This document shows, in pieces, positions 1 through 62,584 of a stretch of 62,584 bases of DNA. Source of the DNA: Verrucomicrobiota bacterium (GTDB lineage Bacteria > Verrucomicrobiota > Verrucomicrobiia > JADLBR01). A program made the translations under genes and the position numbers. Position 1 is the stretch's first letter. Each line of letters starts with the position of its first letter. The DNA is taken from NCBI GenBank assembly GCA_029560585.1, contig JAKQKQ010000126.1, positions 1 through 62,584 on the forward strand. The letters run 5' to 3'. The notes beneath the pieces were generated by a model that did not search any database, was not told where the DNA came from, and saw only the letters and a program-made list of their open reading frames with translations.

Positions 1-9
1 CAGAAGGGC

Positions 10-1842
10 ATGGCGTATGTTTCCACGCGCGAATACGGCTTGTGGATCGTCGATGCGACGCGGCCGCAGGCGCCGCGCATCCGTTCCCGCTTCGACTGCT
101 GCGAACTCGCGACCGGCGTGGATGTCGCGGGCGACGTCTGCTTCCTCGGCCAGCGTCAGAACGGCGTGGAGTTCATCGATGTTTCTGACCCAGACCATCC
201 CCGCCACATCGCGATGCGCAAGACGGACGAGTCTCAAAGCGTCGTCTATCGCGACGGGTGGCTCTACTCGGGCGATTGGGGGTCGGGATACGTCACCGTC
301 TTTGACGCGCGCGACATGAAGGCTATCCGACAGACCGACCATGTGCAGCTCTACGGGTTCGGTGACGGCGTGTGGCTGCAGGGCACCTACCTGTACGCCG
401 CCACGGGACACCATGCCAAGCACCGCAAGGTTTCAGGCGGCGTGATGACCGCCGAGATGAAACGTTTCGGCGGTCCCGCCGACGGCGGCGGCATGGGGCA
501 CGGGCTCGACATCTTCGACGTCGCGGACCCGGCGCATCCGAAACGCGTCGGTCGCGTGGACTATCCGCCGTTCTACGCGCGCGGACTCGATATGTGGACG
601 CCCCGCACGTCTGGCAACTTGCTGTTCGCTTCCCAAACGCACAACGGTGTGTTCGCCGTGGACATTTCGGACAAAACCAATCCCCGCCAGCTCGACCGCT
701 GGGTTTCGCCGAACCCAAAGCATCCGGAATGGCCGAGCGATTGCGTCGGATCCGTGGCCGTGGCCGACGGCGTCGTGTACGCCGCCGTGAACGGCGCGGG
801 CGTTTTCGCGATTCCGTGTCCGCGCGCGAAGGCGGAGCCATTCGACCGCGGCGCGCCGCCCCAAAACGCATCCTACCGCGAACCGTATTCCGTGGACGTG
901 TCTGCCTGGCATGTGTGGAAACCGCACGACGTCGGCCAGGCGCGTGGCGTCGCGGTGAAGGGCGATGTCGTCTACGCCGCCTGCGGCGACGCGGGGCTTT
1001 ACGCCCTGCAAATCCTGCCGAACAATGGGGGGTTTAAGGAACTCGCCAAACTGCCGGGACACGACAAGGTGTTCGATGTGAAGGTGGAAGGAAGCCGCCT
1101 TTACACGGCCGAAGGACATGACGGCTTCGGCGTGTACGAGTTGGACGGTGCGGCGCAATTCAAGGAAGTCGCGCGGCTGCCGAAAATCTCCGGTGAGAAG
1201 AACCTGGCGCTTTACGTCCAGCCGGCCGTGCCGGGTTGGCTGTTCTGTTCCGATCGCCGCGGTTTCGAGCTTTATGACGTCCGCGCGTTGCCGGAATTCA
1301 AGCACGTGTTCCACAGCGGATCATGTCCGGGCTGGGACAAGTATCTCGCGAATGGTTCGCCCGACGGACGTCATTTTGCGTTCAACAACGCCAACACCTC
1401 CCTGAAGTGGTTTGACCTCGCCGCCGTTCCCGTGCCGCGGCAGACCGTTGAGACGACGGTGAACCGGCTGAGCCTTTCGAATGGCATCTGCACCTTCCGC
1501 GACGGACTGTCCATCGCCAGCGCGAACGGCAGTTACGTATTGCTCCAACCCGGCGAAGGCGATCCGGCGGACGGAAGCAAATGGAAATACCTCAAGTTGC
1601 CGGCGGCGTTCCCGGGCGATGGACGGAGTGACGCGATCAACGGCATTCCGCGTTCGGACGGTAAGCGGGCGGTCTTCACCAGCCGTATCAACCGCCGCGC
1701 CGCGCTTTACGATTTCACGGACGCCGAGCGCCCCACGTTGCTGAACGCCTGGACCTTCTCCGGCAATCCGGACATCGCCGATTTCCACGCCGGCAAGGTG
1801 GTGATCCCCTGCGGTTACGCGGGCGTGTTGTTGCAAAAATAA
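10..1842 (+). CDS. LVIVD-repeat beta-propeller protein, probably 5'-truncated by the window
   Basis: Predicted beta-propeller of the LVIVD-repeat family, usually exported proteins of unknown ligand. Repeats of the form 'G-x-FIDVSDPxHP' (near residues 55-65) and 'GLDIFDVADPAHPKR' (near 160-175) recur about every 45-60 residues, each a hydrophobic strand ending in D-x-SD-P. Aromatic and Gly-rich strands fill the rest of the 610 residues. No signal peptide is visible, and the frame stays open to base 1 upstream of the ATG at 10, so the real N-terminus (probably with a signal) most likely lies outside the window. No catalytic motif is recognisable. The gene is followed by a 575-base repeat-rich gap and is probably the end of its own transcription unit. 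Confidence 0.75.
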   Translation: MAYVSTREYGLWIVDATRPQAPRIRSRFDCCELATGVDVAGDVCFLGQRQNGVEFIDVSDPDHPRHIAMRKTDESQSVVYRDGWLYSGDWGSGYVTVFDARDMKAIRQTDHVQLYGFGDGVWLQGTYLYAATGHHAKHRKVSGGVMTAEMKRFGGPADGGGMGHGLDIFDVADPAHPKRVGRVDYPPFYARGLDMWTPRTSGNLLFASQTHNGVFAVDISDKTNPRQLDRWVSPNPKHPEWPSDCVGSVAVADGVVYAAVNGAGVFAIPCPRAKAEPFDRGAPPQNASYREPYSVDVSAWHVWKPHDVGQARGVAVKGDVVYAACGDAGLYALQILPNNGGFKELAKLPGHDKVFDVKVEGSRLYTAEGHDGFGVYELDGAAQFKEVARLPKISGEKNLALYVQPAVPGWLFCSDRRGFELYDVRALPEFKHVFHSGSCPGWDKYLANGSPDGRHFAFNNANTSLKWFDLAAVPVPRQTVETTVNRLSLSNGICTFRDGLSIASANGSYVLLQPGEGDPADGSKWKYLKLPAAFPGDGRSDAINGIPRSDGKRAVFTSRINRRAALYDFTDAERPTLLNAWTFSGNPDIADFHAGKVVIPCGYAGVLLQK

Positions 1843-2034
1843 GAGAGGGTCAATCTGGAGCCGGGGGTCAGTCAACAATTCCTGACTTTGTCGCTTGGCC
1901 GCATTTGGGTGGGGTCAGCCCGTTGACGATCGACGGAGTTGATCGATGGCGGATCGCTGGGGGCGGCGATCGGCGGCTTGTCGATCTCCCCTGCGTCCCA
2001 TCACCCGCCAATCCCACGCGCCTTCCTTCGGGAG

Positions 2035-2054
2035 GGACGCCGGCCCCGGCGTCC
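2035..2054. repeat. GC-rich intergenic hairpin, family copy A
   Basis: A perfect 9-bp stem with a 2-base CC loop, inside the word GGGAGGGACGCCGG. An identical 20-base palindrome lies at 62149-62168 and a decayed relative near 21933-21955. This is a REP-like dispersed palindrome; there is no T-run, so it is not an obvious intrinsic terminator. Confidence 0.7.
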
Positions 2055-2108
2055 GCCATCCACCAGCACGCCCGCGAACCATGGCCATCGCGGCCCGCGA
2101 GGCGAGAG

Positions 2109-2283
2109 TGTCTCAAAACCTCTGAACAGCGCCGCCTGACACAGGCGGCCTACAAATTTTGTAGGGCGTCTCTGTGAGACGCCGTCCTTTGTCGCACGCC
2201 GCACGCCATTGGACGTCCCCTCTATCATCAGATGGGCATTGATTGTTGGATGTTCCGTGTTGGGCGTTTGAGTTTTGAGACAG
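2109..2283. repeat. MITE-like element with 11-bp terminal inverted repeats, left copy
   Basis: The ends are exact inverted repeats (TGTCTCAAAAC at 2109-2119, GTTTTGAGACA at 2272-2282). The part from 2146 to 2283 recurs in inverted orientation at 62447-62584 with about 8 mismatches and no gaps in a hand alignment. Inside are a palindrome (CTACAAA-T-TTTGTAG) and a stem GGCGTCTC-TGT-GAGACGCC. In the other copy that stem carries A-T in place of G-C, a compensatory change that argues the folded form is maintained. No transposase is present and no clear target-site duplication was found. Confidence 0.75.
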
Positions 2284-2404
2284 ACTCAGGCCGCGGGCCC
2301 TCCCAAACATCACTTGAATTAGCACCATTCAGTTCCCAGCCCTTCCTGATTTCTTGAGTTCCTGATGAGAATCATCGCCCCCTGCAATCGGCGCACGTCG
2401 CCGC

Positions 2405-2411
2405 AGGAGGG
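2405..2411 (+). promoter_or_regulatory. Strong Shine-Dalgarno that favours the GTG start of leuC
   Basis: AGGAGGG sits 6 bases before the GTG at 2418. The ATG at 2496, where family similarity begins, has no comparable site. Confidence 0.6.
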
Positions 2412-2417
2412 AGCGTT

Positions 2418-3917
2418 GTGCCGACGACGCCATTTTCATTTGCTCTGGGTGCGGGCTTGCCGTACTTTTCTGCGCTCCAAAATCAAAGACCGATCATGAG
2501 CACCAGCGGCAAGACATTGTTTGAAAAGGTCTGGGAGGCGCACGCCGTGCGCAGGCTCCCCAACGGCCAAACCCAACTCTTCATAGGTACCCACCTCATC
2601 CACGAGGTCACCAGCCCACAGGCGTTCGCCATGCTCCGCGAACTCGGCCTCGGCGTCCGCTATCCCCACCGCACTTTCGCCACTGTCGATCACATCGTCC
2701 CAACCGATGACCGCGACGAGCCATTCGCCGACGCCCTCGCCGACGAGATGATCAAGGCCCTCCGCAAGAATTGCCGCGACTTCGGCATCACCTACTTCGA
2801 CATCAAATCGGGCCACCAGGGCATCGTCCACATCGTCGGCCCAGAACAGGGCATCACCCAGCCCGGCACCACCATCGCCTGTGGCGATTCCCACACCTCC
2901 ACCCATGGCGCGTTCGGTGCGATCGCGTTCGGGATCGGGACCAGCCAGGTGCGCGACATCCTCGCCACACAGACCATGGCCCTCTCGCCCCTCAAGGTCC
3001 GCCGCATCAACGTCAGCGGCCGCCTGGGCCCCGGCGTCTATTCCAAGGACGTCATACTCCACATCATCCGCAAACTCGGCGTCAATGGCGGGACCGGCTT
3101 CGCCTACGAGTACGGCGGCGAAGTCTTCGACGCATTCTCGATGGAGGACCGCATGACGGTCTGCAACATGTCCATCGAGGGAGGCGCCCGCGTCGGCTAC
3201 GTCAACCCCGACGAGAAGACGTTCGCCTATCTCAAGGGCCGCCCCCACGCGCCGAAAGGCGCCGAATGGGACAAGGCCGTGCAACGATGGCGCGCCGTCG
3301 CATCCGACGCCGACTGCCGATACGACGATATCGTCGAATTCAACGCGGCCGACATTCGGCCCACCGTCACCTGGGGGATCAACCCCGGACAGGCCGTCTT
3401 CATCGACGAGAACATCCCCAGGCCCAGCGACGTCCCCGAATCCGAGCGCGCCTCCGTCGAGGAAGCCCTCGCACATATGAAATTGAAGGGCGGCCAACCC
3501 GTGCGCGGCATCCCGATCAACGTCGCTTTCCTCGGCTCCTGCACCAATGGCCGATTCAACGACTTCGTCGAGGTCGCAAAGCACATCAAGGGCCGCAGGG
3601 TCGCCCCGGGTGTCCGCGCCATCGCGGTGCCAGGCTCCCAGGCCGTAGGCGACCTCCTTCACGAAAAGGGCATCGATCGGGTATTCATCGACGCAGGCTT
3701 CGATTGGCGCGAGGCCGGGTGCTCCATGTGCCTCGCCATGAATCCAGACAAACTCGTCGGCGACGAGCTCTGCGCCAGCTCCAGCAATCGGAACTTCAAG
3801 GGGCGCCAGGGCAGCCCCACCGGCCGCACCATCCTGATGAGCCCCCTGATGGTCGCCGCCGCCGCCATAACCGGAACGGTCTGCGATGCCCGCGAAATCT
3901 TTCAGGCCCCCTCTTGA
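2418..3917 (+). CDS. leuC: 3-isopropylmalate dehydratase large subunit
   Basis: With LeuD this isomerises 2-isopropylmalate to 3-isopropylmalate in leucine biosynthesis, using a 4Fe-4S cluster in the cytosol. Diagnostic aconitase-family motifs are present: the [13 protein letters not shown] segment, the cluster cysteine in GSCTNGR and the paired cysteines of [10 protein letters not shown]. Family similarity starts at the second methionine (2496, [11 protein letters not shown]), but only the GTG at 2418 has a strong ribosome binding site. Either the protein carries a 26-residue extension or translation initiates internally at 2496. leuD follows after 59 bases. LeuC is preferred over homoaconitase or aconitase because of the length and the adjacent leuD. 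Confidence 0.93.
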
Positions 3918-3976
3918 TTGCATCGCCAGGCTCCTGCACTATCACTTGTAGCCCCCGACCTTACCCTCTTTGAATT

Positions 3977-4585
3977 ATGCCCCTGACCAAGATCACCAGC
4001 ATCTCCGGCCGATGCGTCCCGGTCCCCGGCGACGACATCGATACCGACCGTATCATCCCCGCCCGCTTCATGAAGTGCGTCACTTTCGACGGGCTCGGTC
4101 AGTACATGTTCTACGACGTGCGCCATGATGAGAAGGGGCAACCGCGGCAGCATCCCCTCAACGATCCCCGCTTCGCCGGTGCCGCCATCATCCTCTCGGG
4201 AAAGAACTTTGGCTGTGGCAGCTCGCGAGAGCATGCGCCACAGGCGATTCGAAGGGCGGGCTTCAAGGCCGTCGTCGCCGAGGGCTTCGCCGAGATCTTC
4301 TTCGGCAACAGCACCACCCTTGGCATGCCTTGCGTCAGCGCCTCGCGCGCCGACATCGGCGCCATCAGCGAGATGGTCGAGGCAAATCCGGCGCTCGAAT
4401 TGACCCTCGATCTGGCCGCAAAAACGCTCTCGGTTGCTGACCGGCAGTTCCCCTTCGACATCCGCGAGACGGCCCGCGCGGCATTGATGGCGGGCGAGTG
4501 GGACCCCATCGCCCAGCTGCTCGACAGCACCCGCGAAGTGGATCGCGTCGCGACCGCATTGCCCTACGTCGGTCCCCGGACCTGA
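3977..4585 (+). CDS. leuD: 3-isopropylmalate dehydratase small subunit
   Basis: Small swivelling subunit that completes the LeuCD active site. It has the hallmark DDIDTDRIIPARF near the N-terminus and the GSSREHAPQAI loop that binds the substrate carboxylate. At 202 residues it is normal for bacterial-type LeuD. It lies directly downstream of leuC in the same direction, with no good ribosome binding site before the ATG, so translation may depend on the leuC message. leuB and leuA are not in the window, so the leucine genes are split in this genome. Confidence 0.93.
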   Translation: MPLTKITSISGRCVPVPGDDIDTDRIIPARFMKCVTFDGLGQYMFYDVRHDEKGQPRQHPLNDPRFAGAAIILSGKNFGCGSSREHAPQAIRRAGFKAVVAEGFAEIFFGNSTTLGMPCVSASRADIGAISEMVEANPALELTLDLAAKTLSVADRQFPFDIRETARAALMAGEWDPIAQLLDSTREVDRVATALPYVGPRT

Positions 4586-4620
4586 TTCGCACCCCGAACT
4601 CGAGCCGTCCTCGGCAGACT

Positions 4621-5373
4621 ATGCCTAAGAGAATGAAACGTTTCGGCAACCGCCCGCCCGGTGCGCTGCGCGCCATCAGTTTCCGCAAAGATGTCGCCCC
4701 ACGAGCCCTGGGTTCCGTGCTGTGCTCCTTCGGTCGCACCTCGGTCATCTGCGCCGTCTCTAATGAGGAGACCGTGCCCAAGTGGATGAAGGAGCAGGGA
4801 ACCTCCGGTGGCTGGATCACCGCAGAGTACTCGATGCTCCCCTACTCCACCGAGCCCCGCAAACCGCGCGATGTCACGAAGGGCCGACCAGACGGCCGCA
4901 GCCAGGAAATCCAGCGATTGGTCGGCCGATCCCTCCGCGCCATCGCCGATCTCGAAAGACTGGGACCGCGCACCCTCTGGATAGATTGCGACGTCATCGA
5001 AGCCGATGGCGGTACCCGCACCGCCGCAATAACCGGCTCGTACGTGGCACTCGCCCTCGCCTGCGCCCGCCTCCGCCGCGACGGCCGCCTCTCCGACTGG
5101 CCCCTGCGCGATTCCGTTGCCGCAGTCAGTGCCGGAATCGTCACCGGTCGCCCCCTCCTCGATCTCGACTACGCCGAAGACAGTGCCGCCGAGGTCGATT
5201 CCAACTTCGTCATGTCTGGACGGGGCCAGTTCATCGAAATCCAAGGCTCTGGCGAGGAAACCACTTTTTCCGACAAGCAGCTGGCGGCCATGCTCGCCCT
5301 CGCGCGCCGCGGGATCCGTGCGCTCACCGCGTTGCAACAGCGAACGTTGCGCCAGACATTGCATCATCGCTGA
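4621..5373 (+). CDS. rph: Ribonuclease PH
   Basis: Phosphorolytic 3'-to-5' exoribonuclease that trims tRNA 3' ends. About 250 residues, the family norm, with the signature GRPDGRSQEIQRLVGRSLRA and the PH-domain core (ADGGTRTAAITG, then the LDLDYAEDS acidic motif) intact. The ATG at 4621 (MPKRMKRFGNR) is chosen because family similarity begins with the RxxGR block right after it; 4633 is the alternative. The frame can be extended upstream into leuD but that has no support. It shares its direction with leuD and probably its transcript. Confidence 0.93.
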   Translation: MPKRMKRFGNRPPGALRAISFRKDVAPRALGSVLCSFGRTSVICAVSNEETVPKWMKEQGTSGGWITAEYSMLPYSTEPRKPRDVTKGRPDGRSQEIQRLVGRSLRAIADLERLGPRTLWIDCDVIEADGGTRTAAITGSYVALALACARLRRDGRLSDWPLRDSVAAVSAGIVTGRPLLDLDYAEDSAAEVDSNFVMSGRGQFIEIQGSGEETTFSDKQLAAMLALARRGIRALTALQQRTLRQTLHHR

Positions 5374-5388
5374 TTGGCGCAATATTCT
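5359..5388 (+). promoter_or_regulatory. Possible promoter for the glutaredoxin gene
   Basis: TTGCAT at 5359-5364 is followed after 16-18 bases by AATATTCT (5381-5388), immediately upstream of the GTG at 5393. If active, the transcript would start at or within a few bases of the start codon. It lies inside the end of rph. This is motif matching only. Confidence 0.35.
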
Positions 5389-5392
5389 GGCC

Positions 5393-5665
5393 GTGAACAT
5401 TTCTCGAATTCGCCTTTTCACGAAGTCCTGGTGCGGTTGGTGCCACGAGGCCCGCCGCTGGCTCGACACCCACGGGTTCTCTTACGAGAACATCGATATC
5501 GAGGGCGATCCGACGGCCGCCCGAGAAATGCAGCGCCTCTCGGGCCAAAGCCGCGTGCCCACCATCGAGGTGGACGGCCACGTGCTGGGCGACTTCGACT
5601 CCCGGCAGCTCGAGACGTTCTTTCGCCGCGTCGGGATATTCCCCAACGGAAGGTCACAACGGTGA
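5393..5665 (+). CDS. Glutaredoxin-family protein
   Basis: Small thiol oxidoreductase of about 90 residues. The CGWC active-site motif is at residues 14-17 after strand 1 (ISRIRLFTKSW). The conserved cis-Pro segment (SRVPTIEVDG) and the C-terminal GDFDSRQLETFF helix are also present. The GTG at 5393 is the only start that gives a normal glutaredoxin length; longer in-frame versions run through rph and are not supported. The stop codon overlaps the GTG of the next gene in a GTGA arrangement, so the two are translationally coupled. Partner specificity (glutathione or other low-molecular-weight thiols) cannot be told from sequence. Confidence 0.88.
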   Translation: MNISRIRLFTKSWCGWCHEARRWLDTHGFSYENIDIEGDPTAAREMQRLSGQSRVPTIEVDGHVLGDFDSRQLETFFRRVGIFPNGRSQR

Positions 5666-6516
5666 CCCCACTGGACCCATCGACCGGCCTCTGGGCCAGC
5701 GGCGGGGCGATCTTCTCCATCGCGCTGTTCCTGTTTGCCTCGGGCCTCGCACACAGCGCCTCCGCGCTCGCCCGTCACCTTTCGGTGCCCGCCTTCGCCA
5801 TCGCCATGGGCCTCGGCGTATCCTGGTTCTCCGGTCGTCCGTGGCTCGGGGGCATCGCCGCCATGGCGTGGATCGCCTTCCCGCTGGCTCAGATGGCCCG
5901 CGGCTTGCTCAAAGTGCGCGTCGCCCGCTACCGCCAACTCACCCCCACGCTCACCTACGCCCCGGAATTCGCCGAACTGCGCGACCGTTCGAAGGAATGG
6001 GAGGACCAGGGATTCGAGATCATCGATGACTGCGAACTCCACCCCGGCGAGCCCCGCCAGGTCTTTCGATTCTTGGCCGCGCCCGACCAGAGGCATCTCG
6101 TGACCCTGGGGTGGATCTCGCAGGACCCCTGGATCCTGACCTACTCGGCCCTGTCTTCCTGGGCGGCCGACGGCCGGCACTGGATGACATGGAACTATCC
6201 CCTGCCCTACGGGCTCAAGACATCCCCCGACGTCTGCCTGTGGCGCTGCCGCAATGCCGATACCGCAGAGGCACTCCTCGGCGCCCACCTCGAGTTTCTC
6301 AGAATCAACGATGTTTCCGCCGCGGCCCGGCCCGAAATCGCCGAACCCGATGGCGCCCGCGACACGTGGCTCGCATTCATGCACCGCCAACTCGAGCACA
6401 ATCTTTCGGTAGGATGGCTCCACCCCGTAGACGACGGAAAACGACTGGCCTATTCCCTGCGCGGCTTGCTCGGCGCCTTCTCCCAGTTCTTCAGGACACT
6501 CTTGGAAACACGGTGA
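5662..6516 (+). CDS. Hypothetical protein with two N-terminal membrane segments
   Basis: I do not recognise a family. The protein has 284 residues. Two hydrophobic stretches (about residues 10-30 and 38-65) suggest membrane helices, followed by a soluble region of about 200 residues rich in Trp and acidic residues (WISQDPWIL, HWMTWNYPLPYG). The GTG start overlaps the glutaredoxin stop by four bases, so co-translation is likely. The soluble part has no cysteine pair or obvious catalytic motif. Coupling to a glutaredoxin hints at a membrane redox or protein-quality role, but that is inference. Confidence 0.65.
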   Translation: MTPLDPSTGLWASGGAIFSIALFLFASGLAHSASALARHLSVPAFAIAMGLGVSWFSGRPWLGGIAAMAWIAFPLAQMARGLLKVRVARYRQLTPTLTYAPEFAELRDRSKEWEDQGFEIIDDCELHPGEPRQVFRFLAAPDQRHLVTLGWISQDPWILTYSALSSWAADGRHWMTWNYPLPYGLKTSPDVCLWRCRNADTAEALLGAHLEFLRINDVSAAARPEIAEPDGARDTWLAFMHRQLEHNLSVGWLHPVDDGKRLAYSLRGLLGAFSQFFRTLLETR

Positions 6517-6546
6517 CCGTCAGCCACCCAAAGACTGGACGGCGTG

Positions 6547-6555
6547 TGCTATAAT
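6547..6555 (+). promoter_or_regulatory. Extended -10 promoter placed for a leaderless transcript
   Basis: TGC-TATAAT is a perfect extended -10 element. Its last T lies 7 bases before the ATG at 6563, the usual distance to +1, so the mRNA would begin at or next to the start codon. This disfavours the alternative ATG at 6554, which overlaps the box. No convincing -35 is needed or seen. Confidence 0.6.
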
Positions 6556-6562
6556 GTTGCGT

Positions 6563-7243
6563 ATGCCCGAAAAACGCTTTTGCCGTTCGGGGGTATGGGT
6601 TCCGCTGATCCTCCTCTGGACGCTCGCTTTTCCCTCGCTCGCCGCCGATGGCCCAACCTGGCACGGCAACTACGATGCCGCCCTCGCCGTCGGGATGTCC
6701 GACCACCGCCCCGTCCTCGTCCTCTTTGACGCCCCAGCCACTTCCGTCAGGCGCAAGAACATCCTGCCCGACCTGGACCATGCACCGGCGTTCGTCGAGT
6801 TCGCCTCGCGGCAGCTGGTGCTCGCCGTCGTTCCCCCGCCCAACAGTTCGCGGGATGCCGCGGTCGAGCGCCAGGCCCGCCAGCTCCGCGCCAACCACGG
6901 AGTCGGCTCCCTCCCCGCCCTGGTGCTCCTTGACCCTGACGGCCGCAGCCTGGGCAGCCCCAGCCTCCGGCCAAACCAGTCTGCCCAGGAACTCGTCCGC
7001 TCCATCGAGCGCCTCATCCCGCGATCACTGCTCATCCCGGCCACCAACTCCCCGCCAAAAACCTCCGGCCCACTTAGCGTCGACCTCTCTTCCCCGACCG
7101 GGATGCCCGCCACCGTCGCGGCCACGCTGGACCTTGAGAAGATGCGCCGAGAGGGAACGCGGGGATCCTACCCGTCCCTCATCATCGTGTCGCCCGACAC
7201 CGTCGCCGGCACAAACATCCTCAACCGTCGCATGCCGCCCTGA
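6563..7243 (+). CDS. Exported thioredoxin-fold-like protein lacking CxxC
   Basis: Secreted protein of 226 residues: signal peptide at about residues 1-28 (hydrophobic core VPLILLWTLAF, Ala cleavage site) and then a thioredoxin-like core. The strand VLVLFDAP is in the position where DUF899/thioredoxin-like proteins carry W-C-x-x-C, but here the sequence is APATSVRRK with no cysteines. The later SLPALVLLDPDG cis-Pro-like strand is kept. A redox-dead thioredoxin fold is therefore likely, perhaps a binding or scaffold protein. The C-terminal 50 residues are Ser/Pro-rich and unassigned. Start 6563 is chosen from the promoter position; 6554 would add three residues. Confidence 0.65.
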   Translation: MPEKRFCRSGVWVPLILLWTLAFPSLAADGPTWHGNYDAALAVGMSDHRPVLVLFDAPATSVRRKNILPDLDHAPAFVEFASRQLVLAVVPPPNSSRDAAVERQARQLRANHGVGSLPALVLLDPDGRSLGSPSLRPNQSAQELVRSIERLIPRSLLIPATNSPPKTSGPLSVDLSSPTGMPATVAATLDLEKMRREGTRGSYPSLIIVSPDTVAGTNILNRRMPP

Positions 7244-7319
7244 TCGATGGGCCAACCGCGCCCTCCCGCCATAAACGAAGATTCTATTTTGTCCGCCAGG
7301 CGGTAAGAGAATTGGCCAA

Positions 7320-8594
7320 ATGTTAGATTGCAAGGTCAGCCGCCTCCCCTCCGGCCTCACCGTCGCCACCGCAAAGCTGCACGGGGCCGACAGCGTGACG
7401 GTGGGGATCTGGACCGGCACCGGCGGCCGATTCGAGGACCGGCTCGACTGCGGCGCGGCACATTTCTTGGAACACCTCCTTTTCAAAGGCACCGCCGCGC
7501 GCACCGCCCGTCAGATCTCCGAGGCCGTCGAGGGCATTGGCGGTTACCTCAATGCCTCAACCGGAGAGGAGAGCACATGCTACTATGCCAGGGCCCAAGC
7601 CGTCCACCTTCCCCGCCTCGTAGACGTCCTCCTCGACATGTTCTTGGAGGCAGCGCTCCCGCCCCGCGAAATCGTGCGAGAGCGAGACGTCATCAGAGAG
7701 GAGATTCTGATGACGCTGGATCAGCCCGCCAGCCATGTGGAGGACCTGCTAAACGATGCCCTTTGGCCGAATCATCCCCTTGGGCGGCCCATCACCGGAA
7801 CGGTTGAGAGCGTCCAAGCAATCTCGCGCGCGCGACTGGTCGCTTTCCGGGCCAGAAACTACCGCGCGTCAAATACGGTCGTGGCGGCAGCCGGTCCCAT
7901 GGATCACGAGGAATTCCTTCGACTCGTCACCGGTTCGCCGCGCCGCTGGCGCACGGGACCCAGGCCGCGCTGCCGCCGTGCCACGCGTCACCAGTCGCGC
8001 CCTCGATTCCGACTGCTCGCCAAGGAAACAGAACAGGCCCATCTGGCGATCGGGATCCGCGCCTTCTCCCGGCACGATCCCCGCCGCTCCGCCCTCCGCC
8101 TGCTCAGCGTCATGCTGGGAGAGAACATGAGCTCCCGCCTGTTCCAGGAACTGCGCGAAAAACGCGGCCTCGCCTACGCCGTAAGCTCGGGGGTCTCGCA
8201 CCTGAGCGATGATGGCCTCCTGCATATCGCCGCCGGACTCGAGCCATCCCGGGCGCCCGATGCGCTCCGCCTCATCATCCGCGAACTCTCGCGCCTGAGA
8301 CTCAGGACGGTTACCACCAGGGAACTGCGACGCGCCAAGGACTACGCCATCGGCACGCTGTTGCTTGGCCTCGAGGGATCCGCGGCGCAGGCAAACTGGG
8401 TCGCCGAATCCCTCCTCGCCTTCGGGCGCATGATCCAGCCAGACGAATTCGTCCGCCAGATGCGGGCCGTCTCCGCCACCGATATCCGCGATGTCGCCCA
8501 CGCGCTTCTCAGGCCATCGCGCCTTAGCCTCGCCCTAATCGCGCCGGAGTTCTCACGCGATGCCCTCGACTCAGCGGTTTCACGCCTGGATTGA
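7320..8594 (+). CDS. M16-family zinc metallopeptidase (processing-peptidase type)
   Basis: Single-length M16 protein of 424 residues, as in bacterial mitochondrial-processing-peptidase homologues (YmxG/PqqL-like halves). The inverted zinc motif HxxEH is at His48-Glu51-His52 (HFLEHLLFKGT), and the third ligand Glu lies about 76 residues later in RDVIREEIL. The C-terminal half shows the partner-domain motif RGLAYAVSS. No signal peptide is visible, so cytosolic peptide processing is most likely. The 3' end overlaps pabB by 35 bases. Confidence 0.88.
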   Translation: MLDCKVSRLPSGLTVATAKLHGADSVTVGIWTGTGGRFEDRLDCGAAHFLEHLLFKGTAARTARQISEAVEGIGGYLNASTGEESTCYYARAQAVHLPRLVDVLLDMFLEAALPPREIVRERDVIREEILMTLDQPASHVEDLLNDALWPNHPLGRPITGTVESVQAISRARLVAFRARNYRASNTVVAAAGPMDHEEFLRLVTGSPRRWRTGPRPRCRRATRHQSRPRFRLLAKETEQAHLAIGIRAFSRHDPRRSALRLLSVMLGENMSSRLFQELREKRGLAYAVSSGVSHLSDDGLLHIAAGLEPSRAPDALRLIIRELSRLRLRTVTTRELRRAKDYAIGTLLLGLEGSAAQANWVAESLLAFGRMIQPDEFVRQMRAVSATDIRDVAHALLRPSRLSLALIAPEFSRDALDSAVSRLD

Positions 8595-9675
8595 AACGGA
8601 TCTCCCGCTGGGTCACGATCGGGCAGCGATCGCCGCGACTGAACCGGTGCGCACCATAGCCGGATCGCGGCGCGATTGGCCACGGCTCCGCCGCTTTCTC
8701 GGCGATCCGCCGGCATCGCCCGCCGCCGGCCGGCTCCCCACCCGCGCCGCCATCGGTTATTTCACCTATGAGGGCGATTTCTGGTTCGGCTTGCACGACA
8801 GGGTTCAGGTCGTCCCTGCCACGGCGTGGCCCGACACCACCGCAACATCCTCCGTAGGCCCCGCCACCTCCAGCCTCACGCGGGAAGAGTTCATCCGGGC
8901 CGTCCGCAGGATCCACGAATACATTCGCGCCGGAGACATCTATCAGGTCAACCTCACCCGCACGGTCCAGGCACCGTTCCGCGGCTCACCGCGCGCGATG
9001 TTCTCCCGCCTGCGCGGCGTGTCCCCCGCCCCCTTCGCCGCATTCATCCAAGCGCCCGATCGCGCCATCCTCTCCGCCTCCCCCGAATTGTTCTTGCGCA
9101 TCGATGGCCCGATCATTGAGACCCGCCCCATCAAGGGCACGCGCCCCAGATTCCACGATCCAGATGCCGACCGCTGCGCCGCCGATGAACTCGTCTCCGA
9201 TGGGAAGGAGATCGCAGAACTCATCATGATAACCGATCTCGAGCGCAACGACCTGGGCCGCGTGTGCGAATTCGGCACCGTCGAGGTCCTCCGCCTGGCG
9301 GAGCGCCAGAGTTTCGCCCAGGTCCACCATCTCGTGAGCACCGTCCGTGGTCGTCTCCGCGAGCACACGACCCCCATCGATGCCCTGGCCGCGTGTTTCC
9401 CGGGCGGCTCGATCACAGGCGCCCCGAAGAAACGCGCCATGGAGATCATCGCGGAAATCGAGCCGTGCCCACGGGGCCTCTACACGGGTGCCATCGGATT
9501 CTTTGGCCTTGATGGGATATCACAGTTCAACATCGCGATTCGCACCATGGAGATCACCGGGCCCGAGGTCCGCTACGGCGTCGGCGGGGGCATTACAATC
9601 GATTCTGACCCCTCGCGCGAATTCGAGGAAACTTGCCACAAGGCCGCGGGCATCGAATCGGCGCTCTATGCGTAG
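8560..9675 (+). CDS. pabB: Aminodeoxychorismate synthase component I
   Basis: Converts chorismate plus ammonia to 4-amino-4-deoxychorismate for folate synthesis. The chorismate-binding fold is complete: DIYQVNLTR, the PIKGTRPR block (Lys in place of the Ala of anthranilate synthase, the usual PabB feature), LIMITDLERNDLGR, and GSITGAPKKRAMEIIAE with GLYTGAIGF. The 371 residues match a PabB with a short N-terminal domain. The start at 8560 overlaps the M16 gene, the last bases overlap the ApbE-type gene, so the three form one tightly packed unit. No glutamine amidotransferase PabA or lyase PabC is in the window. Confidence 0.9.
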   Translation: MPSTQRFHAWIETDLPLGHDRAAIAATEPVRTIAGSRRDWPRLRRFLGDPPASPAAGRLPTRAAIGYFTYEGDFWFGLHDRVQVVPATAWPDTTATSSVGPATSSLTREEFIRAVRRIHEYIRAGDIYQVNLTRTVQAPFRGSPRAMFSRLRGVSPAPFAAFIQAPDRAILSASPELFLRIDGPIIETRPIKGTRPRFHDPDADRCAADELVSDGKEIAELIMITDLERNDLGRVCEFGTVEVLRLAERQSFAQVHHLVSTVRGRLREHTTPIDALAACFPGGSITGAPKKRAMEIIAEIEPCPRGLYTGAIGFFGLDGISQFNIAIRTMEITGPEVRYGVGGGITIDSDPSREFEETCHKAAGIESALYA

Positions 9676-10834
9676 CGACGCCCGCCATATGAGTTTCAAA
9701 TATCATCCGATGACCGCACCACAACGCCCTCCTGCAGCCAGCCGCGCCGCCGCAAAACTGGCGTTGGCCGCGCTCCTTTGCGTCCACTTACTGCCCGCCG
9801 CGCATCCCCTCACCGCCAGCCCCCTGCAGCGCTTCGAGTACGAACACCTCCAGATGGCAACATGGTTTCGGCTCGTGATCTATGCGCCGGAACGCGGCAT
9901 CGCCGATCGGGCCGCGACCGCCGCATTCGCTCGTGTCGACGCGCTCAACGCCGCCATGAGCGACTTCCTCCCCGACAGCGAGGTCAGCCGACTCACCGCA
10001 CCGGAACATGTCAAAACCGCCGTGCCCATCAGCGAGGATCTCTGCCGGGTTTTCCGGTGCGCGCGCCCCATTGAACAGAATTCTGGGGGCGCGCTAGACC
10101 TTACCGCCGGACCCTTGACCCAGCTATGGCGACGCGCCCGGGAGCGCGGGGTCCCCCCAGATCCCGACGCAATCCGAGAGGCCAGGCGCGCGGTCGGATA
10201 CGAACTGCTCATCCTCGATCTTACGCGGTCCTCCGCAACACCATCGATTCCCGGCATGCGCCTTGATCTCGGCGCCGTGGCCAAGGGATATGCCGCAGAC
10301 TGCGCGCTTGCGGAATGCCGCCGGCGCGGACTCACGCGTGTTCTGGCCAACGCTGGCGGCGAGGTCGTCGTAGGCGAACCTCCGCCCGATCAGCAGGGCT
10401 GGCTCGTCGGATTGCCCGCGCCCGGCGCCAAAGATCCACCCGACGAATGCCTGGTCGTCGCAAACAGCGCCGTCTCCACATCGGGCGACCAAAATCAATT
10501 CTTGGCCTATGGCGGCGAGCGGTACTCGCACGTGATCGATCCCAGGACCGGCAACGCCGTCGCGCACGGTTGCACCGTGACCGTCGTCGTCTCCAACACC
10601 GACTCGGACGGCCTCATCGCCGACGCCTTGGCCACCGCCGTCAACGCCCTCGGCCCAGAGCATGGACCTGCGCTGCTGGCCCGCTTCGGCCCGGCTGGCG
10701 CGCGCATCATTCGGCCCTCTCCCAACGGACCCACCACTATCACCACACCAGAATTCAGGAGGTGGCGCGTCGTTCCCCGCCAGCCAAACCCACCAGATCA
10801 AATGGGATCGGCCATGACCAACCCGGCCCGATAA
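9668..10834 (+). CDS. apbE: FAD:protein FMN transferase (ApbE family)
   Basis: Periplasmic flavin transferase that attaches FMN to Thr of flavoproteins such as Na+-NQR or RNF subunits. Key blocks are present: LDLGAVAKGYAAD, NAGGEVVV, STSGDQNQFLAYGG and HVIDPRTGNAV with the conserved His-x-x-Asp-Pro-x-x-Gly. A hydrophobic stretch after a basic N-region (about residues 20-45) looks like a signal peptide. Starts at 9668, 9689 or 9710 are all possible; 9668 is listed because it overlaps the pabB stop like other couplings in this genome. Neither NQR nor RNF genes are in the window, so its substrate lies elsewhere. Confidence 0.85.
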   Translation: MRSDARHMSFKYHPMTAPQRPPAASRAAAKLALAALLCVHLLPAAHPLTASPLQRFEYEHLQMATWFRLVIYAPERGIADRAATAAFARVDALNAAMSDFLPDSEVSRLTAPEHVKTAVPISEDLCRVFRCARPIEQNSGGALDLTAGPLTQLWRRARERGVPPDPDAIREARRAVGYELLILDLTRSSATPSIPGMRLDLGAVAKGYAADCALAECRRRGLTRVLANAGGEVVVGEPPPDQQGWLVGLPAPGAKDPPDECLVVANSAVSTSGDQNQFLAYGGERYSHVIDPRTGNAVAHGCTVTVVVSNTDSDGLIADALATAVNALGPEHGPALLARFGPAGARIIRPSPNGPTTITTPEFRRWRVVPRQPNPPDQMGSAMTNPAR

Positions 10835-10856
10835 AGAAATTCCCCGGGCATCTGAC

Positions 10857-10976
10857 TCGAGAATTCAGATGCCGAGCAGTAGGAGCCTGTTTGCAGGCGA
10901 TTCCATGCGCGAATCGCGCGCAAGCGCGCTCCCACGTCTCATTTTCACTCCCGGTGGTCCGGCAGCCCCCGGATGG
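10857..10976. repeat. Palindromic dispersed repeat, family B copy 1
   Basis: It shares a long run with 42660-42775: GAATTCAGATGCCG, then GCAGTAGGAGCCTG, a TTGCAGGCGAT hairpin half and a later TCATTTTCA. It contains a stem GGCATCTGA...TCAGATGCC and the small palindrome GCCTG-TTTG-CAGGC. It is a REP-type non-coding repeat; peptides read through it on the minus strand resemble each other only because the DNA is repeated. Confidence 0.65.
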
Positions 10977-11055
10977 GACCCAGCTCGAGAATTCGTCCGC
11001 CCGAACACGGCAGTTTTCCAGGCTCCCAGAAAGACCGCGGTCGCCAGTTTCTCTG

Positions 11056-11370
11056 TCAGGCCCCAGCGAGGGCCCACGCCGATACGATGAGTCCCACGAC
11101 GCTCAGCACCGTCATCGGCGCACCGGGCATCGCTTTGCCTCGCGCCCAAGCCGGTCCAAAACGCGCCAGCAACAATGCGGACACCACCGCGGCAATCCAA
11201 TGACCGGCACGATTCCCCCCTGATCCCAACTGTCCCGCGGCAAACAGCGCCACCCCGCTCGCCAAACCGGCTACCACCGACGCCACGGATCGTGCCCGCA
11301 CCCAGCCAAGCACACCCCCCGCCGCCGCCAGCACACCAAAAACAACGTAATACACCGCCGCCGCTGCCAT
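11056..11370 (-). CDS. TMEM14-like small membrane protein
   Basis: Integral membrane protein of 104 residues with four predicted helices (about 4-22, 28-46, 55-72, 84-102). The spacing and Gly-rich pattern (YYVVFGVLAAAGGVLGWVRA, then an SVASVVAGL turn) match the TMEM14/UPF0136 family, known in eukaryotic mitochondria and in scattered bacteria. The ATG at 11370 has a good GGAGG five bases upstream, which rules out the TTG at 11382. It starts 27 bases after the stop of the NtrC-like regulator gene and is probably co-transcribed with it. Its bacterial function is unknown. Confidence 0.65.
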   Translation of the reverse strand: MAAAAVYYVVFGVLAAAGGVLGWVRARSVASVVAGLASGVALFAAGQLGSGGNRAGHWIAAVVSALLLARFGPAWARGKAMPGAPMTVLSVVGLIVSAWALAGA

Positions 11371-11397
11371 GCGCGCCTCCAAATAAACTGGATTCCG

Positions 11398-12390
11398 TCA
11401 CTCCGGCGGATTGGCCTGCGCCGTCCGTGGGCGCCGGTTCTTCCGAATCTTGAATATCTCCCCGTCCTCATCCCCAGACAACTTCTCCATCCGCCGATAC
11501 AGCGCCCCGCGGCTCAGGCCCAAGATGTGCGCCGCCTGCGACTGCTTGCCCTTGCATAGTCGCAGCACCTCGCGCACGAAGTGTCCTTCCACGTCATCCA
11601 TCGTCATCTCCCCCACCCGGAAGATCAGATGGATGTGGCTGGTCGAATCCGTTAACCGCCTCGCCTCGTCGTGGGTCGCGGGGAACAGGCTCTCGGTCAA
11701 CCACCTCCCCAGCATCAGGCTCTTCTGGACGAACCACTCAAGCTCCGCCACGTTGCTCATGAACGGCGCGGCAAGCAGGCGCTGCTGGATCGCCGAATCC
11801 AGCGACAGCGCGCCCGCCTGCAGCAACCCGGCATCCCTCTCCAAAAAATATCGCGCCAGCAGCAGCACGTCGTCGCCGCGCTCCGTCAGCGGCAAGAGTT
11901 CCAAACGGCTCGTGCTGAGGATCGCCAGCAGTTTCGGATCCAGTGAACTCGACGCCCTCAGCCTCTCTATCGAGATCGAGGAAGTCGCCACGAGGCGCCG
12001 CGGCCCCGATCCACCGCCCTGTCCCGCCTCAATCCACTCCACCAGCGCACCCTGCACTTCCCGCGCAACCTGAGATACCTCGTGCACGATCAGGGTTCCC
12101 CGCTCCATCTTCCCGAGGACGTCCGAGCACTCCCGCACCCCAGGCGTCTGCCGAAGTTCCGGCAGCGAACCCGGCGTCCGATACCAGACCCCGTTCAGAA
12201 AACGGCAGTCTGCAGAGTTGCCGTGTGTCGCCTCGTGAATCGCCCTGGACACCAGCCGCTTTCCAGTCCCCGGCTCTCCAAATATGAATGCCGGCTGCAC
12301 TGCGCTCGACGCCAGATAGTTGATCTGGTCGTTGAGAACCAGCATCGAAGGATGCGTCCCGATAATTTGTGTCGCTCGAACTTGTACCAT
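11398..12390 (-). CDS. Degenerate NtrC-like regulator with Fis-type HTH
   Basis: AAA+ protein of 330 residues resembling sigma54 enhancer-binding proteins. Visible parts are a Walker A (GEPGTGKR, residues 38-45), a Walker-B-like strand GTLIVHEVSQ and a C-terminal Fis helix-turn-helix (QAAHILGLSRGALYRRMEKL). Oddities: no GAFTGA loop, which contacts sigma54 in active members; the Walker B Asp is His; no receiver or other N-terminal sensor. It may thus be a repressor or assembly partner and not a sigma54 activator. The ATG at 12390 gives a sensible N-terminus; upstream extension runs antisense into the receiver gene. It is divergent from that receiver, 66 bases away. Confidence 0.75.
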   Translation of the reverse strand: MVQVRATQIIGTHPSMLVLNDQINYLASSAVQPAFIFGEPGTGKRLVSRAIHEATHGNSADCRFLNGVWYRTPGSLPELRQTPGVRECSDVLGKMERGTLIVHEVSQVAREVQGALVEWIEAGQGGGSGPRRLVATSSISIERLRASSSLDPKLLAILSTSRLELLPLTERGDDVLLLARYFLERDAGLLQAGALSLDSAIQQRLLAAPFMSNVAELEWFVQKSLMLGRWLTESLFPATHDEARRLTDSTSHIHLIFRVGEMTMDDVEGHFVREVLRLCKGKQSQAAHILGLSRGALYRRMEKLSGDEDGEIFKIRKNRRPRTAQANPPE

Positions 12391-12395
12391 TTGTG

Positions 12396-12424
12396 TTGAC
12401 AATATCACAGGACTGGACGACAAT
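12396..12424 (+). promoter_or_regulatory. Candidate sigma70 promoter for the receiver gene
   Basis: A perfect TTGACA at 12396-12401 is followed after 17 bases by GACAAT at 12419-12424. The interval overlaps the short divergent region and contains the inverted repeat GGACT...AGTCC (about 12410-12432), a possible operator shared by both genes. Confidence 0.5.
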
Positions 12425-12456
12425 CTAGTCCAAAATCGGACACAGGAAATACTGAC

Positions 12457-12846
12457 ATGGCCAGACACACGCAGGAACGAACAGCCCTCATAATCGATGA
12501 TGAGCCAGGCATTTGTTCGGTTCTCAAGAGTTTTTTGCGCACCCTTGGCCTTGGCTCTATCACATGCAATTCCGCGGAAGAAGGACTGCGCCTGCTCGAC
12601 GGCGCTGATGCCGACTATGGTCTCGTCATCCTTGATTATCGCCTTCTTGGCATGGACGGGGCGAACTGTTTCCGTGAGATACGCAAACGCCGCGCCGACC
12701 TCCCGGTCCTCTTCATCAGCGCCTACTCCGGCCAACCTGGACTGGATGAAGTCCTGCTCCAGCCGGCCACCAATCTCCTTAGTAAGCCGTTCAGCATACA
12801 GCAGTTCCGAGATGCCATCACGAAGCTGGTGCCCGGCCTGATCTAG
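12457..12846 (+). CDS. Stand-alone response-regulator receiver domain
   Basis: CheY-like protein of 129 residues with the full receiver set: acidic pair Asp14-Asp15, phospho-acceptor Asp60 in VILDYRLLG, Ser88 in LFISAYS, and Lys110 in LLSKPF followed by the last helix. No output domain. An AGGAAA ribosome site precedes the ATG. Its stop is only 4 bases from the stop of the converging DUF255 gene. The divergent NtrC-like protein lacks its own receiver, which makes this protein a plausible partner; no histidine kinase is present in the window. Confidence 0.9.
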   Translation: MARHTQERTALIIDDEPGICSVLKSFLRTLGLGSITCNSAEEGLRLLDGADADYGLVILDYRLLGMDGANCFREIRKRRADLPVLFISAYSGQPGLDEVLLQPATNLLSKPFSIQQFRDAITKLVPGLI

Positions 12847-12850
12847 CCGC

Positions 12851-15016
12851 CTAGCCCGACAGCCCACCCGTTGCCGCACGCTGCGCACGCAACAGGGCGC
12901 CCAAGGCAGCACCATCCGCCACGGCTCGTTCGCACCGCCCGCTGTGACACAGGTGCGCTTGGGCTTGGTCCCCCGCAGGGACTTTCACAGCCGCAGGTAT
13001 GGGTGAATCCGGACCTCCAATTGCGATCAATAAATCGGGCCAATACACCCTCCAAGCCTCGCATTCGAGATCACAAAATCGTTCCGAAGATCTGTCCCCC
13101 GTCAAAACCAGCTGCGCTGGCAGCGAGTGCCACTGGTCCAGGGCCGAAAGAAGGTTGGGCACCGATTCGGGCAATTCTTGCATGTGTCGGCTGTAGAGGG
13201 TCAGCCCCCGACCAGCCGCCTCTTCAAATTCCCGCCTCCCGAGGGCCCGACCGATGGTCAACAGCGCTTGCGCTGCGGCGGAGTTTCCCGATGGCTCCGC
13301 GCCATCATAGTCCTCCTTCATTCGGATGGGCAATGCCCCGTCCCCACCCCCAGCCATGAAGAATCCTCCCCGATCCCCGTCCGCGAACCGCGCGATCACC
13401 TCCTCACAGAGGCGCCCGGCCCACTCCATCCACCGCGTCTCGAAGGTCGCCTCATAAAGCGCCACGAGTCCCCTCGCAAGGAACGCGTAGTCGTCCAGAA
13501 GTTCCGGTCCCTCGGTCGGCCCGTCGCGCCAGGCGTGCCCGAGACGACCCGTCGCCGAGTCAAATTGCCTTTCCCGAAGAAAGGTCGCGGCGCGACGCGC
13601 CGCTTCAATCCAGTCGGTTCGCCGGAAGTAGGCTCCGGCGCGGGCCAGTGCGCCCAGCATCAGACCGTTCCATGAGGTCAGCATCTTGTCGTCGCGATGA
13701 GGACGAGGCCTGGCCGACCTCGCGCGCAGGAGACTGTCACGGATTCGTTCCCAGGCGCTTTCGCACTCGCCCTCCGGCATCCCGCACGCACGGGCCGCAT
13801 CGGCCAATGGCACGGCGCGCCGCAGCACGTTCTCCCCCGGCGGCTGCACGCCCTCCGGAGCACTGTGGTCAAAAAAATTCCCCTGCGGCGTCACGCCCAT
13901 CACCATGATCGCAAACTCGGCATCACAGCCCGACAGCACCGCCCGCACTTGGGCCTCCGTCCAAACGTAAAACGCCCCCTCGCGCCCCTCGCTGTCCGCA
14001 TCTTCCGCGCAATAGAACGCCCCTTCGGGCGACGTCATGTCGCGCAGCACGTAGTCCACCGTCTCGAGCGCAACGCGGGTGAAAAGTGATCGCCGCCGGC
14101 CCGCGTCTGGCCCCAGCCCCCCACCGCCCGAGTCCAGCGTCTGAAGCCCGTCGACGTATGCATCCAACAGCTGGGCGTTATCGTACAACATCTTTTCAAA
14201 GTGCGGCACCAGCCACTCGGCATCGACCGAATAGCGGGCGAACCCTCCGCCCAACTGGTCGTACATGCCACCACAAGCCATGTGCTCTAGCGTCCTGAGC
14301 ACCATCTCCACCGCCTCCCCATCACCATTCCGGCGCGCGTGCCTCAGCAAAAACTGGAGTGCCACGGGCCGGGGAAACTTCGGCGCCGCACCAAATCCGC
14401 CATGCTCCCCATCAAAATCGCGCTTCAGTGCCGCCGCCCCCCGCGCGATCAATTCCGGTCCCCCCACCCCATCAGAGGGCTCGGCCGCCCCGGCGATCTC
14501 CTGCAATTGCCCTTTCATCTCCCGGGCGGAAGCCAGGATGCGCTCCCGGTCCTCCCGCCAGAGTTGCGCGATGCGCCGCAGGAGATCGATGAAACCCATG
14601 CGCCCAAACCGTCCCTCGCGTGGAAAATACGTTCCCCCGTAGAACGGGTTGAGATCGGGTGTCAGCCACACCGACAGCGGCCACCCGCCGCCCACGCCCA
14701 TCACCTGAACGGCCGTCATGTATATCTTGTCGACATCCGGCCTCTCCTCCCGGTCCACCTTGATGCTCACGAAATGCCGATTGAGCACGGCTGCCACGTC
14801 CATGTTCTCAAACGATTCCCTCTCCATCACGTGGCACCAGTGGCATGTCGAGTACCCGATGCTCAAGAAAATCGGCTTGTCCTCGGCCGCAGCGCGCCGA
14901 AATGCCTCCTCCCCCCACGGATGCCAATCGACCGGATTCATCGCGTGCTGCAAGAGATACGGGCTCTTGGCCGACGCCAGCCTGTTCTGCCTACGCTGTC
15001 TCACCTCTTCAGACAT
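12851..15016 (-). CDS. YyaL/DUF255 thioredoxin-domain protein (spermatogenesis-associated 20 family)
   Basis: Conserved cytosolic protein of about 720 residues: an N-terminal thioredoxin-like domain followed by an (alpha/alpha)6 barrel. The hallmark opening [21 protein letters not shown] and the CHWC motif (Cys58, Cys61) are intact, followed by the typical [19 protein letters not shown] segment. The C-terminal half has the [17 protein letters not shown] signature. Biochemical function is not established in the family. The start at 15016 (MSEEVRQRR) fits the family; a GTG at 15034 is the alternative. It converges with the receiver gene without a visible terminator. Confidence 0.88.
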
Positions 15017-15133
15017 CCCCGGACCCTGACACACGCTCAGGCTATTTCAAAAAACTGAAACGCTAAATCCACCGAACCCGCGCTGGATTTTCTTCCGTCC
15101 TGTGGCAGAGAGTGCGAAACTTATCGCCAAAGC

Positions 15134-16732
15134 ATGAGGAGAGCCCCCGTCACCCAGAAGGCCGCCTTGCGCGCATTCCCCGGAATGCTCGTCGCGGCGT
15201 TTTTCCTGCCGTGCGGCCACCACCGCGCCCACGCTGCCGAACCTTTTATGCCGTCGCGCGAGAACCCACCCGCCCTCGCGCGCGAATTCAGGGGCGCATG
15301 GGTCGCCACCGTGTACAACCTCGACTGGCCGTCGAGCGCGGGCCTGCCCACCAGCCGCCAGCAGTCCGAGCTGGTCAGACTCATGGATCGCGCCGCCGAC
15401 CTGAAACTCAACGCCATCATCTTCCAGGTGCGCCCGGGCTGCGACGCACTGTACAAGTCCAATCTGGAACCGTGGTCCCAGTGGCTGTCCGGCCGCATGG
15501 GCCGCGGTCCAGAACCCGAATACGACCCCCTGGAGATGGCCGTCCGGCTCGCGCACGAACGAGGCATCGAACTCCACGCCTGGTTCAACCCCTTCCGCGC
15601 CATGCCCAATCGCCAGCATCCCGCCTGTGCCACTCACGTCAGCCGTGCGCGGCCGGAATTCACCCGCCGCTACGGCCAATACCTCTGGCTTGACCCCGGC
15701 GACCCCCTGGTGCGCGATTACTCCTTGCGCGTCATCCTGGACGTGGTGCGCCGCTACGATATCGATGGCGTCCACCTCGATGACTATTTCTACCCCTACC
15801 CCGTCAAGGCCGGCAAAGGGGGCCAACTCCCATTCCCGGATGACGCCACGTGGGAAAAGTACCGCGCGCTCGGCGGCAAACTCGGCCGGAGCGAATGGCG
15901 CCGCGCCAGCGTCGACGAGTTTGTTCAGCGCCTCCAGGCCGACATCCGAAAGGCCAAACCATGGGTCAAATTTGGCATCAGCCCGTTCGGGATCTGGCGC
16001 CCCGGCTACCCTTCCTCCGTCCACGCAGACATTGACTCCTACGAGGACCTTGCCGCCGACTCTCGAAGATGGCTCGCGCAAGGCTGGGTCGACTACCTGT
16101 CGCCCCAACTCTATTGGAGCATCGATGCCCCAAAGCAGAGCTTCTCGGCCCTGCTCGACTGGTGGCTCGCTCAGAATCCCCAGAACCACCACGTCTGGCC
16201 GGGCGTGGCCTGCGACCGCATCGGCAAGTCGCGCCCGGCGTCTGAAATCATCCGCCAGATCTCCCTCGTGCGAAAGAAATCACCCCCCACCTCCATCGGC
16301 CATATCCAGTGGGACATCAAGCCCCTGCTCGAAGATCGCCGCGGCATCGCCGGCCTTCTCAAGGACCAGACGTTCGCGGATCGCGCGGTCATCCCCGCCA
16401 GTCCCTGGTTGGCCGGTTCCCAGCCCGGTACCCCGCGCCTCCAATCCTCTGAGGACGCTTCGGGCATCCGCCTCAAATGGACCCTCGACAAAGATCGCTC
16501 CTCCGCATGGCAGTGGGCCGTCCAATCTTGCCGCAATGGCCGGTGGGAAACCCGCGTCCACCCCTCCTTCACCGACACCGCCTTCTGGAAAAAAGGCTCC
16601 GCCCTCCCGGACGTCGTGGCAGTGACGGCCATCAATCGCTCCGGTCGCGCCGGCCCACCCGCCGTGGTGGAAAGAATCTCAGCACCCGTTACTTCCGCCA
16701 TGGCCACACCCAAGCTCAGGGCGATGCCTTGA
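15134..16732 (+). CDS. Exported glycoside-hydrolase-like protein (GHL10/DUF187)
   Basis: Secreted protein of 532 residues: signal peptide at 1-35, then a TIM-barrel GHL10 domain (about 45-350). Family hallmarks are EFRGAWVATVYNLDWPS at the barrel start, NAIIFQVRPGCDALY, and DIDGVHLDDYFYPYP carrying the acidic pair taken as catalytic in the family. The C-terminal ~110 residues look like a fibronectin-III-type or carbohydrate-binding module. GHL10 proteins are thought to act on peptidoglycan or other glycans. A repeat element lies directly downstream. Confidence 0.85.
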   Translation: MRRAPVTQKAALRAFPGMLVAAFFLPCGHHRAHAAEPFMPSRENPPALAREFRGAWVATVYNLDWPSSAGLPTSRQQSELVRLMDRAADLKLNAIIFQVRPGCDALYKSNLEPWSQWLSGRMGRGPEPEYDPLEMAVRLAHERGIELHAWFNPFRAMPNRQHPACATHVSRARPEFTRRYGQYLWLDPGDPLVRDYSLRVILDVVRRYDIDGVHLDDYFYPYPVKAGKGGQLPFPDDATWEKYRALGGKLGRSEWRRASVDEFVQRLQADIRKAKPWVKFGISPFGIWRPGYPSSVHADIDSYEDLAADSRRWLAQGWVDYLSPQLYWSIDAPKQSFSALLDWWLAQNPQNHHVWPGVACDRIGKSRPASEIIRQISLVRKKSPPTSIGHIQWDIKPLLEDRRGIAGLLKDQTFADRAVIPASPWLAGSQPGTPRLQSSEDASGIRLKWTLDKDRSSAWQWAVQSCRNGRWETRVHPSFTDTAFWKKGSALPDVVAVTAINRSGRAGPPAVVERISAPVTSAMATPKLRAMP

Positions 16733-16768
16733 CTCGCCACCTGCCCACCACATCAACTCCGCGGCCTA

Positions 16769-16993
16769 GCCTGCATATTTCACGCTTCCGCGTGAAATAT
16801 GCAGGCTTAAAGGAAAACCGCGCTCCGAAGAACGCGACTTTGAAGGGTCTGGGGCCATCGGTCCGCGAAACACACTCCGCAACCGCGAAAAGACCCAGTC
16901 TTTGCCTGACCTTTCCCAATAAATGGCTTTCGTGGCGCGGTTTTCCCAGAGCCCAGAATTTCACAGCCGGCAGGCTGTGAAATATCCGGGCTA
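16769..16993. repeat. Twin-hairpin dispersed element, copy 1
   Basis: The same element recurs at 62200-62426 in the same orientation. Its left end is a perfect 16-bp stem with a TTCC loop (16770-16805). Its right end is a second stem around TTTCACAGCC/GGCTGTGAAA (about 16958-16988), slightly imperfect in this copy. The outer ends also pair with each other (TAGCCTGCATATTTCAC against TAGCCCGGATATTTCAC reversed), as in a mobile element's terminal repeats. Between the copies the left stem changes ATATTT/AAATAT to ATGTTT/AAACAT, a compensated change. There is no T-run, so it is not a plain terminator. Confidence 0.75.
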
Positions 16994-16994
16994 G

Positions 16995-17678
16995 TCAGGC
17001 CGTCGCCCTTCGTTTCACGACCTGCTGCTCTTGCCTCGTCTTGACGACGCTCTTCTCCGGCAGCACGCCCCGCCACTGGCTCAGGGGATAAAGGATGCTG
17101 TCCCGTCCCAGGACCGACCCCGGATTGATGACGGAATTGCAGCCGATCTCCGTGCGATCGCCCACGATCGCCCCAAACTTCCTGAGGCCCGTTGGAAACT
17201 TACGCCCGTCGACCTCGACCACGATCTCGCTCCGGTCCAGTTTCACGTTGCCCAGGATCACGCCGGCCCCGAGATGCGCCTTGTGGCCCAGAATCGAGTC
17301 CCCCACGTAATTGAAGTGCGGCACCTCGCAGCCGTCGAACACGACCGCGTTCTTGAACTCACACGAGTTGCCCGCAACAACCCAGTCACCCAGAATCACG
17401 TTCTCCCGGATGTATGCGCCCGCGCGCACCTGGCAATTCCTCCCTATCCAGGCGGGCCCCTTGATCACCGCGCCGGGCTCCACGACGGTCCCATCCCCGA
17501 TGTACACCCGCTCGCCCACGAACGCGTGCCCCATCACCCGCCCACGATTCGCGGGTTCCAGATGCACCTGCAGATATGCACCCACCTTCTTCAGCGCGTC
17601 CCACACGAACTCAACCTCCTCAAACAGCTCGCGGTGCGCGGTCCGGGCCAGGTCGACGTACTCCTCAGGTCGAAACAT
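16995..17678 (-). CDS. Left-handed beta-helix acyltransferase-like protein
   Basis: A protein of about 227 residues made mostly of hexapeptide repeats typical of a left-handed parallel beta-helix (VYIGDGTVVEPGAVIKGPAW, then IGCNSVINPGSVLG near the end). It resembles the C-terminal part of GlmU/UDP-GlcNAc pyrophosphorylase-type acetyltransferases, but has no nucleotidyltransferase domain. Its N-terminal 45 residues (FRPEEYVDLARTAHRELFEE) form a helical cap. ATG 17678 is chosen because a TACGCT box lies 6 bases upstream and the family begins at this Met. Acyl donor and acceptor are unknown. Confidence 0.75.
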   Translation of the reverse strand: MFRPEEYVDLARTAHRELFEEVEFVWDALKKVGAYLQVHLEPANRGRVMGHAFVGERVYIGDGTVVEPGAVIKGPAWIGRNCQVRAGAYIRENVILGDWVVAGNSCEFKNAVVFDGCEVPHFNYVGDSILGHKAHLGAGVILGNVKLDRSEIVVEVDGRKFPTGLRKFGAIVGDRTEIGCNSVINPGSVLGRDSILYPLSQWRGVLPEKSVVKTRQEQQVVKRRATA

Positions 17679-17684
17679 GCCGGT

Positions 17685-17690
17685 AGCGTA
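17685..17690 (-). promoter_or_regulatory. -10-like box 6 bases before the beta-helix gene start
   Basis: On the minus strand TACGCT ends 6 bases before the ATG at 17678. The -35 region (TTCTTA) is poor. It is listed because the same spacing recurs at several unrelated starts. Confidence 0.3.
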
Positions 17691-17749
17691 ATGCAAAATC
17701 TGAAATTAAGAACACCGGATTCTCGCGCCCGATGCGACCGGCGAGCGCG

Positions 17750-19873
17750 CTATTTCGCGACGCTCGCGCCCGCCTCATTGGCGGCCTCGTCCCGCGCGCG
17801 AATGAAGAGCCGCCCGCCCGGCGCGGGCACGCGGAACTCCTCCACCAGAGAATCCAGCACGCCGTCGATCGGCAACACCGGGTCGAACTCCAGCCCATCC
17901 GCCGAAACGGTCACCGATGTCAACACCGAGGCCGCATCCTCGACGCGAAATGCCGCGTTGGTCCCCTCCATCTGCAATCCAACGATCTGCGGCGGACGAT
18001 TGTCGATCAGCACCAGCTCGCTGATCCGCTCGCCGCTCAAGGCCGCGCCGGGATTCGAATGTCTGTCCGAGGCCGTCACCCGAAACTCGTACCCGCCATC
18101 CGCCCAACCGGACGTGTCAAAGCTGAGAATGGGTCGATCCAAGGGCTTGTCGAAATCCATGAACCCACCCTTCCCGCGCGGTCGCCACCCGACCCGGTAC
18201 TCCAGCTTGTCATCGTTTGGATCGCTAGCCGTCCATACCAGGGTGCGGTAGCTGCGCCGCTCGATTCGCGTGAAGCGCGCCTCGTCGCCCACATCGGACA
18301 GCGGGTCTTTCTTCGCGGACGCGATCTGCGAGACGCTCCTGCTGGGCGGGGGCATGGTCGCCCGCGGGGCCGGCTCATAACCCTCCCCGGGCGCCAAAAT
18401 CACAATTTTCCCGACCTCGGGCGGGAGATTCCGCGGGGTGTAGAAAACCTCCGCGCGCCTCGCTCTGCCGGCCGGCTCGAATCGCAGCTCAAACTGTAGG
18501 TATCGCGCCGCGCGGCTCGTGACTTTGCCCCCCGACATTGGCTGCCACTCGCCCCACGTCCCGTCCGGATCACGCGTATTCCCGGAGCGGGTCCGCACCG
18601 CCACGCCCTCCCCCTCCACCCTCGCGGAGCCCCAGTCGCTCAACGTCCCCCCATCGATCACCTCCGACCGGTACCATCCACTCTTCCCGGCGGATCCAAA
18701 CTTCAACCATGCCGCCTCATTGCTGCCACCGGCCCAGAGGGTGTTTCCCGTGACGAGCAGCGCCGTCACATCCTTGGACTCCAGTTTGGCGACGATCCTC
18801 TCCCGGCCATCGTCGCTCACCCTGAAGACGCGCCCATCCCCTCCAGTGCCAACGATCCACTCGCCCCCATGCCGGGCCAGAGATTGCGGAAACTCCGAAC
18901 CAGACCACAGGCGCCTCGCAAACCCCGGCTCCACCAGCAACCAGAGATCGCCACCCCCAGAGGGAGTCGCCGAAGGCGACGTCTCGACCTTAGGCGCCGG
19001 CGCGGCCGCGTCCTTGGCCCCCTCCTCTTTCTTCGGCTCGCCCCCGGAACTCGGCTCCGCCGCCTTCAGCGCGATCACCACCGGCGCAGCCACCGAAGAT
19101 GCTTTCTTGGAACCCGAGTCTGCCTTGCCGCCCGCCACGAACGCGATGTGCCCCGCCTCGTCCACCGCAATCTGTCGCACCTCGCCCCGCCCCGAATCGA
19201 ATAGCGCGAAGGCCTTGCCATCGCCCTCCAGTCTCAGCAAAAGCCCCCGACCCTCTGAACCCACCAGCACCCTACCATCCCGATCCAACGCAAGACAGCG
19301 CAGGTTCGATTCTTCCCCGTCGTAGGCGACCGATCCCTTCCCTTTCTCGATCACCTTGAAAAGCCGCCCGCGGTTTCCCGTCGCCACGTACAGCTCTTTG
19401 CCCGCCCAGAGGAGAGCCCAGACGTGCTTTTCGCCAGGCTCATAGTAGACTTCCGGTTCCTTGCCCCCCTCGCAGCGATACACCTTCGCGTCCGGAGAAC
19501 ACGACGCATACACGGCGCCGTCCGGCCCCGCAGCCACCGCGTAGACATTCGCCCCGGGCAACTTCGCCACCCCAGAGACCTTTCCCGTTCCGTCGGCACG
19601 CAGGATCCAGCCCTTGGGCCCCGTCCCCAGCAACGCGCCACCCGCGCCATCATCCGCCACCGACCAGATCGCCTCAACCCCAGAGAGAACGAGATTGCTC
19701 ATCACCGAAAACCGTCCCCCGGCCGCAACGAAGCCATCCTCGCCAATCAACGCCCCGTCGGCCTCACCCTTCCGCCAATCCGAATACGTCTCGACAATCA
19801 CTCGCTTTGTCTCCACCGCCGACAGACCGGATGCCACCAGCGCCGAGATCACAACCATTAAAGACCGATTCAT
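17750..19873 (-). CDS. Secreted beta-propeller protein of unknown function
   Basis: Exported protein of 707 residues: signal peptide at 1-20 (SLMVVISALVASGLSA), a WD/NHL-like propeller (about 40-400) with strands such as AVAAGPDGAVYASCSPDAKVY, and an Ala/Pro/Lys-rich linker near 270-300. A C-terminal region (about 500-707) has FnIII/Ig-like strands (TASDPNDDKLEYRVGWRP). The ATG at 19873 has a GGAGG site; the GTG at 19891 does not. The stop of the S55 peptidase gene lies 24 bases upstream, so the two are probably one operon, suggesting the propeller is a partner or client of that peptidase. Confidence 0.7.
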   Translation of the reverse strand: MNRSLMVVISALVASGLSAVETKRVIVETYSDWRKGEADGALIGEDGFVAAGGRFSVMSNLVLSGVEAIWSVADDGAGGALLGTGPKGWILRADGTGKVSGVAKLPGANVYAVAAGPDGAVYASCSPDAKVYRCEGGKEPEVYYEPGEKHVWALLWAGKELYVATGNRGRLFKVIEKGKGSVAYDGEESNLRCLALDRDGRVLVGSEGRGLLLRLEGDGKAFALFDSGRGEVRQIAVDEAGHIAFVAGGKADSGSKKASSVAAPVVIALKAAEPSSGGEPKKEEGAKDAAAPAPKVETSPSATPSGGGDLWLLVEPGFARRLWSGSEFPQSLARHGGEWIVGTGGDGRVFRVSDDGRERIVAKLESKDVTALLVTGNTLWAGGSNEAAWLKFGSAGKSGWYRSEVIDGGTLSDWGSARVEGEGVAVRTRSGNTRDPDGTWGEWQPMSGGKVTSRAARYLQFELRFEPAGRARRAEVFYTPRNLPPEVGKIVILAPGEGYEPAPRATMPPPSRSVSQIASAKKDPLSDVGDEARFTRIERRSYRTLVWTASDPNDDKLEYRVGWRPRGKGGFMDFDKPLDRPILSFDTSGWADGGYEFRVTASDRHSNPGAALSGERISELVLIDNRPPQIVGLQMEGTNAAFRVEDAASVLTSVTVSADGLEFDPVLPIDGVLDSLVEEFRVPAPGGRLFIRARDEAANEAGASVAK

Positions 19874-19897
19874 CCGCACCTCCAGATTCACAGACGT

Positions 19898-21688
19898 TCA
19901 CCGGACCGTGAGTCGCGCGACGGAAGAACCCTCGACCGCCCCTTCCGTCGCCTGCCTCATCTCCGCCACCACAGAATCACTGATCGCCTCCACTTCCGAG
20001 GGCCCATTTCGCAGCACGGCCGCCACCGAACCCGGCACATCCTCATGTCGCCCCCAGCCATCGCGCACGCCGTCCTGCTGCCGGCTCACCCTCACCATCA
20101 GCACGTTCGCGCGCCCAAGCCTATTCATCCCCTCGATCAATTCGCCAAGCGATCGCGGCCCCGGCCCCTCCTCGCGCCTCGAGCCGAACAACGCCAGCAG
20201 CCCCGTGCCCCCGCCGCCCGTGCCAGAATCCTTGGCCAGGAACGTCCGCTCATCATTGGCCTCCACCCGCAACACCTCCCCCGCCCGGGCCTCCTCGGGA
20301 ACCGTGAACTCAAACTCCCTGTGCTCCTCTCCTCCCCAACGTCTCTCCAGCCGCACCTCCACCCGCACCACCTCGCCAGGACGCGCCTGCCGCGGCCAAA
20401 GCGTCACGGATTCGATCCGCGCCTCCTCCCGGCGCTGCGCCACCCGCACATCCAGGTCCAGCCCCTCGGGATGAATCTCCTCAAAGGGCTGCTCGAAGAC
20501 TCGCTTCAGTCGGCCTCGCATATCCATCGCCGCGTCCACCACCACCTCGGCATCCCCGCTGGAAAAGCCGTCCAACCGCAGCGCCTGCCCGTTGCGCAGC
20601 CGCATCGCCCCGGTCACGCAAATCGTCATTTCCTCGCCCACGTGCTCGCTGCCCAGCACGCTGTCGATCAGAAGCGACGCCACGACCGAAGGCGCCATCT
20701 CCCTCTGCGCGAGAAAATTTCCCCGATATTCCACCGGACCGCGCCCCTCAAAATCCACCCTGACCCGGTACGCGGGCAGAACCGGCTTCGGCCCGACCCG
20801 ACCCGCGATCGCGGAAAAACGATCTTCCAGCACCGTGCCCGCCACCCGCCGAATGTTCGCCATCTTGAACGGTCGCTGGTAGCTCGGGACCGTCGTGATG
20901 ATCTCGGCCTCGCACATGGGCATCTCCACCTCGCCCAACCCCATCATCGGATGCCCAAATGCCAGGACCCGATCCCCGTCCCTCCACGTCAGCGTTCCCG
21001 TCCCGCCCATGGTGATGTCACCGGTCAGGAACGCCGCGGATACCGCGGCCCCGGGCGTCAGTTCACCGCCGGGCGCATCCGCGTCGCCGCGCCCGCCGCC
21101 CCCCGAGGCCAGGATCACGCCGGCCCCCGCCCATAGCTTCTCCAGGGCGCGCAACGCCCGCCCCGTCGCCCCGGACACCTCCAGCGGCAGCGCCAACCAG
21201 TCGCTCGTTATGCCGCCACCCAGCAATCCTTCGCGCACCAGCCTCCGCATCGAAAACCTCGCGGGCCGTCGCGCCCCCCCATCGAGATACGCCCCCGTTT
21301 CCAACATGTCCTCGATCGGCGTGAAACCACAGTGCCCGTCCTTTTCGAAAATCGCCACCCTGCGTGACAGCGCCCCCGCCAGTCTCCCATCGATGTACAG
21401 CGGGCTGCCGCTCATCCCGTGCACCGCCCCAGTCACCCGCGTCTTCTCGTCCACAAGCCGCCCGATGATCATATGTTTGCCTGGTCCAATCCCATTGCGC
21501 AGGACACCCAGGATCTCCGTCTCGACAGGTTCCGCGTTGGTCCCCCGCAGCACCGTCATGACCACCCCCCGCATCCCCGGCCTGATCTCGTCCACCGGTA
21601 TCGTCACCGTCGCCGCACGTCCCGGCCCCGCGACAATCATCGCCGCACCAAGCCACGCCAAAATGCCCGCCCAAGAGGCACGCAACAT
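19898..21688 (-). CDS. SpoIVB-type (S55) serine peptidase, exported
   Basis: S55 peptidases cleave signalling or envelope proteins; the prototype is SpoIVB of sporulating Firmicutes. This 596-residue protein has a signal peptide (1-25), and the S55 core with the motif VHGMSGSPLYIDG (residues 89-101), holding the nucleophile Ser and adjacent His. A second conserved block (ILAFGHPMMGLGEVEMPMCEAE) follows near residue 250. The C-terminal third has a beta-rich region and a DERTF strand. No PDZ domain is obvious and nothing here indicates sporulation, so an envelope-processing role is more likely. It heads the operon with the propeller gene downstream. Confidence 0.8.
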   Translation of the reverse strand: MLRASWAGILAWLGAAMIVAGPGRAATVTIPVDEIRPGMRGVVMTVLRGTNAEPVETEILGVLRNGIGPGKHMIIGRLVDEKTRVTGAVHGMSGSPLYIDGRLAGALSRRVAIFEKDGHCGFTPIEDMLETGAYLDGGARRPARFSMRRLVREGLLGGGITSDWLALPLEVSGATGRALRALEKLWAGAGVILASGGGGRGDADAPGGELTPGAAVSAAFLTGDITMGGTGTLTWRDGDRVLAFGHPMMGLGEVEMPMCEAEIITTVPSYQRPFKMANIRRVAGTVLEDRFSAIAGRVGPKPVLPAYRVRVDFEGRGPVEYRGNFLAQREMAPSVVASLLIDSVLGSEHVGEEMTICVTGAMRLRNGQALRLDGFSSGDAEVVVDAAMDMRGRLKRVFEQPFEEIHPEGLDLDVRVAQRREEARIESVTLWPRQARPGEVVRVEVRLERRWGGEEHREFEFTVPEEARAGEVLRVEANDERTFLAKDSGTGGGGTGLLALFGSRREEGPGPRSLGELIEGMNRLGRANVLMVRVSRQQDGVRDGWGRHEDVPGSVAAVLRNGPSEVEAISDSVVAEMRQATEGAVEGSSVARLTVR

Positions 21689-21770
21689 AAATGTTTAGTC
21701 TGCCGCGCCTCCTCCCGCTCCGCAACCCCCTTCCGCTCCTCCAGGGCTCTTGGCTTTTCGACGGCAACCT

Positions 21771-21821
21771 GTTGGAGTCAGCCCTCAGGCTGAATCAACA
21801 GGCTAGAGCCTGGACTCCAAC
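21771..21821. repeat. Three-way-junction palindrome
   Basis: The outer stem GTTGGAGTC (21771-21779) pairs perfectly with GACTCCAAC (21813-21821). Inside are two hairpins: AGCC-CTCA-GGCT (21780-21791) and CAGGCT-AG-AGCCTG (21799-21812). All pairs were checked by hand. This resembles known REP-like dispersed units, but no second copy is in the window. Confidence 0.65.
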
Positions 21822-21971
21822 GGCTTCGGTCGAGCAAACCCAGAGACCTGCCTCTCCTCTCCCCGCGCCACGGAGGGCCGAGACCACCCTCTCGCGCCCG
21901 TCGAAAAACCCACACACCAGACGCGTTGGCCATGGGAGGGACACCGGCCCCGGCCCGAAGAGAATCGCCGC

Positions 21972-21999
21972 TTGCCAGCTGGCATGCCTCTGGTATACT
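21972..21999 (+). promoter_or_regulatory. Promoter for the GntR gene, placed for a near-leaderless mRNA
   Basis: TTGCCA at 21972-21977, a 16-base spacer, and TG-G-TATACT with -10 at 21994-21999. The expected +1 is about 22006, only ~4 bases before the ATG at 22010. Confidence 0.6.
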
Positions 22000-22009
22000 A
22001 CAAGCATAC
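21993..22009 (+). promoter_or_regulatory. Candidate GntR autoregulatory operator
   Basis: GTATAC-TACAA-GCATAC is an inverted repeat with 5 of 6 pairs. It overlaps the -10 box and ends at the base before the start codon. Position and symmetry fit a self-repressing GntR/FCD operator. Confidence 0.5.
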
Positions 22010-22828
22010 ATGGCAGCCGATTCGACCGCCCCCCTCCGGCTCCGCGCCTACGGCCACATCCAGGCCAAGATGCTCTCCGGCCAATTGCTCCCAGGCGCCG
22101 TCGTGTCGGAGCAGTCCATCGCCGAGGAACTCGGCATGAGCAGGACGCCCGTCCGAGACGCCATTCGCCATCTTGAGCGGGAGGGCATGCTCGCGCCGGT
22201 CCCCCGCTACGGGACTGTCGTGCGCGATCTCGACCGGCGCGACCTCGCCGACCTCTTTGAACTCCGCGAGGCGCTGGAGCCATTTGCGGTGGCGCGCGCC
22301 ACGGGCCGGCTCTCCCGCGAGGACGTCGCGGCCCTCGTCGGCTTCTGCCAGGAGATCCGCGCCCTCGCCACGGGGCTGGGACGTTCACGGGGTCAGGCGC
22401 TTGACGCCCAAGGCATGCGCCGCCTGCTGGAGGCGGACATGGCATTCCATCTCACGCTCCTGCGCGCGGCCGGCAACCCGAGGCTCCTGAAGATCGTCTC
22501 CGACTCGCGCCTGCTGGCGGGGGTCTTGGGCGCGCGACGCCAAGAGCACACGCGGGATGTCCTCCTCCACACCTGCCGGGAGCACGACGCGATCCTTCGC
22601 GCGGCTGCGGCGGGCGACGCCCGGACGGCCGCCCGCCTGATGGCGAAACACATCCGCTCGAGCCGCGACCAGGCCCTGGCCGCGCACGACAGCGAACCGC
22701 GCGGCGGGCGCGCCCACGCCGGCGCGGCTGTCCTCCCGCCCGGGTTCCTGGCCGGGTCGCCACCCCCCGGCGCATCCCGCCCCCGCCATCGAAAACCTAA
22801 ATCGAGACGCCGCACTTCCCCTGAATAA
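22010..22828 (+). CDS. GntR-family transcriptional regulator, FCD (FadR) subfamily
   Basis: Regulator of 272 residues: an N-terminal winged helix (about 15-72; LGMSRTPVRDAIRHLEREGML is the recognition segment) followed by an all-helical FCD ligand domain (about 80-230) with the expected LREALEPFAVARA start and HLTLLRAAGNPRL metal/ligand motif. The last 40 residues are a basic Pro/Gly/Arg tail with no domain. FCD regulators usually sense organic acids or sugar acids. The gene is 10 bases upstream of the BNR genes and reads into them, so it likely controls them and itself. Confidence 0.85.
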   Translation: MAADSTAPLRLRAYGHIQAKMLSGQLLPGAVVSEQSIAEELGMSRTPVRDAIRHLEREGMLAPVPRYGTVVRDLDRRDLADLFELREALEPFAVARATGRLSREDVAALVGFCQEIRALATGLGRSRGQALDAQGMRRLLEADMAFHLTLLRAAGNPRLLKIVSDSRLLAGVLGARRQEHTRDVLLHTCREHDAILRAAAAGDARTAARLMAKHIRSSRDQALAAHDSEPRGGRAHAGAAVLPPGFLAGSPPPGASRPRHRKPKSRRRTSPE

Positions 22829-22838
22829 GCGCACCGGA

Positions 22839-24014
22839 ATGTATCACGCCAACGCCATCAGTAATCTCCCGTACGCTCGTTCCCGGCGCGCATCGTGGCT
22901 CGCATCCGTCGGCGCCATTCTTGCGTCCGCACACTGGGTCCAGGGCGCCACCCCCGAAAAAGACAGCACCATGTCGGAGGCCGTCCCCACCGTGAAACCG
23001 GCGCAGAAGCAAGACGTCGTCGTCTTCAAGGAACCCGGCCGCTATGGCGGCTGGCCAGCCAACCACGGCCTGTGGCAGTGGGGAGACGAGATCGTGGTGG
23101 GCTTCACCGTGGCATGGTTCAAGCACGCCACCAATGACCACGCCATCGACCGCGCCAAACCCTCCGAGGAATGGCAGGCCCGCAGTCTAGACGGCGGTTT
23201 GACCTGGCGGACGGAAAACGCGCTGCCCTTCACCCACCCAGGCAAGGAGGCGAAACCCGCGCCCCTCGACGGCCCGCTGGATTTCACCGCGCCGAACTTC
23301 GCGCTCATGTTCCGCTTCGGAAGCCTGCACGTTGGACCATCGTGGTTCTATGTCACGGCCGATCGCTGCCGGACATGGCGCGGACCATTCTCGTTCGATG
23401 TCGAGGGAATCGACAGGATCTGCACGCGCACGGATCTGGTCGTGCTGGGGGCGCGCGACTGCATGATGTTCGGCAGCGCCGCGAAGAGCGATGCGAGGGA
23501 GGGCCGAGTCTTCTGCGCGCGGACCACCGACGGCGGCCTGCATTGGAGACTGGTCTCTCTCATCGGTCCAGAGCCGAAGGCCGGATTCGCCATCATGCCC
23601 TCCTCGCTCCGCATGCCGGGCGGCGCCTTCCTGACCACCATCCGAAACGGCGGAGGACCGCGCCGCTGCATCGACGCATGGCGCGGCGATGACGAGGGGC
23701 GCCACTGGACTTCCCTGGGCGATGCCACGCCCGACATCGGGAGCAATCCGCCAAGCCTCGTGCGCCTCAAGGACGGTCGCCTCTGCCTCACATACGGATA
23801 CCGCAGGAAACCCTTTGGTGTCCGGGCACGGATCAGCGCGGACGAGGGCCAAGCCTGGGGCCCCCAGATCATCCTCCGCGACGATGGGCTCACCGGCGAC
23901 CTCGGCTACCCGCGCAGCATCGTGCGCCCCGATGGCAAGGTATTGACCGTCTATTACTTCAACGGCCCCCGCGACGAGGATCGCGCGATCGAGGCGACCC
24001 TATGGCAACCATGA
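22839..24014 (+). CDS. Exported BNR/sialidase-family protein
   Basis: Secreted six-bladed propeller-type protein of 391 residues. A signal peptide spans about 18-36, followed by Asp-box repeats S/T-x-D-x-G-x-x-W: SLDGGLTW, TTDGGLHW and degenerate DDEGRHW and ADEGQAW. The canonical RIP motif and full arginine triad of characterised sialidases are not recognisable, so substrate assignment as sialic acid is unsafe. The reading frame ends overlapping the start of the next gene (ATGA at 24011-24014). Confidence 0.8.
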   Translation: MYHANAISNLPYARSRRASWLASVGAILASAHWVQGATPEKDSTMSEAVPTVKPAQKQDVVVFKEPGRYGGWPANHGLWQWGDEIVVGFTVAWFKHATNDHAIDRAKPSEEWQARSLDGGLTWRTENALPFTHPGKEAKPAPLDGPLDFTAPNFALMFRFGSLHVGPSWFYVTADRCRTWRGPFSFDVEGIDRICTRTDLVVLGARDCMMFGSAAKSDAREGRVFCARTTDGGLHWRLVSLIGPEPKAGFAIMPSSLRMPGGAFLTTIRNGGGPRRCIDAWRGDDEGRHWTSLGDATPDIGSNPPSLVRLKDGRLCLTYGYRRKPFGVRARISADEGQAWGPQIILRDDGLTGDLGYPRSIVRPDGKVLTVYYFNGPRDEDRAIEATLWQP

Positions 24015-26155
24015 CAAGGACAACCGCGCCCGCCGCCCCCATCCGCCCAAATTCGCGCGTGGGCCACGCTTCGCTAGTCGTCGCCTTGGCCGTCGGGCTG
24101 TGCGCCACCGCACGCGGCGAAACCATCACCAACACCCTCGGAATGGCGCTGGTCCCCATCGGCCCCGGTTCATTCCTCATGGGCCAGGACGGGCCCCGCG
24201 CGGATTACAAGATGATGGCGCATCCGGCCAAGTTCGATGACGCCGACTGGGATGAGCGCCCCGCGCACCGCGTCGCGATCACCGCCCCTTTCCACATGGC
24301 GGCGACGGAGGTCACCAACGACCAGTACGAGCGCTTCGACCCGTCCCATCGGCAGCAGCGCGAAACGTCGAAACTCTCGCGCACGGGCGATGAGGCGGTG
24401 ATCACTGTCAGCTGGCACGATGCCGTAAAATTCTGCGAGTGGCTCTCGGCCAAGGAGAGGCGCCCATATCGCCTGCCCACCGAGGCAGAGTGGGAATACG
24501 CCTGCCGCGCCGGCACGACCACCCTCTTCCACACCGGCGACTCGCTCCCGCCCGGTTTTCACAAGTGGATCTCAAACACGGGCCTCAGGGACCTGTATTT
24601 CAAGTCTGATGCCGCGAAGCGCCGGATCGACGGACACCTCCCGCCCGAATTCCGCGCCCCCCCGGGCGACGCCCCCCTGAAAGTCGCCCGCACCCCCGCG
24701 AACGCATGGGGACTCTCCGACATGCACGGCAATGTCGAGGAATGGTGCCTGGACTGGTACGGTCCCTACGAGGCCACCGACCAAAGAGACCCGGTCGGGC
24801 GCAGCGACGGCGATTTCCGCGTGACGCGGGGCGGCTGCCACTCCGCACTCACGCGCCTCCTTCGCTCCGCCAACCGCGCCGGCCGCCTCCCGGATACGCG
24901 CAACGACATGATCGGCTTTCGTGTCGTGCTCGCACCACCCCCACAGGGCCAGCCTCTGCCCCCTGCCCCTCCGCCCCTCAACGCGACGGACGTGAATCCA
25001 AAGCCCGCGCCACCATCCGCCGTCCCCCAGCAGACAACGCCCGTCTTCTCGGGGCCAAAACCCTTCGTGAGAATCCCGCCCGACTCCTTTGGCCCGCTCT
25101 TCTCCTCGCACAACCACAGCCCGGCGATCGCACAATGCCCCAACGGCGACCTCCTCGCGGTCTGGTATTCCTGCGTGGAAGAGTCCGGCCCCGAGCTCTG
25201 CGTTCTCGCCAGCAGGCTCCGGCGAGGCGCCTCCGAATGGGAGCCCGCCTCACCATTCTGGGATGGGCCAGACGTGAACGATCACGCCCCAAAACTCTGG
25301 TCCGACGGCAAGGGCTCGCTCCTTTTCTTCGCCCGCGGCCTTTCCGAGAACGTGGTGCGCACATCCACCGATAGCGGCGCCACCTGGTCCAAGGCCCGCA
25401 CCCTGCAGCCCCACGGCGAATTCGCCAACGCCCCGATCCGCACCCGCGAGGGCTTCCTGCTCGTGCCCCACGACAATCGCTCCACCAGCCTCGTCATCAG
25501 CCGCGACGACGGTACGACGTGGACTTTCCCAACGCTGGCATCCAAGGCCCACGACTATCGTCCCGGCGGCAAGGGCTGGCGCCTCGCCGGAATACACAAC
25601 GGCCTGGTCCAACTCATCGACGGCCGCCTCATGGCCATGGGCCGATTCGACCAGCCCGCCGACCAGGAGCGCTTCGGTTTCAAAACGCCCATCAGTCTGT
25701 CCTCGGATTGGGGGGAGACTTGGACCTATGAGGCCAGCCCATTTCCCGCGATCAGCAGCGTGCAGCGCCAGGTCCTCATGAGGTTGCGGGAAGGCCCCCT
25801 GCTGTTCTGCTCGTTCACCGACCAGTGGCGCGATCGCAAGAACCGCAAAGGTCTGCCCTTCGAGGATGCCTCGGGCGGACGCTTCACGGGCCATGGCCTG
25901 TTTGCCGCGCTCTCGTCCGACGATGGAAAAACCTGGCCGTCCCAGCGGCTCGTCACCGCCGGCGGCCCGGATCGCCCCGTCAGCGCCATCGACCGCGTGG
26001 AATTCACAATGGGCGACGCCTCCGCCGAGCCCTGCGGCTATCTCGCCGCCTGCCAGGGCGACGACGGTATGATCCAGCTGATCACAAGCAAGAACCACTA
26101 CGCATTCAACCTGGCATGGCTGAAGGAGAAACCGGCCCCGCCGCGCCAGAATTAG
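24002..26155 (+). CDS. Fusion of FGE/SUMF1-like domain and BNR sialidase-like propeller
   Basis: Exported 717-residue protein with two domains. Residues about 40-315 form an FGE-sulfatase/SUMF1-type domain (NTLGMALVPIGPGSFLMG; RLPTEAEWEYACRAGTT; LSDMHGNVEEWCLDWYG; GFRVVLAPP). The active-site cysteine pair of true formylglycine-generating enzymes is not in place (RGGCHSALTRLL), so a binding role is likelier. After a Pro-rich linker (315-360), a BNR propeller covers 365-705 (TSTDSGATW, ISRDDGTTW, LSSDWGETW, LSSDDGKTW Asp-boxes). The start may be 24011, which overlaps the previous stop. I do not know this architecture as a described family. Confidence 0.8.
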   Translation: MATMTRTTAPAAPIRPNSRVGHASLVVALAVGLCATARGETITNTLGMALVPIGPGSFLMGQDGPRADYKMMAHPAKFDDADWDERPAHRVAITAPFHMAATEVTNDQYERFDPSHRQQRETSKLSRTGDEAVITVSWHDAVKFCEWLSAKERRPYRLPTEAEWEYACRAGTTTLFHTGDSLPPGFHKWISNTGLRDLYFKSDAAKRRIDGHLPPEFRAPPGDAPLKVARTPANAWGLSDMHGNVEEWCLDWYGPYEATDQRDPVGRSDGDFRVTRGGCHSALTRLLRSANRAGRLPDTRNDMIGFRVVLAPPPQGQPLPPAPPPLNATDVNPKPAPPSAVPQQTTPVFSGPKPFVRIPPDSFGPLFSSHNHSPAIAQCPNGDLLAVWYSCVEESGPELCVLASRLRRGASEWEPASPFWDGPDVNDHAPKLWSDGKGSLLFFARGLSENVVRTSTDSGATWSKARTLQPHGEFANAPIRTREGFLLVPHDNRSTSLVISRDDGTTWTFPTLASKAHDYRPGGKGWRLAGIHNGLVQLIDGRLMAMGRFDQPADQERFGFKTPISLSSDWGETWTYEASPFPAISSVQRQVLMRLREGPLLFCSFTDQWRDRKNRKGLPFEDASGGRFTGHGLFAALSSDDGKTWPSQRLVTAGGPDRPVSAIDRVEFTMGDASAEPCGYLAACQGDDGMIQLITSKNHYAFNLAWLKEKPAPPRQN

Positions 26156-26198
26156 CCGAGGGTCCAATTGCGAACCAGATATTTGCGGTCAACGTCAA

Positions 26199-27155
26199 AT
26201 GAAAACTCCTATTGCAGAAAATACCATGCGGCATATGGCGGCCCTTCCCGGCCCGCTGCGGGGGATCGTTCCACCCATGGTCACGCCCTTGCGCGGCCGC
26301 GACGAACTGGATGTCCCAGGCCTCGAGCGGCTCATCGAGCACATCCTCGCCGGCGGCGTCAGCGGGCTGTTCATTTTGGGCACGACGGGCGAAGGGCCCA
26401 GTCTCAGCTACCGCCTGCGCCGCGAAATGATCGAGCGCACTTGCCGCCAGGTGCGCGGCCGCGTCCCAGTGCTCGTGGGCATCACCGACACCGCATTCGT
26501 CGAGTCGGTGAATCTCGCCCGCTCGTCCGCCGATGCCGGCGCGGATGCCGTGGTCGTCGCCCCCCCCTATTACCTCCCGGAGGCACAGCCCGAGCTTCAG
26601 GAGTATCTCGACCACCTAGTGCCAGAACTCCCGCTTCCCCTCTTCCTCTACAACATGCCCGCGCTGACCAAGGTCTCGTTCGAACTGGAGACGGTTCGCC
26701 GCGCGATGGACAACCCCCGCATCGTCGGCCTGAAAGACAGCTCGGGGAACATGATCTATTTCCACCGCGCCGTGGGCCTGCTCCATCACCGTCCCGATTG
26801 GACCCTGCTGATCGGACCGGAGGAAATGTTGGCCGATGCCGTCCTCGCCGGCGGCCATGGCGGCGTCAATGGCGGCGCGAACTTCCACCCCCGCCTCTAC
26901 GTCGAGTTGTTCCAGGCGGCGCGGGCGGGCGACGCCGCTCGCACCCGCCGTCTCCACGCACTGGTCATGCGGATCAGTGACAACCTCTACCACGTCGGAC
27001 GGCATCCCTCGGCAATCATCAAGGGGATCAAGTGCGCCCTCTCGCTGCTCGGCGTATGCGACGATTTCATGGCCGAGCCGTTCCACCGGTTCCGCGAGCC
27101 CGAGCGCCAGAGGGTGCGAGACCTCCTGCAGGAAATCAAATCCGAGACCCTATGA
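26199..27155 (+). CDS. DapA/NanA-superfamily aldolase (dihydrodipicolinate synthase family)
   Basis: Class I aldolase or lyase of 318 residues. The Schiff-base Lys179 is in GLKDSSGN, Tyr151 in YNMPALT, and the GTTGEG loop (Thr62-Thr63) binds the keto-acid carboxylate. Two adjacent Thr are typical of DapA/KDG-type enzymes, whereas NanA usually has Ser-Thr. Sitting inside the BNR array under a GntR/FCD regulator suggests a catabolic keto-acid aldolase (N-acetylneuraminate- or 2-keto-3-deoxy-sugar-acid-type) and not lysine synthesis. The stop overlaps the next start by four bases. No signal peptide. Confidence 0.85.
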   Translation: MKTPIAENTMRHMAALPGPLRGIVPPMVTPLRGRDELDVPGLERLIEHILAGGVSGLFILGTTGEGPSLSYRLRREMIERTCRQVRGRVPVLVGITDTAFVESVNLARSSADAGADAVVVAPPYYLPEAQPELQEYLDHLVPELPLPLFLYNMPALTKVSFELETVRRAMDNPRIVGLKDSSGNMIYFHRAVGLLHHRPDWTLLIGPEEMLADAVLAGGHGGVNGGANFHPRLYVELFQAARAGDAARTRRLHALVMRISDNLYHVGRHPSAIIKGIKCALSLLGVCDDFMAEPFHRFREPERQRVRDLLQEIKSETL

Positions 27156-30100
27156 ACCCGCGACACATTGCCACCATCACCATGCTCCTCTGCGCAATGG
27201 CGCAGGGATGCCCCGCCGAGACTCCCCCAGCCAAGGTCCCCGGCATTGTCATCGATCACGTGCCGGCGTCGTCCGGCGTCTACATCGGCTCGCCGAGCAT
27301 CGCCATCCTCCCCAATGGCGACTACGTGGCCTCGCACGACAACTTCGGCCCCAAAACCACCGAGCACCAGCGCGCGGCGACCGCCGTGTTCCGCTCGGCC
27401 GATCGCGGCCAGTCATGGAGGAAGGTCTCGGAGGTTCAGGGGGCCTTCTGGTCCAGCCTCTTCGTCCATCGCGGCGCCCTCTTCCTGCTCGGCCCCGACC
27501 GCCACCATGGCAACATACTGATCCGCCGCTCGACCGACGGCGGCGAAACGTGGACTTCGCCGACGGATGGCACGAACGGCCTGCTGCGCGATAATGGCGA
27601 ATACCACTGCGCCCCAATGCCCATCATCGAGCACAGGGGCCGACTCTGGCGCGCATTCGAATGGCGCCACCCGCCCATCGCCTGGGGCATCAATTATCGC
27701 GCGACGATGCTGTCCGCCCCCGTCGATGCCGACCTCCTGAATGCTGCCTCCTGGACCCTCGCCGAACCCCTGCCCAGCGATCGATCCTGGAACGGCGGCG
27801 ACATGGGCGCATGGCTCGAGGGCAACGCCATGGTCGCGCCCGACGGGACCCTCGTCGATGTCCTCCGCGTCCAGACCCAGTCGCCCGACGAGAAGGCCGC
27901 CATCGTCCGCGTCAGCACCGATGGGCGATCCATGTCTTTCGACCCGGCCACCGGCTTCGTGAAATTCCCCGGCGGCTCAAAGAAATTTGCCATCCGCTTC
28001 GATCCCCAGAGCAAATTGTACTGGTCCCTCGCCAACGCCATCCCGGACCGGCACCGCGCCGAGAATCCCGGCGGGATCCGCAACACGCTCGCCCTGACAT
28101 CATCGCCAGACCTCACGAATTGGACCGTGCGCTGCATCCTGCTCTACCACCCGGACGTCCGCAGCCACGGCTTCCAGTACGTGGATTGGCTGTTTGACGG
28201 GGAGGACCTCATCGCGGCCTGCCGCACCGCCTACGACGACGGCCTCGGCGGCGCCCACAACGCCCATGACGCCAACTTCTTGACCTTTCACCGCTTCACC
28301 GCCTTCCGCGCGAAAACGATGGCCGATTCGGTGCCATTCACGGTCGCGCCCCCTCCCAAGATCGAGACCCCCGAGCACATCGTCACCGGCCACGGCTGGA
28401 CCGAGGCGACGCTCGCCGACAACCAGGCCGCGTTCGCCAACCGAAACTATGTCTGGAAGAATGTGCCAAAAGATTTTCGCGGGTGGCGCATCACACAGAC
28501 CAGCGGCGGAGTGCGCGCCGAGATCCGCGTCCGCGCCCAATGCGATACCACGCTCATCGCAGCGACCCCCGCCAAACAGACCGAAATCGACCTCGTCGGC
28601 TGGAACACCATCCCCAATGCCACCTTTCATTACACGGACCCCGGCAAGACGCCCATGGCGATCTACTGCCGCCCGATGAAAGCCGGAGAAGAATTTGCGG
28701 TGCCGCAAGGCGGTTGGCACGGCATGGTCGTGCTCCTTCCGCCCCATGGTGTCACCGTTGGACGAATCCCGGCCGCCGTTCGCCCGCTGGAGCGCCTCAG
28801 ATACAACAACCCGGGCCTCGTCGTCGATCTCGGCGTCGGGCTCTGGGCCTGGCCCCTCCCAATGGACTTCGATGGCGATGGCGACCTCGACCTCGTCGTC
28901 AACTGCCCCGACAAGCCCTACAATGGCACTTACTTCTTCGAAAACGCCACCGGCGACACCGCGAAAACCAAGATGCCCGTGTTCAAACCCGCAAGGCGCA
29001 TCAGCAGGGGCCTGCAAAATGTCCAGGTCAGCTATGTTGCCGGCAAACCCCGCGTCCTGTCGCCCGCCACCGAGTATCCCGACTTTCTCAAAACCGGTCT
29101 CGCGAACGGCACAGACTTGCCCCGCCCGACCAACGTCCACCCGAATAAAGTCCGCGCCAATATGTGGCGCTACGCCGATTACGACGGCGACGGCCCCCTC
29201 GACATCATCGTGGGCGTCGGAGACTGGACCGACTACGGATGGGACAACGCCTACGACGCCACCGGCACGTGGACCAACGGCCCCATCCACGGCCTCGTCT
29301 ATGTCATCCGCAATACCGGCACCACCGCCAGCGCCACCTACGGCACCCCCGCCAAGGTCATGGCCGACGACAGGCCCGCCGAGGTCTTCGGCTGGCCATC
29401 CCCCAATCTCGCCGACTTCGACGGCGACGGGGACCTCGACCTGCTCTGCGGCGAATTTCTGGATGGCTTCACCTATTTCGAAAACCTCGGCACCCGCACC
29501 GCCCCCAAATACGCGCCGGCCAAAAGGCTGCGAACCGCCCAAGGCCAACCGCTCGTCATGGATCTCCAGATGGTCACGCCCACGGCCATCGACTGGGACC
29601 GGGATGGCGACCTCGACCTCATCGTCGGCGACGAGGACGGACGCGTCGCGTTCATCGAGAATACCGGCAAGCTCGCCGATGACCGCACGCCGCAGTTTCT
29701 GTCCCCACTCTACTTCCGGCAGGAGGCCGATGAAGTAAAGTTCGGCGCCCTCGCCACGCCATGCGCCTTCGATTGGGACGGCGATGGCGACACGGACATC
29801 ATCTGCGGCAACACCGCCGGCTACATCGCGTTCTTCGAGAATCTCAGCGGCCCGGGCATCGAGAGACCCAAATGGGCGGCGCCCAAGTATCTCGAGGCGG
29901 ACGGCAAGATCATCCGGATCATGGCGGGCCCCAATGGGAGCATCCAGGGCCCCTGCGAGGCCAAGTGGGGATACACGACGCAGACCGTCGCCGACTGGGA
30001 CGGTGACGGCCTGCCAGACATCGTCGCGAATTCTATCCTGGGCAAGGTTCACTGGTATCACAACATCGGCACGCGCGCGCACCCGAAACTCGCAGCCGCA

Positions 30101-30655
30101 CAGTCCATCGACGTCGAATGGGACGGCCCACAGCCAACCCTCGCATGGGGTTGGCTCCGCCCCCAGGGCAAAGCCCTGCTGACGCAGTGGCGCACGACGC
30201 CGGTCGCGGCCGACTGGAACAACGACGGACTGACCGATCTCGTGATGCTCGATCAGGATGGCTATCTCGCGTTCTTCCAGCGCACCAAACGGGATGGAAC
30301 TCTCGCGCTGCTGCCACCCATGCGGGCCTTCTGCGACGAAAAGGGCGAAGCCATGCGCCTCAGCACAGGAACGGCCGGGAAAAGCGGTCGCCGCAAACTC
30401 TGCATCGTGGACTGGGACGGCGACGGCATGGCCGACATCCTCGCGAACGCCGCCAATGCCAGACTCCTCCAACAGCTCGACGCCCACGACGGCAAATGGC
30501 TCTTCAAAGACATGGGTTTGCTCACCGCCCAGAACATCGAGGGGCATGACGTGAGCCCAACGGTGGTCGATTTCAACGGCGACAAGATACCCGATTTCCT
30601 CGGCGGCGCAGAAGACGGCCACTTCTACTACCTCAAGAACCCCCGCTCAAAGTGA
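27152..30655 (+). CDS. Secreted BNR propeller fused to FG-GAP/VCBS calcium-binding propeller
   Basis: Exported protein of about 1,167 residues. After a signal peptide (1-22) comes a BNR/sialidase-like propeller (about 30-390; SADRGQSW, STDGGETW). A linker region follows, then an integrin-alpha-like FG-GAP/VCBS domain (about 575-1150) with nine Ca2+-loop motifs of the D-x-[DN]-x-D-G type, for example DFDGDGDLDL, DWDRDGDLDL and DFNGDKIPDF. Such repeats bind calcium in 7-bladed propellers and mediate surface adhesion or glycan binding. The start at 27152 overlaps the aldolase stop (ATGA). The downstream sialidase gene follows after 100 bases. Confidence 0.8.
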   Translation: MNPRHIATITMLLCAMAQGCPAETPPAKVPGIVIDHVPASSGVYIGSPSIAILPNGDYVASHDNFGPKTTEHQRAATAVFRSADRGQSWRKVSEVQGAFWSSLFVHRGALFLLGPDRHHGNILIRRSTDGGETWTSPTDGTNGLLRDNGEYHCAPMPIIEHRGRLWRAFEWRHPPIAWGINYRATMLSAPVDADLLNAASWTLAEPLPSDRSWNGGDMGAWLEGNAMVAPDGTLVDVLRVQTQSPDEKAAIVRVSTDGRSMSFDPATGFVKFPGGSKKFAIRFDPQSKLYWSLANAIPDRHRAENPGGIRNTLALTSSPDLTNWTVRCILLYHPDVRSHGFQYVDWLFDGEDLIAACRTAYDDGLGGAHNAHDANFLTFHRFTAFRAKTMADSVPFTVAPPPKIETPEHIVTGHGWTEATLADNQAAFANRNYVWKNVPKDFRGWRITQTSGGVRAEIRVRAQCDTTLIAATPAKQTEIDLVGWNTIPNATFHYTDPGKTPMAIYCRPMKAGEEFAVPQGGWHGMVVLLPPHGVTVGRIPAAVRPLERLRYNNPGLVVDLGVGLWAWPLPMDFDGDGDLDLVVNCPDKPYNGTYFFENATGDTAKTKMPVFKPARRISRGLQNVQVSYVAGKPRVLSPATEYPDFLKTGLANGTDLPRPTNVHPNKVRANMWRYADYDGDGPLDIIVGVGDWTDYGWDNAYDATGTWTNGPIHGLVYVIRNTGTTASATYGTPAKVMADDRPAEVFGWPSPNLADFDGDGDLDLLCGEFLDGFTYFENLGTRTAPKYAPAKRLRTAQGQPLVMDLQMVTPTAIDWDRDGDLDLIVGDEDGRVAFIENTGKLADDRTPQFLSPLYFRQEADEVKFGALATPCAFDWDGDGDTDIICGNTAGYIAFFENLSGPGIERPKWAAPKYLEADGKIIRIMAGPNGSIQGPCEAKWGYTTQTVADWDGDGLPDIVANSILGKVHWYHNIGTRAHPKLAAAQSIDVEWDGPQPTLAWGWLRPQGKALLTQWRTTPVAADWNNDGLTDLVMLDQDGYLAFFQRTKRDGTLALLPPMRAFCDEKGEAMRLSTGTAGKSGRRKLCIVDWDGDGMADILANAANARLLQQLDAHDGKWLFKDMGLLTAQNIEGHDVSPTVVDFNGDKIPDFLGGAEDGHFYYLKNPRSK

Positions 30656-30755
30656 TCCATGCGACGAGGGCAACTGGACCGTCGGCACGCTCCTCGCACC
30701 ACCAGACTCGACCCAACTCGAAACCCCAACAACCAAGCACCGAACCCCACCCACC

Positions 30756-31841
30756 ATGAAAGAAATCACATTATCCCTCGCCCTCGTGCTGCTGGTCCCA
30801 GCCCTGGCGCCCGCGGCCGAACGGCCGGACCTGATCTGCTCGGAGTTCATCTACGACGCCGCGCCATTCCCCTCCTGCCATGCCACCACCATAGCCGAGA
30901 CAAAAGGCACCCTCGTGGCCGCGTGGTTCGGCGGAACACGCGAGGGAGACCCCGATGTCGCCATCTGGGCCTCGCGCCATGAGACCGACGGATGGACGCC
31001 GCCCACCGAGGTCGCCAACGGCGTCCAACCCGACGGCGCCCGCCACCCCTGCTGGAACCCCGTCCTGTTCCAGCCAAAGGACGGCCCCCTCCTCCTCTTC
31101 TACAAGGTCGGCCCCTCGCCCAACCGATGGTGGGGCATGCTCCGCACCAGCAACGACGGCGGCAATACGTGGGGCGATGCTCGCCGCTTGCCCGACGGCG
31201 TCCTCGGCCCCATCAAGAATAAACCGGTGCAATTGCCCGATGGCTCCCTCCTCTGCCCCTCGAGCACCGAGACCGATGAGAAGCCCTCGAAATGGCGCGT
31301 CCACTTCGAGCGCACGCCGGACCTCGGGAAATCCTGGACCCGCGTCGAACCACCCGCGGGCGAACCCATCAACGCCATCCAGCCCAGTATCCTGCTCCAT
31401 CCCGGAGGCACGCTCCAGGCACTGGGACGTACGCGGGAAAAGCGCCTCTTCGAAACGTGGTCGAAAAACGGCGGCCAATCCTGGGGACCGCTGGCGCTCA
31501 CCCCGCTCCCCAACCCCAACTCTGGAACCGATGCCCTCACATTGCGCGATGGCCGTCACCTCCTGGTCTACAACCACACCCCCAGGGGCCGATCACCCCT
31601 GAATCTCGCCATTTCCACCGACGGCCAATCATGGCAGGCCGCCCTCGTCCTTGAGGACGAACCCAAGGCCGAGTTCAGCTACCCAGCCATCTTCCAAACC
31701 GCCGACGGCCTCGTCCACATAACCTACACCTGGAAGCGCCAGAAAGTCCGCCACGTCGTGTTGGACCCCACAAAACTCTCGCCGCGATCCATGCCCAATG
31801 GCGAATGGCCCCCAATGGCACTGGTTCAATCAGGCCGATAA
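30756..31841 (+). CDS. Exported sialidase-family (BNR_2) protein
   Basis: Secreted 361-residue protein: signal peptide 1-21 (LSLALVLLVPALAPAA) and a BNR_2-type six-bladed propeller. It carries the family's characteristic blocks SCHATTIAETKGTLVAAWFG, HPCWNPVLFQ, NKPVQLPDGSLLCPSS, LPNPNSGTDALTLRDG and SYPAIFQTADGLVHITYTW. This subfamily also occurs in plants and many environmental bacteria and is rarely characterised. It is the last gene of the BNR array; no ribosome site is evident before the ATG, and the 100-base gap upstream has no gene. Confidence 0.85.
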   Translation: MKEITLSLALVLLVPALAPAAERPDLICSEFIYDAAPFPSCHATTIAETKGTLVAAWFGGTREGDPDVAIWASRHETDGWTPPTEVANGVQPDGARHPCWNPVLFQPKDGPLLLFYKVGPSPNRWWGMLRTSNDGGNTWGDARRLPDGVLGPIKNKPVQLPDGSLLCPSSTETDEKPSKWRVHFERTPDLGKSWTRVEPPAGEPINAIQPSILLHPGGTLQALGRTREKRLFETWSKNGGQSWGPLALTPLPNPNSGTDALTLRDGRHLLVYNHTPRGRSPLNLAISTDGQSWQAALVLEDEPKAEFSYPAIFQTADGLVHITYTWKRQKVRHVVLDPTKLSPRSMPNGEWPPMALVQSGR

Positions 31842-31969
31842 CTGCACCCCACCTGAGAATGCCCAGTGTCCGCCGACGGAAGATCGATCCCCCCGCGAAT
31901 CCACAATCACTCCCAGGCCACCTTCCGCCACCCCAAAAAAACACGAGAATTAGCCTTGCCTCATCCCCG

Positions 31970-31975
31970 TATAAT
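31970..31975 (+). promoter_or_regulatory. Perfect -10 hexamer upstream of the PEP-CTERM gene
   Basis: TATAAT lies 58 bases before the chosen ATG (32034). A matching -35 is not convincing, so this is a weak promoter call. Confidence 0.35.
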
Positions 31976-32033
31976 CGCTCAGATTATCGGCAGAATTGAA
32001 GGCGCAATCTTTGGCTTCATGGAGCACCTCCCG

Positions 32034-35000
32034 ATGAATCGGTTGCGGCTCGCTGCCTTGGCTCTGCTGGGATCCGCCACGCTGGCGAGCGATCTCGGCG
32101 CGCAGACGAATTACACGCTCAATGTAACTAGTGTCGCGAGTTCGCCCTATGACTGGGGCACGCCCTCGAACTGGGACCTGAACAGCGTCCCGGGCTTCGC
32201 GTTCGGCAGCGGCAGCTCCAACGACATCGCGACCATCAACTTCAACGTCGGCGGCATCCCCTCCGTCACGTTCAGTGGGACCGAATACGTATTCCAGAAG
32301 CTCTCGATCACCGAAACCGCATCCGCCAATTCCGACGGAAACTTCTATGGCAGCAGCGGCTTCACCAACTCCTTTACCCCCCCCTTCACACAAACAGTCC
32401 AGCGCGTGGAATACCTCAGTGGCGGACGGCAGATCGACTTCTATGGGGACCTCGTTATCCAAGACTGGGCCGATGGCCTCGCCTTCGAGGTCGACACCAC
32501 CGGCGGCAGCACCCTCGATTTCGGCGGTGGAATCACCGGCACCGACGGGATCCGCATCGTGGGCAACGACACGATGTACTTCCGCGGCTACAACATGTCC
32601 TACGGCGCAGGCCTCTCCAATGGCCTCATCTTCAGTGGCGAGGTCGGCGGAAACAAGAGCTTCTACATCGACGCGACAACCGGGCCCGTCACCCACGACA
32701 TACCCAATCTCGTCATAGAGAACAGCGGCGCATTCAACATCAACTTCGGCCGACTGGCCGGCTCCAACAGCATCGCGGTGAACATCAGCAACGTGGTGCT
32801 CACCACCAACACCACCAGCCTCCGGTTCGGCGGCGACTCCGAACACGACGGCACACCTACGGCCACCGTCAACGTCAACGGCCAGGTCGATTTCTCCGTC
32901 GCCACCGCTGCCGCTAACCGCACCCTCGTCCTCAATTCGACCTACGGCGGCATCGTCAATTTCAACAGCAACATCGTCGTGAACCAGGACTTGGATGTCG
33001 CGCGGACCATCGTCTGGAACGGCAACGGCGTGGCCCGCGTCAACGCCGACATCATCCAGACCAATGGGTCGCTCACCAGTCTCACCAATCGGCTCGATGG
33101 CGACAGGAACCTCGTGGTCGAGGTGGATGCCGAGAGCCGCCTCGGCACCGGCAACATCGACATTCGCAACGGCTCCGTCCTCCGCATGGCCTACGACGTC
33201 TACGGCGACGCCAACGGCTATCCTGGCTCTTCCTTCCGCTACGGGGAGAGCGCCAACACCTTCTTCGATTTCGCCACGAACCAATCGGGCTTCTTTGACC
33301 CGGTCGCCAATAGCACCTCATCCGGGCTGGTCCTCCGCGCCTTCAACGGCATCAGCGGCAACCTCACCGGGGCCAACTTCACCAATGCCAGCGGCTTCTA
33401 TGCCGCCAACACCATATCGTTCCAGACCAACGCCATCATCGGCGAGCGCGCCACCGCCCTCCCCACGCGCGCCCAGCTCGGCGGCGCCATCCTCTATCAG
33501 GGCATCCAGACCGCAGGCGGCACGTACACGAATATCGGCGACGATGGCGCCACCTCCATCTACAAGGGTGTTGCTATCTGCGCCCTAACCCCCATGGGCA
33601 CGGGCGAACTGCCTGTCCTCGATGACCCCTCCGTCAATGCGAATTACTTGGAGGACACATTCCTCAGCGGCTTCTTCGGCACCCTCTCCGCCCGCCCCGG
33701 CCAAGACCTCGAGGTCCTGATCCCAGGCAACGTCTTCGTCTCCCCTAATTCTTTCGGGAGCAACGCCGCCTTCAACGCCAGCACCGGGGTCGCCTACTTC
33801 CGCGGGCCGGGCACGCTGTCCTTCCAACGCCGATACACAATCAACGCCATCAACACCACCGCAGATCCCTGGGAAGGCACGGTCTCCAACCTCGTCCGCA
33901 TCGGCCTCGATGGCACCGCCAGCCCCGAAAACCCCCTCGCGATCCAAAGTCAAAGCTCCCTCATCGCCGACCTCATCGGCACCGGTGCCATCCCCCAGTT
34001 CAAGACCATGACCGTGCGCAATGGCCGCATCCGCGTGCGTGGCGGTGACAATATCGGCGAGGCGACCGGCGCCACCGACACCACGCTCGTCATCGGCTCC
34101 GGCGCCAGCCTCCTGCCCGACGATGGCACAGGCAACAACGCCGCAACCATCACACTGAATCGCGGCAAGATCATCTTCGAGGACGACGGCGCCCTGTACA
34201 CCGGCACCGAGCCGGACGTTCTGAACGCGAGCACAAACTCCGTGTTCAATGCCATGCAGTTCAGCTCGAACTGTCTGTTCGTCATCAACGACGGCAGCTC
34301 CGGAACCGCGGGCCTCGGCGGATTCCGAAATCTCAATACCGCCCTCTACACCCACATGCTATCGAACATGAACATCGTCCTCGGCGACGATGGCATGCGC
34401 ACCGCCCGCGTCGCCAGCGCCACGGCGTTCGCGATCGGCGACGGCAAGCGCCTGACCCAGGATGCGAATTCCAACGGCAACCTCAACCGCCTCATGACCA
34501 TCTCCGGATCGACCACCAGCGATGTCCCCGTCGTCGCGGTCGCGGGCGCCAGCAATGTCATGATCACCGCCTCGGGCGCCCGGACCTTCAACATCGGCGC
34601 CAGCGTCATCACGACCAACGCCCTCCTCACCACCCTCAACAGTTTCACCAACCGCTTCATCACGGTCCTGGATGATGGGACGACGCGCTCCAACGCGACC
34701 CAGAACGGCACCATCGCCATGAACGGTGCCACGAACCTCTTCCAGGACCTCCTCCTCCAGGGCGGCACCGCCAGCATCAGCGGCACCAATGCGGTCGCCA
34801 ACAACATCGAATCCCGGGGCATGCGCGGCGCAACAGCCGCCCTCCGATTCTTCGCGGACTTCAACACCGTCAGCAATGCCCTCTCCACCGATGGCGGTGA
34901 CCTCTGGTTCGGCAACAACGCGGGCGATATCTCCACCGTCTTTGGCGACATCGTCGTCCGCGACACGACCAACGACACCGCCAGCATCATCCTCGGCTCC

Positions 35001-36542
35001 GGCATCGTCCAGGTCGCGGGCAACATCTATGCCGACGGCACCGCCAACACCAACGCCGCCTTCGCCATCCGTATCGCGCCGCAGATCAGCACGTATTCGG
35101 ACACCGGCATCGTCACCGGAACGATCTGGATCGGGCCCACCAACCCGGCGATCGCCGGTTCCGCGCTCCTGCGCGTTAACGACCAAGACACCGACGTGAC
35201 CATCGTCGGGGGCGATATCGTCCTGAACCAGGGGGCCGCGTACACGACCGGCAGCGCGATCAACCGCGGCGACCTCGTCGTGTCCAACAACATCGTCGTC
35301 AACGCCTACGGCATCGATCGCCGCACCACCACAAACGCCCTCGTCTTCGCCCCCAGCGGCAATGCCAACCTCCTGCAGATCTATGCCTACCGGGATGTCG
35401 TCACCAACGACGGCGTCGGAATCCTCGACCGGCTCACCGACGGAACCATGGCGCTCGGTTCGGACGGCATCATCATCAAGCCATACGGCCAGGTCCTCGT
35501 CGATTACAACCGCACCAATAACATCACGTACACCATCGGACAGAAGATCACCATCGACAACGGCGGGCCCCTCTACAAGGAGGACCAGGCGATGCTGTGG
35601 ATGCGCGCCACCACGAACGCGTTCGTCGGCGCCCCCGGCACCGGCACGCCCTCGGTGAACATCACCAACGTCTGGCTGAACGAGAACGCCCACCTCCGGA
35701 TCGACGAGGACAATGCCATCGTCAGCGTGGGACTGGTGCTAGCCGGCACCAACACCGCCATCGGCGAGGGCACGCCCACGCAGGCGGACGACTTCGACCT
35801 CCTCGATATCCGGTCCAGTTCGCCCGGTTCGCCGCGGACCCTCGCGATCGGCACCACCAACTCTCCCGTCGCAAACGACTCCACCTTCGAGACATCCCTT
35901 CTCGGCATCTCATCCCCCGATGTCACCCTGGATATCATCAATGGCACCCTGAACGACCGCCGCGACCTCGGCGGCGATATCCAGGGCAGCGTGACCGTGC
36001 GCAGGCTTCAGGCGCTGGTGATCACATCCGGACCCGACGCCATCCTCGACCTCGCCGGCAGCGGGCGAGTGATCGGCGACATCTCCGTCAGCAATAACCT
36101 CTCCCCCGGCGACCTCGCCTTCAACCCGGGAACGCTCACGGTCACCGGCGACGTCAGGTTCTTCGACACCACCGTTTTCAACTTCGACCTCCGCGGCGAT
36201 GACATGACGGTGGACGGCGGCATCAACGACCTCCTGTCCATCGATGGTCCGGGCAGCGACCTCATCCTCGATGGGATCCTCAACGTCAGTGGGATCGGCA
36301 CTTTCACCAACGCCGTCCTCGGCGATACGTGGACGATCATCCGCTACGGTGGACTCCTCACCAGCAACGGCGTCGACCTGGGCACCCTCCCCGAACTCGC
36401 CCCCGGACTCACCTGGGCGCTCAGCTACGACCTGGTCAACCAGTGGATTAATCTCACGGTCGCCATCCCAGAACCAACCACATGGGTCCTGATCTTCGTC
36501 GGCCTGGGCATCGCTGCCCTCGCCATCCGCCGCAGACCTTAA
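32034..36542 (+). CDS. Large PEP-CTERM surface protein with beta-solenoid repeats
   Basis: Exported protein of about 1,502 residues. A signal peptide (1-26; LRLAALALLGSATLASDLGA) is followed by a W-x-NW autotransporter-like strand (DWGTPSNWDLNS). Then comes a long Asn/Gly/Thr-rich region with short beta strands typical of a beta-helix or beta-solenoid. The C-terminus is a full PEP-CTERM sorting tail: IPEPTTW, a hydrophobic helix VLIFVGLGIAALA and basic RRRP. PEP-CTERM proteins are processed by an exosortase at the envelope. No exosortase is in the window. GGAG at 32021 supports ATG 32034; 32019 is the alternative. Confidence 0.85.
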   Translation: MNRLRLAALALLGSATLASDLGAQTNYTLNVTSVASSPYDWGTPSNWDLNSVPGFAFGSGSSNDIATINFNVGGIPSVTFSGTEYVFQKLSITETASANSDGNFYGSSGFTNSFTPPFTQTVQRVEYLSGGRQIDFYGDLVIQDWADGLAFEVDTTGGSTLDFGGGITGTDGIRIVGNDTMYFRGYNMSYGAGLSNGLIFSGEVGGNKSFYIDATTGPVTHDIPNLVIENSGAFNINFGRLAGSNSIAVNISNVVLTTNTTSLRFGGDSEHDGTPTATVNVNGQVDFSVATAAANRTLVLNSTYGGIVNFNSNIVVNQDLDVARTIVWNGNGVARVNADIIQTNGSLTSLTNRLDGDRNLVVEVDAESRLGTGNIDIRNGSVLRMAYDVYGDANGYPGSSFRYGESANTFFDFATNQSGFFDPVANSTSSGLVLRAFNGISGNLTGANFTNASGFYAANTISFQTNAIIGERATALPTRAQLGGAILYQGIQTAGGTYTNIGDDGATSIYKGVAICALTPMGTGELPVLDDPSVNANYLEDTFLSGFFGTLSARPGQDLEVLIPGNVFVSPNSFGSNAAFNASTGVAYFRGPGTLSFQRRYTINAINTTADPWEGTVSNLVRIGLDGTASPENPLAIQSQSSLIADLIGTGAIPQFKTMTVRNGRIRVRGGDNIGEATGATDTTLVIGSGASLLPDDGTGNNAATITLNRGKIIFEDDGALYTGTEPDVLNASTNSVFNAMQFSSNCLFVINDGSSGTAGLGGFRNLNTALYTHMLSNMNIVLGDDGMRTARVASATAFAIGDGKRLTQDANSNGNLNRLMTISGSTTSDVPVVAVAGASNVMITASGARTFNIGASVITTNALLTTLNSFTNRFITVLDDGTTRSNATQNGTIAMNGATNLFQDLLLQGGTASISGTNAVANNIESRGMRGATAALRFFADFNTVSNALSTDGGDLWFGNNAGDISTVFGDIVVRDTTNDTASIILGSGIVQVAGNIYADGTANTNAAFAIRIAPQISTYSDTGIVTGTIWIGPTNPAIAGSALLRVNDQDTDVTIVGGDIVLNQGAAYTTGSAINRGDLVVSNNIVVNAYGIDRRTTTNALVFAPSGNANLLQIYAYRDVVTNDGVGILDRLTDGTMALGSDGIIIKPYGQVLVDYNRTNNITYTIGQKITIDNGGPLYKEDQAMLWMRATTNAFVGAPGTGTPSVNITNVWLNENAHLRIDEDNAIVSVGLVLAGTNTAIGEGTPTQADDFDLLDIRSSSPGSPRTLAIGTTNSPVANDSTFETSLLGISSPDVTLDIINGTLNDRRDLGGDIQGSVTVRRLQALVITSGPDAILDLAGSGRVIGDISVSNNLSPGDLAFNPGTLTVTGDVRFFDTTVFNFDLRGDDMTVDGGINDLLSIDGPGSDLILDGILNVSGIGTFTNAVLGDTWTIIRYGGLLTSNGVDLGTLPELAPGLTWALSYDLVNQWINLTVAIPEPTTWVLIFVGLGIAALAIRRRP

Positions 36543-36709
36543 GCCGGCAAGCCGCCCAGATCGCTAAAGCTGGCGCCACACCACCCCTCCCGCGCCACAC
36601 GCGCGCGTAGTCCGCCGCTCCCCGCCGCCCCCCCCGATGCGTGTTGCGCCGCGGCCCCCCTATCCTTATTAGAGTCCTGTGGGCGCGGTGTCGGCCGCGC
36701 CGTTGCCCC

Positions 36710-38998
36710 ATGGGACGAAAACGACAGCAGATCAAGTCCGAACTGGCAGCCGCAACCGCAAGGCGCCGTCGGTCCCTCCTTGTCCCAGCCATCGCCATCC
36801 TCGCCGTCGCCACCCTGATCACCGCGGCCATCTTCCACCTCGCCAACCCGGAGGAGCCGATCATCCCCGGCCAGACCATCACCCCCGATCTCGCAAAACG
36901 ATCGCGCATCCCACCGAACGAGGCCGTCGCGTGCGGCAAGTGCCACAAGCCCGAATTCGACCTCTGGGTCAATTCCCAGCACGCGTGGGCCAACCGGCTC
37001 GTCAGCGCCAGCCGCGACAAACCCGCGTTCCATCCCGACCGCCTCCTCGCCCATGGCTCATTCACCAACACCATGCGCGTCGCCACCGGCCTCTTCGAAA
37101 TCACGACCACCGGCCGAACCGGCACCGCCTCCGTGCACCACGCCGAGGCCGTCATCGGCATCGAACCCCTCCGCCAGTACCTCGTGCCATTCCCCGGCGG
37201 CAGGCTCCAGGTCGTCGACGTCTCGTACGACCCCAGGAATGACGATTGGTTCAACGCGCAGGGCGACGAGGATCGCCAACCTAACGAATGGGGCTACTGG
37301 AAGAACCGCTCCATGACGTGGAACGTGCAGTGCGCCTATTGCCACATGACCGGCCTGAAGAAAAATTACGACCCCGCCACCGACGCCTATTCCACAACGT
37401 GGCGCGCCATGGGCATCTCCTGCACGCAGTGCCATGGCACGATGCCCGCCCACATGGCGAACCCCAAGGCCCCCGTCGTCGGCGCCGAGAAACGCTCCCC
37501 CGACCAGATCTTCCACGCCTGCGGTTCCTGTCACTCGCGCCGCGAAGAGATCACCGGCCGATTTGTCGCCCGAGACGATTACTTCGACCACTACCGCCCC
37601 GCACTTCCCGACCTCGGCAACACGTACTACCCCGACGGCCAAGTCTGGGACGAGGATTTCGAGTTCTCCTCTTTCCTCACCAGCCGCATGGGCCACAAGG
37701 GCGTCCGTTGCCTCGATTGCCACAACCCCCACTCGGGGAAACTGATCCTCCCGGTGGACAACAACGCGCTCTGCATGTCCTGCCACACCCCGCCCGGCCG
37801 TAATGGCGCCATCCCGATTCCCGACCCCGTCGCCCACGGCCACCACAAGGAGGGCTCCACGGGAAACCTCTGCGTCGAATGCCACATGCCCATAACCAAG
37901 TACATGGTCCGCGATCCGCGCCGCGATCACGGCTTCACCTGCCCCGACCCCCTGCTCACAAAGGAATCCGGCATCCCGAACGCGTGCAGCCGCTGCCACA
38001 CCGACAAGTCCATCGACTGGAACCTCGAATGGGCCCAGAACTGGTACGGCGCCCGCCTGGAGCGGCGCTCCCGCCAGCGCGCCCGCCTGGTCGCGCGCGC
38101 ACGCCGCATGGATGATTCGGCCGTCCAGCCATTGCTCGAAATGGCGCGGTCCGAGGAGATTGCCGCGTGGCGCGCAGCCATTGTCGGCATTCTCCAGCCA
38201 TGGTCCCACCGGCCGGAGGTACGCTCCCTTGTCGAGGAATCGCTCGCCCATCCCAGCCCCATGGTCCGATCCGCGGCCGTGCGCATCCTCAGCCCCATGC
38301 CTGACGCCATCGACCGCCTCAAGCCCCTTCAATCCGACCCCTCCACCCTCGTCCGCGTCGATGCCGCATGGGCCGCAGTTCAACAGAGGGCCAGCACCGA
38401 GCCCGCCGCCTACCGCGAGCTCCTGGATTACATCAACAATACCTGTGACCAGCCACCCGGTGCCCTGCGCCAAGCCCAGCTCGCGCTCGCCGAAAATCGC
38501 CACGCCGACGCCGAGGCCTGGGCCCGGAAGGCCGCCTCATGGGATCCCACCGGCGCCGCGCACAATCTCCTCGCCAGAATCCTCCATGCCATCGGCAAGC
38601 GCGGCGAGGCCATCCAGAACTTCCGCGTCGCCATGCGACTCGAACCCACCAGCCCAGACCATCCCTATGCCCTCGCCCTGCTCCTCGCCGAAACCGGCGA
38701 GGTCCAGGAAACTATAAAGCTTCTCCAGAAAGCCGTTCAACTCGACCCGGGCTTCGGCCGCGCATGGTACAACCTCGGCCTGGGCCTCGCACAACAGAAC
38801 CGCCTGGAGGAGGCCATCGCCGCGCTCCGCCAGGCCGAAAAACTCATGCCCGAGTCCCCGGACCCCGCCTACGCCCGCGCCACCATCCACCTCCGCCTCG
38901 GCGATATTCCCGCCGCCAAGGATGCCGCCCGCCGGGCGCTCGACATACAGCCCGACCACGAGGCCGCCAAAACCCTGATCCAGGGCGCGGACCATTAG
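36710..38998 (+). CDS. Membrane-anchored octaheme cytochrome c with HEAT-like and TPR domains
   Basis: Protein of 762 residues. A single N-terminal anchor helix (about 22-44) precedes eight CxxCH heme-c motifs between residues 75 and 430: CGKCH, CAYCH, CTQCH, CGSCH, CLDCH, CMSCH, CVECH and CSRCH, so about eight hemes on the periplasmic side. Then comes a HEAT-like stretch (440-570; RSEEIAAWRAAIVGILQP) and tetratricopeptide repeats (580-750; NLLARILHAIGKRGEAIQNF). The order resembles doubled-CXXCH cytochromes fused to TPRs known from several anaerobic-respiring phyla. It likely carries electrons and binds a partner. Transcribed into the FecR gene 60 bases downstream. Confidence 0.85.
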   Translation: MGRKRQQIKSELAAATARRRRSLLVPAIAILAVATLITAAIFHLANPEEPIIPGQTITPDLAKRSRIPPNEAVACGKCHKPEFDLWVNSQHAWANRLVSASRDKPAFHPDRLLAHGSFTNTMRVATGLFEITTTGRTGTASVHHAEAVIGIEPLRQYLVPFPGGRLQVVDVSYDPRNDDWFNAQGDEDRQPNEWGYWKNRSMTWNVQCAYCHMTGLKKNYDPATDAYSTTWRAMGISCTQCHGTMPAHMANPKAPVVGAEKRSPDQIFHACGSCHSRREEITGRFVARDDYFDHYRPALPDLGNTYYPDGQVWDEDFEFSSFLTSRMGHKGVRCLDCHNPHSGKLILPVDNNALCMSCHTPPGRNGAIPIPDPVAHGHHKEGSTGNLCVECHMPITKYMVRDPRRDHGFTCPDPLLTKESGIPNACSRCHTDKSIDWNLEWAQNWYGARLERRSRQRARLVARARRMDDSAVQPLLEMARSEEIAAWRAAIVGILQPWSHRPEVRSLVEESLAHPSPMVRSAAVRILSPMPDAIDRLKPLQSDPSTLVRVDAAWAAVQQRASTEPAAYRELLDYINNTCDQPPGALRQAQLALAENRHADAEAWARKAASWDPTGAAHNLLARILHAIGKRGEAIQNFRVAMRLEPTSPDHPYALALLLAETGEVQETIKLLQKAVQLDPGFGRAWYNLGLGLAQQNRLEEAIAALRQAEKLMPESPDPAYARATIHLRLGDIPAAKDAARRALDIQPDHEAAKTLIQGADH

Positions 38999-39058
38999 CC
39001 CATGTTGTCACTTGAGATTTGGCCTTCTTCTGCCAATCTTGCGCGGGAATTTACGCTT

Positions 39059-41497
39059 ATGGTACGGATCGCAACGGCCACATCCATCGCCTGCCTGGCG
39101 CTGTTCACCATGCCCCCAACGGTCCGAAGTGCCCCACAGGCATTTCAGGAGGCCGTTGTCACCGAGGCTGTCAATCGCGTCGACCTCCTGTCCGGCTCCG
39201 CCCAACGACCCGCCAAAGTCGAGGACCGCATCCACGGCAACGACGTCGTCCGAACCGGGGAACGGTCACGCGCCGAATTGAAGTTCCCCGATAGCACCAT
39301 CGCCCGCGTCGGCGCAAATGCCGCCTTCTCCTTCCGCCCGGACACCCGGGGAATCGATCTCCAGAAGGGAAGCATCCTCTTCCACTCTCCTAGGGGCCTC
39401 GGCGGTGGCGAGATTCGCACCGCGGCGGCCACCGCTTCCGTCCTCGGCACCACCATCGTCGTCTCTGCCACCTCGAACGGTGGCTTCAAGGTTCTCGTCC
39501 TCGAGGGCAAGGCAAAGGTCCGGGACGCTAAGGGTCGGATCCTCATCCTGCAAGCGGGCGAAATGAACTGTATCCTGCCCGGCAGAGGCGGCTCCATGTC
39601 CCCCGTCATCACCTTCCATCTGGCCCAACAGATCGGCAGTTCCAAGCTCATCAACGGATACAAGGCCGCGCTGGCCTCCATCAAGAAGATTGAAGCGGCC
39701 ATGAAACGCCAAGAACAGTTCATCCAAAGAGGTCTTCTCGAACCCACCGGCGAGGAAATGGGCGACGTCCAAGAGGGCGACATTTTGGAAATCCTTCCCG
39801 ACCCAGAATTGCGTCGGCGCCAAGGACTGCTGGACCCGTTGGCACGCCGAATCTTCCTCGCGTTGCTCCATCGCTATTATTACATGCTCAACCGGCCCGC
39901 GGTTGTCACCGACCTCCCCCTTGACCTGCGGCATGTCATCCACCCCGGCGAACTCGATAACCCCATCGCCTTCCATGCCTTCCTCTTGGCGCTTGCCGCC
40001 ACCGGATCCGGTGCCGGATCTGCCTCCGGTGACGATCCCGGCATAGATATCATCAGCGCACCCAATTTCGCCTTCGCCCCGCTCGAGGCCGGGTTCATCG
40101 CCAGGGGCATCGCGTTCAATGACGCCACCATCCACCTGGACGCATTCCGGCCCTCCGACGTCTTCACTTTCCTCTCTCTCGCCGATATCGTCATCAACGG
40201 AAACCTCGAGGTCGGCGGCCTGCGGGGCACCGTCGATTTCCACGCCCGGGGCACGATCGATTTCAGCGGCGAATCCACGATTTCGTCTCTCAACTTCGGC
40301 CTCAACATGGTCTTTGCCTCCGGCGGCCCCCTCTCCCTCAACACCGTGAATTTCGAACTCCCGGGCGGATTCCTCGGCCTCGCCTCCGGACAGTCCATAG
40401 ACATCAACTCGGGCCAGTGGTTCGTGACAGACGGCCTCCACATCGCCGCCAGGGGCCCCGTCACCATCTCCGACCTCACGCTCAATGGATCCTACAACGT
40501 CAACGCCATAACGGAGGGACCATTGTCATACACCTTTCCGCAGGTCGATATCTTCGCCGGCGGACCCATCACCCTGCTGAACACGGACTTCGGCAATGCC
40601 GAAGTCCTCGCCCTCACCCCGGACATTTTCTCCATCGACGGCTATTTCTACGCTCGCGGCCTCGATGCCATCGCCGGGACCATGGACCTCGACCTCTATA
40701 ACCTCGGCTACCTCGATTTCCTCCACCTCACCCAGATCGACGACTGGTCCCTGGTCGACACCAGCTGCTACGTCAACGGGGATATCGCGCTCGGCTCATT
40801 CGGCGCCCTCTCGCTCTCGGCGATCAGCCTCAACGCCCCCGACGGAATCGCCCTCCGTGGTCAGGATGTTTTCGTCGACGACTACTCCTCCCTCAACAGC
40901 CCCGGCACCTTCGGCGCCGAAGGGGTCACGATTGACTCGGCCGGAAAACTGTACGTCATCGGAAACAGCAGCATCGATTCTGGCAACAAGATCGAACTCC
41001 TTGGCATGGACGTCCGCCTCGAAAACGCCAACCTCACCGTCGACAGCGCCGATCCCCTCCACGCCATTCGCATCGACGCCCGCGACAGCCTGAACCTCAT
41101 CGCATCATCCCTCTCGTCCACGGGGCCCATCCTTCTCAACGCTAAGCAAAACATGAATCTCGTCGGCGGCGCCTTGAACGCCGGCACAACCGCCCCCTAC
41201 GACCTCATCCGTCTCACGGCCGGCAGTCAGCTCAATGTATTCGGCACCGCGCTCAACGCCGCAAACATCCGCCTCCAGGCCATCACCATCGCCCTCAAGG
41301 ATGTCAATTTCGCCGCCGGGTCACAGGTGACGCTCCGCTCGGGCAACGGCCTCCTCGCCCCCAACCCAAACAATCTCACACTAAACGGCGGTGTCGCGCT
41401 CCCAGGCTACGTCAACTACATAGACAACGTCCGCTACAACAATGTCCTCCTCTACGGGCAGCATCCGAACATCTCCATCCAGAAGATCAACCCATGA
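39059..41497 (+). CDS. FecR-domain protein with filamentous beta-helix
   Basis: Exported protein of 812 residues. After the signal peptide (1-27) there is a FecR domain (about 35-150; RHGNDVVRTGERSRAELKF-type pattern followed by RVGANAAFSF), which binds glycans or senses the envelope. A linker follows, then a long hemagglutinin-like right-handed beta-helix (about 330-800) of Asn/Asp/Gly/Ser-rich strands such as GTIDFSGESTISSLNFG. No beta-barrel or sorting tail on this protein. The next gene is an outer-membrane barrel that starts on the last four bases of this one (ATGA), so they are surely co-translated. ATG 39059 is chosen for the signal peptide. Confidence 0.8.
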   Translation: MVRIATATSIACLALFTMPPTVRSAPQAFQEAVVTEAVNRVDLLSGSAQRPAKVEDRIHGNDVVRTGERSRAELKFPDSTIARVGANAAFSFRPDTRGIDLQKGSILFHSPRGLGGGEIRTAAATASVLGTTIVVSATSNGGFKVLVLEGKAKVRDAKGRILILQAGEMNCILPGRGGSMSPVITFHLAQQIGSSKLINGYKAALASIKKIEAAMKRQEQFIQRGLLEPTGEEMGDVQEGDILEILPDPELRRRQGLLDPLARRIFLALLHRYYYMLNRPAVVTDLPLDLRHVIHPGELDNPIAFHAFLLALAATGSGAGSASGDDPGIDIISAPNFAFAPLEAGFIARGIAFNDATIHLDAFRPSDVFTFLSLADIVINGNLEVGGLRGTVDFHARGTIDFSGESTISSLNFGLNMVFASGGPLSLNTVNFELPGGFLGLASGQSIDINSGQWFVTDGLHIAARGPVTISDLTLNGSYNVNAITEGPLSYTFPQVDIFAGGPITLLNTDFGNAEVLALTPDIFSIDGYFYARGLDAIAGTMDLDLYNLGYLDFLHLTQIDDWSLVDTSCYVNGDIALGSFGALSLSAISLNAPDGIALRGQDVFVDDYSSLNSPGTFGAEGVTIDSAGKLYVIGNSSIDSGNKIELLGMDVRLENANLTVDSADPLHAIRIDARDSLNLIASSLSSTGPILLNAKQNMNLVGGALNAGTTAPYDLIRLTAGSQLNVFGTALNAANIRLQAITIALKDVNFAAGSQVTLRSGNGLLAPNPNNLTLNGGVALPGYVNYIDNVRYNNVLLYGQHPNISIQKINP

Positions 41498-42657
41498 CCG
41501 CGCCCTTCACCCGACACCACGCCCCAGCGCTCTGCCCCCTCCTCGCGGCCCTCGCACTCGCGGGATCCCTGCCCACCTCGGCGCAGGTCGGCACCCTCCC
41601 GCAAATCTCCACCGCCGCCGAAATGCAGCGCCGTCAGAGCCTCATGACCAATCCCTTGCACGGGACCACAACCCAGGTCTCACAGGAGGAGGCACCCTCC
41701 CTCTACCAGGACGAATTCGACGACGTCGGCCACCAGTTCATCGTCAAGGTCAAACCCCGCCGCACCTGGGTCGAGGCCCGCGTCGATAGCCAGTTCTATT
41801 ACACCTCTAACTTCGGCTACACCGAACCCGACACCGACCCGGATCCCATCGATACCTCTGTCCTGCTCAGCACCGCGGAGTTTGCCATCTCGCCCACATT
41901 CGATCTCGGCGGCGGCAAATTGAACCCCCGCCTCGGCTACCGCCACCAGTGGTACAACTACGACATCGTCGAGAACAATATCGACATCGACGGGCTCGGC
42001 TTCGGCCTCAATAACTTCGACTTCGATATCCAGACCGTCTTTGCCGAGGCCCGCTACACCTTCCCCGACCAGGAGTGGTACTGTTTCATCGGCGCCGAGT
42101 GGAACCGCTACCTCAGCCACGAGCAACCCGTCAATGACTACGACGAATTCTACAAGGAATTCCTCCCCTACCTCGGCATCCAGAAATCCTTCCCCCTCGG
42201 CGAAAGCGCGCTCTTCTCCATCGAGTACGATGCCTACCTCCACGTCACCGAGGTCACCCCCGCGTCCGATCTCCTGACCGCCGACGGAATCCCGCTCTTC
42301 ACCGTGGACGACAGCGGCAATCCCGTCCCCGCGGCCCAGTTTGACCCGCGCCCCAACGCCTACATCAATGACCGCATGGACCACGTCCTGACCCTCACTT
42401 TCGCGTACATGCCGCTGGAGAGTGTCATCCTTCGGCCGTTCTACCGATTCATGTACACGGACTACCTCAAGGGCGACTGGGGTGACCGCAACGATACCAT
42501 CCAGACCATCGGCCTCGTCGCCACATGGGACCTCGCCAAATGGTGCCAGCTCCGCGGCTTCATCAGCTACGACCACCACGAGTCCGACGACGAGAGAATC
42601 CCCGATTACCGCAAATGGGACGCCGGTTCCGGCGTCAGCCTCTCCGTCAAGTTCTAG
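41494..42657 (+). CDS. Outer-membrane beta-barrel protein
   Basis: A 387-residue protein: signal peptide 1-30 (LCPLLAALALAGSLPTSA), a short linker, then alternating aromatic/polar strands over residues 80-387 typical of an outer-membrane barrel of perhaps 14-16 strands (VDSQFYYTSNFGY, GLNNFDFDIQTVFAEARYTF). The C-terminal residue is Phe (SLSVKF), the BAM recognition signature. Strands with many Asp/Glu face the periplasm or outside. Overlap with the FecR gene indicates a matched pair, but no POTRA domain is present, so it is not a two-partner-secretion TpsB. A porin-like or cell-surface partner role is inferred. Confidence 0.75.
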   Translation: MTAPFTRHHAPALCPLLAALALAGSLPTSAQVGTLPQISTAAEMQRRQSLMTNPLHGTTTQVSQEEAPSLYQDEFDDVGHQFIVKVKPRRTWVEARVDSQFYYTSNFGYTEPDTDPDPIDTSVLLSTAEFAISPTFDLGGGKLNPRLGYRHQWYNYDIVENNIDIDGLGFGLNNFDFDIQTVFAEARYTFPDQEWYCFIGAEWNRYLSHEQPVNDYDEFYKEFLPYLGIQKSFPLGESALFSIEYDAYLHVTEVTPASDLLTADGIPLFTVDDSGNPVPAAQFDPRPNAYINDRMDHVLTLTFAYMPLESVILRPFYRFMYTDYLKGDWGDRNDTIQTIGLVATWDLAKWCQLRGFISYDHHESDDERIPDYRKWDAGSGVSLSVKF

Positions 42658-42659
42658 CC

Positions 42660-42775
42660 CGAGAATTCAGATGCCGGGCAGTAGGAGCCTGCTTGCAGGC
42701 GATCCCACGCACCGGTTCGCGCGAATCGCGCTCCTGCGCCTCATTTTCATCCCAGGCGGTGCCCAGAATGCCCGC
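42660..42775. repeat. Palindromic dispersed repeat, family B copy 2
   Basis: Same unit as 10857-10976. GAATTCAGATGCCG is followed by GCAGTAGGAGCCTG, and the internal hairpin is perfect (GCCTGC-TT-GCAGGC). Most of the shared tail (TCATTTTCA) is kept. Confidence 0.65.
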
Positions 42776-42880
42776 CGACAGGCGGGCGTCCGGGCCATGC
42801 GATCAAGATCGAAAATCCCCGCAGCCGTGGCGCAGGCAATCATGCCTGCGCCCGACGGTCCTTCGCCGGTAATGGCAGAG
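42770..42880. repeat. Array of short palindromes downstream of the barrel gene
   Basis: GCCCGCC-GACA-GGCGGGC (42770-42787), then GGCGCAGGC-AATCAT-GCCTGCGCC (42829-42852) flanked by CCGT...ACGG, then GGCAGA...TCTGCC (about 42874-42893). These are REP-like stems without T-runs. Confidence 0.6.
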
Positions 42881-43013
42881 AGGATTGTCTGCCCCACGGC
42901 ACTCCGAAATCCGCAGGCGGGTAATCTTGGCGCCACGAACCCCCCAGTATTCGCCAGAATATCGCCGCGCTTGCATTCCTCCCCATCCCACGCCTATATT
43001 GCACTTCTCCCAA

Positions 43014-43094
43014 GCGCGAGTGGTGGAATGGCAGACACGTACGTTTGAGGGGCGTATGCCGAAAGGCGTGGGGGTTCAAGTCCCCCCTCGCGCA
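43014..43094 (+). tRNA. tRNA-Leu (anticodon GAG)
   Basis: A full class-II cloverleaf folds by hand. Acceptor GCGCGAG pairs with CTCGCGC. The D stem is GTG/CAC. The anticodon stem TACGT/GCGTA encloses the loop TTGAGGG with anticodon GAG (CUC/CUU codons). A GCC/GGC variable arm and a GGGGG/CCCCC T-arm with TTCAAGT follow. Discriminator is A; CCA is not encoded. The 54 bases after it lead to nuoB. Confidence 0.9.
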
Positions 43095-43111
43095 CTTCCT
43101 TCAGTTTGCGC

Positions 43112-43139
43112 TTGCGCGGGTGTACCCCTCGATTAGCTT
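43112..43139 (+). promoter_or_regulatory. Candidate promoter for the nuo cluster
   Basis: TTGCGC at 43112-43117, a 16-base spacer and TAGCTT at 43134-43139. The ATG of nuoB follows 9 bases later, so the mRNA leader would be very short. It sits directly after the tRNA gene. Confidence 0.35.
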
Positions 43140-43148
43140 TCGTGCTTC

Positions 43149-43661
43149 ATGGGGACCGGCGAGTACAGCTACAACTCCAAGGTCGAGGGCAACGTTGTCC
43201 TCACCCAGCTCGATTCCGCTATCGCGTGGATCCGCAAGAACTCGCTCTGGCCCATGCCGATGGGCCTTGCCTGCTGCGCCATCGAAATGATGGCCGCCGC
43301 CTGCTCGCGGTTCGACATCGCCCGCTTCGGCGCCGAGGTGATGCGGTTCTCCCCGCGGCAGGCCGACCTCTTGATCGTCTCCGGCACCGTGACCTACAAG
43401 ATGGCCCTCGCCGTCAAGAGGATCTACGACCAGATGCCATCTCCCAAATGGGTCATCGCCATGGGCGCCTGCGCCTCCACCGGGGGCATGTACCGCAGTT
43501 ACGCGGTGCTCCAGGGCATCGACCGCCTTCTTCCCGTTGACGTCTACATCTCCGGCTGTCCGCCCCGCCCAGAGGCACTCCTCGATGGCCTCATGAAACT
43601 CCAGTCCAAAATCGAGCGCACCGCCTCCACCCGAGGCATCTTCCGCGCGGCCCCAGCGTGA
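43149..43661 (+). CDS. nuoB: NADH-quinone oxidoreductase subunit B
   Basis: Complex I subunit that carries the last Fe-S cluster (N2), donating electrons to quinone. All four N2 cysteines are visible: the pair in [10 protein letters not shown], then GACASTGG and ISGCPPRPE. At 170 residues the length is normal. It begins the nuoBCDEFG run, separated from the tRNA by 54 bases. It is followed by nuoC after 10 bases. This gene starts without an evident ribosome site. Confidence 0.95.
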
Positions 43662-43671
43662 AGCCAAGCCC

Positions 43672-44244
43672 ATGAACCGACAGAACCTCAAGGCGCGGCT
43701 GGACGCCGAATTCCCGGGCCTCGTAGAGATGCCACCCGAGTTCCGGGGCGAGACCACCCTCGTCGTCGGAAACGCCGGGCGCCTCCCCGAAGTCCTTCGC
43801 TTTCTGGAACGCGAATGCGCCTTCGACTACCTCATCGATATCTCAGGCGTCGACCACATGAACGAAACGCCGCGGTTCGAATTGGTCTACGAACTCTATT
43901 CGTATGGCGCCTCCCAGCACCTCCGCGCCAAGGCCCGTGTCCCCGAGGAAAGCGCCGAGGTCCCCAGCGCCTGCGATATCTGGCCCACCGCAAACTGGCA
44001 CGAGCGCGAGATCTTCGACATGATGGGCATCCGGTTTGCCGGACACCCCGACCTCCGCCGAATCCTCATGTGGGACGGCTACCCGCACCACCCCCTCCGC
44101 AAGGATTTCCCGCTAGAGGGCCTGCCCTGCGAGACGCCCGACGGCCACTTCACCCAGGCCGCTCCCATGGATGGCGGCCCCTTCGTGACGCGCCCCGCCG
44201 AACTCGCCCACCAGCGCGAGCCCAGATCCAAATCGCCCCTGTGA
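43672..44244 (+). CDS. nuoC: NADH-quinone oxidoreductase subunit C
   Basis: Peripheral-arm (30 kDa type) subunit that packs against NuoD near the quinone site. The conserved core YDLIDISGVDH-type region and the WPTANWHEREIFDMMGIRFAGHPDLRRILM signature (shown partly) are intact. 190 residues. The stop overlaps the GTG of nuoD in a GTGA junction, so nuoC and nuoD are coupled but not fused as in Enterobacteria. Confidence 0.93.
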   Translation: MNRQNLKARLDAEFPGLVEMPPEFRGETTLVVGNAGRLPEVLRFLERECAFDYLIDISGVDHMNETPRFELVYELYSYGASQHLRAKARVPEESAEVPSACDIWPTANWHEREIFDMMGIRFAGHPDLRRILMWDGYPHHPLRKDFPLEGLPCETPDGHFTQAAPMDGGPFVTRPAELAHQREPRSKSPL

Positions 44245-45494
44245 CAAATACGCCTTCAGATTTCGAGATGCCCGACCTCGCCGAGCGCTTCGCGCGCCAC
44301 GCCGAGGCCTACAACGCCTCGTGCCCAGAGGCCGAGCGCCTCGTCCTGAACGTGGGGCCCTCTCACCCCACCACCCACGGCGTACTCCGCCTCGTCCTCG
44401 AACTCGACGGCGAAACCATCGTCCGCGCCGAACCCGACATCGGCTACCTGCACCGCGGCGACGAGAAGATCGCCGAAAACATGACCTACAACCAGTTCGT
44501 TCCCTACACGGACCGGTTGGACTACATCGCCCCCCTCGCCAATAACGTCGCCTACGCCCTCGCCGTCGAAAAACTCCTGGGCTGGGAACTCCCCCCGCGC
44601 GGCCAGGCCATCCGCGTCATCTGCTGCGAAATGGCCCGCATCTCATCCCACCTCCTCGGCGTCGGCTGCTTCGGCATGGACTGCGGCGCCATGACCGTCT
44701 TCCTCTACACGTTCACCGAACGCGAGACCCTCTACAACTTGATCGAAATGCTGACGGGTGCCCGCTTCACCACCGCCTACACTCGCATTGGCGGCATGAC
44801 CCGCGACCTGCCCGACGGTTTCGTCCCCGGCCTCCGCAAGTTCCTCGACGCCCTCCCCGCCCGCATCGACGAGGTGGATCGCCTTCTCTCCCGGAACCGC
44901 ATTTTCGTGGACCGCACGAAGGATGTCGGCGTCATCTCCAAAGACGATGCCGTCGCCTTCGGCCTGTCCGGCCCCAACTTCCGTGCGTGCGGCATCGAGT
45001 TCGACCTGCGTCGTCGCCATCCCTACCTCGGATACGAGAAGTACGATTTCGAGATCCCCGTCGGATCCGTCGGCGACTGCTACGACCGCTATTACTGCCG
45101 TCTCCAGGAAATCCGCGAGAGCGTCAAAATCCTGACGCAGGTCCTCGACTCCCTCCCGGACGGCCCGATCTGCGTCCAGGATCGCAAAGGCGTCCTCCCC
45201 CCCAAGGATCGCGTCCTCACGAGCATGGAAGAGCTGATCCACCAATTCATGCTTGTCACCGCCGGGATCGATGCCCCGCCAGGAGAGATCTACTTCGGCC
45301 ACGAGAACCCGAAGGGCGAACTCGGTTTCTACATCTGCAGCAAGGGCGGTGGTGTCCCCTATCGCCTAAAGATCCGCTCCCCCTCGTTCGTCAACCTCAG
45401 CATCCTTCCAAAACTTCTGTCCGGCCACATGATCGCGGACGTCGCCGCTATACTCGGTTCCCTGGATTTCGTCATGGGCGAATCCGATAGATGA
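44241..45494 (+). CDS. nuoD: NADH-quinone oxidoreductase subunit D
   Basis: 49-kDa subunit lining the quinone-binding cavity with NuoB. Hallmarks are GPSHPTTHGVLRLVLELDGE near the N-terminus, DIGYLHRGDEKIAENMTYNQ, the quinone-site His of this region, and a C-terminal LGSLDFVMGESDR ending in the required terminal Arg. GTG 44241 overlaps nuoC; ATG 44268 (MPDLAERF) is a possible alternative. 417 residues. The next gene, a lipoprotein, begins on the stop. Confidence 0.94.
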   Translation: MTNTPSDFEMPDLAERFARHAEAYNASCPEAERLVLNVGPSHPTTHGVLRLVLELDGETIVRAEPDIGYLHRGDEKIAENMTYNQFVPYTDRLDYIAPLANNVAYALAVEKLLGWELPPRGQAIRVICCEMARISSHLLGVGCFGMDCGAMTVFLYTFTERETLYNLIEMLTGARFTTAYTRIGGMTRDLPDGFVPGLRKFLDALPARIDEVDRLLSRNRIFVDRTKDVGVISKDDAVAFGLSGPNFRACGIEFDLRRRHPYLGYEKYDFEIPVGSVGDCYDRYYCRLQEIRESVKILTQVLDSLPDGPICVQDRKGVLPPKDRVLTSMEELIHQFMLVTAGIDAPPGEIYFGHENPKGELGFYICSKGGGVPYRLKIRSPSFVNLSILPKLLSGHMIADVAAILGSLDFVMGESDR

Positions 45495-45505
45495 GGTGCC
45501 ACGCC

Positions 45506-45802
45506 ATGAAAAACTGCCCTCGACTCACCCGCCTCGCCGCCGCTGCCGCAACCATCGCCATCCTCGCCGCCTGCGGCGCACCCTTCAATCCCCAGAGTTT
45601 CGCAAAGATCCAAAACGGCATGACGGAGGCAGAGGTCACTGCGATCCTGGGCAAACCAACCTCAATCGAGTCCGGCAGCCTGCCCATCCTGAACATCACC
45701 GGCACCGAATACACCTATCGCAGCGGAAATGCACGCGGCACCATCGCGTTCGTCAACGGCAAGGTCGTCCTCAAGGAGGCCACCTTCGGGGACATGAAAT
45801 GA
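45506..45802 (+). CDS. BamE/SmpA-like small lipoprotein inside the nuo cluster
   Basis: Exported lipoprotein of 98 residues: signal peptide ending in a lipobox LAAC (about residue 20) and then a BamE/SmpA/OmlA-type domain (KIQNGMTEAEVTAILGKPTSIESG, shown as two pieces: MTEAEVTAILGKP and the preceding NG). This is a common small outer-membrane assembly fold. It lies between nuoD and nuoE and is coupled to both: the ATG at 45491 overlaps the nuoD stop, though a GAGG nine bases before 45506 makes 45506 the better start, and its stop overlaps nuoE (ATGA). I know of no Complex I subunit like this. Confidence 0.78.
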   Translation: MKNCPRLTRLAAAAATIAILAACGAPFNPQSFAKIQNGMTEAEVTAILGKPTSIESGSLPILNITGTEYTYRSGNARGTIAFVNGKVVLKEATFGDMK

Positions 45803-46317
45803 CATCCCCGGCCAAAGACCAGAAAGAGGCCCCAAGCCTGACGCCAGATTTTGAGGCGAAGGCCGACGAGCTGATCTCGCACTACCCCGCCTCCCGGCGC
45901 AGCGCCGCACTCCCCCTCCTCCACCTCTGGCAGGAGACCTTCGGTTTCGTTTCCGGGCGCGGCATCGAATGGATCGCCGCCAAGCTCGCCATCGAACCGA
46001 TCCGCATCCTCGAACTCGTTACGTTCTACCCCATGTTCCGCCAGGCGCCCATCGGCCGCCGCCACATCCGGGTGTGCCGCACCCTCTCCTGCGCGCTGGC
46101 CGGAGCCCGCGAACTCCACGCCGAACTCTGCCGCCGCACGGGCGCCTCCGGCGACCCGCACGCCCCCCTCACTTCGCCCGATGGCGAATACACCATAGAG
46201 TTCGTCGAATGCCTCGCCAGCTGTGGCACCGCCCCGGTCGCCATGGCCGACGACCGCCTGATCGAGCGGGCCAATCTACCAGAGAAAATCGAGGCCTGCC
46301 TGAGCCACCGCGACTGA
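45799..46317 (+). CDS. nuoE: NADH-quinone oxidoreductase subunit E
   Basis: Thioredoxin-fold 2Fe-2S subunit (24 kDa type) of the NADH-input module. Ligands: C-x4-C in RTLSCALAG and C-x3-C in CLASCGTAP. 172 residues; the HY-x3-RRSAALPLLHLWQE helix-rich N-terminus is as expected. It starts on the lipoprotein stop (ATGA) and is 4 bases from nuoF. Confidence 0.94.
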   Translation: MTSPAKDQKEAPSLTPDFEAKADELISHYPASRRSAALPLLHLWQETFGFVSGRGIEWIAAKLAIEPIRILELVTFYPMFRQAPIGRRHIRVCRTLSCALAGARELHAELCRRTGASGDPHAPLTSPDGEYTIEFVECLASCGTAPVAMADDRLIERANLPEKIEACLSHRD

Positions 46318-46321
46318 CGCC

Positions 46322-47668
46322 ATGCCCATCAAGGAGAAAAGACTGATCCTCCAGCACGCCGACGAGCCCGGCTATGCCCCGGACATCGCGTGCTACCGCA
46401 GGCATGGCGGGTACGCCGAACTCAAGAAGGCGCTCGGCACGCCCCCCGACTCCATCCTCGCAGAAGTCAAGGCGTCCGGCCTCCGCGGGCGAGGCGGCGC
46501 GGGATTCTCGTGCGGGCTCAAGTGGTCGTTCATCCCAAAGAACAACGCCAAGCCCGTCTACCTCATCTGCAACGCCGACGAGTCTGAGCCGGGCACCTTC
46601 AAGGATCGCCAGATAATCCACAAGGATCCCCACCAGCTGCTGGAGGGAATGATCATCACGGCATATGCCATCGGCGCCCACCTCGCCTACATCTACATCC
46701 GGGGCGAGTTCCCGGAGGGCGCCCGCATCCTGGAGCGCGCCCTCGCCGAGGCAAAGCGCGACGGCTTCCTGGGGAAAAGCATCCTCGGGAGCGGCTTCGA
46801 TCTCGATGTCTTCGTCCACCGTGGCGCCGGCGCCTACATCTGCGGCGAGGAGACCGGCCTCATCGAATCCCTCGAGGGCAAGCGTCCGTACCCTCGCATC
46901 AAACCACCCTATTTTCCCGCCGTCCTCGGCCTCTACATGTGCCCCACGGTCGTCAACAACGTGGAGACGCTCTGCAACGTCAAACACATCGTGCGGATGG
47001 GCGGCGCCGCATACGCCGCCCTCGGGCGCCCCAACAATACCGGCACCCGCATCCTCTGCGTCTCCGGCGACGTCGCCCGACCAGGATACTTTGAATCCGA
47101 GATCGGCACCATCACCATGGGCCAACTCATCCACGATGTCTGCGGCGGCATCCGGGACGGCAACCGCCTCAAGGCCGTCATCCCGGGCGGCTCGTCGGCC
47201 AAGGTCCTCAGGGCCGGAGACACCTACGCCATCCGCCGCCGAAAGCCAGACGGTTCGACGGAGACAATCAGCGTCGCCCTCGAAGACATCCCCCTCGATT
47301 TCGATAGCCTCGCCGACGCCGGATCCATGGCCGGATCCGGCGGGATCATCGTCATGGACCACACCCGTGACATGGTCGAGGCACTCGCCAATATCAACGA
47401 GTTCTACGCCCACGAATCGTGCGGCCAGTGCACGCCCTGCCGCGAAGGCTCCCTCTGGATGAAGAAGGTCACCGCTCGAATGACCCGCGGCGACGGCAGA
47501 CCGTCCGACCCCGATCTGCTCGCCAGCATCGCCAACAGTATCGCGGGCCGCACGGTCTGCGCATTCGGTGAGGCATGCGCGTGGCCCACCCAGAGTTTCG
47601 TGGACAAGTTCCGCGACGAGTTTGAGGCAAAGGCCGCGCCCGCCAAGGAGGTCCCCCGTGCGGCCTGA
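46322..47668 (+). CDS. nuoF: NADH-quinone oxidoreductase subunit F
   Basis: 51-kDa subunit with the NADH site, FMN and cluster N3. Glycine-rich motifs RGRGGAGFSCGLKWSF and GAGAYICGEETGLIESLEG are complete, as is the N3 motif SCGQCTPCREGS with its distal Cys in TVCAFGEACA. 448 residues. Part of the nuoEFG NADH-oxidising module; a soluble formate or hydrogenase-linked role is possible because the membrane arm is absent nearby. Confidence 0.95.
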   Translation: MPIKEKRLILQHADEPGYAPDIACYRRHGGYAELKKALGTPPDSILAEVKASGLRGRGGAGFSCGLKWSFIPKNNAKPVYLICNADESEPGTFKDRQIIHKDPHQLLEGMIITAYAIGAHLAYIYIRGEFPEGARILERALAEAKRDGFLGKSILGSGFDLDVFVHRGAGAYICGEETGLIESLEGKRPYPRIKPPYFPAVLGLYMCPTVVNNVETLCNVKHIVRMGGAAYAALGRPNNTGTRILCVSGDVARPGYFESEIGTITMGQLIHDVCGGIRDGNRLKAVIPGGSSAKVLRAGDTYAIRRRKPDGSTETISVALEDIPLDFDSLADAGSMAGSGGIIVMDHTRDMVEALANINEFYAHESCGQCTPCREGSLWMKKVTARMTRGDGRPSDPDLLASIANSIAGRTVCAFGEACAWPTQSFVDKFRDEFEAKAAPAKEVPRAA

Positions 47669-47797
47669 TCCCGCAATTCTCCCGGGCCGGTGCCCAGCTC
47701 GCCGGGCGAGAACCCTTGGCCCCCTGGCCCCGTCCCCTTCTCCCGGCGCTGCCTTTCCGGCGGCCGCCGAACCCCACGCCTCGCGAGACCCCCTCCG

Positions 47798-49447
47798 ATG
47801 ACCGAGAAAACGCAACCGCCCCAGGACACTGTCTCCATCCAGCTCGATGGCACCTGGGTGCGCGTCCCCAAAGGCACCAATGTCATCGAGGCCGCAAAAC
47901 GCCACGGTCGCTTCATACCCCACTACTGCTATCACCCAAAACTCGAGATCGCGGGCAACTGCCGCATGTGCCTCGTTGAGATCGGCATGCCCCGCCTCGG
48001 CCCAGACCGCCAACCGGTCCGCGGCGCAGACGGCATGCCCGAGATCGCCTGGATCCCCCGCCCCCAGATCGGTTGCGCCACCACAGTCAGCGATGGCATG
48101 GGCGTCCGCACTGCCTCCCCCCTCGTCGAAGAGTGCCGAAGGGGAGTCATGGAGTTCCTCCTCATCAACCACCCCCTCGATTGCCCGATCTGCGACCAGG
48201 CCGGCGAATGCAAGCTCCAGGAGTTCTCTCTCGAGTACGGCAGCGCCGCCAGCCGTTTCATCGAACAGAAGGTGAAGAAACCCAAGCACGTCGACATCGG
48301 CAAGAATATCCTCTTGGACGACGAGCGCTGCATCCTCTGCTCGCGCTGCATTCGATTCGCCCGCGACATCGCCAAAGAAGATGTCCTCGGCTTCACGCAG
48401 CGAGGCAGCCAGACCACCCTCTCCATCCACCCGGGCCGCCGCTTCGACAGCAATTACTCCCTCAATGCCGCGGACATCTGCCCGGTCGGTGCACTCACCA
48501 GCAAAGATTTCCGATTCAAGATGCGCGTCTGGTTCCTCAAGGAAACCAACGCGATCTGCACCTCGTGTGGCACCGGCTGCAATATCGTGATCGGATCCCG
48601 CGAGGGCGCCGTGCACCGCCTGACGCCCAGGGAAAACGATGCCGTCAACCAGTGCTGGATGTGCGACCACGGCCGCCTGAACTTCCACCACCTCCACGCC
48701 CCCGACCGGATCAAGGCGCCCACCTGCCGCCTCAATGGCCACGCGCTCGTCGCCGAATGGCCCGATGCCCTCTCCCAGCTCTCCCGCATGCTGGGAAACC
48801 TCGCCCCAGACGAGATCGCGATCCTCGCCTCCTCCAAAATGACGAACGAGGAACTCTTCCTGCTCTCCCTCCTGCGCGATCGCCTCGGCGGCGACTCCGT
48901 CCCGTGCGACGTCCTGCCGCGCCGCCAGGAAGCGGACCATCTCCTGGTCTGTGACGATGGCAACCCCAATTCCACCGGAGCGCGCCTGCTCGGTATCTCC
49001 TCGGATGGCAAACGCCTGCCCGACGTCATCAAAGCCATCGAATCTGGCCGGACCAAGGCCGTCCTGGCCATCTCCGAGGACCTCGCCGACGCCGGGATAA
49101 CGCAACCCACCATCGCCCGAATCCCAACGCTCGCCACGATTGCCATCCTCCCCAACGCAACCACATCCGAAGCCAGGTTCGTCCTGCCCGGCGCCGGCTT
49201 CGCCGAAAAGCGTGGCTCGATGATCAACGTCAAGGGCAGGATCCAGCGGCTCAACCGCGCGACACCGCCCCCCGCCAACGCCCGCGACGATTGGCAAATC
49301 CTGACTGATCTCCTCGCGCTGCTCGACGCCCCCCACTTCCCGCACATCGACGCCGTCTTCGCGGCCATGGCCGCCAGACATCCCGCCCTCGCCGGCCTCA
49401 CCCTCGCTGGCATCGGCGACCTCGGCCAGCAATTGGCTCGAAAATAG
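47798..49447 (+). CDS. nuoG: NADH-quinone oxidoreductase subunit G, short form
   Basis: 75-kDa-type subunit carrying an N-terminal 2Fe-2S ferredoxin domain (CYHPKLEIAGNCRMC), a His-Cys3 cluster (HPLDCPICDQAGEC) and two 4Fe-4S-type sets (CILCSRCIRFARD; CTSCGTGC). Then comes a shortened molybdopterin-oxidoreductase-like C-terminus (to residue 549). The E. coli protein is ~900 residues; the missing C-terminal domain is common in other phyla. It ends the cluster: the next gene is on the other strand, so NuoH, I, J-N are encoded elsewhere or missing. An upstream in-frame extension from 47690 is not supported. Confidence 0.93.
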   Translation: MTEKTQPPQDTVSIQLDGTWVRVPKGTNVIEAAKRHGRFIPHYCYHPKLEIAGNCRMCLVEIGMPRLGPDRQPVRGADGMPEIAWIPRPQIGCATTVSDGMGVRTASPLVEECRRGVMEFLLINHPLDCPICDQAGECKLQEFSLEYGSAASRFIEQKVKKPKHVDIGKNILLDDERCILCSRCIRFARDIAKEDVLGFTQRGSQTTLSIHPGRRFDSNYSLNAADICPVGALTSKDFRFKMRVWFLKETNAICTSCGTGCNIVIGSREGAVHRLTPRENDAVNQCWMCDHGRLNFHHLHAPDRIKAPTCRLNGHALVAEWPDALSQLSRMLGNLAPDEIAILASSKMTNEELFLLSLLRDRLGGDSVPCDVLPRRQEADHLLVCDDGNPNSTGARLLGISSDGKRLPDVIKAIESGRTKAVLAISEDLADAGITQPTIARIPTLATIAILPNATTSEARFVLPGAGFAEKRGSMINVKGRIQRLNRATPPPANARDDWQILTDLLALLDAPHFPHIDAVFAAMAARHPALAGLTLAGIGDLGQQLARK

Positions 49448-49502
49448 AAAGCTCCCGCCGGCATGATTTGTGAACCGGGCCGAGTCGACCCGCGCTCCCA
49501 GA

Positions 49503-51059
49503 TCACAGGTATTCCGTCGCCACCACCTCGATCTGCAAGGCACCCACCATCAACAGTATCTCAGACCCCAGTTCGAGCGCGGGCTCGATCTGGTCAAGCG
49601 CGCTTTTCTGTATCGCTATGTGCGTGGCCGTGAATCCGCCCAGCGCCGCATCAACCGGCCACCACACGTCCGGCCCCACCATGACCTCCGCCCACATGTG
49701 AAACCCGAATGCCCCCTTGTCGGCCGCCGTCGACAGCCCCGTCCCGCGCCCCGGCTCCAGATACGCCAGGCCCGTTACCACCCGCGAGGGAAGCCCGATG
49801 GCCCTCGCCACGGCCGCCCCCAACACCGCGTGCTCCGTGCAATCTCCCTCCAGTGACGTCGCGACTTCCGCGGCCGAAGAAAATGCCTTGCTCAGATTGC
49901 GCCGCCGCATCTTCTCGAAAATCGCGCGCTCGATCCTCTTTGCAATCCAGACGGGGTTCTTCTCGTCGCCGCAGATCTCCGCCGCAAGCTTCTGGATCTT
50001 GGGATCGTCCGACTGGAGGTACGTCGTGGGCTTTAGGTACTGTTCCCACCGGGGATCTTTCACGGGGACGGACTGGAAAAGCGACGCCTTCTCGATCAGC
50101 CCCGGAACCGACACTGTCACCAGCGCGATCTTCGGGCTCGAAGAGTGCACGTCCTGCCCATCGCCAGAATAAAGCCGCACGGGCGCATCGTTCTGGGACG
50201 TAACCTGGAAGGTCGCCCGGCGCAGCCGCTGCACCTGCTTGAGCGGCCGACTGGGAACAATCACGCTTGCGGCAAAAAGGTCGGGCGGGTCATTCGGCTT
50301 CATCGCCGTCTCCTTGTCGCAAGTCACGACCCGCATCGTTCCCATGGCGCCCAGCGGATTCTCCACCACAAGCGGGTGTCCGCCGTCATCCAGCCATGTC
50401 ACGATATTCATGTCGGGAAACAGGCTGTGCCGAACATCGCAGCGGATCGCCTCCAGCGGCTTGCCAGCCACATCAACGACCTCGCGCCGGATCACCTCGT
50501 TGCGATAGTGCGCCGGTTTCCGGGGATCACGATCGTTGAACACGTCGACTTCGACCACCGTGCCGGGCTCAAACCCCTTCTCGCGGATGCGCAGGTCTGC
50601 CGTGTATGGACCGACTGCGCCCCCCGGATATGGGATATCGACCTCCTTGCCGTTGACGATCAACCGGATGATGTCGCCCTCGACGCGCCCGGACATCTTC
50701 ATCACCGGCTCGCCCTGGCTTTGCTCCGTCTCGAAAAGCATCACCTTCCCCGCCGTCGGTTCCTCGAGGAATCGCGAAGCCGTCTCGAGATTCACCGCAT
50801 CCCCGTTGCGGACCATCGTGAAGGATTGCGTGACCTCCGTCCGGTACATCGCCAGATCCCCGGTCCCATCCCTGGTCTGAACTATGTGCCCATTACCGAC
50901 CTTCTTGCCCCCCAGATAGAGCGCCTCCCATCGCTCGTGCAGCACCTTGCCGGCACACCATGACGGCCCCGCCCATGCCGCCAGCACAAGTGCGCAGAGT
51001 GCCCCCCTCGCCACTCGGCATGTCCCTCCGCCCACCACTGATCCCTTATTGATTTCCAC
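49503..51059 (-). CDS. Exported transglutaminase-like protein
   Basis: Secreted protein of 518 residues with a C-terminal transglutaminase-like protease fold (about 390-500). The triad is visible: Cys in EGDCTEHAVLG, His in GFHMWAEV, Asp in PVDAAL. The N-terminal 360 residues are beta-rich with EVIRREVVDVAGKP-type strands and no known domain. The GTG at 51059 is chosen: it is preceded by AGGGGA and gives a clean signal peptide (ALCALVLAAWAGPSWCAG). The longer frame to 51101 adds unlikely residues. It converges with nuoG. Confidence 0.75.
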   Translation of the reverse strand: MEINKGSVVGGGTCRVARGALCALVLAAWAGPSWCAGKVLHERWEALYLGGKKVGNGHIVQTRDGTGDLAMYRTEVTQSFTMVRNGDAVNLETASRFLEEPTAGKVMLFETEQSQGEPVMKMSGRVEGDIIRLIVNGKEVDIPYPGGAVGPYTADLRIREKGFEPGTVVEVDVFNDRDPRKPAHYRNEVIRREVVDVAGKPLEAIRCDVRHSLFPDMNIVTWLDDGGHPLVVENPLGAMGTMRVVTCDKETAMKPNDPPDLFAASVIVPSRPLKQVQRLRRATFQVTSQNDAPVRLYSGDGQDVHSSSPKIALVTVSVPGLIEKASLFQSVPVKDPRWEQYLKPTTYLQSDDPKIQKLAAEICGDEKNPVWIAKRIERAIFEKMRRRNLSKAFSSAAEVATSLEGDCTEHAVLGAAVARAIGLPSRVVTGLAYLEPGRGTGLSTAADKGAFGFHMWAEVMVGPDVWWPVDAALGGFTATHIAIQKSALDQIEPALELGSEILLMVGALQIEVVATEYL

Positions 51060-51193
51060 GGCATCCCCTGTAGCCAAAACCCCCCACAATTGCCAGCCCA
51101 CCCTCCATGAACCCCTTAACCGTTAACGAAGCAGTTGAACCACGAATGGACACCAACCCGCCAAGTTTTCTTGGTCGCCGCAGGCTTTCTGCG

Positions 51194-51199
51194 TAGATT
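51194..51199 (+). promoter_or_regulatory. -10-like box for leaderless aroC transcription
   Basis: TAGATT ends 6 bases before the ATG at 51206. The matching -35 (TTGGTC, 17 bases upstream) is weak. Confidence 0.35.
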
Positions 51200-51205
51200 T
51201 CCCAA

Positions 51206-52324
51206 ATGCCCGGCAATAGCTTCGGCCAGCTTTTTAGAATCAGCACCTGGGGTGAGTCCCACGGCGGCGGAGTGGGCGTCGTCATCGATGGCTGTCCCCC
51301 AAAAATCGCACTCTCCGAAAACGACATCCAGCCCGACCTCGACCGACGGCGCCCCGGCCAGAGCAGCATCGTCACTCCCCGGAAGGAGGCCGATCACTGC
51401 AGCATCCTCTCGGGCGTTTTCCGGGGCCGCACCCTCGGCACACCCATCCTCATCTGGGTGCCAAATACCGATGCCCGGCCGGAGGCGTACCGCGAAATGA
51501 AAACGATGTTCCGGCCCTCCCACGCCGATTTTACCTATCAGGCGAAATTCGGCATCCGCAATTGGGAGGGCGGCGGCCGCTCCTCCGCCAGGGAGACGAT
51601 CGGTCGCGTCGCCGCGGCGGCCGTGGCCAAGAAAGTCTTCCACCACCTTGCCCCCGAAATCGAGGTGATCGCGTGGGTCCGCCAGGTCCAGCGCATCTCG
51701 ATCGAGTTTGACCCACTGAAAGTCTCCCTCGCCCAGGTCGAGCGCACCCCCATCCGTTGCCCCGACCCGAAGACCGCCGCGCGAATGATCCGCCTCATCG
51801 AAAAGGCCCGCGCCTCCGGCGACTCGCTCGGCGGCGTCATCGAGTGCGTCGCCCGTGGCACCCCCGCGGGCCTCGGCGAACCCGTCTTCGACCGCTTCGA
51901 GGCCGATCTCGCCAAAGCCATGCTCAGCCTGCCAGCGACAAAAGGATTCGAGGTCGGATCCGGCTTCGCGGGCACCAGGCTGTTCGGCTCCGAACACAAC
52001 GACCCGTTCGCCCTGCGGCAAGGCCACATCCGTACCGCGTCAAACCGATCCGGGGGAATTCAGGGCGGCATAACCAACGGCGAACCCATCCTCTTCCGCG
52101 TTGCCTTTAAACCCACCGCCACCATCGCCAAACCTCAGAAAACCGTCACCGTGAGCGGCCGTGCCGCAACCCTCCAAGCCCGCGGGCGCCATGACCCCTG
52201 CGTCCTCCCCCGCGCGGTCCCCATCGTCGAAGCCATGACGTGGCTTGTCCTCATTGACCACTGGCTCAGGCTCCGTGCGCAGTGCGGCACACCGATGCGC
52301 CGACGCCACGCCAAACGGTCTTGA
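51206..52324 (+). CDS. aroC: Chorismate synthase
   Basis: Flavin-dependent last step of the shikimate pathway, 5-enolpyruvylshikimate-3-phosphate to chorismate. The N-terminal [16 protein letters not shown] and the RSSARET loop near residue 125 are diagnostic, as is [12 protein letters not shown] further on. 372 residues, full length. It provides chorismate for PabB in this window and for the aromatic amino acids. Possible 6-base leader; stands alone between the transglutaminase and the LacI regulator. Confidence 0.95.
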
Positions 52325-52346
52325 CCACCCCCACTGCGGGATCAAA

Positions 52347-52360
52347 CTTGATCGATTAAG
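52347..52360 (+). promoter_or_regulatory. LacI-type operator candidate
   Basis: CTTGATCGATTAAG is a 14-bp palindrome with one mispaired position and a central CG, the shape of many LacI-family operators. It lies 25 bases before the ATG of the LacI-type gene; autoregulation is inferred. Confidence 0.5.
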
Positions 52361-52384
52361 ACCGCCCACGCCGGGGGAGCTCCG

Positions 52385-53431
52385 ATGCGGAAACCAAAGA
52401 ACGTCACGATCAAGGTGCTCGCCAGCGCGCTGGATCTCAGTCCCCAGGCCGTCTCCCAGGCCCTGAACGACTACGAGGGAACTGTCCGCGTCAGTGCCGA
52501 GACCCGCGAGCGCGTGCGATCGCTCGCGGCCCGTTGGAATTACCGCCCGCACGCCGGTGCCCGTGCCCTACGCCGCCAGACCCACCGCAACCTCGGTTTC
52601 ATCGAGGTCAAACCACCCCCTAATTCCCACTTCCTGTACCTCATCAGCGCCGGCGTTTTTGACGCCGCCGAGGAAAATGGCTATCAGGTCACTTTCGTCC
52701 GCATGTTTGACGGCGGCACCGAACCCCAGCGAATCCCAAAGGCCCTCCGCGAGATCCAACTCGACGCTGCCATCGTCGCCTGCTCCGGCCCCCGGAGCCC
52801 AGACCTCGACCAGTTGTTCGCCACCCTCAATATTCCCATCGTTTACGTCAACAGCCGTAAACCCGCCAATGCCGTCTATCCCGACAACCGCGGCGGTGGG
52901 CGCGAAATGACCCGCCACCTCATCGAGACGGGCTTCCGCAACATCGCATTCCTCCATGCCCCCGCCGAAGCCCCTGATGATATCACGATCGATCGCAGGG
53001 CCGGCTACGAGGCCGCCATGCTCGCGGACGGCCTGCCCCCAAGAGTCATCGACATCGGCTCCGATGCGCTGCCTCAATCGGTCTGGGCCAGGCAGCCCCT
53101 CACCGACGAGGAGCGCCGCCTGCTCCCAGATGCCTTCGTCTGCTCCGACGATTTCACCGCCCTGCACCTATTCAATATGCTCTACGCCGCCGGCGTTCGC
53201 GTGCCAGACGATGTCGCGATCGCCGGCTTCGGCGACAACGTCTACGCCAGCGTGTCTGCCGTTCCGCTCACCACCGCGCACATCCCCTATCGCGATATGG
53301 GCCGCGCTGCGGTCGCCATGGCCCTCGACATGATCAAGCACCAGAATCCGTCCGCACAGATGCCCCCCGTCTGCCTTCCCGTCGCTCTCCGCGTCCGGAC
53401 GTCAACCTCCCGCCCAAACCCCAAAGCCTGA
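52385..53431 (+). CDS. LacI-family transcriptional regulator
   Basis: Repressor of 348 residues: N-terminal LacI HTH (TIKVLASALDLSPQAVSQALN and the hinge NYRPHAGARALR), then a periplasmic-binding-protein-like sensor domain (about 65-345; DAAIVACSGPRSPDLDQLF, VPDDVAIAGFGDNVYAS). GGGGGAG before the ATG is a good ribosome site. Ligand unknown. It precedes the phosphofructokinase gene by 46 bases, so a sugar-sensing role in that unit is plausible. Confidence 0.88.
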   Translation: MRKPKNVTIKVLASALDLSPQAVSQALNDYEGTVRVSAETRERVRSLAARWNYRPHAGARALRRQTHRNLGFIEVKPPPNSHFLYLISAGVFDAAEENGYQVTFVRMFDGGTEPQRIPKALREIQLDAAIVACSGPRSPDLDQLFATLNIPIVYVNSRKPANAVYPDNRGGGREMTRHLIETGFRNIAFLHAPAEAPDDITIDRRAGYEAAMLADGLPPRVIDIGSDALPQSVWARQPLTDEERRLLPDAFVCSDDFTALHLFNMLYAAGVRVPDDVAIAGFGDNVYASVSAVPLTTAHIPYRDMGRAAVAMALDMIKHQNPSAQMPPVCLPVALRVRTSTSRPNPKA

Positions 53432-53477
53432 AATTAGATTGCCTGTTTTCCGAGCTGCCCCTAACAAGTCAAACCTC

Positions 53478-54707
53478 ATGAAGGTCAAGAAGGTAGGTAT
53501 TCTCACAGCGGGTGGGTTGGCCCCATGCCTCTCCGCCGCCACCGCGGGTCTTATCGAGCGTTATTCGGAGATGGCACCGGAAGTCGAGATCCTTTGTTAT
53601 CGCAACGGCTACAAGGGGTTGCTCCAGGGCGACAGCATCGTCATCACGCCCCATATCCGCGAGAATATCCGCGTCGCCTACCGCTACGGCGGCAGCCCCA
53701 TCGGCAATAGCCGCGTCAAACTCACCAACGTCAAAGACTACATCAAACGCGGCCTCGTCAAAGAAGGCGAAAACCCCCTAGCGGTCGCCGCAAAACAACT
53801 CACTCGCGATGGTGTCCACGTCCTCCACACCATCGGCGGCGACGACACCAACACATCAGCTGCCGACCTCGCCGCACACCTCGCCGAGAACGGCTACAGC
53901 CTGACCGTTGTCGGCCTCCCAAAGACGATCGATAATGACGTCTACCCCATCAAACAGAGCCTCGGCGCATGGACCGCGGCTGAGCAGGGTGCCGTTTTCT
54001 TCGAAAATGTTGTCGCCGAACATGATGCCAACCCCCGCATGCTGATCATCCACGAGGTCATGGGCCGCAACTGCGGCTGGCTCACCGCCGCCACCGCCCG
54101 CGAATATCACAAGCGTCTCAAACGCCGCGACTTCTTGCCCGAATTCGGCCTCGTCGAGCAAGCCAAAGACGTCCACGCCGTCTTCATTCCCGAACTCGAC
54201 ATCGATATCGCCGCAGAGGCCAAACGCCTCAAGGCCATCATGGATCGCCTCGACTGCGTCAACATCTTCCTCAGCGAAGGCGCCGGCGTCGAGAGCATCA
54301 TCAAGGAAACAGAGGCTAAGGGCGAGAACGTCCCCCGCGATGCCTTCGGCCACGTCAAACTCGACGCCATTAACCCCGGCGCCTGGTTCGGCAAACAGTT
54401 CGCAACCATGATCGAGGCCGAAAAAACCCTCGTCCAAAAAAGTGGCTATTTCTCCCGCTCCGCCCCCGCCAATATCGAGGACCTCCGCATCATCAAGAGC
54501 TGCGTCGACCTCGCCGTCGATTGCGCCCTCCGCGGCGAAAGCGGCGTCATAGGCCACGACGAGGACCGCGGCGGCATCCTCCGCGCCATCGAGTTCCCCC
54601 GCATCAAAGGCGGCAAACCCTTCAATATCCAAACCCAGTGGTTCAAGGATCTCCTCGCCGAAATCGGCCAGACAGCCACTCCCGCTGCCCCCAAACCCCA
54701 CGCCTGA
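53478..54707 (+). CDS. Phosphofructokinase, probably pyrophosphate-dependent
   Basis: 6-phosphofructokinase of 409 residues. Asp-Asp in GGDDTNTSAA marks the PPi-using (group II) enzymes; ATP-dependent enzymes usually have Gly-Asp-Gly at this place. The PKTIDNDVYPI loop binds fructose-6-phosphate and the metal. PPi-dependent enzymes are reversible, so the gene may serve both glycolysis and gluconeogenesis. ATG 53478 (MKVKKVGILTAGG) is the family start; the 53439 codon adds an unlikely extension. A terminator-like stem follows at 54712. Confidence 0.9.
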   Translation: MKVKKVGILTAGGLAPCLSAATAGLIERYSEMAPEVEILCYRNGYKGLLQGDSIVITPHIRENIRVAYRYGGSPIGNSRVKLTNVKDYIKRGLVKEGENPLAVAAKQLTRDGVHVLHTIGGDDTNTSAADLAAHLAENGYSLTVVGLPKTIDNDVYPIKQSLGAWTAAEQGAVFFENVVAEHDANPRMLIIHEVMGRNCGWLTAATAREYHKRLKRRDFLPEFGLVEQAKDVHAVFIPELDIDIAAEAKRLKAIMDRLDCVNIFLSEGAGVESIIKETEAKGENVPRDAFGHVKLDAINPGAWFGKQFATMIEAEKTLVQKSGYFSRSAPANIEDLRIIKSCVDLAVDCALRGESGVIGHDEDRGGILRAIEFPRIKGGKPFNIQTQWFKDLLAEIGQTATPAAPKPHA

Positions 54708-54711
54708 TACC

Positions 54712-54733
54712 ACCGCCCACCAGCGGTTTGTTT
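54712..54733 (+). terminator. Weak intrinsic terminator after the phosphofructokinase gene
   Basis: Stem ACCGC/GCGGT with a CCACCA loop, then TTGTTT. Short stem and a broken T-run make it a modest candidate. Confidence 0.4.
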
Positions 54734-54750
54734 AGTCTCAATGCAAAAGG

Positions 54751-54779
54751 TTGACTCCCCCCTGGCCCTCCCCTTCAAT
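54751..54779 (+). promoter_or_regulatory. Candidate promoter for the Tat oxidoreductase gene
   Basis: TTGACT (54751-54756), 17-base spacer, TTCAAT (54774-54779). It lies 60 bases before the ATG. Confidence 0.45.
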
Positions 54780-54828
54780 GACTTGACGCGCTGAAACAAC
54801 TGTAAACCATAGGCGGCCGATATTCGGC

Positions 54829-54834
54829 AGGAGG
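54829..54834 (+). promoter_or_regulatory. Strong ribosome binding site
   Basis: AGGAGG, five bases before the ATG at 54840. It contrasts with many other starts here that have none. Confidence 0.7.
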
Positions 54835-54839
54835 TAACA

Positions 54840-56330
54840 ATGGGCTCACAACTGAATCGCAGAGATCTCATCCGCGGCGCTGTAGGCTGGGCCGCAGCAT
54901 CCACGCTTTCCGCCTGGCCGACACGACTTCGCGCCCAGGGGGCCAATGGCGATGTGCGGATCGGCATCATCGGCGTCGGCGGGAAAGGCTCGGCCCATCT
55001 CAAAGAAGCCGCGAAATTGCAGGGCGTCCGCGTGGTCGCCATTTCCGACCCCGACACCGAGCAGATGACAAAGGCCATCACCGCGCTTGAGAAGGCCGAA
55101 TACCCGCACAAGGTCACGCCCCATAAGGACATCCGGAAGCTCCTTGAGAGCAAGGACGTGGACGCGGTGATCGTGGCGACCCCCAACCACTGGCACGCCC
55201 TGGCCGGGATCTGGGCCTGCCAGGCCGGCAAAGACGCCTACGTCGAGAAGCCCGTGTCCTATAACATGTTCGAGGGCCGCAAGCTGGTGGAAGCCGCCCG
55301 CAAGTACAAGCGCGTCGTCTACCACGGTATCCAACGCCGCTCCGACCTCGGTCAGCAGGAGGTTTGCGAGTACCTCAAAAGTGGCGCCCTCGGAAAACTG
55401 AAATTCGTCCAGGGCCCCTTCTTCCGCCTCCGCGAGAGCATCGGCAAGGCCACCGAACCCCTCCAGCCCCCCCCCTCCATCGACTATGACCTGTGGCTCG
55501 GCCCCGCGGCCAAAGAGCCCCTCATGCGCCTCAGATTCCACTACGACTGGCACTGGTTCTGGAACACCGGAAACGGCGAGATCGGCAACAACGGCCCCCA
55601 CCAGCTCGACCTCGCCCGCCGCTATCTCGGCGATCCCCTCCCCCCGCCCCGAGTCCTCACCATCGCCGGACGCTTCCTGTACGACGATGACGCCCAGACC
55701 CCCAACAGCGGCCTCGTCTTTTACGACTTCCCCGGCGCCCCGCTCATCTACGAATTCACCAACCTCCCCCTCAAGCCCGGCGTCAAGGCCGTGGGCAACT
55801 ACAAGGGCATCAAGGAGGGCGCCGTCGCCCATTGCGAAAACGGCTACATCGCCGGGGGATTCGCCTACGACAACTCCGATAAAAAGATCGAGGTGCCCGG
55901 CGCCACGGACCCGAAAAAGAAGTTCAAGTCCTTCACCCTCGATAACGGCCGCGATCACCTGCAGAATTTCATCAACTCGGTCCGCAAGCGCGAACTGCGG
56001 CCAGGTCTTAAGGACATCGAGGTCGGACATTACTCCACCTGCCTCTGCCACCTCGGCAACACCTCCTACCGCCTGGGCAAGGAGGCGCCGCCCGGGGCCA
56101 TCCTGGAGCAGATCAAGGGCAACCCGCAGGCGCTCGCCACCTTCGAGCGTATGAAGGCCCATCTCTCCGATCTCGGCATCAGGCTCGACGAGAGCAAAGC
56201 GGTCCTCGGCCAATGGCTGGAGTTCGACGCGAAGAAAGAGGTCTTCACAGGAGACAGCGCCCCCGAGGCCAACAAACTGCTCCGGCGGGCCGAGTACCGG
56301 AAACCTTACGTCGTGCCGGACAAGGTCTGA
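54840..56330 (+). CDS. Tat-exported Gfo/Idh/MocA oxidoreductase
   Basis: NAD(P)-dependent sugar-type oxidoreductase of 496 residues. A twin-arginine signal (NRRDLIRGAVGW) precedes the Rossmann fold with GIIGVGGKGSAHLKEA and the VEKPVS motif typical of MocA-family enzymes. A His-containing catalytic segment (GHYSTCLCHLGNTSYRLG) is near the C-terminus. Substrate unknown; paralogues in this group act on sugars, inositols or glycan units. A second, non-exported MocA protein is encoded 1.3 kb downstream, with a ROK protein between them. Confidence 0.85.
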   Translation: MGSQLNRRDLIRGAVGWAAASTLSAWPTRLRAQGANGDVRIGIIGVGGKGSAHLKEAAKLQGVRVVAISDPDTEQMTKAITALEKAEYPHKVTPHKDIRKLLESKDVDAVIVATPNHWHALAGIWACQAGKDAYVEKPVSYNMFEGRKLVEAARKYKRVVYHGIQRRSDLGQQEVCEYLKSGALGKLKFVQGPFFRLRESIGKATEPLQPPPSIDYDLWLGPAAKEPLMRLRFHYDWHWFWNTGNGEIGNNGPHQLDLARRYLGDPLPPPRVLTIAGRFLYDDDAQTPNSGLVFYDFPGAPLIYEFTNLPLKPGVKAVGNYKGIKEGAVAHCENGYIAGGFAYDNSDKKIEVPGATDPKKKFKSFTLDNGRDHLQNFINSVRKRELRPGLKDIEVGHYSTCLCHLGNTSYRLGKEAPPGAILEQIKGNPQALATFERMKAHLSDLGIRLDESKAVLGQWLEFDAKKEVFTGDSAPEANKLLRRAEYRKPYVVPDKV

Positions 56331-56379
56331 TGCCACCGACCCGCCCTTAGCCCACACGGCCGCGAGGCGAGAGACGACG

Positions 56380-57651
56380 ATGCCAATGACACGTCCCCCG
56401 CACGGGCGCCGCGGCTTCGACCGCAGTGATATCCGCCGCCTCAACGCCGGAAACGTCCTCCGGGAACTGCGCCTCCAGGGCGGACTGTCCAAGGCCCGCC
56501 TCGCCAACCGCACCGGCCTGACCCGCGCCACGATCTCCAATATCACCGCGGTCCTCAAGCGCTCCGGGATCATCCGCGAAACCTCATGGTCCAAGGGCGC
56601 CAGCGGTCGCCCGGGCCGCCTCCTTGAGATCGATCCGGCCTTCGGATGCGCCATCGGCATCGAGATCGACATCGGCGCCGTTACCGCAGTCCTCTCCGAC
56701 CTCGACGCGCGCACCCTCTGGCGCGGGCAGCGCGAGTTGAAGCACCACGCCTCGCCCGACTCCGCCCTCGAACTCTGCCACTCCCTCATTGCCGAAGCGA
56801 TGCGCCACGCCAATCAGGCCGGCGTCCCCTGCCTTGGCATCGGCCTCGCCCTGGCGGGCCTCGTCGATAACGAGCGCGGCGAGCTCGCGTACGGCCCCTA
56901 CCTTGGTTGGCACCACGTCCCCCTCAAACGCCTCCTCGAAGAGCGCTTCCGCCTCCCGGTCCATCTGGAAAACCAGGCCAATTGCGCCGCAATAGGCCTC
57001 AGCCACTTCGGTTCTTTCAAAGCCGTCCGCAATCTCATCTATATCAATGTCGGCGGCGGCATGGCCGCCGGCGTCCTCCTCGATGGGCGCCTCCTCCGCG
57101 GGACCCGCGGCTTTGCCGGACAGGCCGGCCACGTCCGAATCCACCCGGGCGGTGAGCCCTGCGCCTGTGGCCAAAAAGGGTGCTGGGGCGCCGAGGTCAA
57201 TATCGATACAACCCTTCGCCGGATCCGCGAGCGATGGGCCAACGCAAACCGCAAGTGCCCCTCCCCCAAAAAGCCCCGATCCAATGGCGACCACCCCGAC
57301 ATTGAGGACATTGCGGATGCCGCCGCCGCCGGCGACCCCGATGTCCTCGCCATCCTGGACCGCTCCGCCGAAACGTTCGCGATCGGCATCGCAAACCTCG
57401 CCAACCTTTTCAACCCCGAATGGGTCGTCATCGGCGGCGCCCTCCGCCCCATTCTCCCTTTCCTGAAGGAGCGCATCGAGACGGCCGCCCGCAACGGCAC
57501 GCTCCCACAGCCAGCCGACAGTCTCAAAATCGCCATCTCCACCACCGAGAACGACACCCTCACCGGATGCGTCGCCCTCGTGGTGGATCACCTGCTAGCC
57601 AACCCGCCGCTCGCCAATAAGCGACCGGCCACATCGCGGAGCAAAACATGA
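56380..57651 (+). CDS. ROK-family transcriptional regulator/sugar-kinase homologue
   Basis: Protein of 423 residues: winged helix (about 30-85; LSKARLANRTGLTRATISNI) then a ROK domain with a GHVRIHPGGEPCACGQKGCW zinc-binding cluster (His and three Cys) and the ATPase-fold loops. The DNA-binding domain points to a NagC/XylR-type regulator, with the sugar kinase activity possible but not certain. It ends on the ATG of the next gene (ATGA at 57648). Likely controls the two oxidoreductase genes and itself. Confidence 0.85.
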   Translation: MPMTRPPHGRRGFDRSDIRRLNAGNVLRELRLQGGLSKARLANRTGLTRATISNITAVLKRSGIIRETSWSKGASGRPGRLLEIDPAFGCAIGIEIDIGAVTAVLSDLDARTLWRGQRELKHHASPDSALELCHSLIAEAMRHANQAGVPCLGIGLALAGLVDNERGELAYGPYLGWHHVPLKRLLEERFRLPVHLENQANCAAIGLSHFGSFKAVRNLIYINVGGGMAAGVLLDGRLLRGTRGFAGQAGHVRIHPGGEPCACGQKGCWGAEVNIDTTLRRIRERWANANRKCPSPKKPRSNGDHPDIEDIADAAAAGDPDVLAILDRSAETFAIGIANLANLFNPEWVVIGGALRPILPFLKERIETAARNGTLPQPADSLKIAISTTENDTLTGCVALVVDHLLANPPLANKRPATSRSKT

Positions 57652-58790
57652 AACTCGCCATCGTCGGACTCGGCAACATCGGGCGCATGCACGCCCAGAA
57701 CCTCCTCGCCGGCAAGGCCCCCGGAGTCGAACTCGCCGCAATCGTCGAAAGCCGCCCCATCCCACCCGGCGAATTCGACGTCGTCCCGCACTTCGGCAAG
57801 CTCGCCGCCCTGATCAAGGCCGACGTGGCCGACGCCGTCCTCGTCGCCACCCCGTCCTTCGATCACTTCCCCACCGCCATCGCGGCCCTGAAGGCTGGCC
57901 TCCACGCCCTCGTCGAAAAACCCATCGCCCTCCATGCCGCCGACGCCCGCATTCTCGAGTCGGCCGCCAAAAGGACGAAATGCAAAATCGCCGTCATGCT
58001 CAACCAGCGCCTCGATAACCGATACGAGCGCATCCGTGACATCGTGGTGTCCGGCAAACTCGGCCATGTCCGGCGCTTCTCCTGGGCCATGACCAACTGG
58101 TTCCGCCCCGATATCTATTTCACGTCCAGCCCCTGGCGCGGCACCTGGAAGGGCGAGGCCGGCGGCGCCCTCCTGAATCAGTGCATCCACAACCTCGATA
58201 TCCTCGCGTGGCTCTTCGGCATGCCCAAGCGCCTCCGCGCGTATTGCGCCATGGGCAAGTACCACAAGATCGAAGTCGAGGACGAGGTCAACGCCTGCAT
58301 GGAATTCCCCAACGGCATCAGCGGCTCGTTCGTCGGATCCACCGGCGAACACCCCGGCGTCAATCGCCTCGAGATCTTCGGCGACCGGGGAACCCTCCTG
58401 TTCAATAACGACGAACTCGTCATCACCACCCTGAAACAATCCCTCCAGGAGTATTCCGCCACGACCACGGACCCGTTCGGTACGCCGGAATTCGACCGGA
58501 TCCGCGAAACGCTCGCCCCCGCGCCCCCGCGCCACTCCGACATCATTCGCAACTTCGCGGACTATATCGCCACCGGCGCGCCCCCCATCGGCCCCGCCCG
58601 AGATGGCGCCCAATCCGTCGAACTCGCGAACGCCATGCTCTATTCCACGTGGACGAACCGCGACGTCACCTTCCCGCTCGACGCCGCCGCCTACAAGCGC
58701 GCCCTCATGCGCCGCATCGCCAAATCCCACCTCCGCAAACCCTCAGTCACCGTCGCCCCCGTCACCTCGATGGGCAAGTCGTTCAGGTAA
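57648..58790 (+). CDS. Cytosolic Gfo/Idh/MocA oxidoreductase
   Basis: NAD(P)-dependent oxidoreductase of 380 residues. N-terminal KLAIVGLGNIGRMHAQNL, EKPIALHAADA and the GWRGTWKGEAGGALLNQCIHNLDILAWLFG-type catalytic region (split here) are as expected. Coupled by ATGA to the ROK gene. Unlike the first MocA protein it has no export signal, so the two may act on the same compound in different compartments. Confidence 0.87.
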   Translation: MKLAIVGLGNIGRMHAQNLLAGKAPGVELAAIVESRPIPPGEFDVVPHFGKLAALIKADVADAVLVATPSFDHFPTAIAALKAGLHALVEKPIALHAADARILESAAKRTKCKIAVMLNQRLDNRYERIRDIVVSGKLGHVRRFSWAMTNWFRPDIYFTSSPWRGTWKGEAGGALLNQCIHNLDILAWLFGMPKRLRAYCAMGKYHKIEVEDEVNACMEFPNGISGSFVGSTGEHPGVNRLEIFGDRGTLLFNNDELVITTLKQSLQEYSATTTDPFGTPEFDRIRETLAPAPPRHSDIIRNFADYIATGAPPIGPARDGAQSVELANAMLYSTWTNRDVTFPLDAAAYKRALMRRIAKSHLRKPSVTVAPVTSMGKSFR

Positions 58791-59026
58791 TCCAGAGCCG
58801 ACGACCAGACCCGCATCCCCGCTTCCCTGCAGCCAATGCGGGCGGCTGGCGATTCGCCTTGGTCTCGGCGAGAGATCCCCGTGCCCAAACCCCCAATGCC
58901 AACGCGTCCGCACCTCGCAGCCCTTGCCCGCCATTCACCCGCCCTCGCCCATCGCTCGTCCCCCGGCGTTCCGCGCCCGTCGCTCACCAAGGCCAACTTC
59001 TCCTTTCCTTCCCTATTAGATCCACG

Positions 59027-59032
59027 TATGCT
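59027..59032 (+). promoter_or_regulatory. -10-like box for the PQQ-propeller lipoprotein gene
   Basis: TATGCT ends 6 bases before the ATG at 59039. The -35 region is weak. The 248-base gap upstream (58791-59038) shows no other feature. Confidence 0.35.
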
Positions 59033-59038
59033 TATCGC

Positions 59039-62000
59039 ATGTCCGCCCCACGCCCCGCGCGGCCTGTACGAGGGCACCCCCGGATCACCTCGCCCCGCCA
59101 TCCCCTGATATCGGTTCTGGTCGGATCGGCAGTCGCCCTGATGGGCTGCGCGCCGCCTTCGGCCAAGAGCCGGACTGAGGATCTCCCAGGGCAACGCGCC
59201 ACTTCCCCCGGCATCATCATCGTCATCGACGAAACCAACTGGGAGTCCGCCATCGACACCGCCCGCCACGGGAACGCGCTCGTGTACACACAGATCGCGG
59301 ATCCATCTGTCGCGGACCGCGCCCGCCCGGCAGCGGAGGCAGCCGGCCTCGATCCGTCCCGGATCCAAATCGACGTCGGCCCGTTGGACCAACTTCATTT
59401 GGCCGATGATGTCGCCGATGGCTTGATCATGCGCCAGTCCACGGCCACCCCAAGCGAACGCGAGATCCTCCGGGTCCTCCATCCCGGCGCCCTAGCCCTC
59501 GTGGGGAATAGGACGATCGTCAAACCGACTCCCGACGGCCTCGATGATTGGACGCACCCGTATCACGGCCCCGACAACAACCCCCTTTCCCGCGACCGCC
59601 TGGCCCGAGCCCCCTTTCTCACTCGGTTCATCGCCGAACCCCGCTATGCGCCAGCCCCCCAAGTGGCGCTCGCATCCGCCGGACGGGTCTTCCACGCGTT
59701 CGGTCATGTGGCGTGGCACGAGCGCGAAGAGCCCTTCCTCTCCACCCTGGCCGCCTTCAACGGCTGGAACGGGACCCTGCTCTGGAGACGTCCCCTCCCC
59801 AAGGGCATGATGGTTCACCGCAACACGTTCGTCGCCACGCCCGATTCGGTCTTTGTCGGCGACGAACCATCCTGCGTCCGAATCGATGCGGCCACGGGAC
59901 AAACCCGGGGCGAGATCCGTCCGCCGCCTGGCTCCGCCCCCGGCTCGTTCTGGAAGTGGATGGGCCTTGAGGGGGGCACACTGTTTGCCCTGATCGGCGA
60001 ATCCGAGCCCCGCGATGAAGAGCAGCGCTGGAAACGCACCGCCCACGGCTGGCCGTGGACCGCCATTTCCACAGGCTACAACACGCCGGAAAACGCCTGG
60101 GGATTCGGCGCCGACTTCTTCGCCTTCGACCCAGCCTCCGGCCGCGTCCGATGGCACTACCGCGAATCATCCCCGGCCGATGCCCGGGCCGTCTGCCTCG
60201 GTGACGGATGCATCTTCGCTTTCCGATTCGGGGAATTTCTCACCTCCATCGATACGAAAACGGGGAAGCCCCGCTGGCGAAAGACGCCCCAGAGCGATCC
60301 CGCGCTCTTCGCGACCATCGGCCAATCCCTGCCCCGCCAAGGCTGGCAGACGAATTGGCGCACGGCCGCCTATCTCAAGTGCGGGCATGGCGCGCTGTTC
60401 TTCGCGGGTCCCCAGCTCGGAAAACTCCTGGTCCTCTCCGCCGATGACGGCCGCGTCCTCTGGCAGGATGCCTACGACAACTTCCAACTGATCCTCCGCG
60501 ACGACGCCCTCTACGGTATCGGTGGCGGCAAATGGGGTGAGAACATCAGCCGCAAGTTCGATCCGCTGACAGGCAGGGTCCTCGCCGAGTTGCCGATAGG
60601 TCGCCGCGCTTGCACCCGGCCCACCGCCACCGAGCAGGATATCTTCTTCCGCGCCATGGGCGGCTCCGTCCGGTTAAACGACGCCATCGGAAGACCGCTC
60701 TGGATCTCTCCGATGCGACCCGAATGCCACAGCGGCGTGATCATCGCGGGCGGCAGCCTCTACTGGTCGCCCTATGCCTGCGATTGTCAGCTCACCCTTA
60801 ACGGTTTCGTCGGCCTCGCGCCCGCCAAGGACTTCGATTTCACCCCCAGCCAGATCACCCCCGACCGCCTCGTCATCGGCCCCGGCGGCACGACACCTTC
60901 CTCCGAAACAGAAGCCCCCTCCTCGGACTGGCCCACGTTCCGTGCCAACACGAGCGCCACCTGCGCCAGCCTCGCCACGATCCCAAATGATGTGGCGCCA
61001 CTCTGGCAGACCCGCCTCCACGCCGCCGCCAAGACCCCGCCCACCGCCCCGACGGTCGCCCTCGGCATGGCCTACCTCGCCGATGGCCATGGTTGTGCCC
61101 ACGCCATCGACCTCGCCACCGGCAAGGAGCGATGGCGCTTCCGCACCGGAGGCGAAATCCGCATCCCGCCCACGATCTGGAATGGCCGCGCCCTCTTCGG
61201 TTCCGCCGACGGGTGGGCCTACTGCTGCGATGCGGCCACCGGACGGCTCCTCTGGCAGTTCCGCGCCGCCCCCATCGAACGCAAGATCCCAGTCTTCGGC
61301 CGCCTGCTATCCACTTGGCCCGCCTCCAGCGGCATCCTCGTGGACACCAAAGGCACCGCCTTCGTCGCCGCCGGAATCGTCAATTATGACGGCACCTACA
61401 TCTACGCCCTCGATGCCGCCACCGGTGCCCTCAAATGGAAGAACGACACCTCCGGTCACCTCGACACCGAAGCCCGCACCGGCGCCAGCGCCCAAGGACA
61501 TATGCTCCTCCACGCAGATCGCCTGTACCTCGCCGGCGGCAATGCCATCTCCCCCGCCATCTACAGCACCGCCGATGGTCACTGCCTCAATGATCCCGCC
61601 CCCCTCGCCCGCTGCGAGTCCACGAGCCCCCGAGGATGGGAACTCTACCTCGTCGGAAATCGCGTCATCGCCGCCGGTAAACCCTTCTACGCACACCCCG
61701 ACATCCCCGTCTACGACGTCACGGTCACCAAAAGAATCCTCCATGCCACCAACGGACAGCGCGACATCGCCTGGACCGACGGACAGAAACTCGCCTGCTT
61801 CCCACCCCTCTCTCCCTCGGCTCTCAATCTCGCCCCCACCGATGAGAAAAAGGGCCAACACATCATCCAACCCTGGGGCGCGTTTCAGCCAAACCTGCCC
61901 CCGGTCTGGACGTTAACCTGTTCAAACTCCGTCTCAGTAGCCCTCGCCCAAAACGCCGCCCTGATCGCCTACCCCGACTCCCTCGTCGCCCTCCGCCTGA

Positions 62001-62128
62001 CCGACGGTTCCAACCTCTGGACACAGCCACTCCCCGCCCCGCCCGTCCCATGGGGGCTCGCCCTCGGATCCGCCGGCCAGTGCCTCCTCTCCCTCACCAA
62101 CGGCGCCCTCGTCTGCTTCGGACATTGA
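59039..62128 (+). CDS. Lipoprotein with methyltransferase-like remnant and PQQ-type beta-propeller
   Basis: Exported lipoprotein of 1,029 residues. The signal ends in a lipobox LMGC. Residues about 60-175 resemble a class-I SAM-methyltransferase fold (NALVYTQIADPSVADRARPA, EILRVLHPGALALVG) but the glycine-rich SAM loop is lost, so it is probably a binding remnant. Residues 175-1020 form BamB/PQQ-like propellers with repeated Trp-strands (GRVRWHYRESS, GKPRWRKTP, GALKWKNDTSG). ATG 59039 is chosen for the lipobox; the frame runs further upstream antisense. Found in many PVC-type genomes, function unknown. It follows the MocA/ROK/MocA group. Confidence 0.75.
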   Translation: MSAPRPARPVRGHPRITSPRHPLISVLVGSAVALMGCAPPSAKSRTEDLPGQRATSPGIIIVIDETNWESAIDTARHGNALVYTQIADPSVADRARPAAEAAGLDPSRIQIDVGPLDQLHLADDVADGLIMRQSTATPSEREILRVLHPGALALVGNRTIVKPTPDGLDDWTHPYHGPDNNPLSRDRLARAPFLTRFIAEPRYAPAPQVALASAGRVFHAFGHVAWHEREEPFLSTLAAFNGWNGTLLWRRPLPKGMMVHRNTFVATPDSVFVGDEPSCVRIDAATGQTRGEIRPPPGSAPGSFWKWMGLEGGTLFALIGESEPRDEEQRWKRTAHGWPWTAISTGYNTPENAWGFGADFFAFDPASGRVRWHYRESSPADARAVCLGDGCIFAFRFGEFLTSIDTKTGKPRWRKTPQSDPALFATIGQSLPRQGWQTNWRTAAYLKCGHGALFFAGPQLGKLLVLSADDGRVLWQDAYDNFQLILRDDALYGIGGGKWGENISRKFDPLTGRVLAELPIGRRACTRPTATEQDIFFRAMGGSVRLNDAIGRPLWISPMRPECHSGVIIAGGSLYWSPYACDCQLTLNGFVGLAPAKDFDFTPSQITPDRLVIGPGGTTPSSETEAPSSDWPTFRANTSATCASLATIPNDVAPLWQTRLHAAAKTPPTAPTVALGMAYLADGHGCAHAIDLATGKERWRFRTGGEIRIPPTIWNGRALFGSADGWAYCCDAATGRLLWQFRAAPIERKIPVFGRLLSTWPASSGILVDTKGTAFVAAGIVNYDGTYIYALDAATGALKWKNDTSGHLDTEARTGASAQGHMLLHADRLYLAGGNAISPAIYSTADGHCLNDPAPLARCESTSPRGWELYLVGNRVIAAGKPFYAHPDIPVYDVTVTKRILHATNGQRDIAWTDGQKLACFPPLSPSALNLAPTDEKKGQHIIQPWGAFQPNLPPVWTLTCSNSVSVALAQNAALIAYPDSLVALRLTDGSNLWTQPLPAPPVPWGLALGSAGQCLLSLTNGALVCFGH

Positions 62129-62148
62129 TCCGACTCGAAAACGGGGAG

Positions 62149-62168
62149 GGACGCCGGCCCCGGCGTCC
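62149..62168. repeat. GC-rich intergenic hairpin, family copy B
   Basis: Identical to 2035-2054: 9-bp stem, 2-base loop. The flanking GGGAGGG is shared. Confidence 0.7.
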
Positions 62169-62199
62169 GCGTCCCACCGGATCCGCGGTTCCTGGGCTA

Positions 62200-62426
62200 A
62201 CCTGCATGTTTCACGCTTCCGCGTGAAACATGCAGGCTCAAAGGAAAACCGCGCTCCGAAAGACGCGATTTTCGAGGGTCTGGTGCCACCGATCCGCGAA
62301 ACACACTCTCCAACCGCGAAAAATCCCAGTCTTTGCCAGACCTTTCCCAATAAATGGCTCTCATGGCGCGGTTTTCCCAGAGCCCGGATATTTCACAGCC
62401 CGCAAGGCTGTGAAATATCCGCGCTA
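62200..62426. repeat. Twin-hairpin dispersed element, copy 2
   Basis: The left stem (62201-62236) and the right stem around CGGATATTTCACAGCC are both perfect 16-bp pairings. The core is collinear with 16769-16993 for about 190 bases with scattered substitutions and no indels; near the right stem it is two bases longer. Confidence 0.75.
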
Positions 62427-62446
62427 ACCCAGCCCACGAGGCGAGG

Positions 62447-62584
62447 CTGTCTCAAAACTCAAACGCCCAACACGGAACACCCAACAATCAATGCCCATCT
62501 GATGATAGAGGGGACTTCCAATGGTGTGCGGCGCGCGACAATGCACGGCATCTCACAGAGATGCCCTACAAAATTTGTAGGCCG
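62447..62584. repeat. Right arm of the 138-bp inverted repeat, MITE-like, cut by the window end
   Basis: Reverse complement of 2146-2283 with about 8 differences and no gaps. It starts with CTGTCTCAAAAC, the same terminal motif as the left element. The element probably continues past base 62584. Confidence 0.75.

Follow-up and report, generated by a model that had tools for sequence, protein, structure and literature searches.

A 221-bp repeat with palindromic ends in a Verrucomicrobiota genome is very probably a MITE moved by an IS1380-family transposase

A repeat of ~221 bp with palindromic ends, found twice in the window (the whole stretch of DNA analysed, 62,584 nt from a Verrucomicrobiota bacterium), is very probably a MITE moved in trans by an IS1380-family transposase, a DDE enzyme (PF13701) with distant kinship to piggyBac. 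The probability of this reading, which rests on sequence comparison, is roughly nine in ten. It draws on the shared ends, the matched YTAR duplications, the high copy number and complete IS1380 elements of other genomes in which both ends and duplications recur. The repeat is best read as mobile DNA rather than as a dedicated structural RNA.

The earlier note described a twin-hairpin repeat with perfect 16-bp left stems, identical TTCC loops and mutually inverted outer ends. Both copies are present with all these traits, and the two stem bases that differ between them constitute one compensated pair, A–T in copy 1 and G–C in copy 2. Once refined, the exact bounds are 16770–16990 and 62201–62423, with 4-bp direct repeats at the flanks (CTAG for copy 1, CTAA for copy 2). 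Three parts make up the fold: one hairpin at each end, left and right, and a long-range stem in which the two halves of a 12–13-bp subterminal inverted motif pair (GGAAAACCGCGC / GCGCGGTTTTCC). The folds of copy 1 (RNA folding, z = -10.0) and copy 2 (DNA folding, z = -11.0) lie far beyond chance, and arm matches in the window number 8 against 0.43 expected. The halves of the element are inverted copies over ~56 bp from each end inward, running through TIR, loop, inverted TIR, CTC and then GGAAAACCGCGC. The features are as follows.

16766..16769, no strand: left target-site repeat CTAG of copy 1, a matched 4-bp direct repeat
16770..16990, plus strand: MITE copy 1, 221 bp (bounds set by direct repeats and TIRs; 40 copies scored across the genome)
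16770..16783, plus strand: left TIR of copy 1, CCTGCATATTTCAC, common to IS1380-family ends
16770..16805, plus strand: left palindrome of copy 1, 16-bp stem and TTCC loop, CCTGCATATTTCACGC-TTCC-GCGTGAAATATGCAGG (sequence, pairing counts, fold)
16812..16823, plus strand: subterminal motif GGAAAACCGCGC of copy 1, pairing with 16935–16946 (~1% non-consensus in 51 copies; fold)
16935..16946, minus strand: inverted subterminal motif GCGCGGTTTTCC of copy 1 (conservation across copies)
16952..16990, minus strand: right palindrome of copy 1, with a one-base bulge and an inner arm one base short (bulge common to 36/44 copies)
16977..16990, minus strand: right TIR of copy 1, CCCGGATATTTCAC in minus-strand reading (arm matches; same ends in the elements L300, L271 and L246)
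16991..16994, no strand: right target-site repeat CTAG of copy 1, a matched direct repeat
62197..62200, no strand: left target-site repeat CTAA of copy 2, a matched direct repeat
62201..62423, plus strand: MITE copy 2, 223 bp (direct repeats, TIRs, fold)
62201..62236, plus strand: left palindrome of copy 2, CCTGCATGTTTCACGC-TTCC-GCGTGAAACATGCAGG, with G–C at pair 8 (pairing counts)
62243..62254, plus strand: subterminal motif GGAAAACCGCGC of copy 2 (sequence, fold)
62367..62378, minus strand: inverted subterminal motif of copy 2 (sequence, fold)
62383..62423, minus strand: right palindrome of copy 2, lacking the one-base bulge seen in most copies (sequence, fold)
62424..62427, no strand: right target-site repeat CTAA of copy 2, a matched direct repeat

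Copy 1 has convergent genes on both sides, with their 3' ends towards it, one GHL10 glycosyl-hydrolase-like (15134–16732, plus strand) and the other for a hexapeptide-transferase (16995–17696, minus strand), whose stop codon is abutted by the right target repeat. Copy 2 starts 72 bp past the end of a long ORF (58649–62128). Short palindromes of another kind occur near elements, in the window at 62146–62170 and 62540–62584 and elsewhere at loci L062, L074 and L076 (e.g. GACGCCGGCCCCGGCGTC and GCATCTCACAGAGATGC). Some of these recur at other loci, which suggests further palindromic repeat families in the genome.

The source genome (7.06 Mb, 336 contigs) contains many dispersed copies with distinct flanks. 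Genome-wide, 40 near-full-length copies with 91–100% identity were scored from 221 first-look candidates, and the mean pairwise identity of 51 full copies is 91.7%. The arm pattern TAGCCYGSATRTTTCAC occurs at 420 sites, versus 1 for the reversed control; as estimated from arm sites, copies probably occupy >100 places. Full copies are accompanied by truncated copies and solo hairpins. Copies measure 221–223 bp, are bounded by imperfect inverted repeats CCYGSATATTTCAC and contain no ORF capable of encoding a transposase. The earlier note had named broken pairing in other copies and conservation limited to two copies as outcomes that would count against its view: pairing is broken in other copies, and conservation is far wider than two. 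At L116:4627–4851 (contig C98 of the source genome), an element end adjoins a block that it also adjoins, in synteny, in the sister species of the same genus (genome G001, C160:70–133), so some insertions may predate the split of the two species; the solo hairpin at L116:2523 is absent there. As a separate observation, another dispersed repeat family, at L116:4058–4367, matches ~10 or more sites in the sister genome with 81–93% identity.

The flanks carry the signature of the mover. Of the 45 full copies, 39 have YTAR 4-bp flanks that match as direct repeats, where shuffling gives 25.0 on average (sd 2.1), and the matched pairs are CTAG/CTAG (30), TTAG/TTAG (6) and CTAA/CTAA (3) in contig orientation. 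Among the full copies of the source genome with non-self-complementary tags, nine matches are direct and none is inverted. The match is not merely inherited within subfamilies, because the close copies L018 (TTAG/TTAG) and L023 (CTAG/CTAG) differ in their matched tags. Matched 4-bp direct repeats are a signature of DDE transposases and not of Y1/HUH transposition. The matched YTAR flanks are the target-site duplication of a DDE transposon. Searches with joined flanks gave mostly spurious GC-rich ORFs and yielded no exact empty site; one solo hairpin is missing at the syntenic spot of the sister genome, where poor alignment of the spacer prevents an exact empty site from being defined.

The ends point to the IS1380 family. 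A scan of viral contigs with the arm alone led to a 1589-bp element (L246) encoding a 436-aa protein with PF13701 (E=2.8e-158), the IS1380-family transposase domain, and to an 861-bp deletion derivative of its family (L249, TTAG/TTAG, PF13701 E=9.4e-71). RefSeq labels the plasmid homologues IS1380. The ends of L246 itself are flanked by CTAA and TTAG, with no direct repeat. A search with the L246 protein retrieved complete IS1380 elements that share these ends and are flanked by CTAG/CTAG duplications: ISPosp7 from Polaromonas sp. JS666 plasmid 2 (L299, 1613 bp), an element of Acidovorax temperans plasmid pEP1 with perfect 14-bp TIRs (L300, 1627 bp) and a 1570-bp IS1380 in a genome of the same class (L271). 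CTAG/CTAG flanks are also carried by L302 and L303, and further IS1380 elements have related ends. The sister genome contains decayed IS1380 pieces, one of them with a similar end (TAATCCGGACATTTCAT). Homology between MITE and IS is limited to ~14–16 bp of the TIR. IS1380 and piggyBac elements are reported to have 4-bp target-site duplications and 5'-CC..GG-3' termini in common (PMC10045372).

No close IS1380 transposase was matched in the source genome at E <= 1e-20, so the autonomous parent has presumably been lost or is unassembled. PF13701 matches are likewise absent from several other repeat-bearing genomes. The only IS1380 of the source genome is distant (L129, contig C4:4829–6019), seemingly interrupts another gene and does not show the TIR, which discards it as partner. 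Its left junction may read CCTTAG followed by CCAATCTGG, again YTAR then CC. Other candidate partners were set aside: six loci of other transposase families found via PF01609 have no matching ends, IS701 is absent from a PF13546 search, and candidate long arm pairs in other genomes (L207 and L208) proved to be separate MITEs or hairpins.

In the proposed mechanism, the transposase would recognize the terminal CCYGSATATTTCAC repeats, the element would be cut out as double-stranded DNA, and insertion would occur into a YTAR tetranucleotide that is thereby duplicated. From the shared ends and duplications, we infer that an IS1380 transposase moved the present copies, its putative recognition sites being the palindromes at the ends and the 12-bp subterminal motif. 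The palindromes may present two TIRs per end, and the subterminal motif is a candidate second binding site. In piggyBac elements, which target TTAA, internal inverted repeats lie beside the TIR.

Palindromes also stand alone. A palindrome scan of the genome collection detected YTAR-flanked solos in MAGs labelled Verrucomicrobiota, Omnitrophota, Kiritimatiellota and Gammaproteobacteria, and the arm was present in 10/10 further genomes searched, at 5 to 197 sites each with controls at zero. These palindromes of 31–46 bp, from several phyla, have the same ends and flanks as the full element. YTAR flanks are matched in 11 of 23 solos of other genomes (shuffle mean 4.3), and the source-genome solos L075 and L076 both show CTAG/CTAG. 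Since flanks match above chance, solos are either minimal mobile units or remnants with both outer ends. Three hybrid solos (L064, L076 and L319) combine one left-type arm with one right-type arm, which is the arrangement that an internal deletion between the two ends of a full element should leave. A tentative proposal, more doubtful than probable, is that the palindromic end is a complete mobile unit of its own. Two TIRs set end to end would make up its 31–46 bp, IS1380 transposases would carry it into YTAR sites, with duplication of the target, in several bacterial phyla, and two such units would have given rise to the 221-bp element. If true, the solo palindrome would be among the smallest transposable elements known. 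The alternative that the solo is the primary mobile unit, the 221-bp element being two solos around host DNA, draws on the same matched flanks in both sets of genomes. It is unlikely: inside the full element the hairpins are bordered by CTC, not YTAR, the inverted similarity runs inward through the subterminal motif and points to an inverted end duplication, and the hybrids L076 and L319 resemble internal deletions.

The compensated stem pair was taken in the earlier note as strong evidence for a selected fold. This evidence turns out to be weak, while the palindromic ends themselves are constrained. Among 70 left hairpins of the source genome, one of 16 pairs covaries, namely pair 8 (A–T 34, G–C 18, A·C 17, G·T 1), in counts that do not represent independent events because copies inherit their hairpins; at least one mismatch occurs in 34 of the 70. 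One covarying pair with a common mismatched intermediate (A·C, 17/70) is weak evidence for selection on pairing, and the change can equally be explained by copying from a few source elements or by arm-to-arm correction. Since the A·C intermediate is a G·T wobble on the opposite strand, tolerance of that step is possible. Paired variation is also seen outside the source genome. Relatives in genome G134 show a compensated change of their subterminal stem, GCAAAACCG / CGGTTTTGC instead of GGAAAACCG / CGGTTTTCC, and in other genomes the stem beyond the TIR varies in sequence and is often still paired (AAGT/ACTT, CAG/CTG, GC/GC). This variation beyond the TIR fits repeated formation of palindromes from IS ends, for instance through snap-back copying, no less than it fits selection for pairing.

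Constraint on the ends is clearer. Non-consensus bases amount to ~1% in both subterminal motifs, 0.4–1.0% in the left arms without pair 8 and 2–3% in the right arms, as against 7.6% in the middle. The contrasts with the middle (p = 1e-11 for the ends, p = 4e-8 for the subterminal motifs) are upper limits because copies were found partly via their ends; the arm patterns did not select directly for the right-hand motif or for the inner arms. The palindromic ends are therefore constrained, the left hairpin arms and the subterminal stem being far more conserved than the middle. A higher conservation of outer than of inner arms was considered and dropped, as the difference is gone once the covarying pair is set aside (p = 0.48). 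Most right palindromes have an inner arm that is one base short (36 of the 44 examined). The best reason found for the constraint is that these are the ends of a transposable element, with TIRs common to IS1380-family IS and a matched YTAR duplication.

The strong fold, the conserved arms and subterminal stem, and the position of copy 1 between convergent 3' ends could also reflect domestication, in which the host would use the element as a bidirectional terminator, an RNA stability element or a nucleoid-protein site and selection would keep its fold at each locus. This is improbable given that about half of the left hairpins are mismatched, often by A·C at pair 8, that no Rfam match reaches the gathering score in the window and that only transposition accounts for the target duplications and the IS1380 ends. 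A secondary host use at some loci is possible. Least credible of all is a REPIN-like element moved as folded single-stranded DNA by a RAYT (Y1 HUH transposase), with the TAG beside the hairpins as REP tag: its two inverted hairpins, terminal TAG, bulged stem, hundreds of arm sites and solos resemble GTAG-tagged REPs (PMC3733652) and the source genome has six Y1 genes, but the hairpin adjoins none of 27 Y1 loci (6 in the source genome, 21 in three relatives), the ends are those of IS1380, and the reading is largely refuted by the flanking words, which match as direct repeats (9 against 0 inverted) and change from copy to copy, as would not be expected of an element-borne tag. In genome G045, Y1_Tnp domains (PF01797) at L090, L093, L096 and L099 lie inside open frames of 1227–1514 aa, unlike ordinary RAYTs or IS200 transposases.

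With movement in trans by an IS1380 transposase as the preferred reading, a REP-like palindromic family gains a concrete candidate mover, a DDE transposase of the IS1380/piggyBac type and not a RAYT. As the same arm occurs in MAGs of four labelled groups, some repeats elsewhere taken for REPs may have an IS1380 origin. Moreover, terminal repeats can give a repeat a 'compensated stem' as a side effect, a point relevant to scans of repeats for structured RNAs. In the literature searched, with partial coverage, no published IS1380-derived MITE with these ends was found, nor were the arm sequences; papers covering IS1380 and MITEs together describe other MITEs.

Four known systems bear comparison. 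IS1380 IS such as ISPosp7 have the same terminal repeats of the CCYGSATATTTCAC form and a CTAG direct repeat at both ends; they differ by a length of ~1.6 kb, a transposase gene and non-palindromic ends, whereas the MITE is gene-less and its similarity to them stops past the TIR. REPINs and GTAG-tagged REPs with their RAYTs (PMC3116915, PMC3733652) have in common the inverted hairpin pair, a terminal TAG, a bulged stem, hundreds of copies and solos; the present family departs from them by matched direct-repeat target duplications, a DDE-type partner and no RAYT association. The piggyBac elements of eukaryotes share a 4-bp TA-centred duplication, 5'-CC..GG-3' termini and distant transposase kinship (PMC10045372), but their ends are not palindromic. 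Finally, type II prokaryotic MITEs (PMC10969869), for example Chunjie and QMITE, are likewise <500 bp, with TIRs, direct repeats, many copies, homology to the parent IS in the TIRs only, stable stem-loops and REP-like truncated copies. Relative to these, each end of the present element is a palindrome of two TIRs, accompanied by a conserved subterminal inverted motif.
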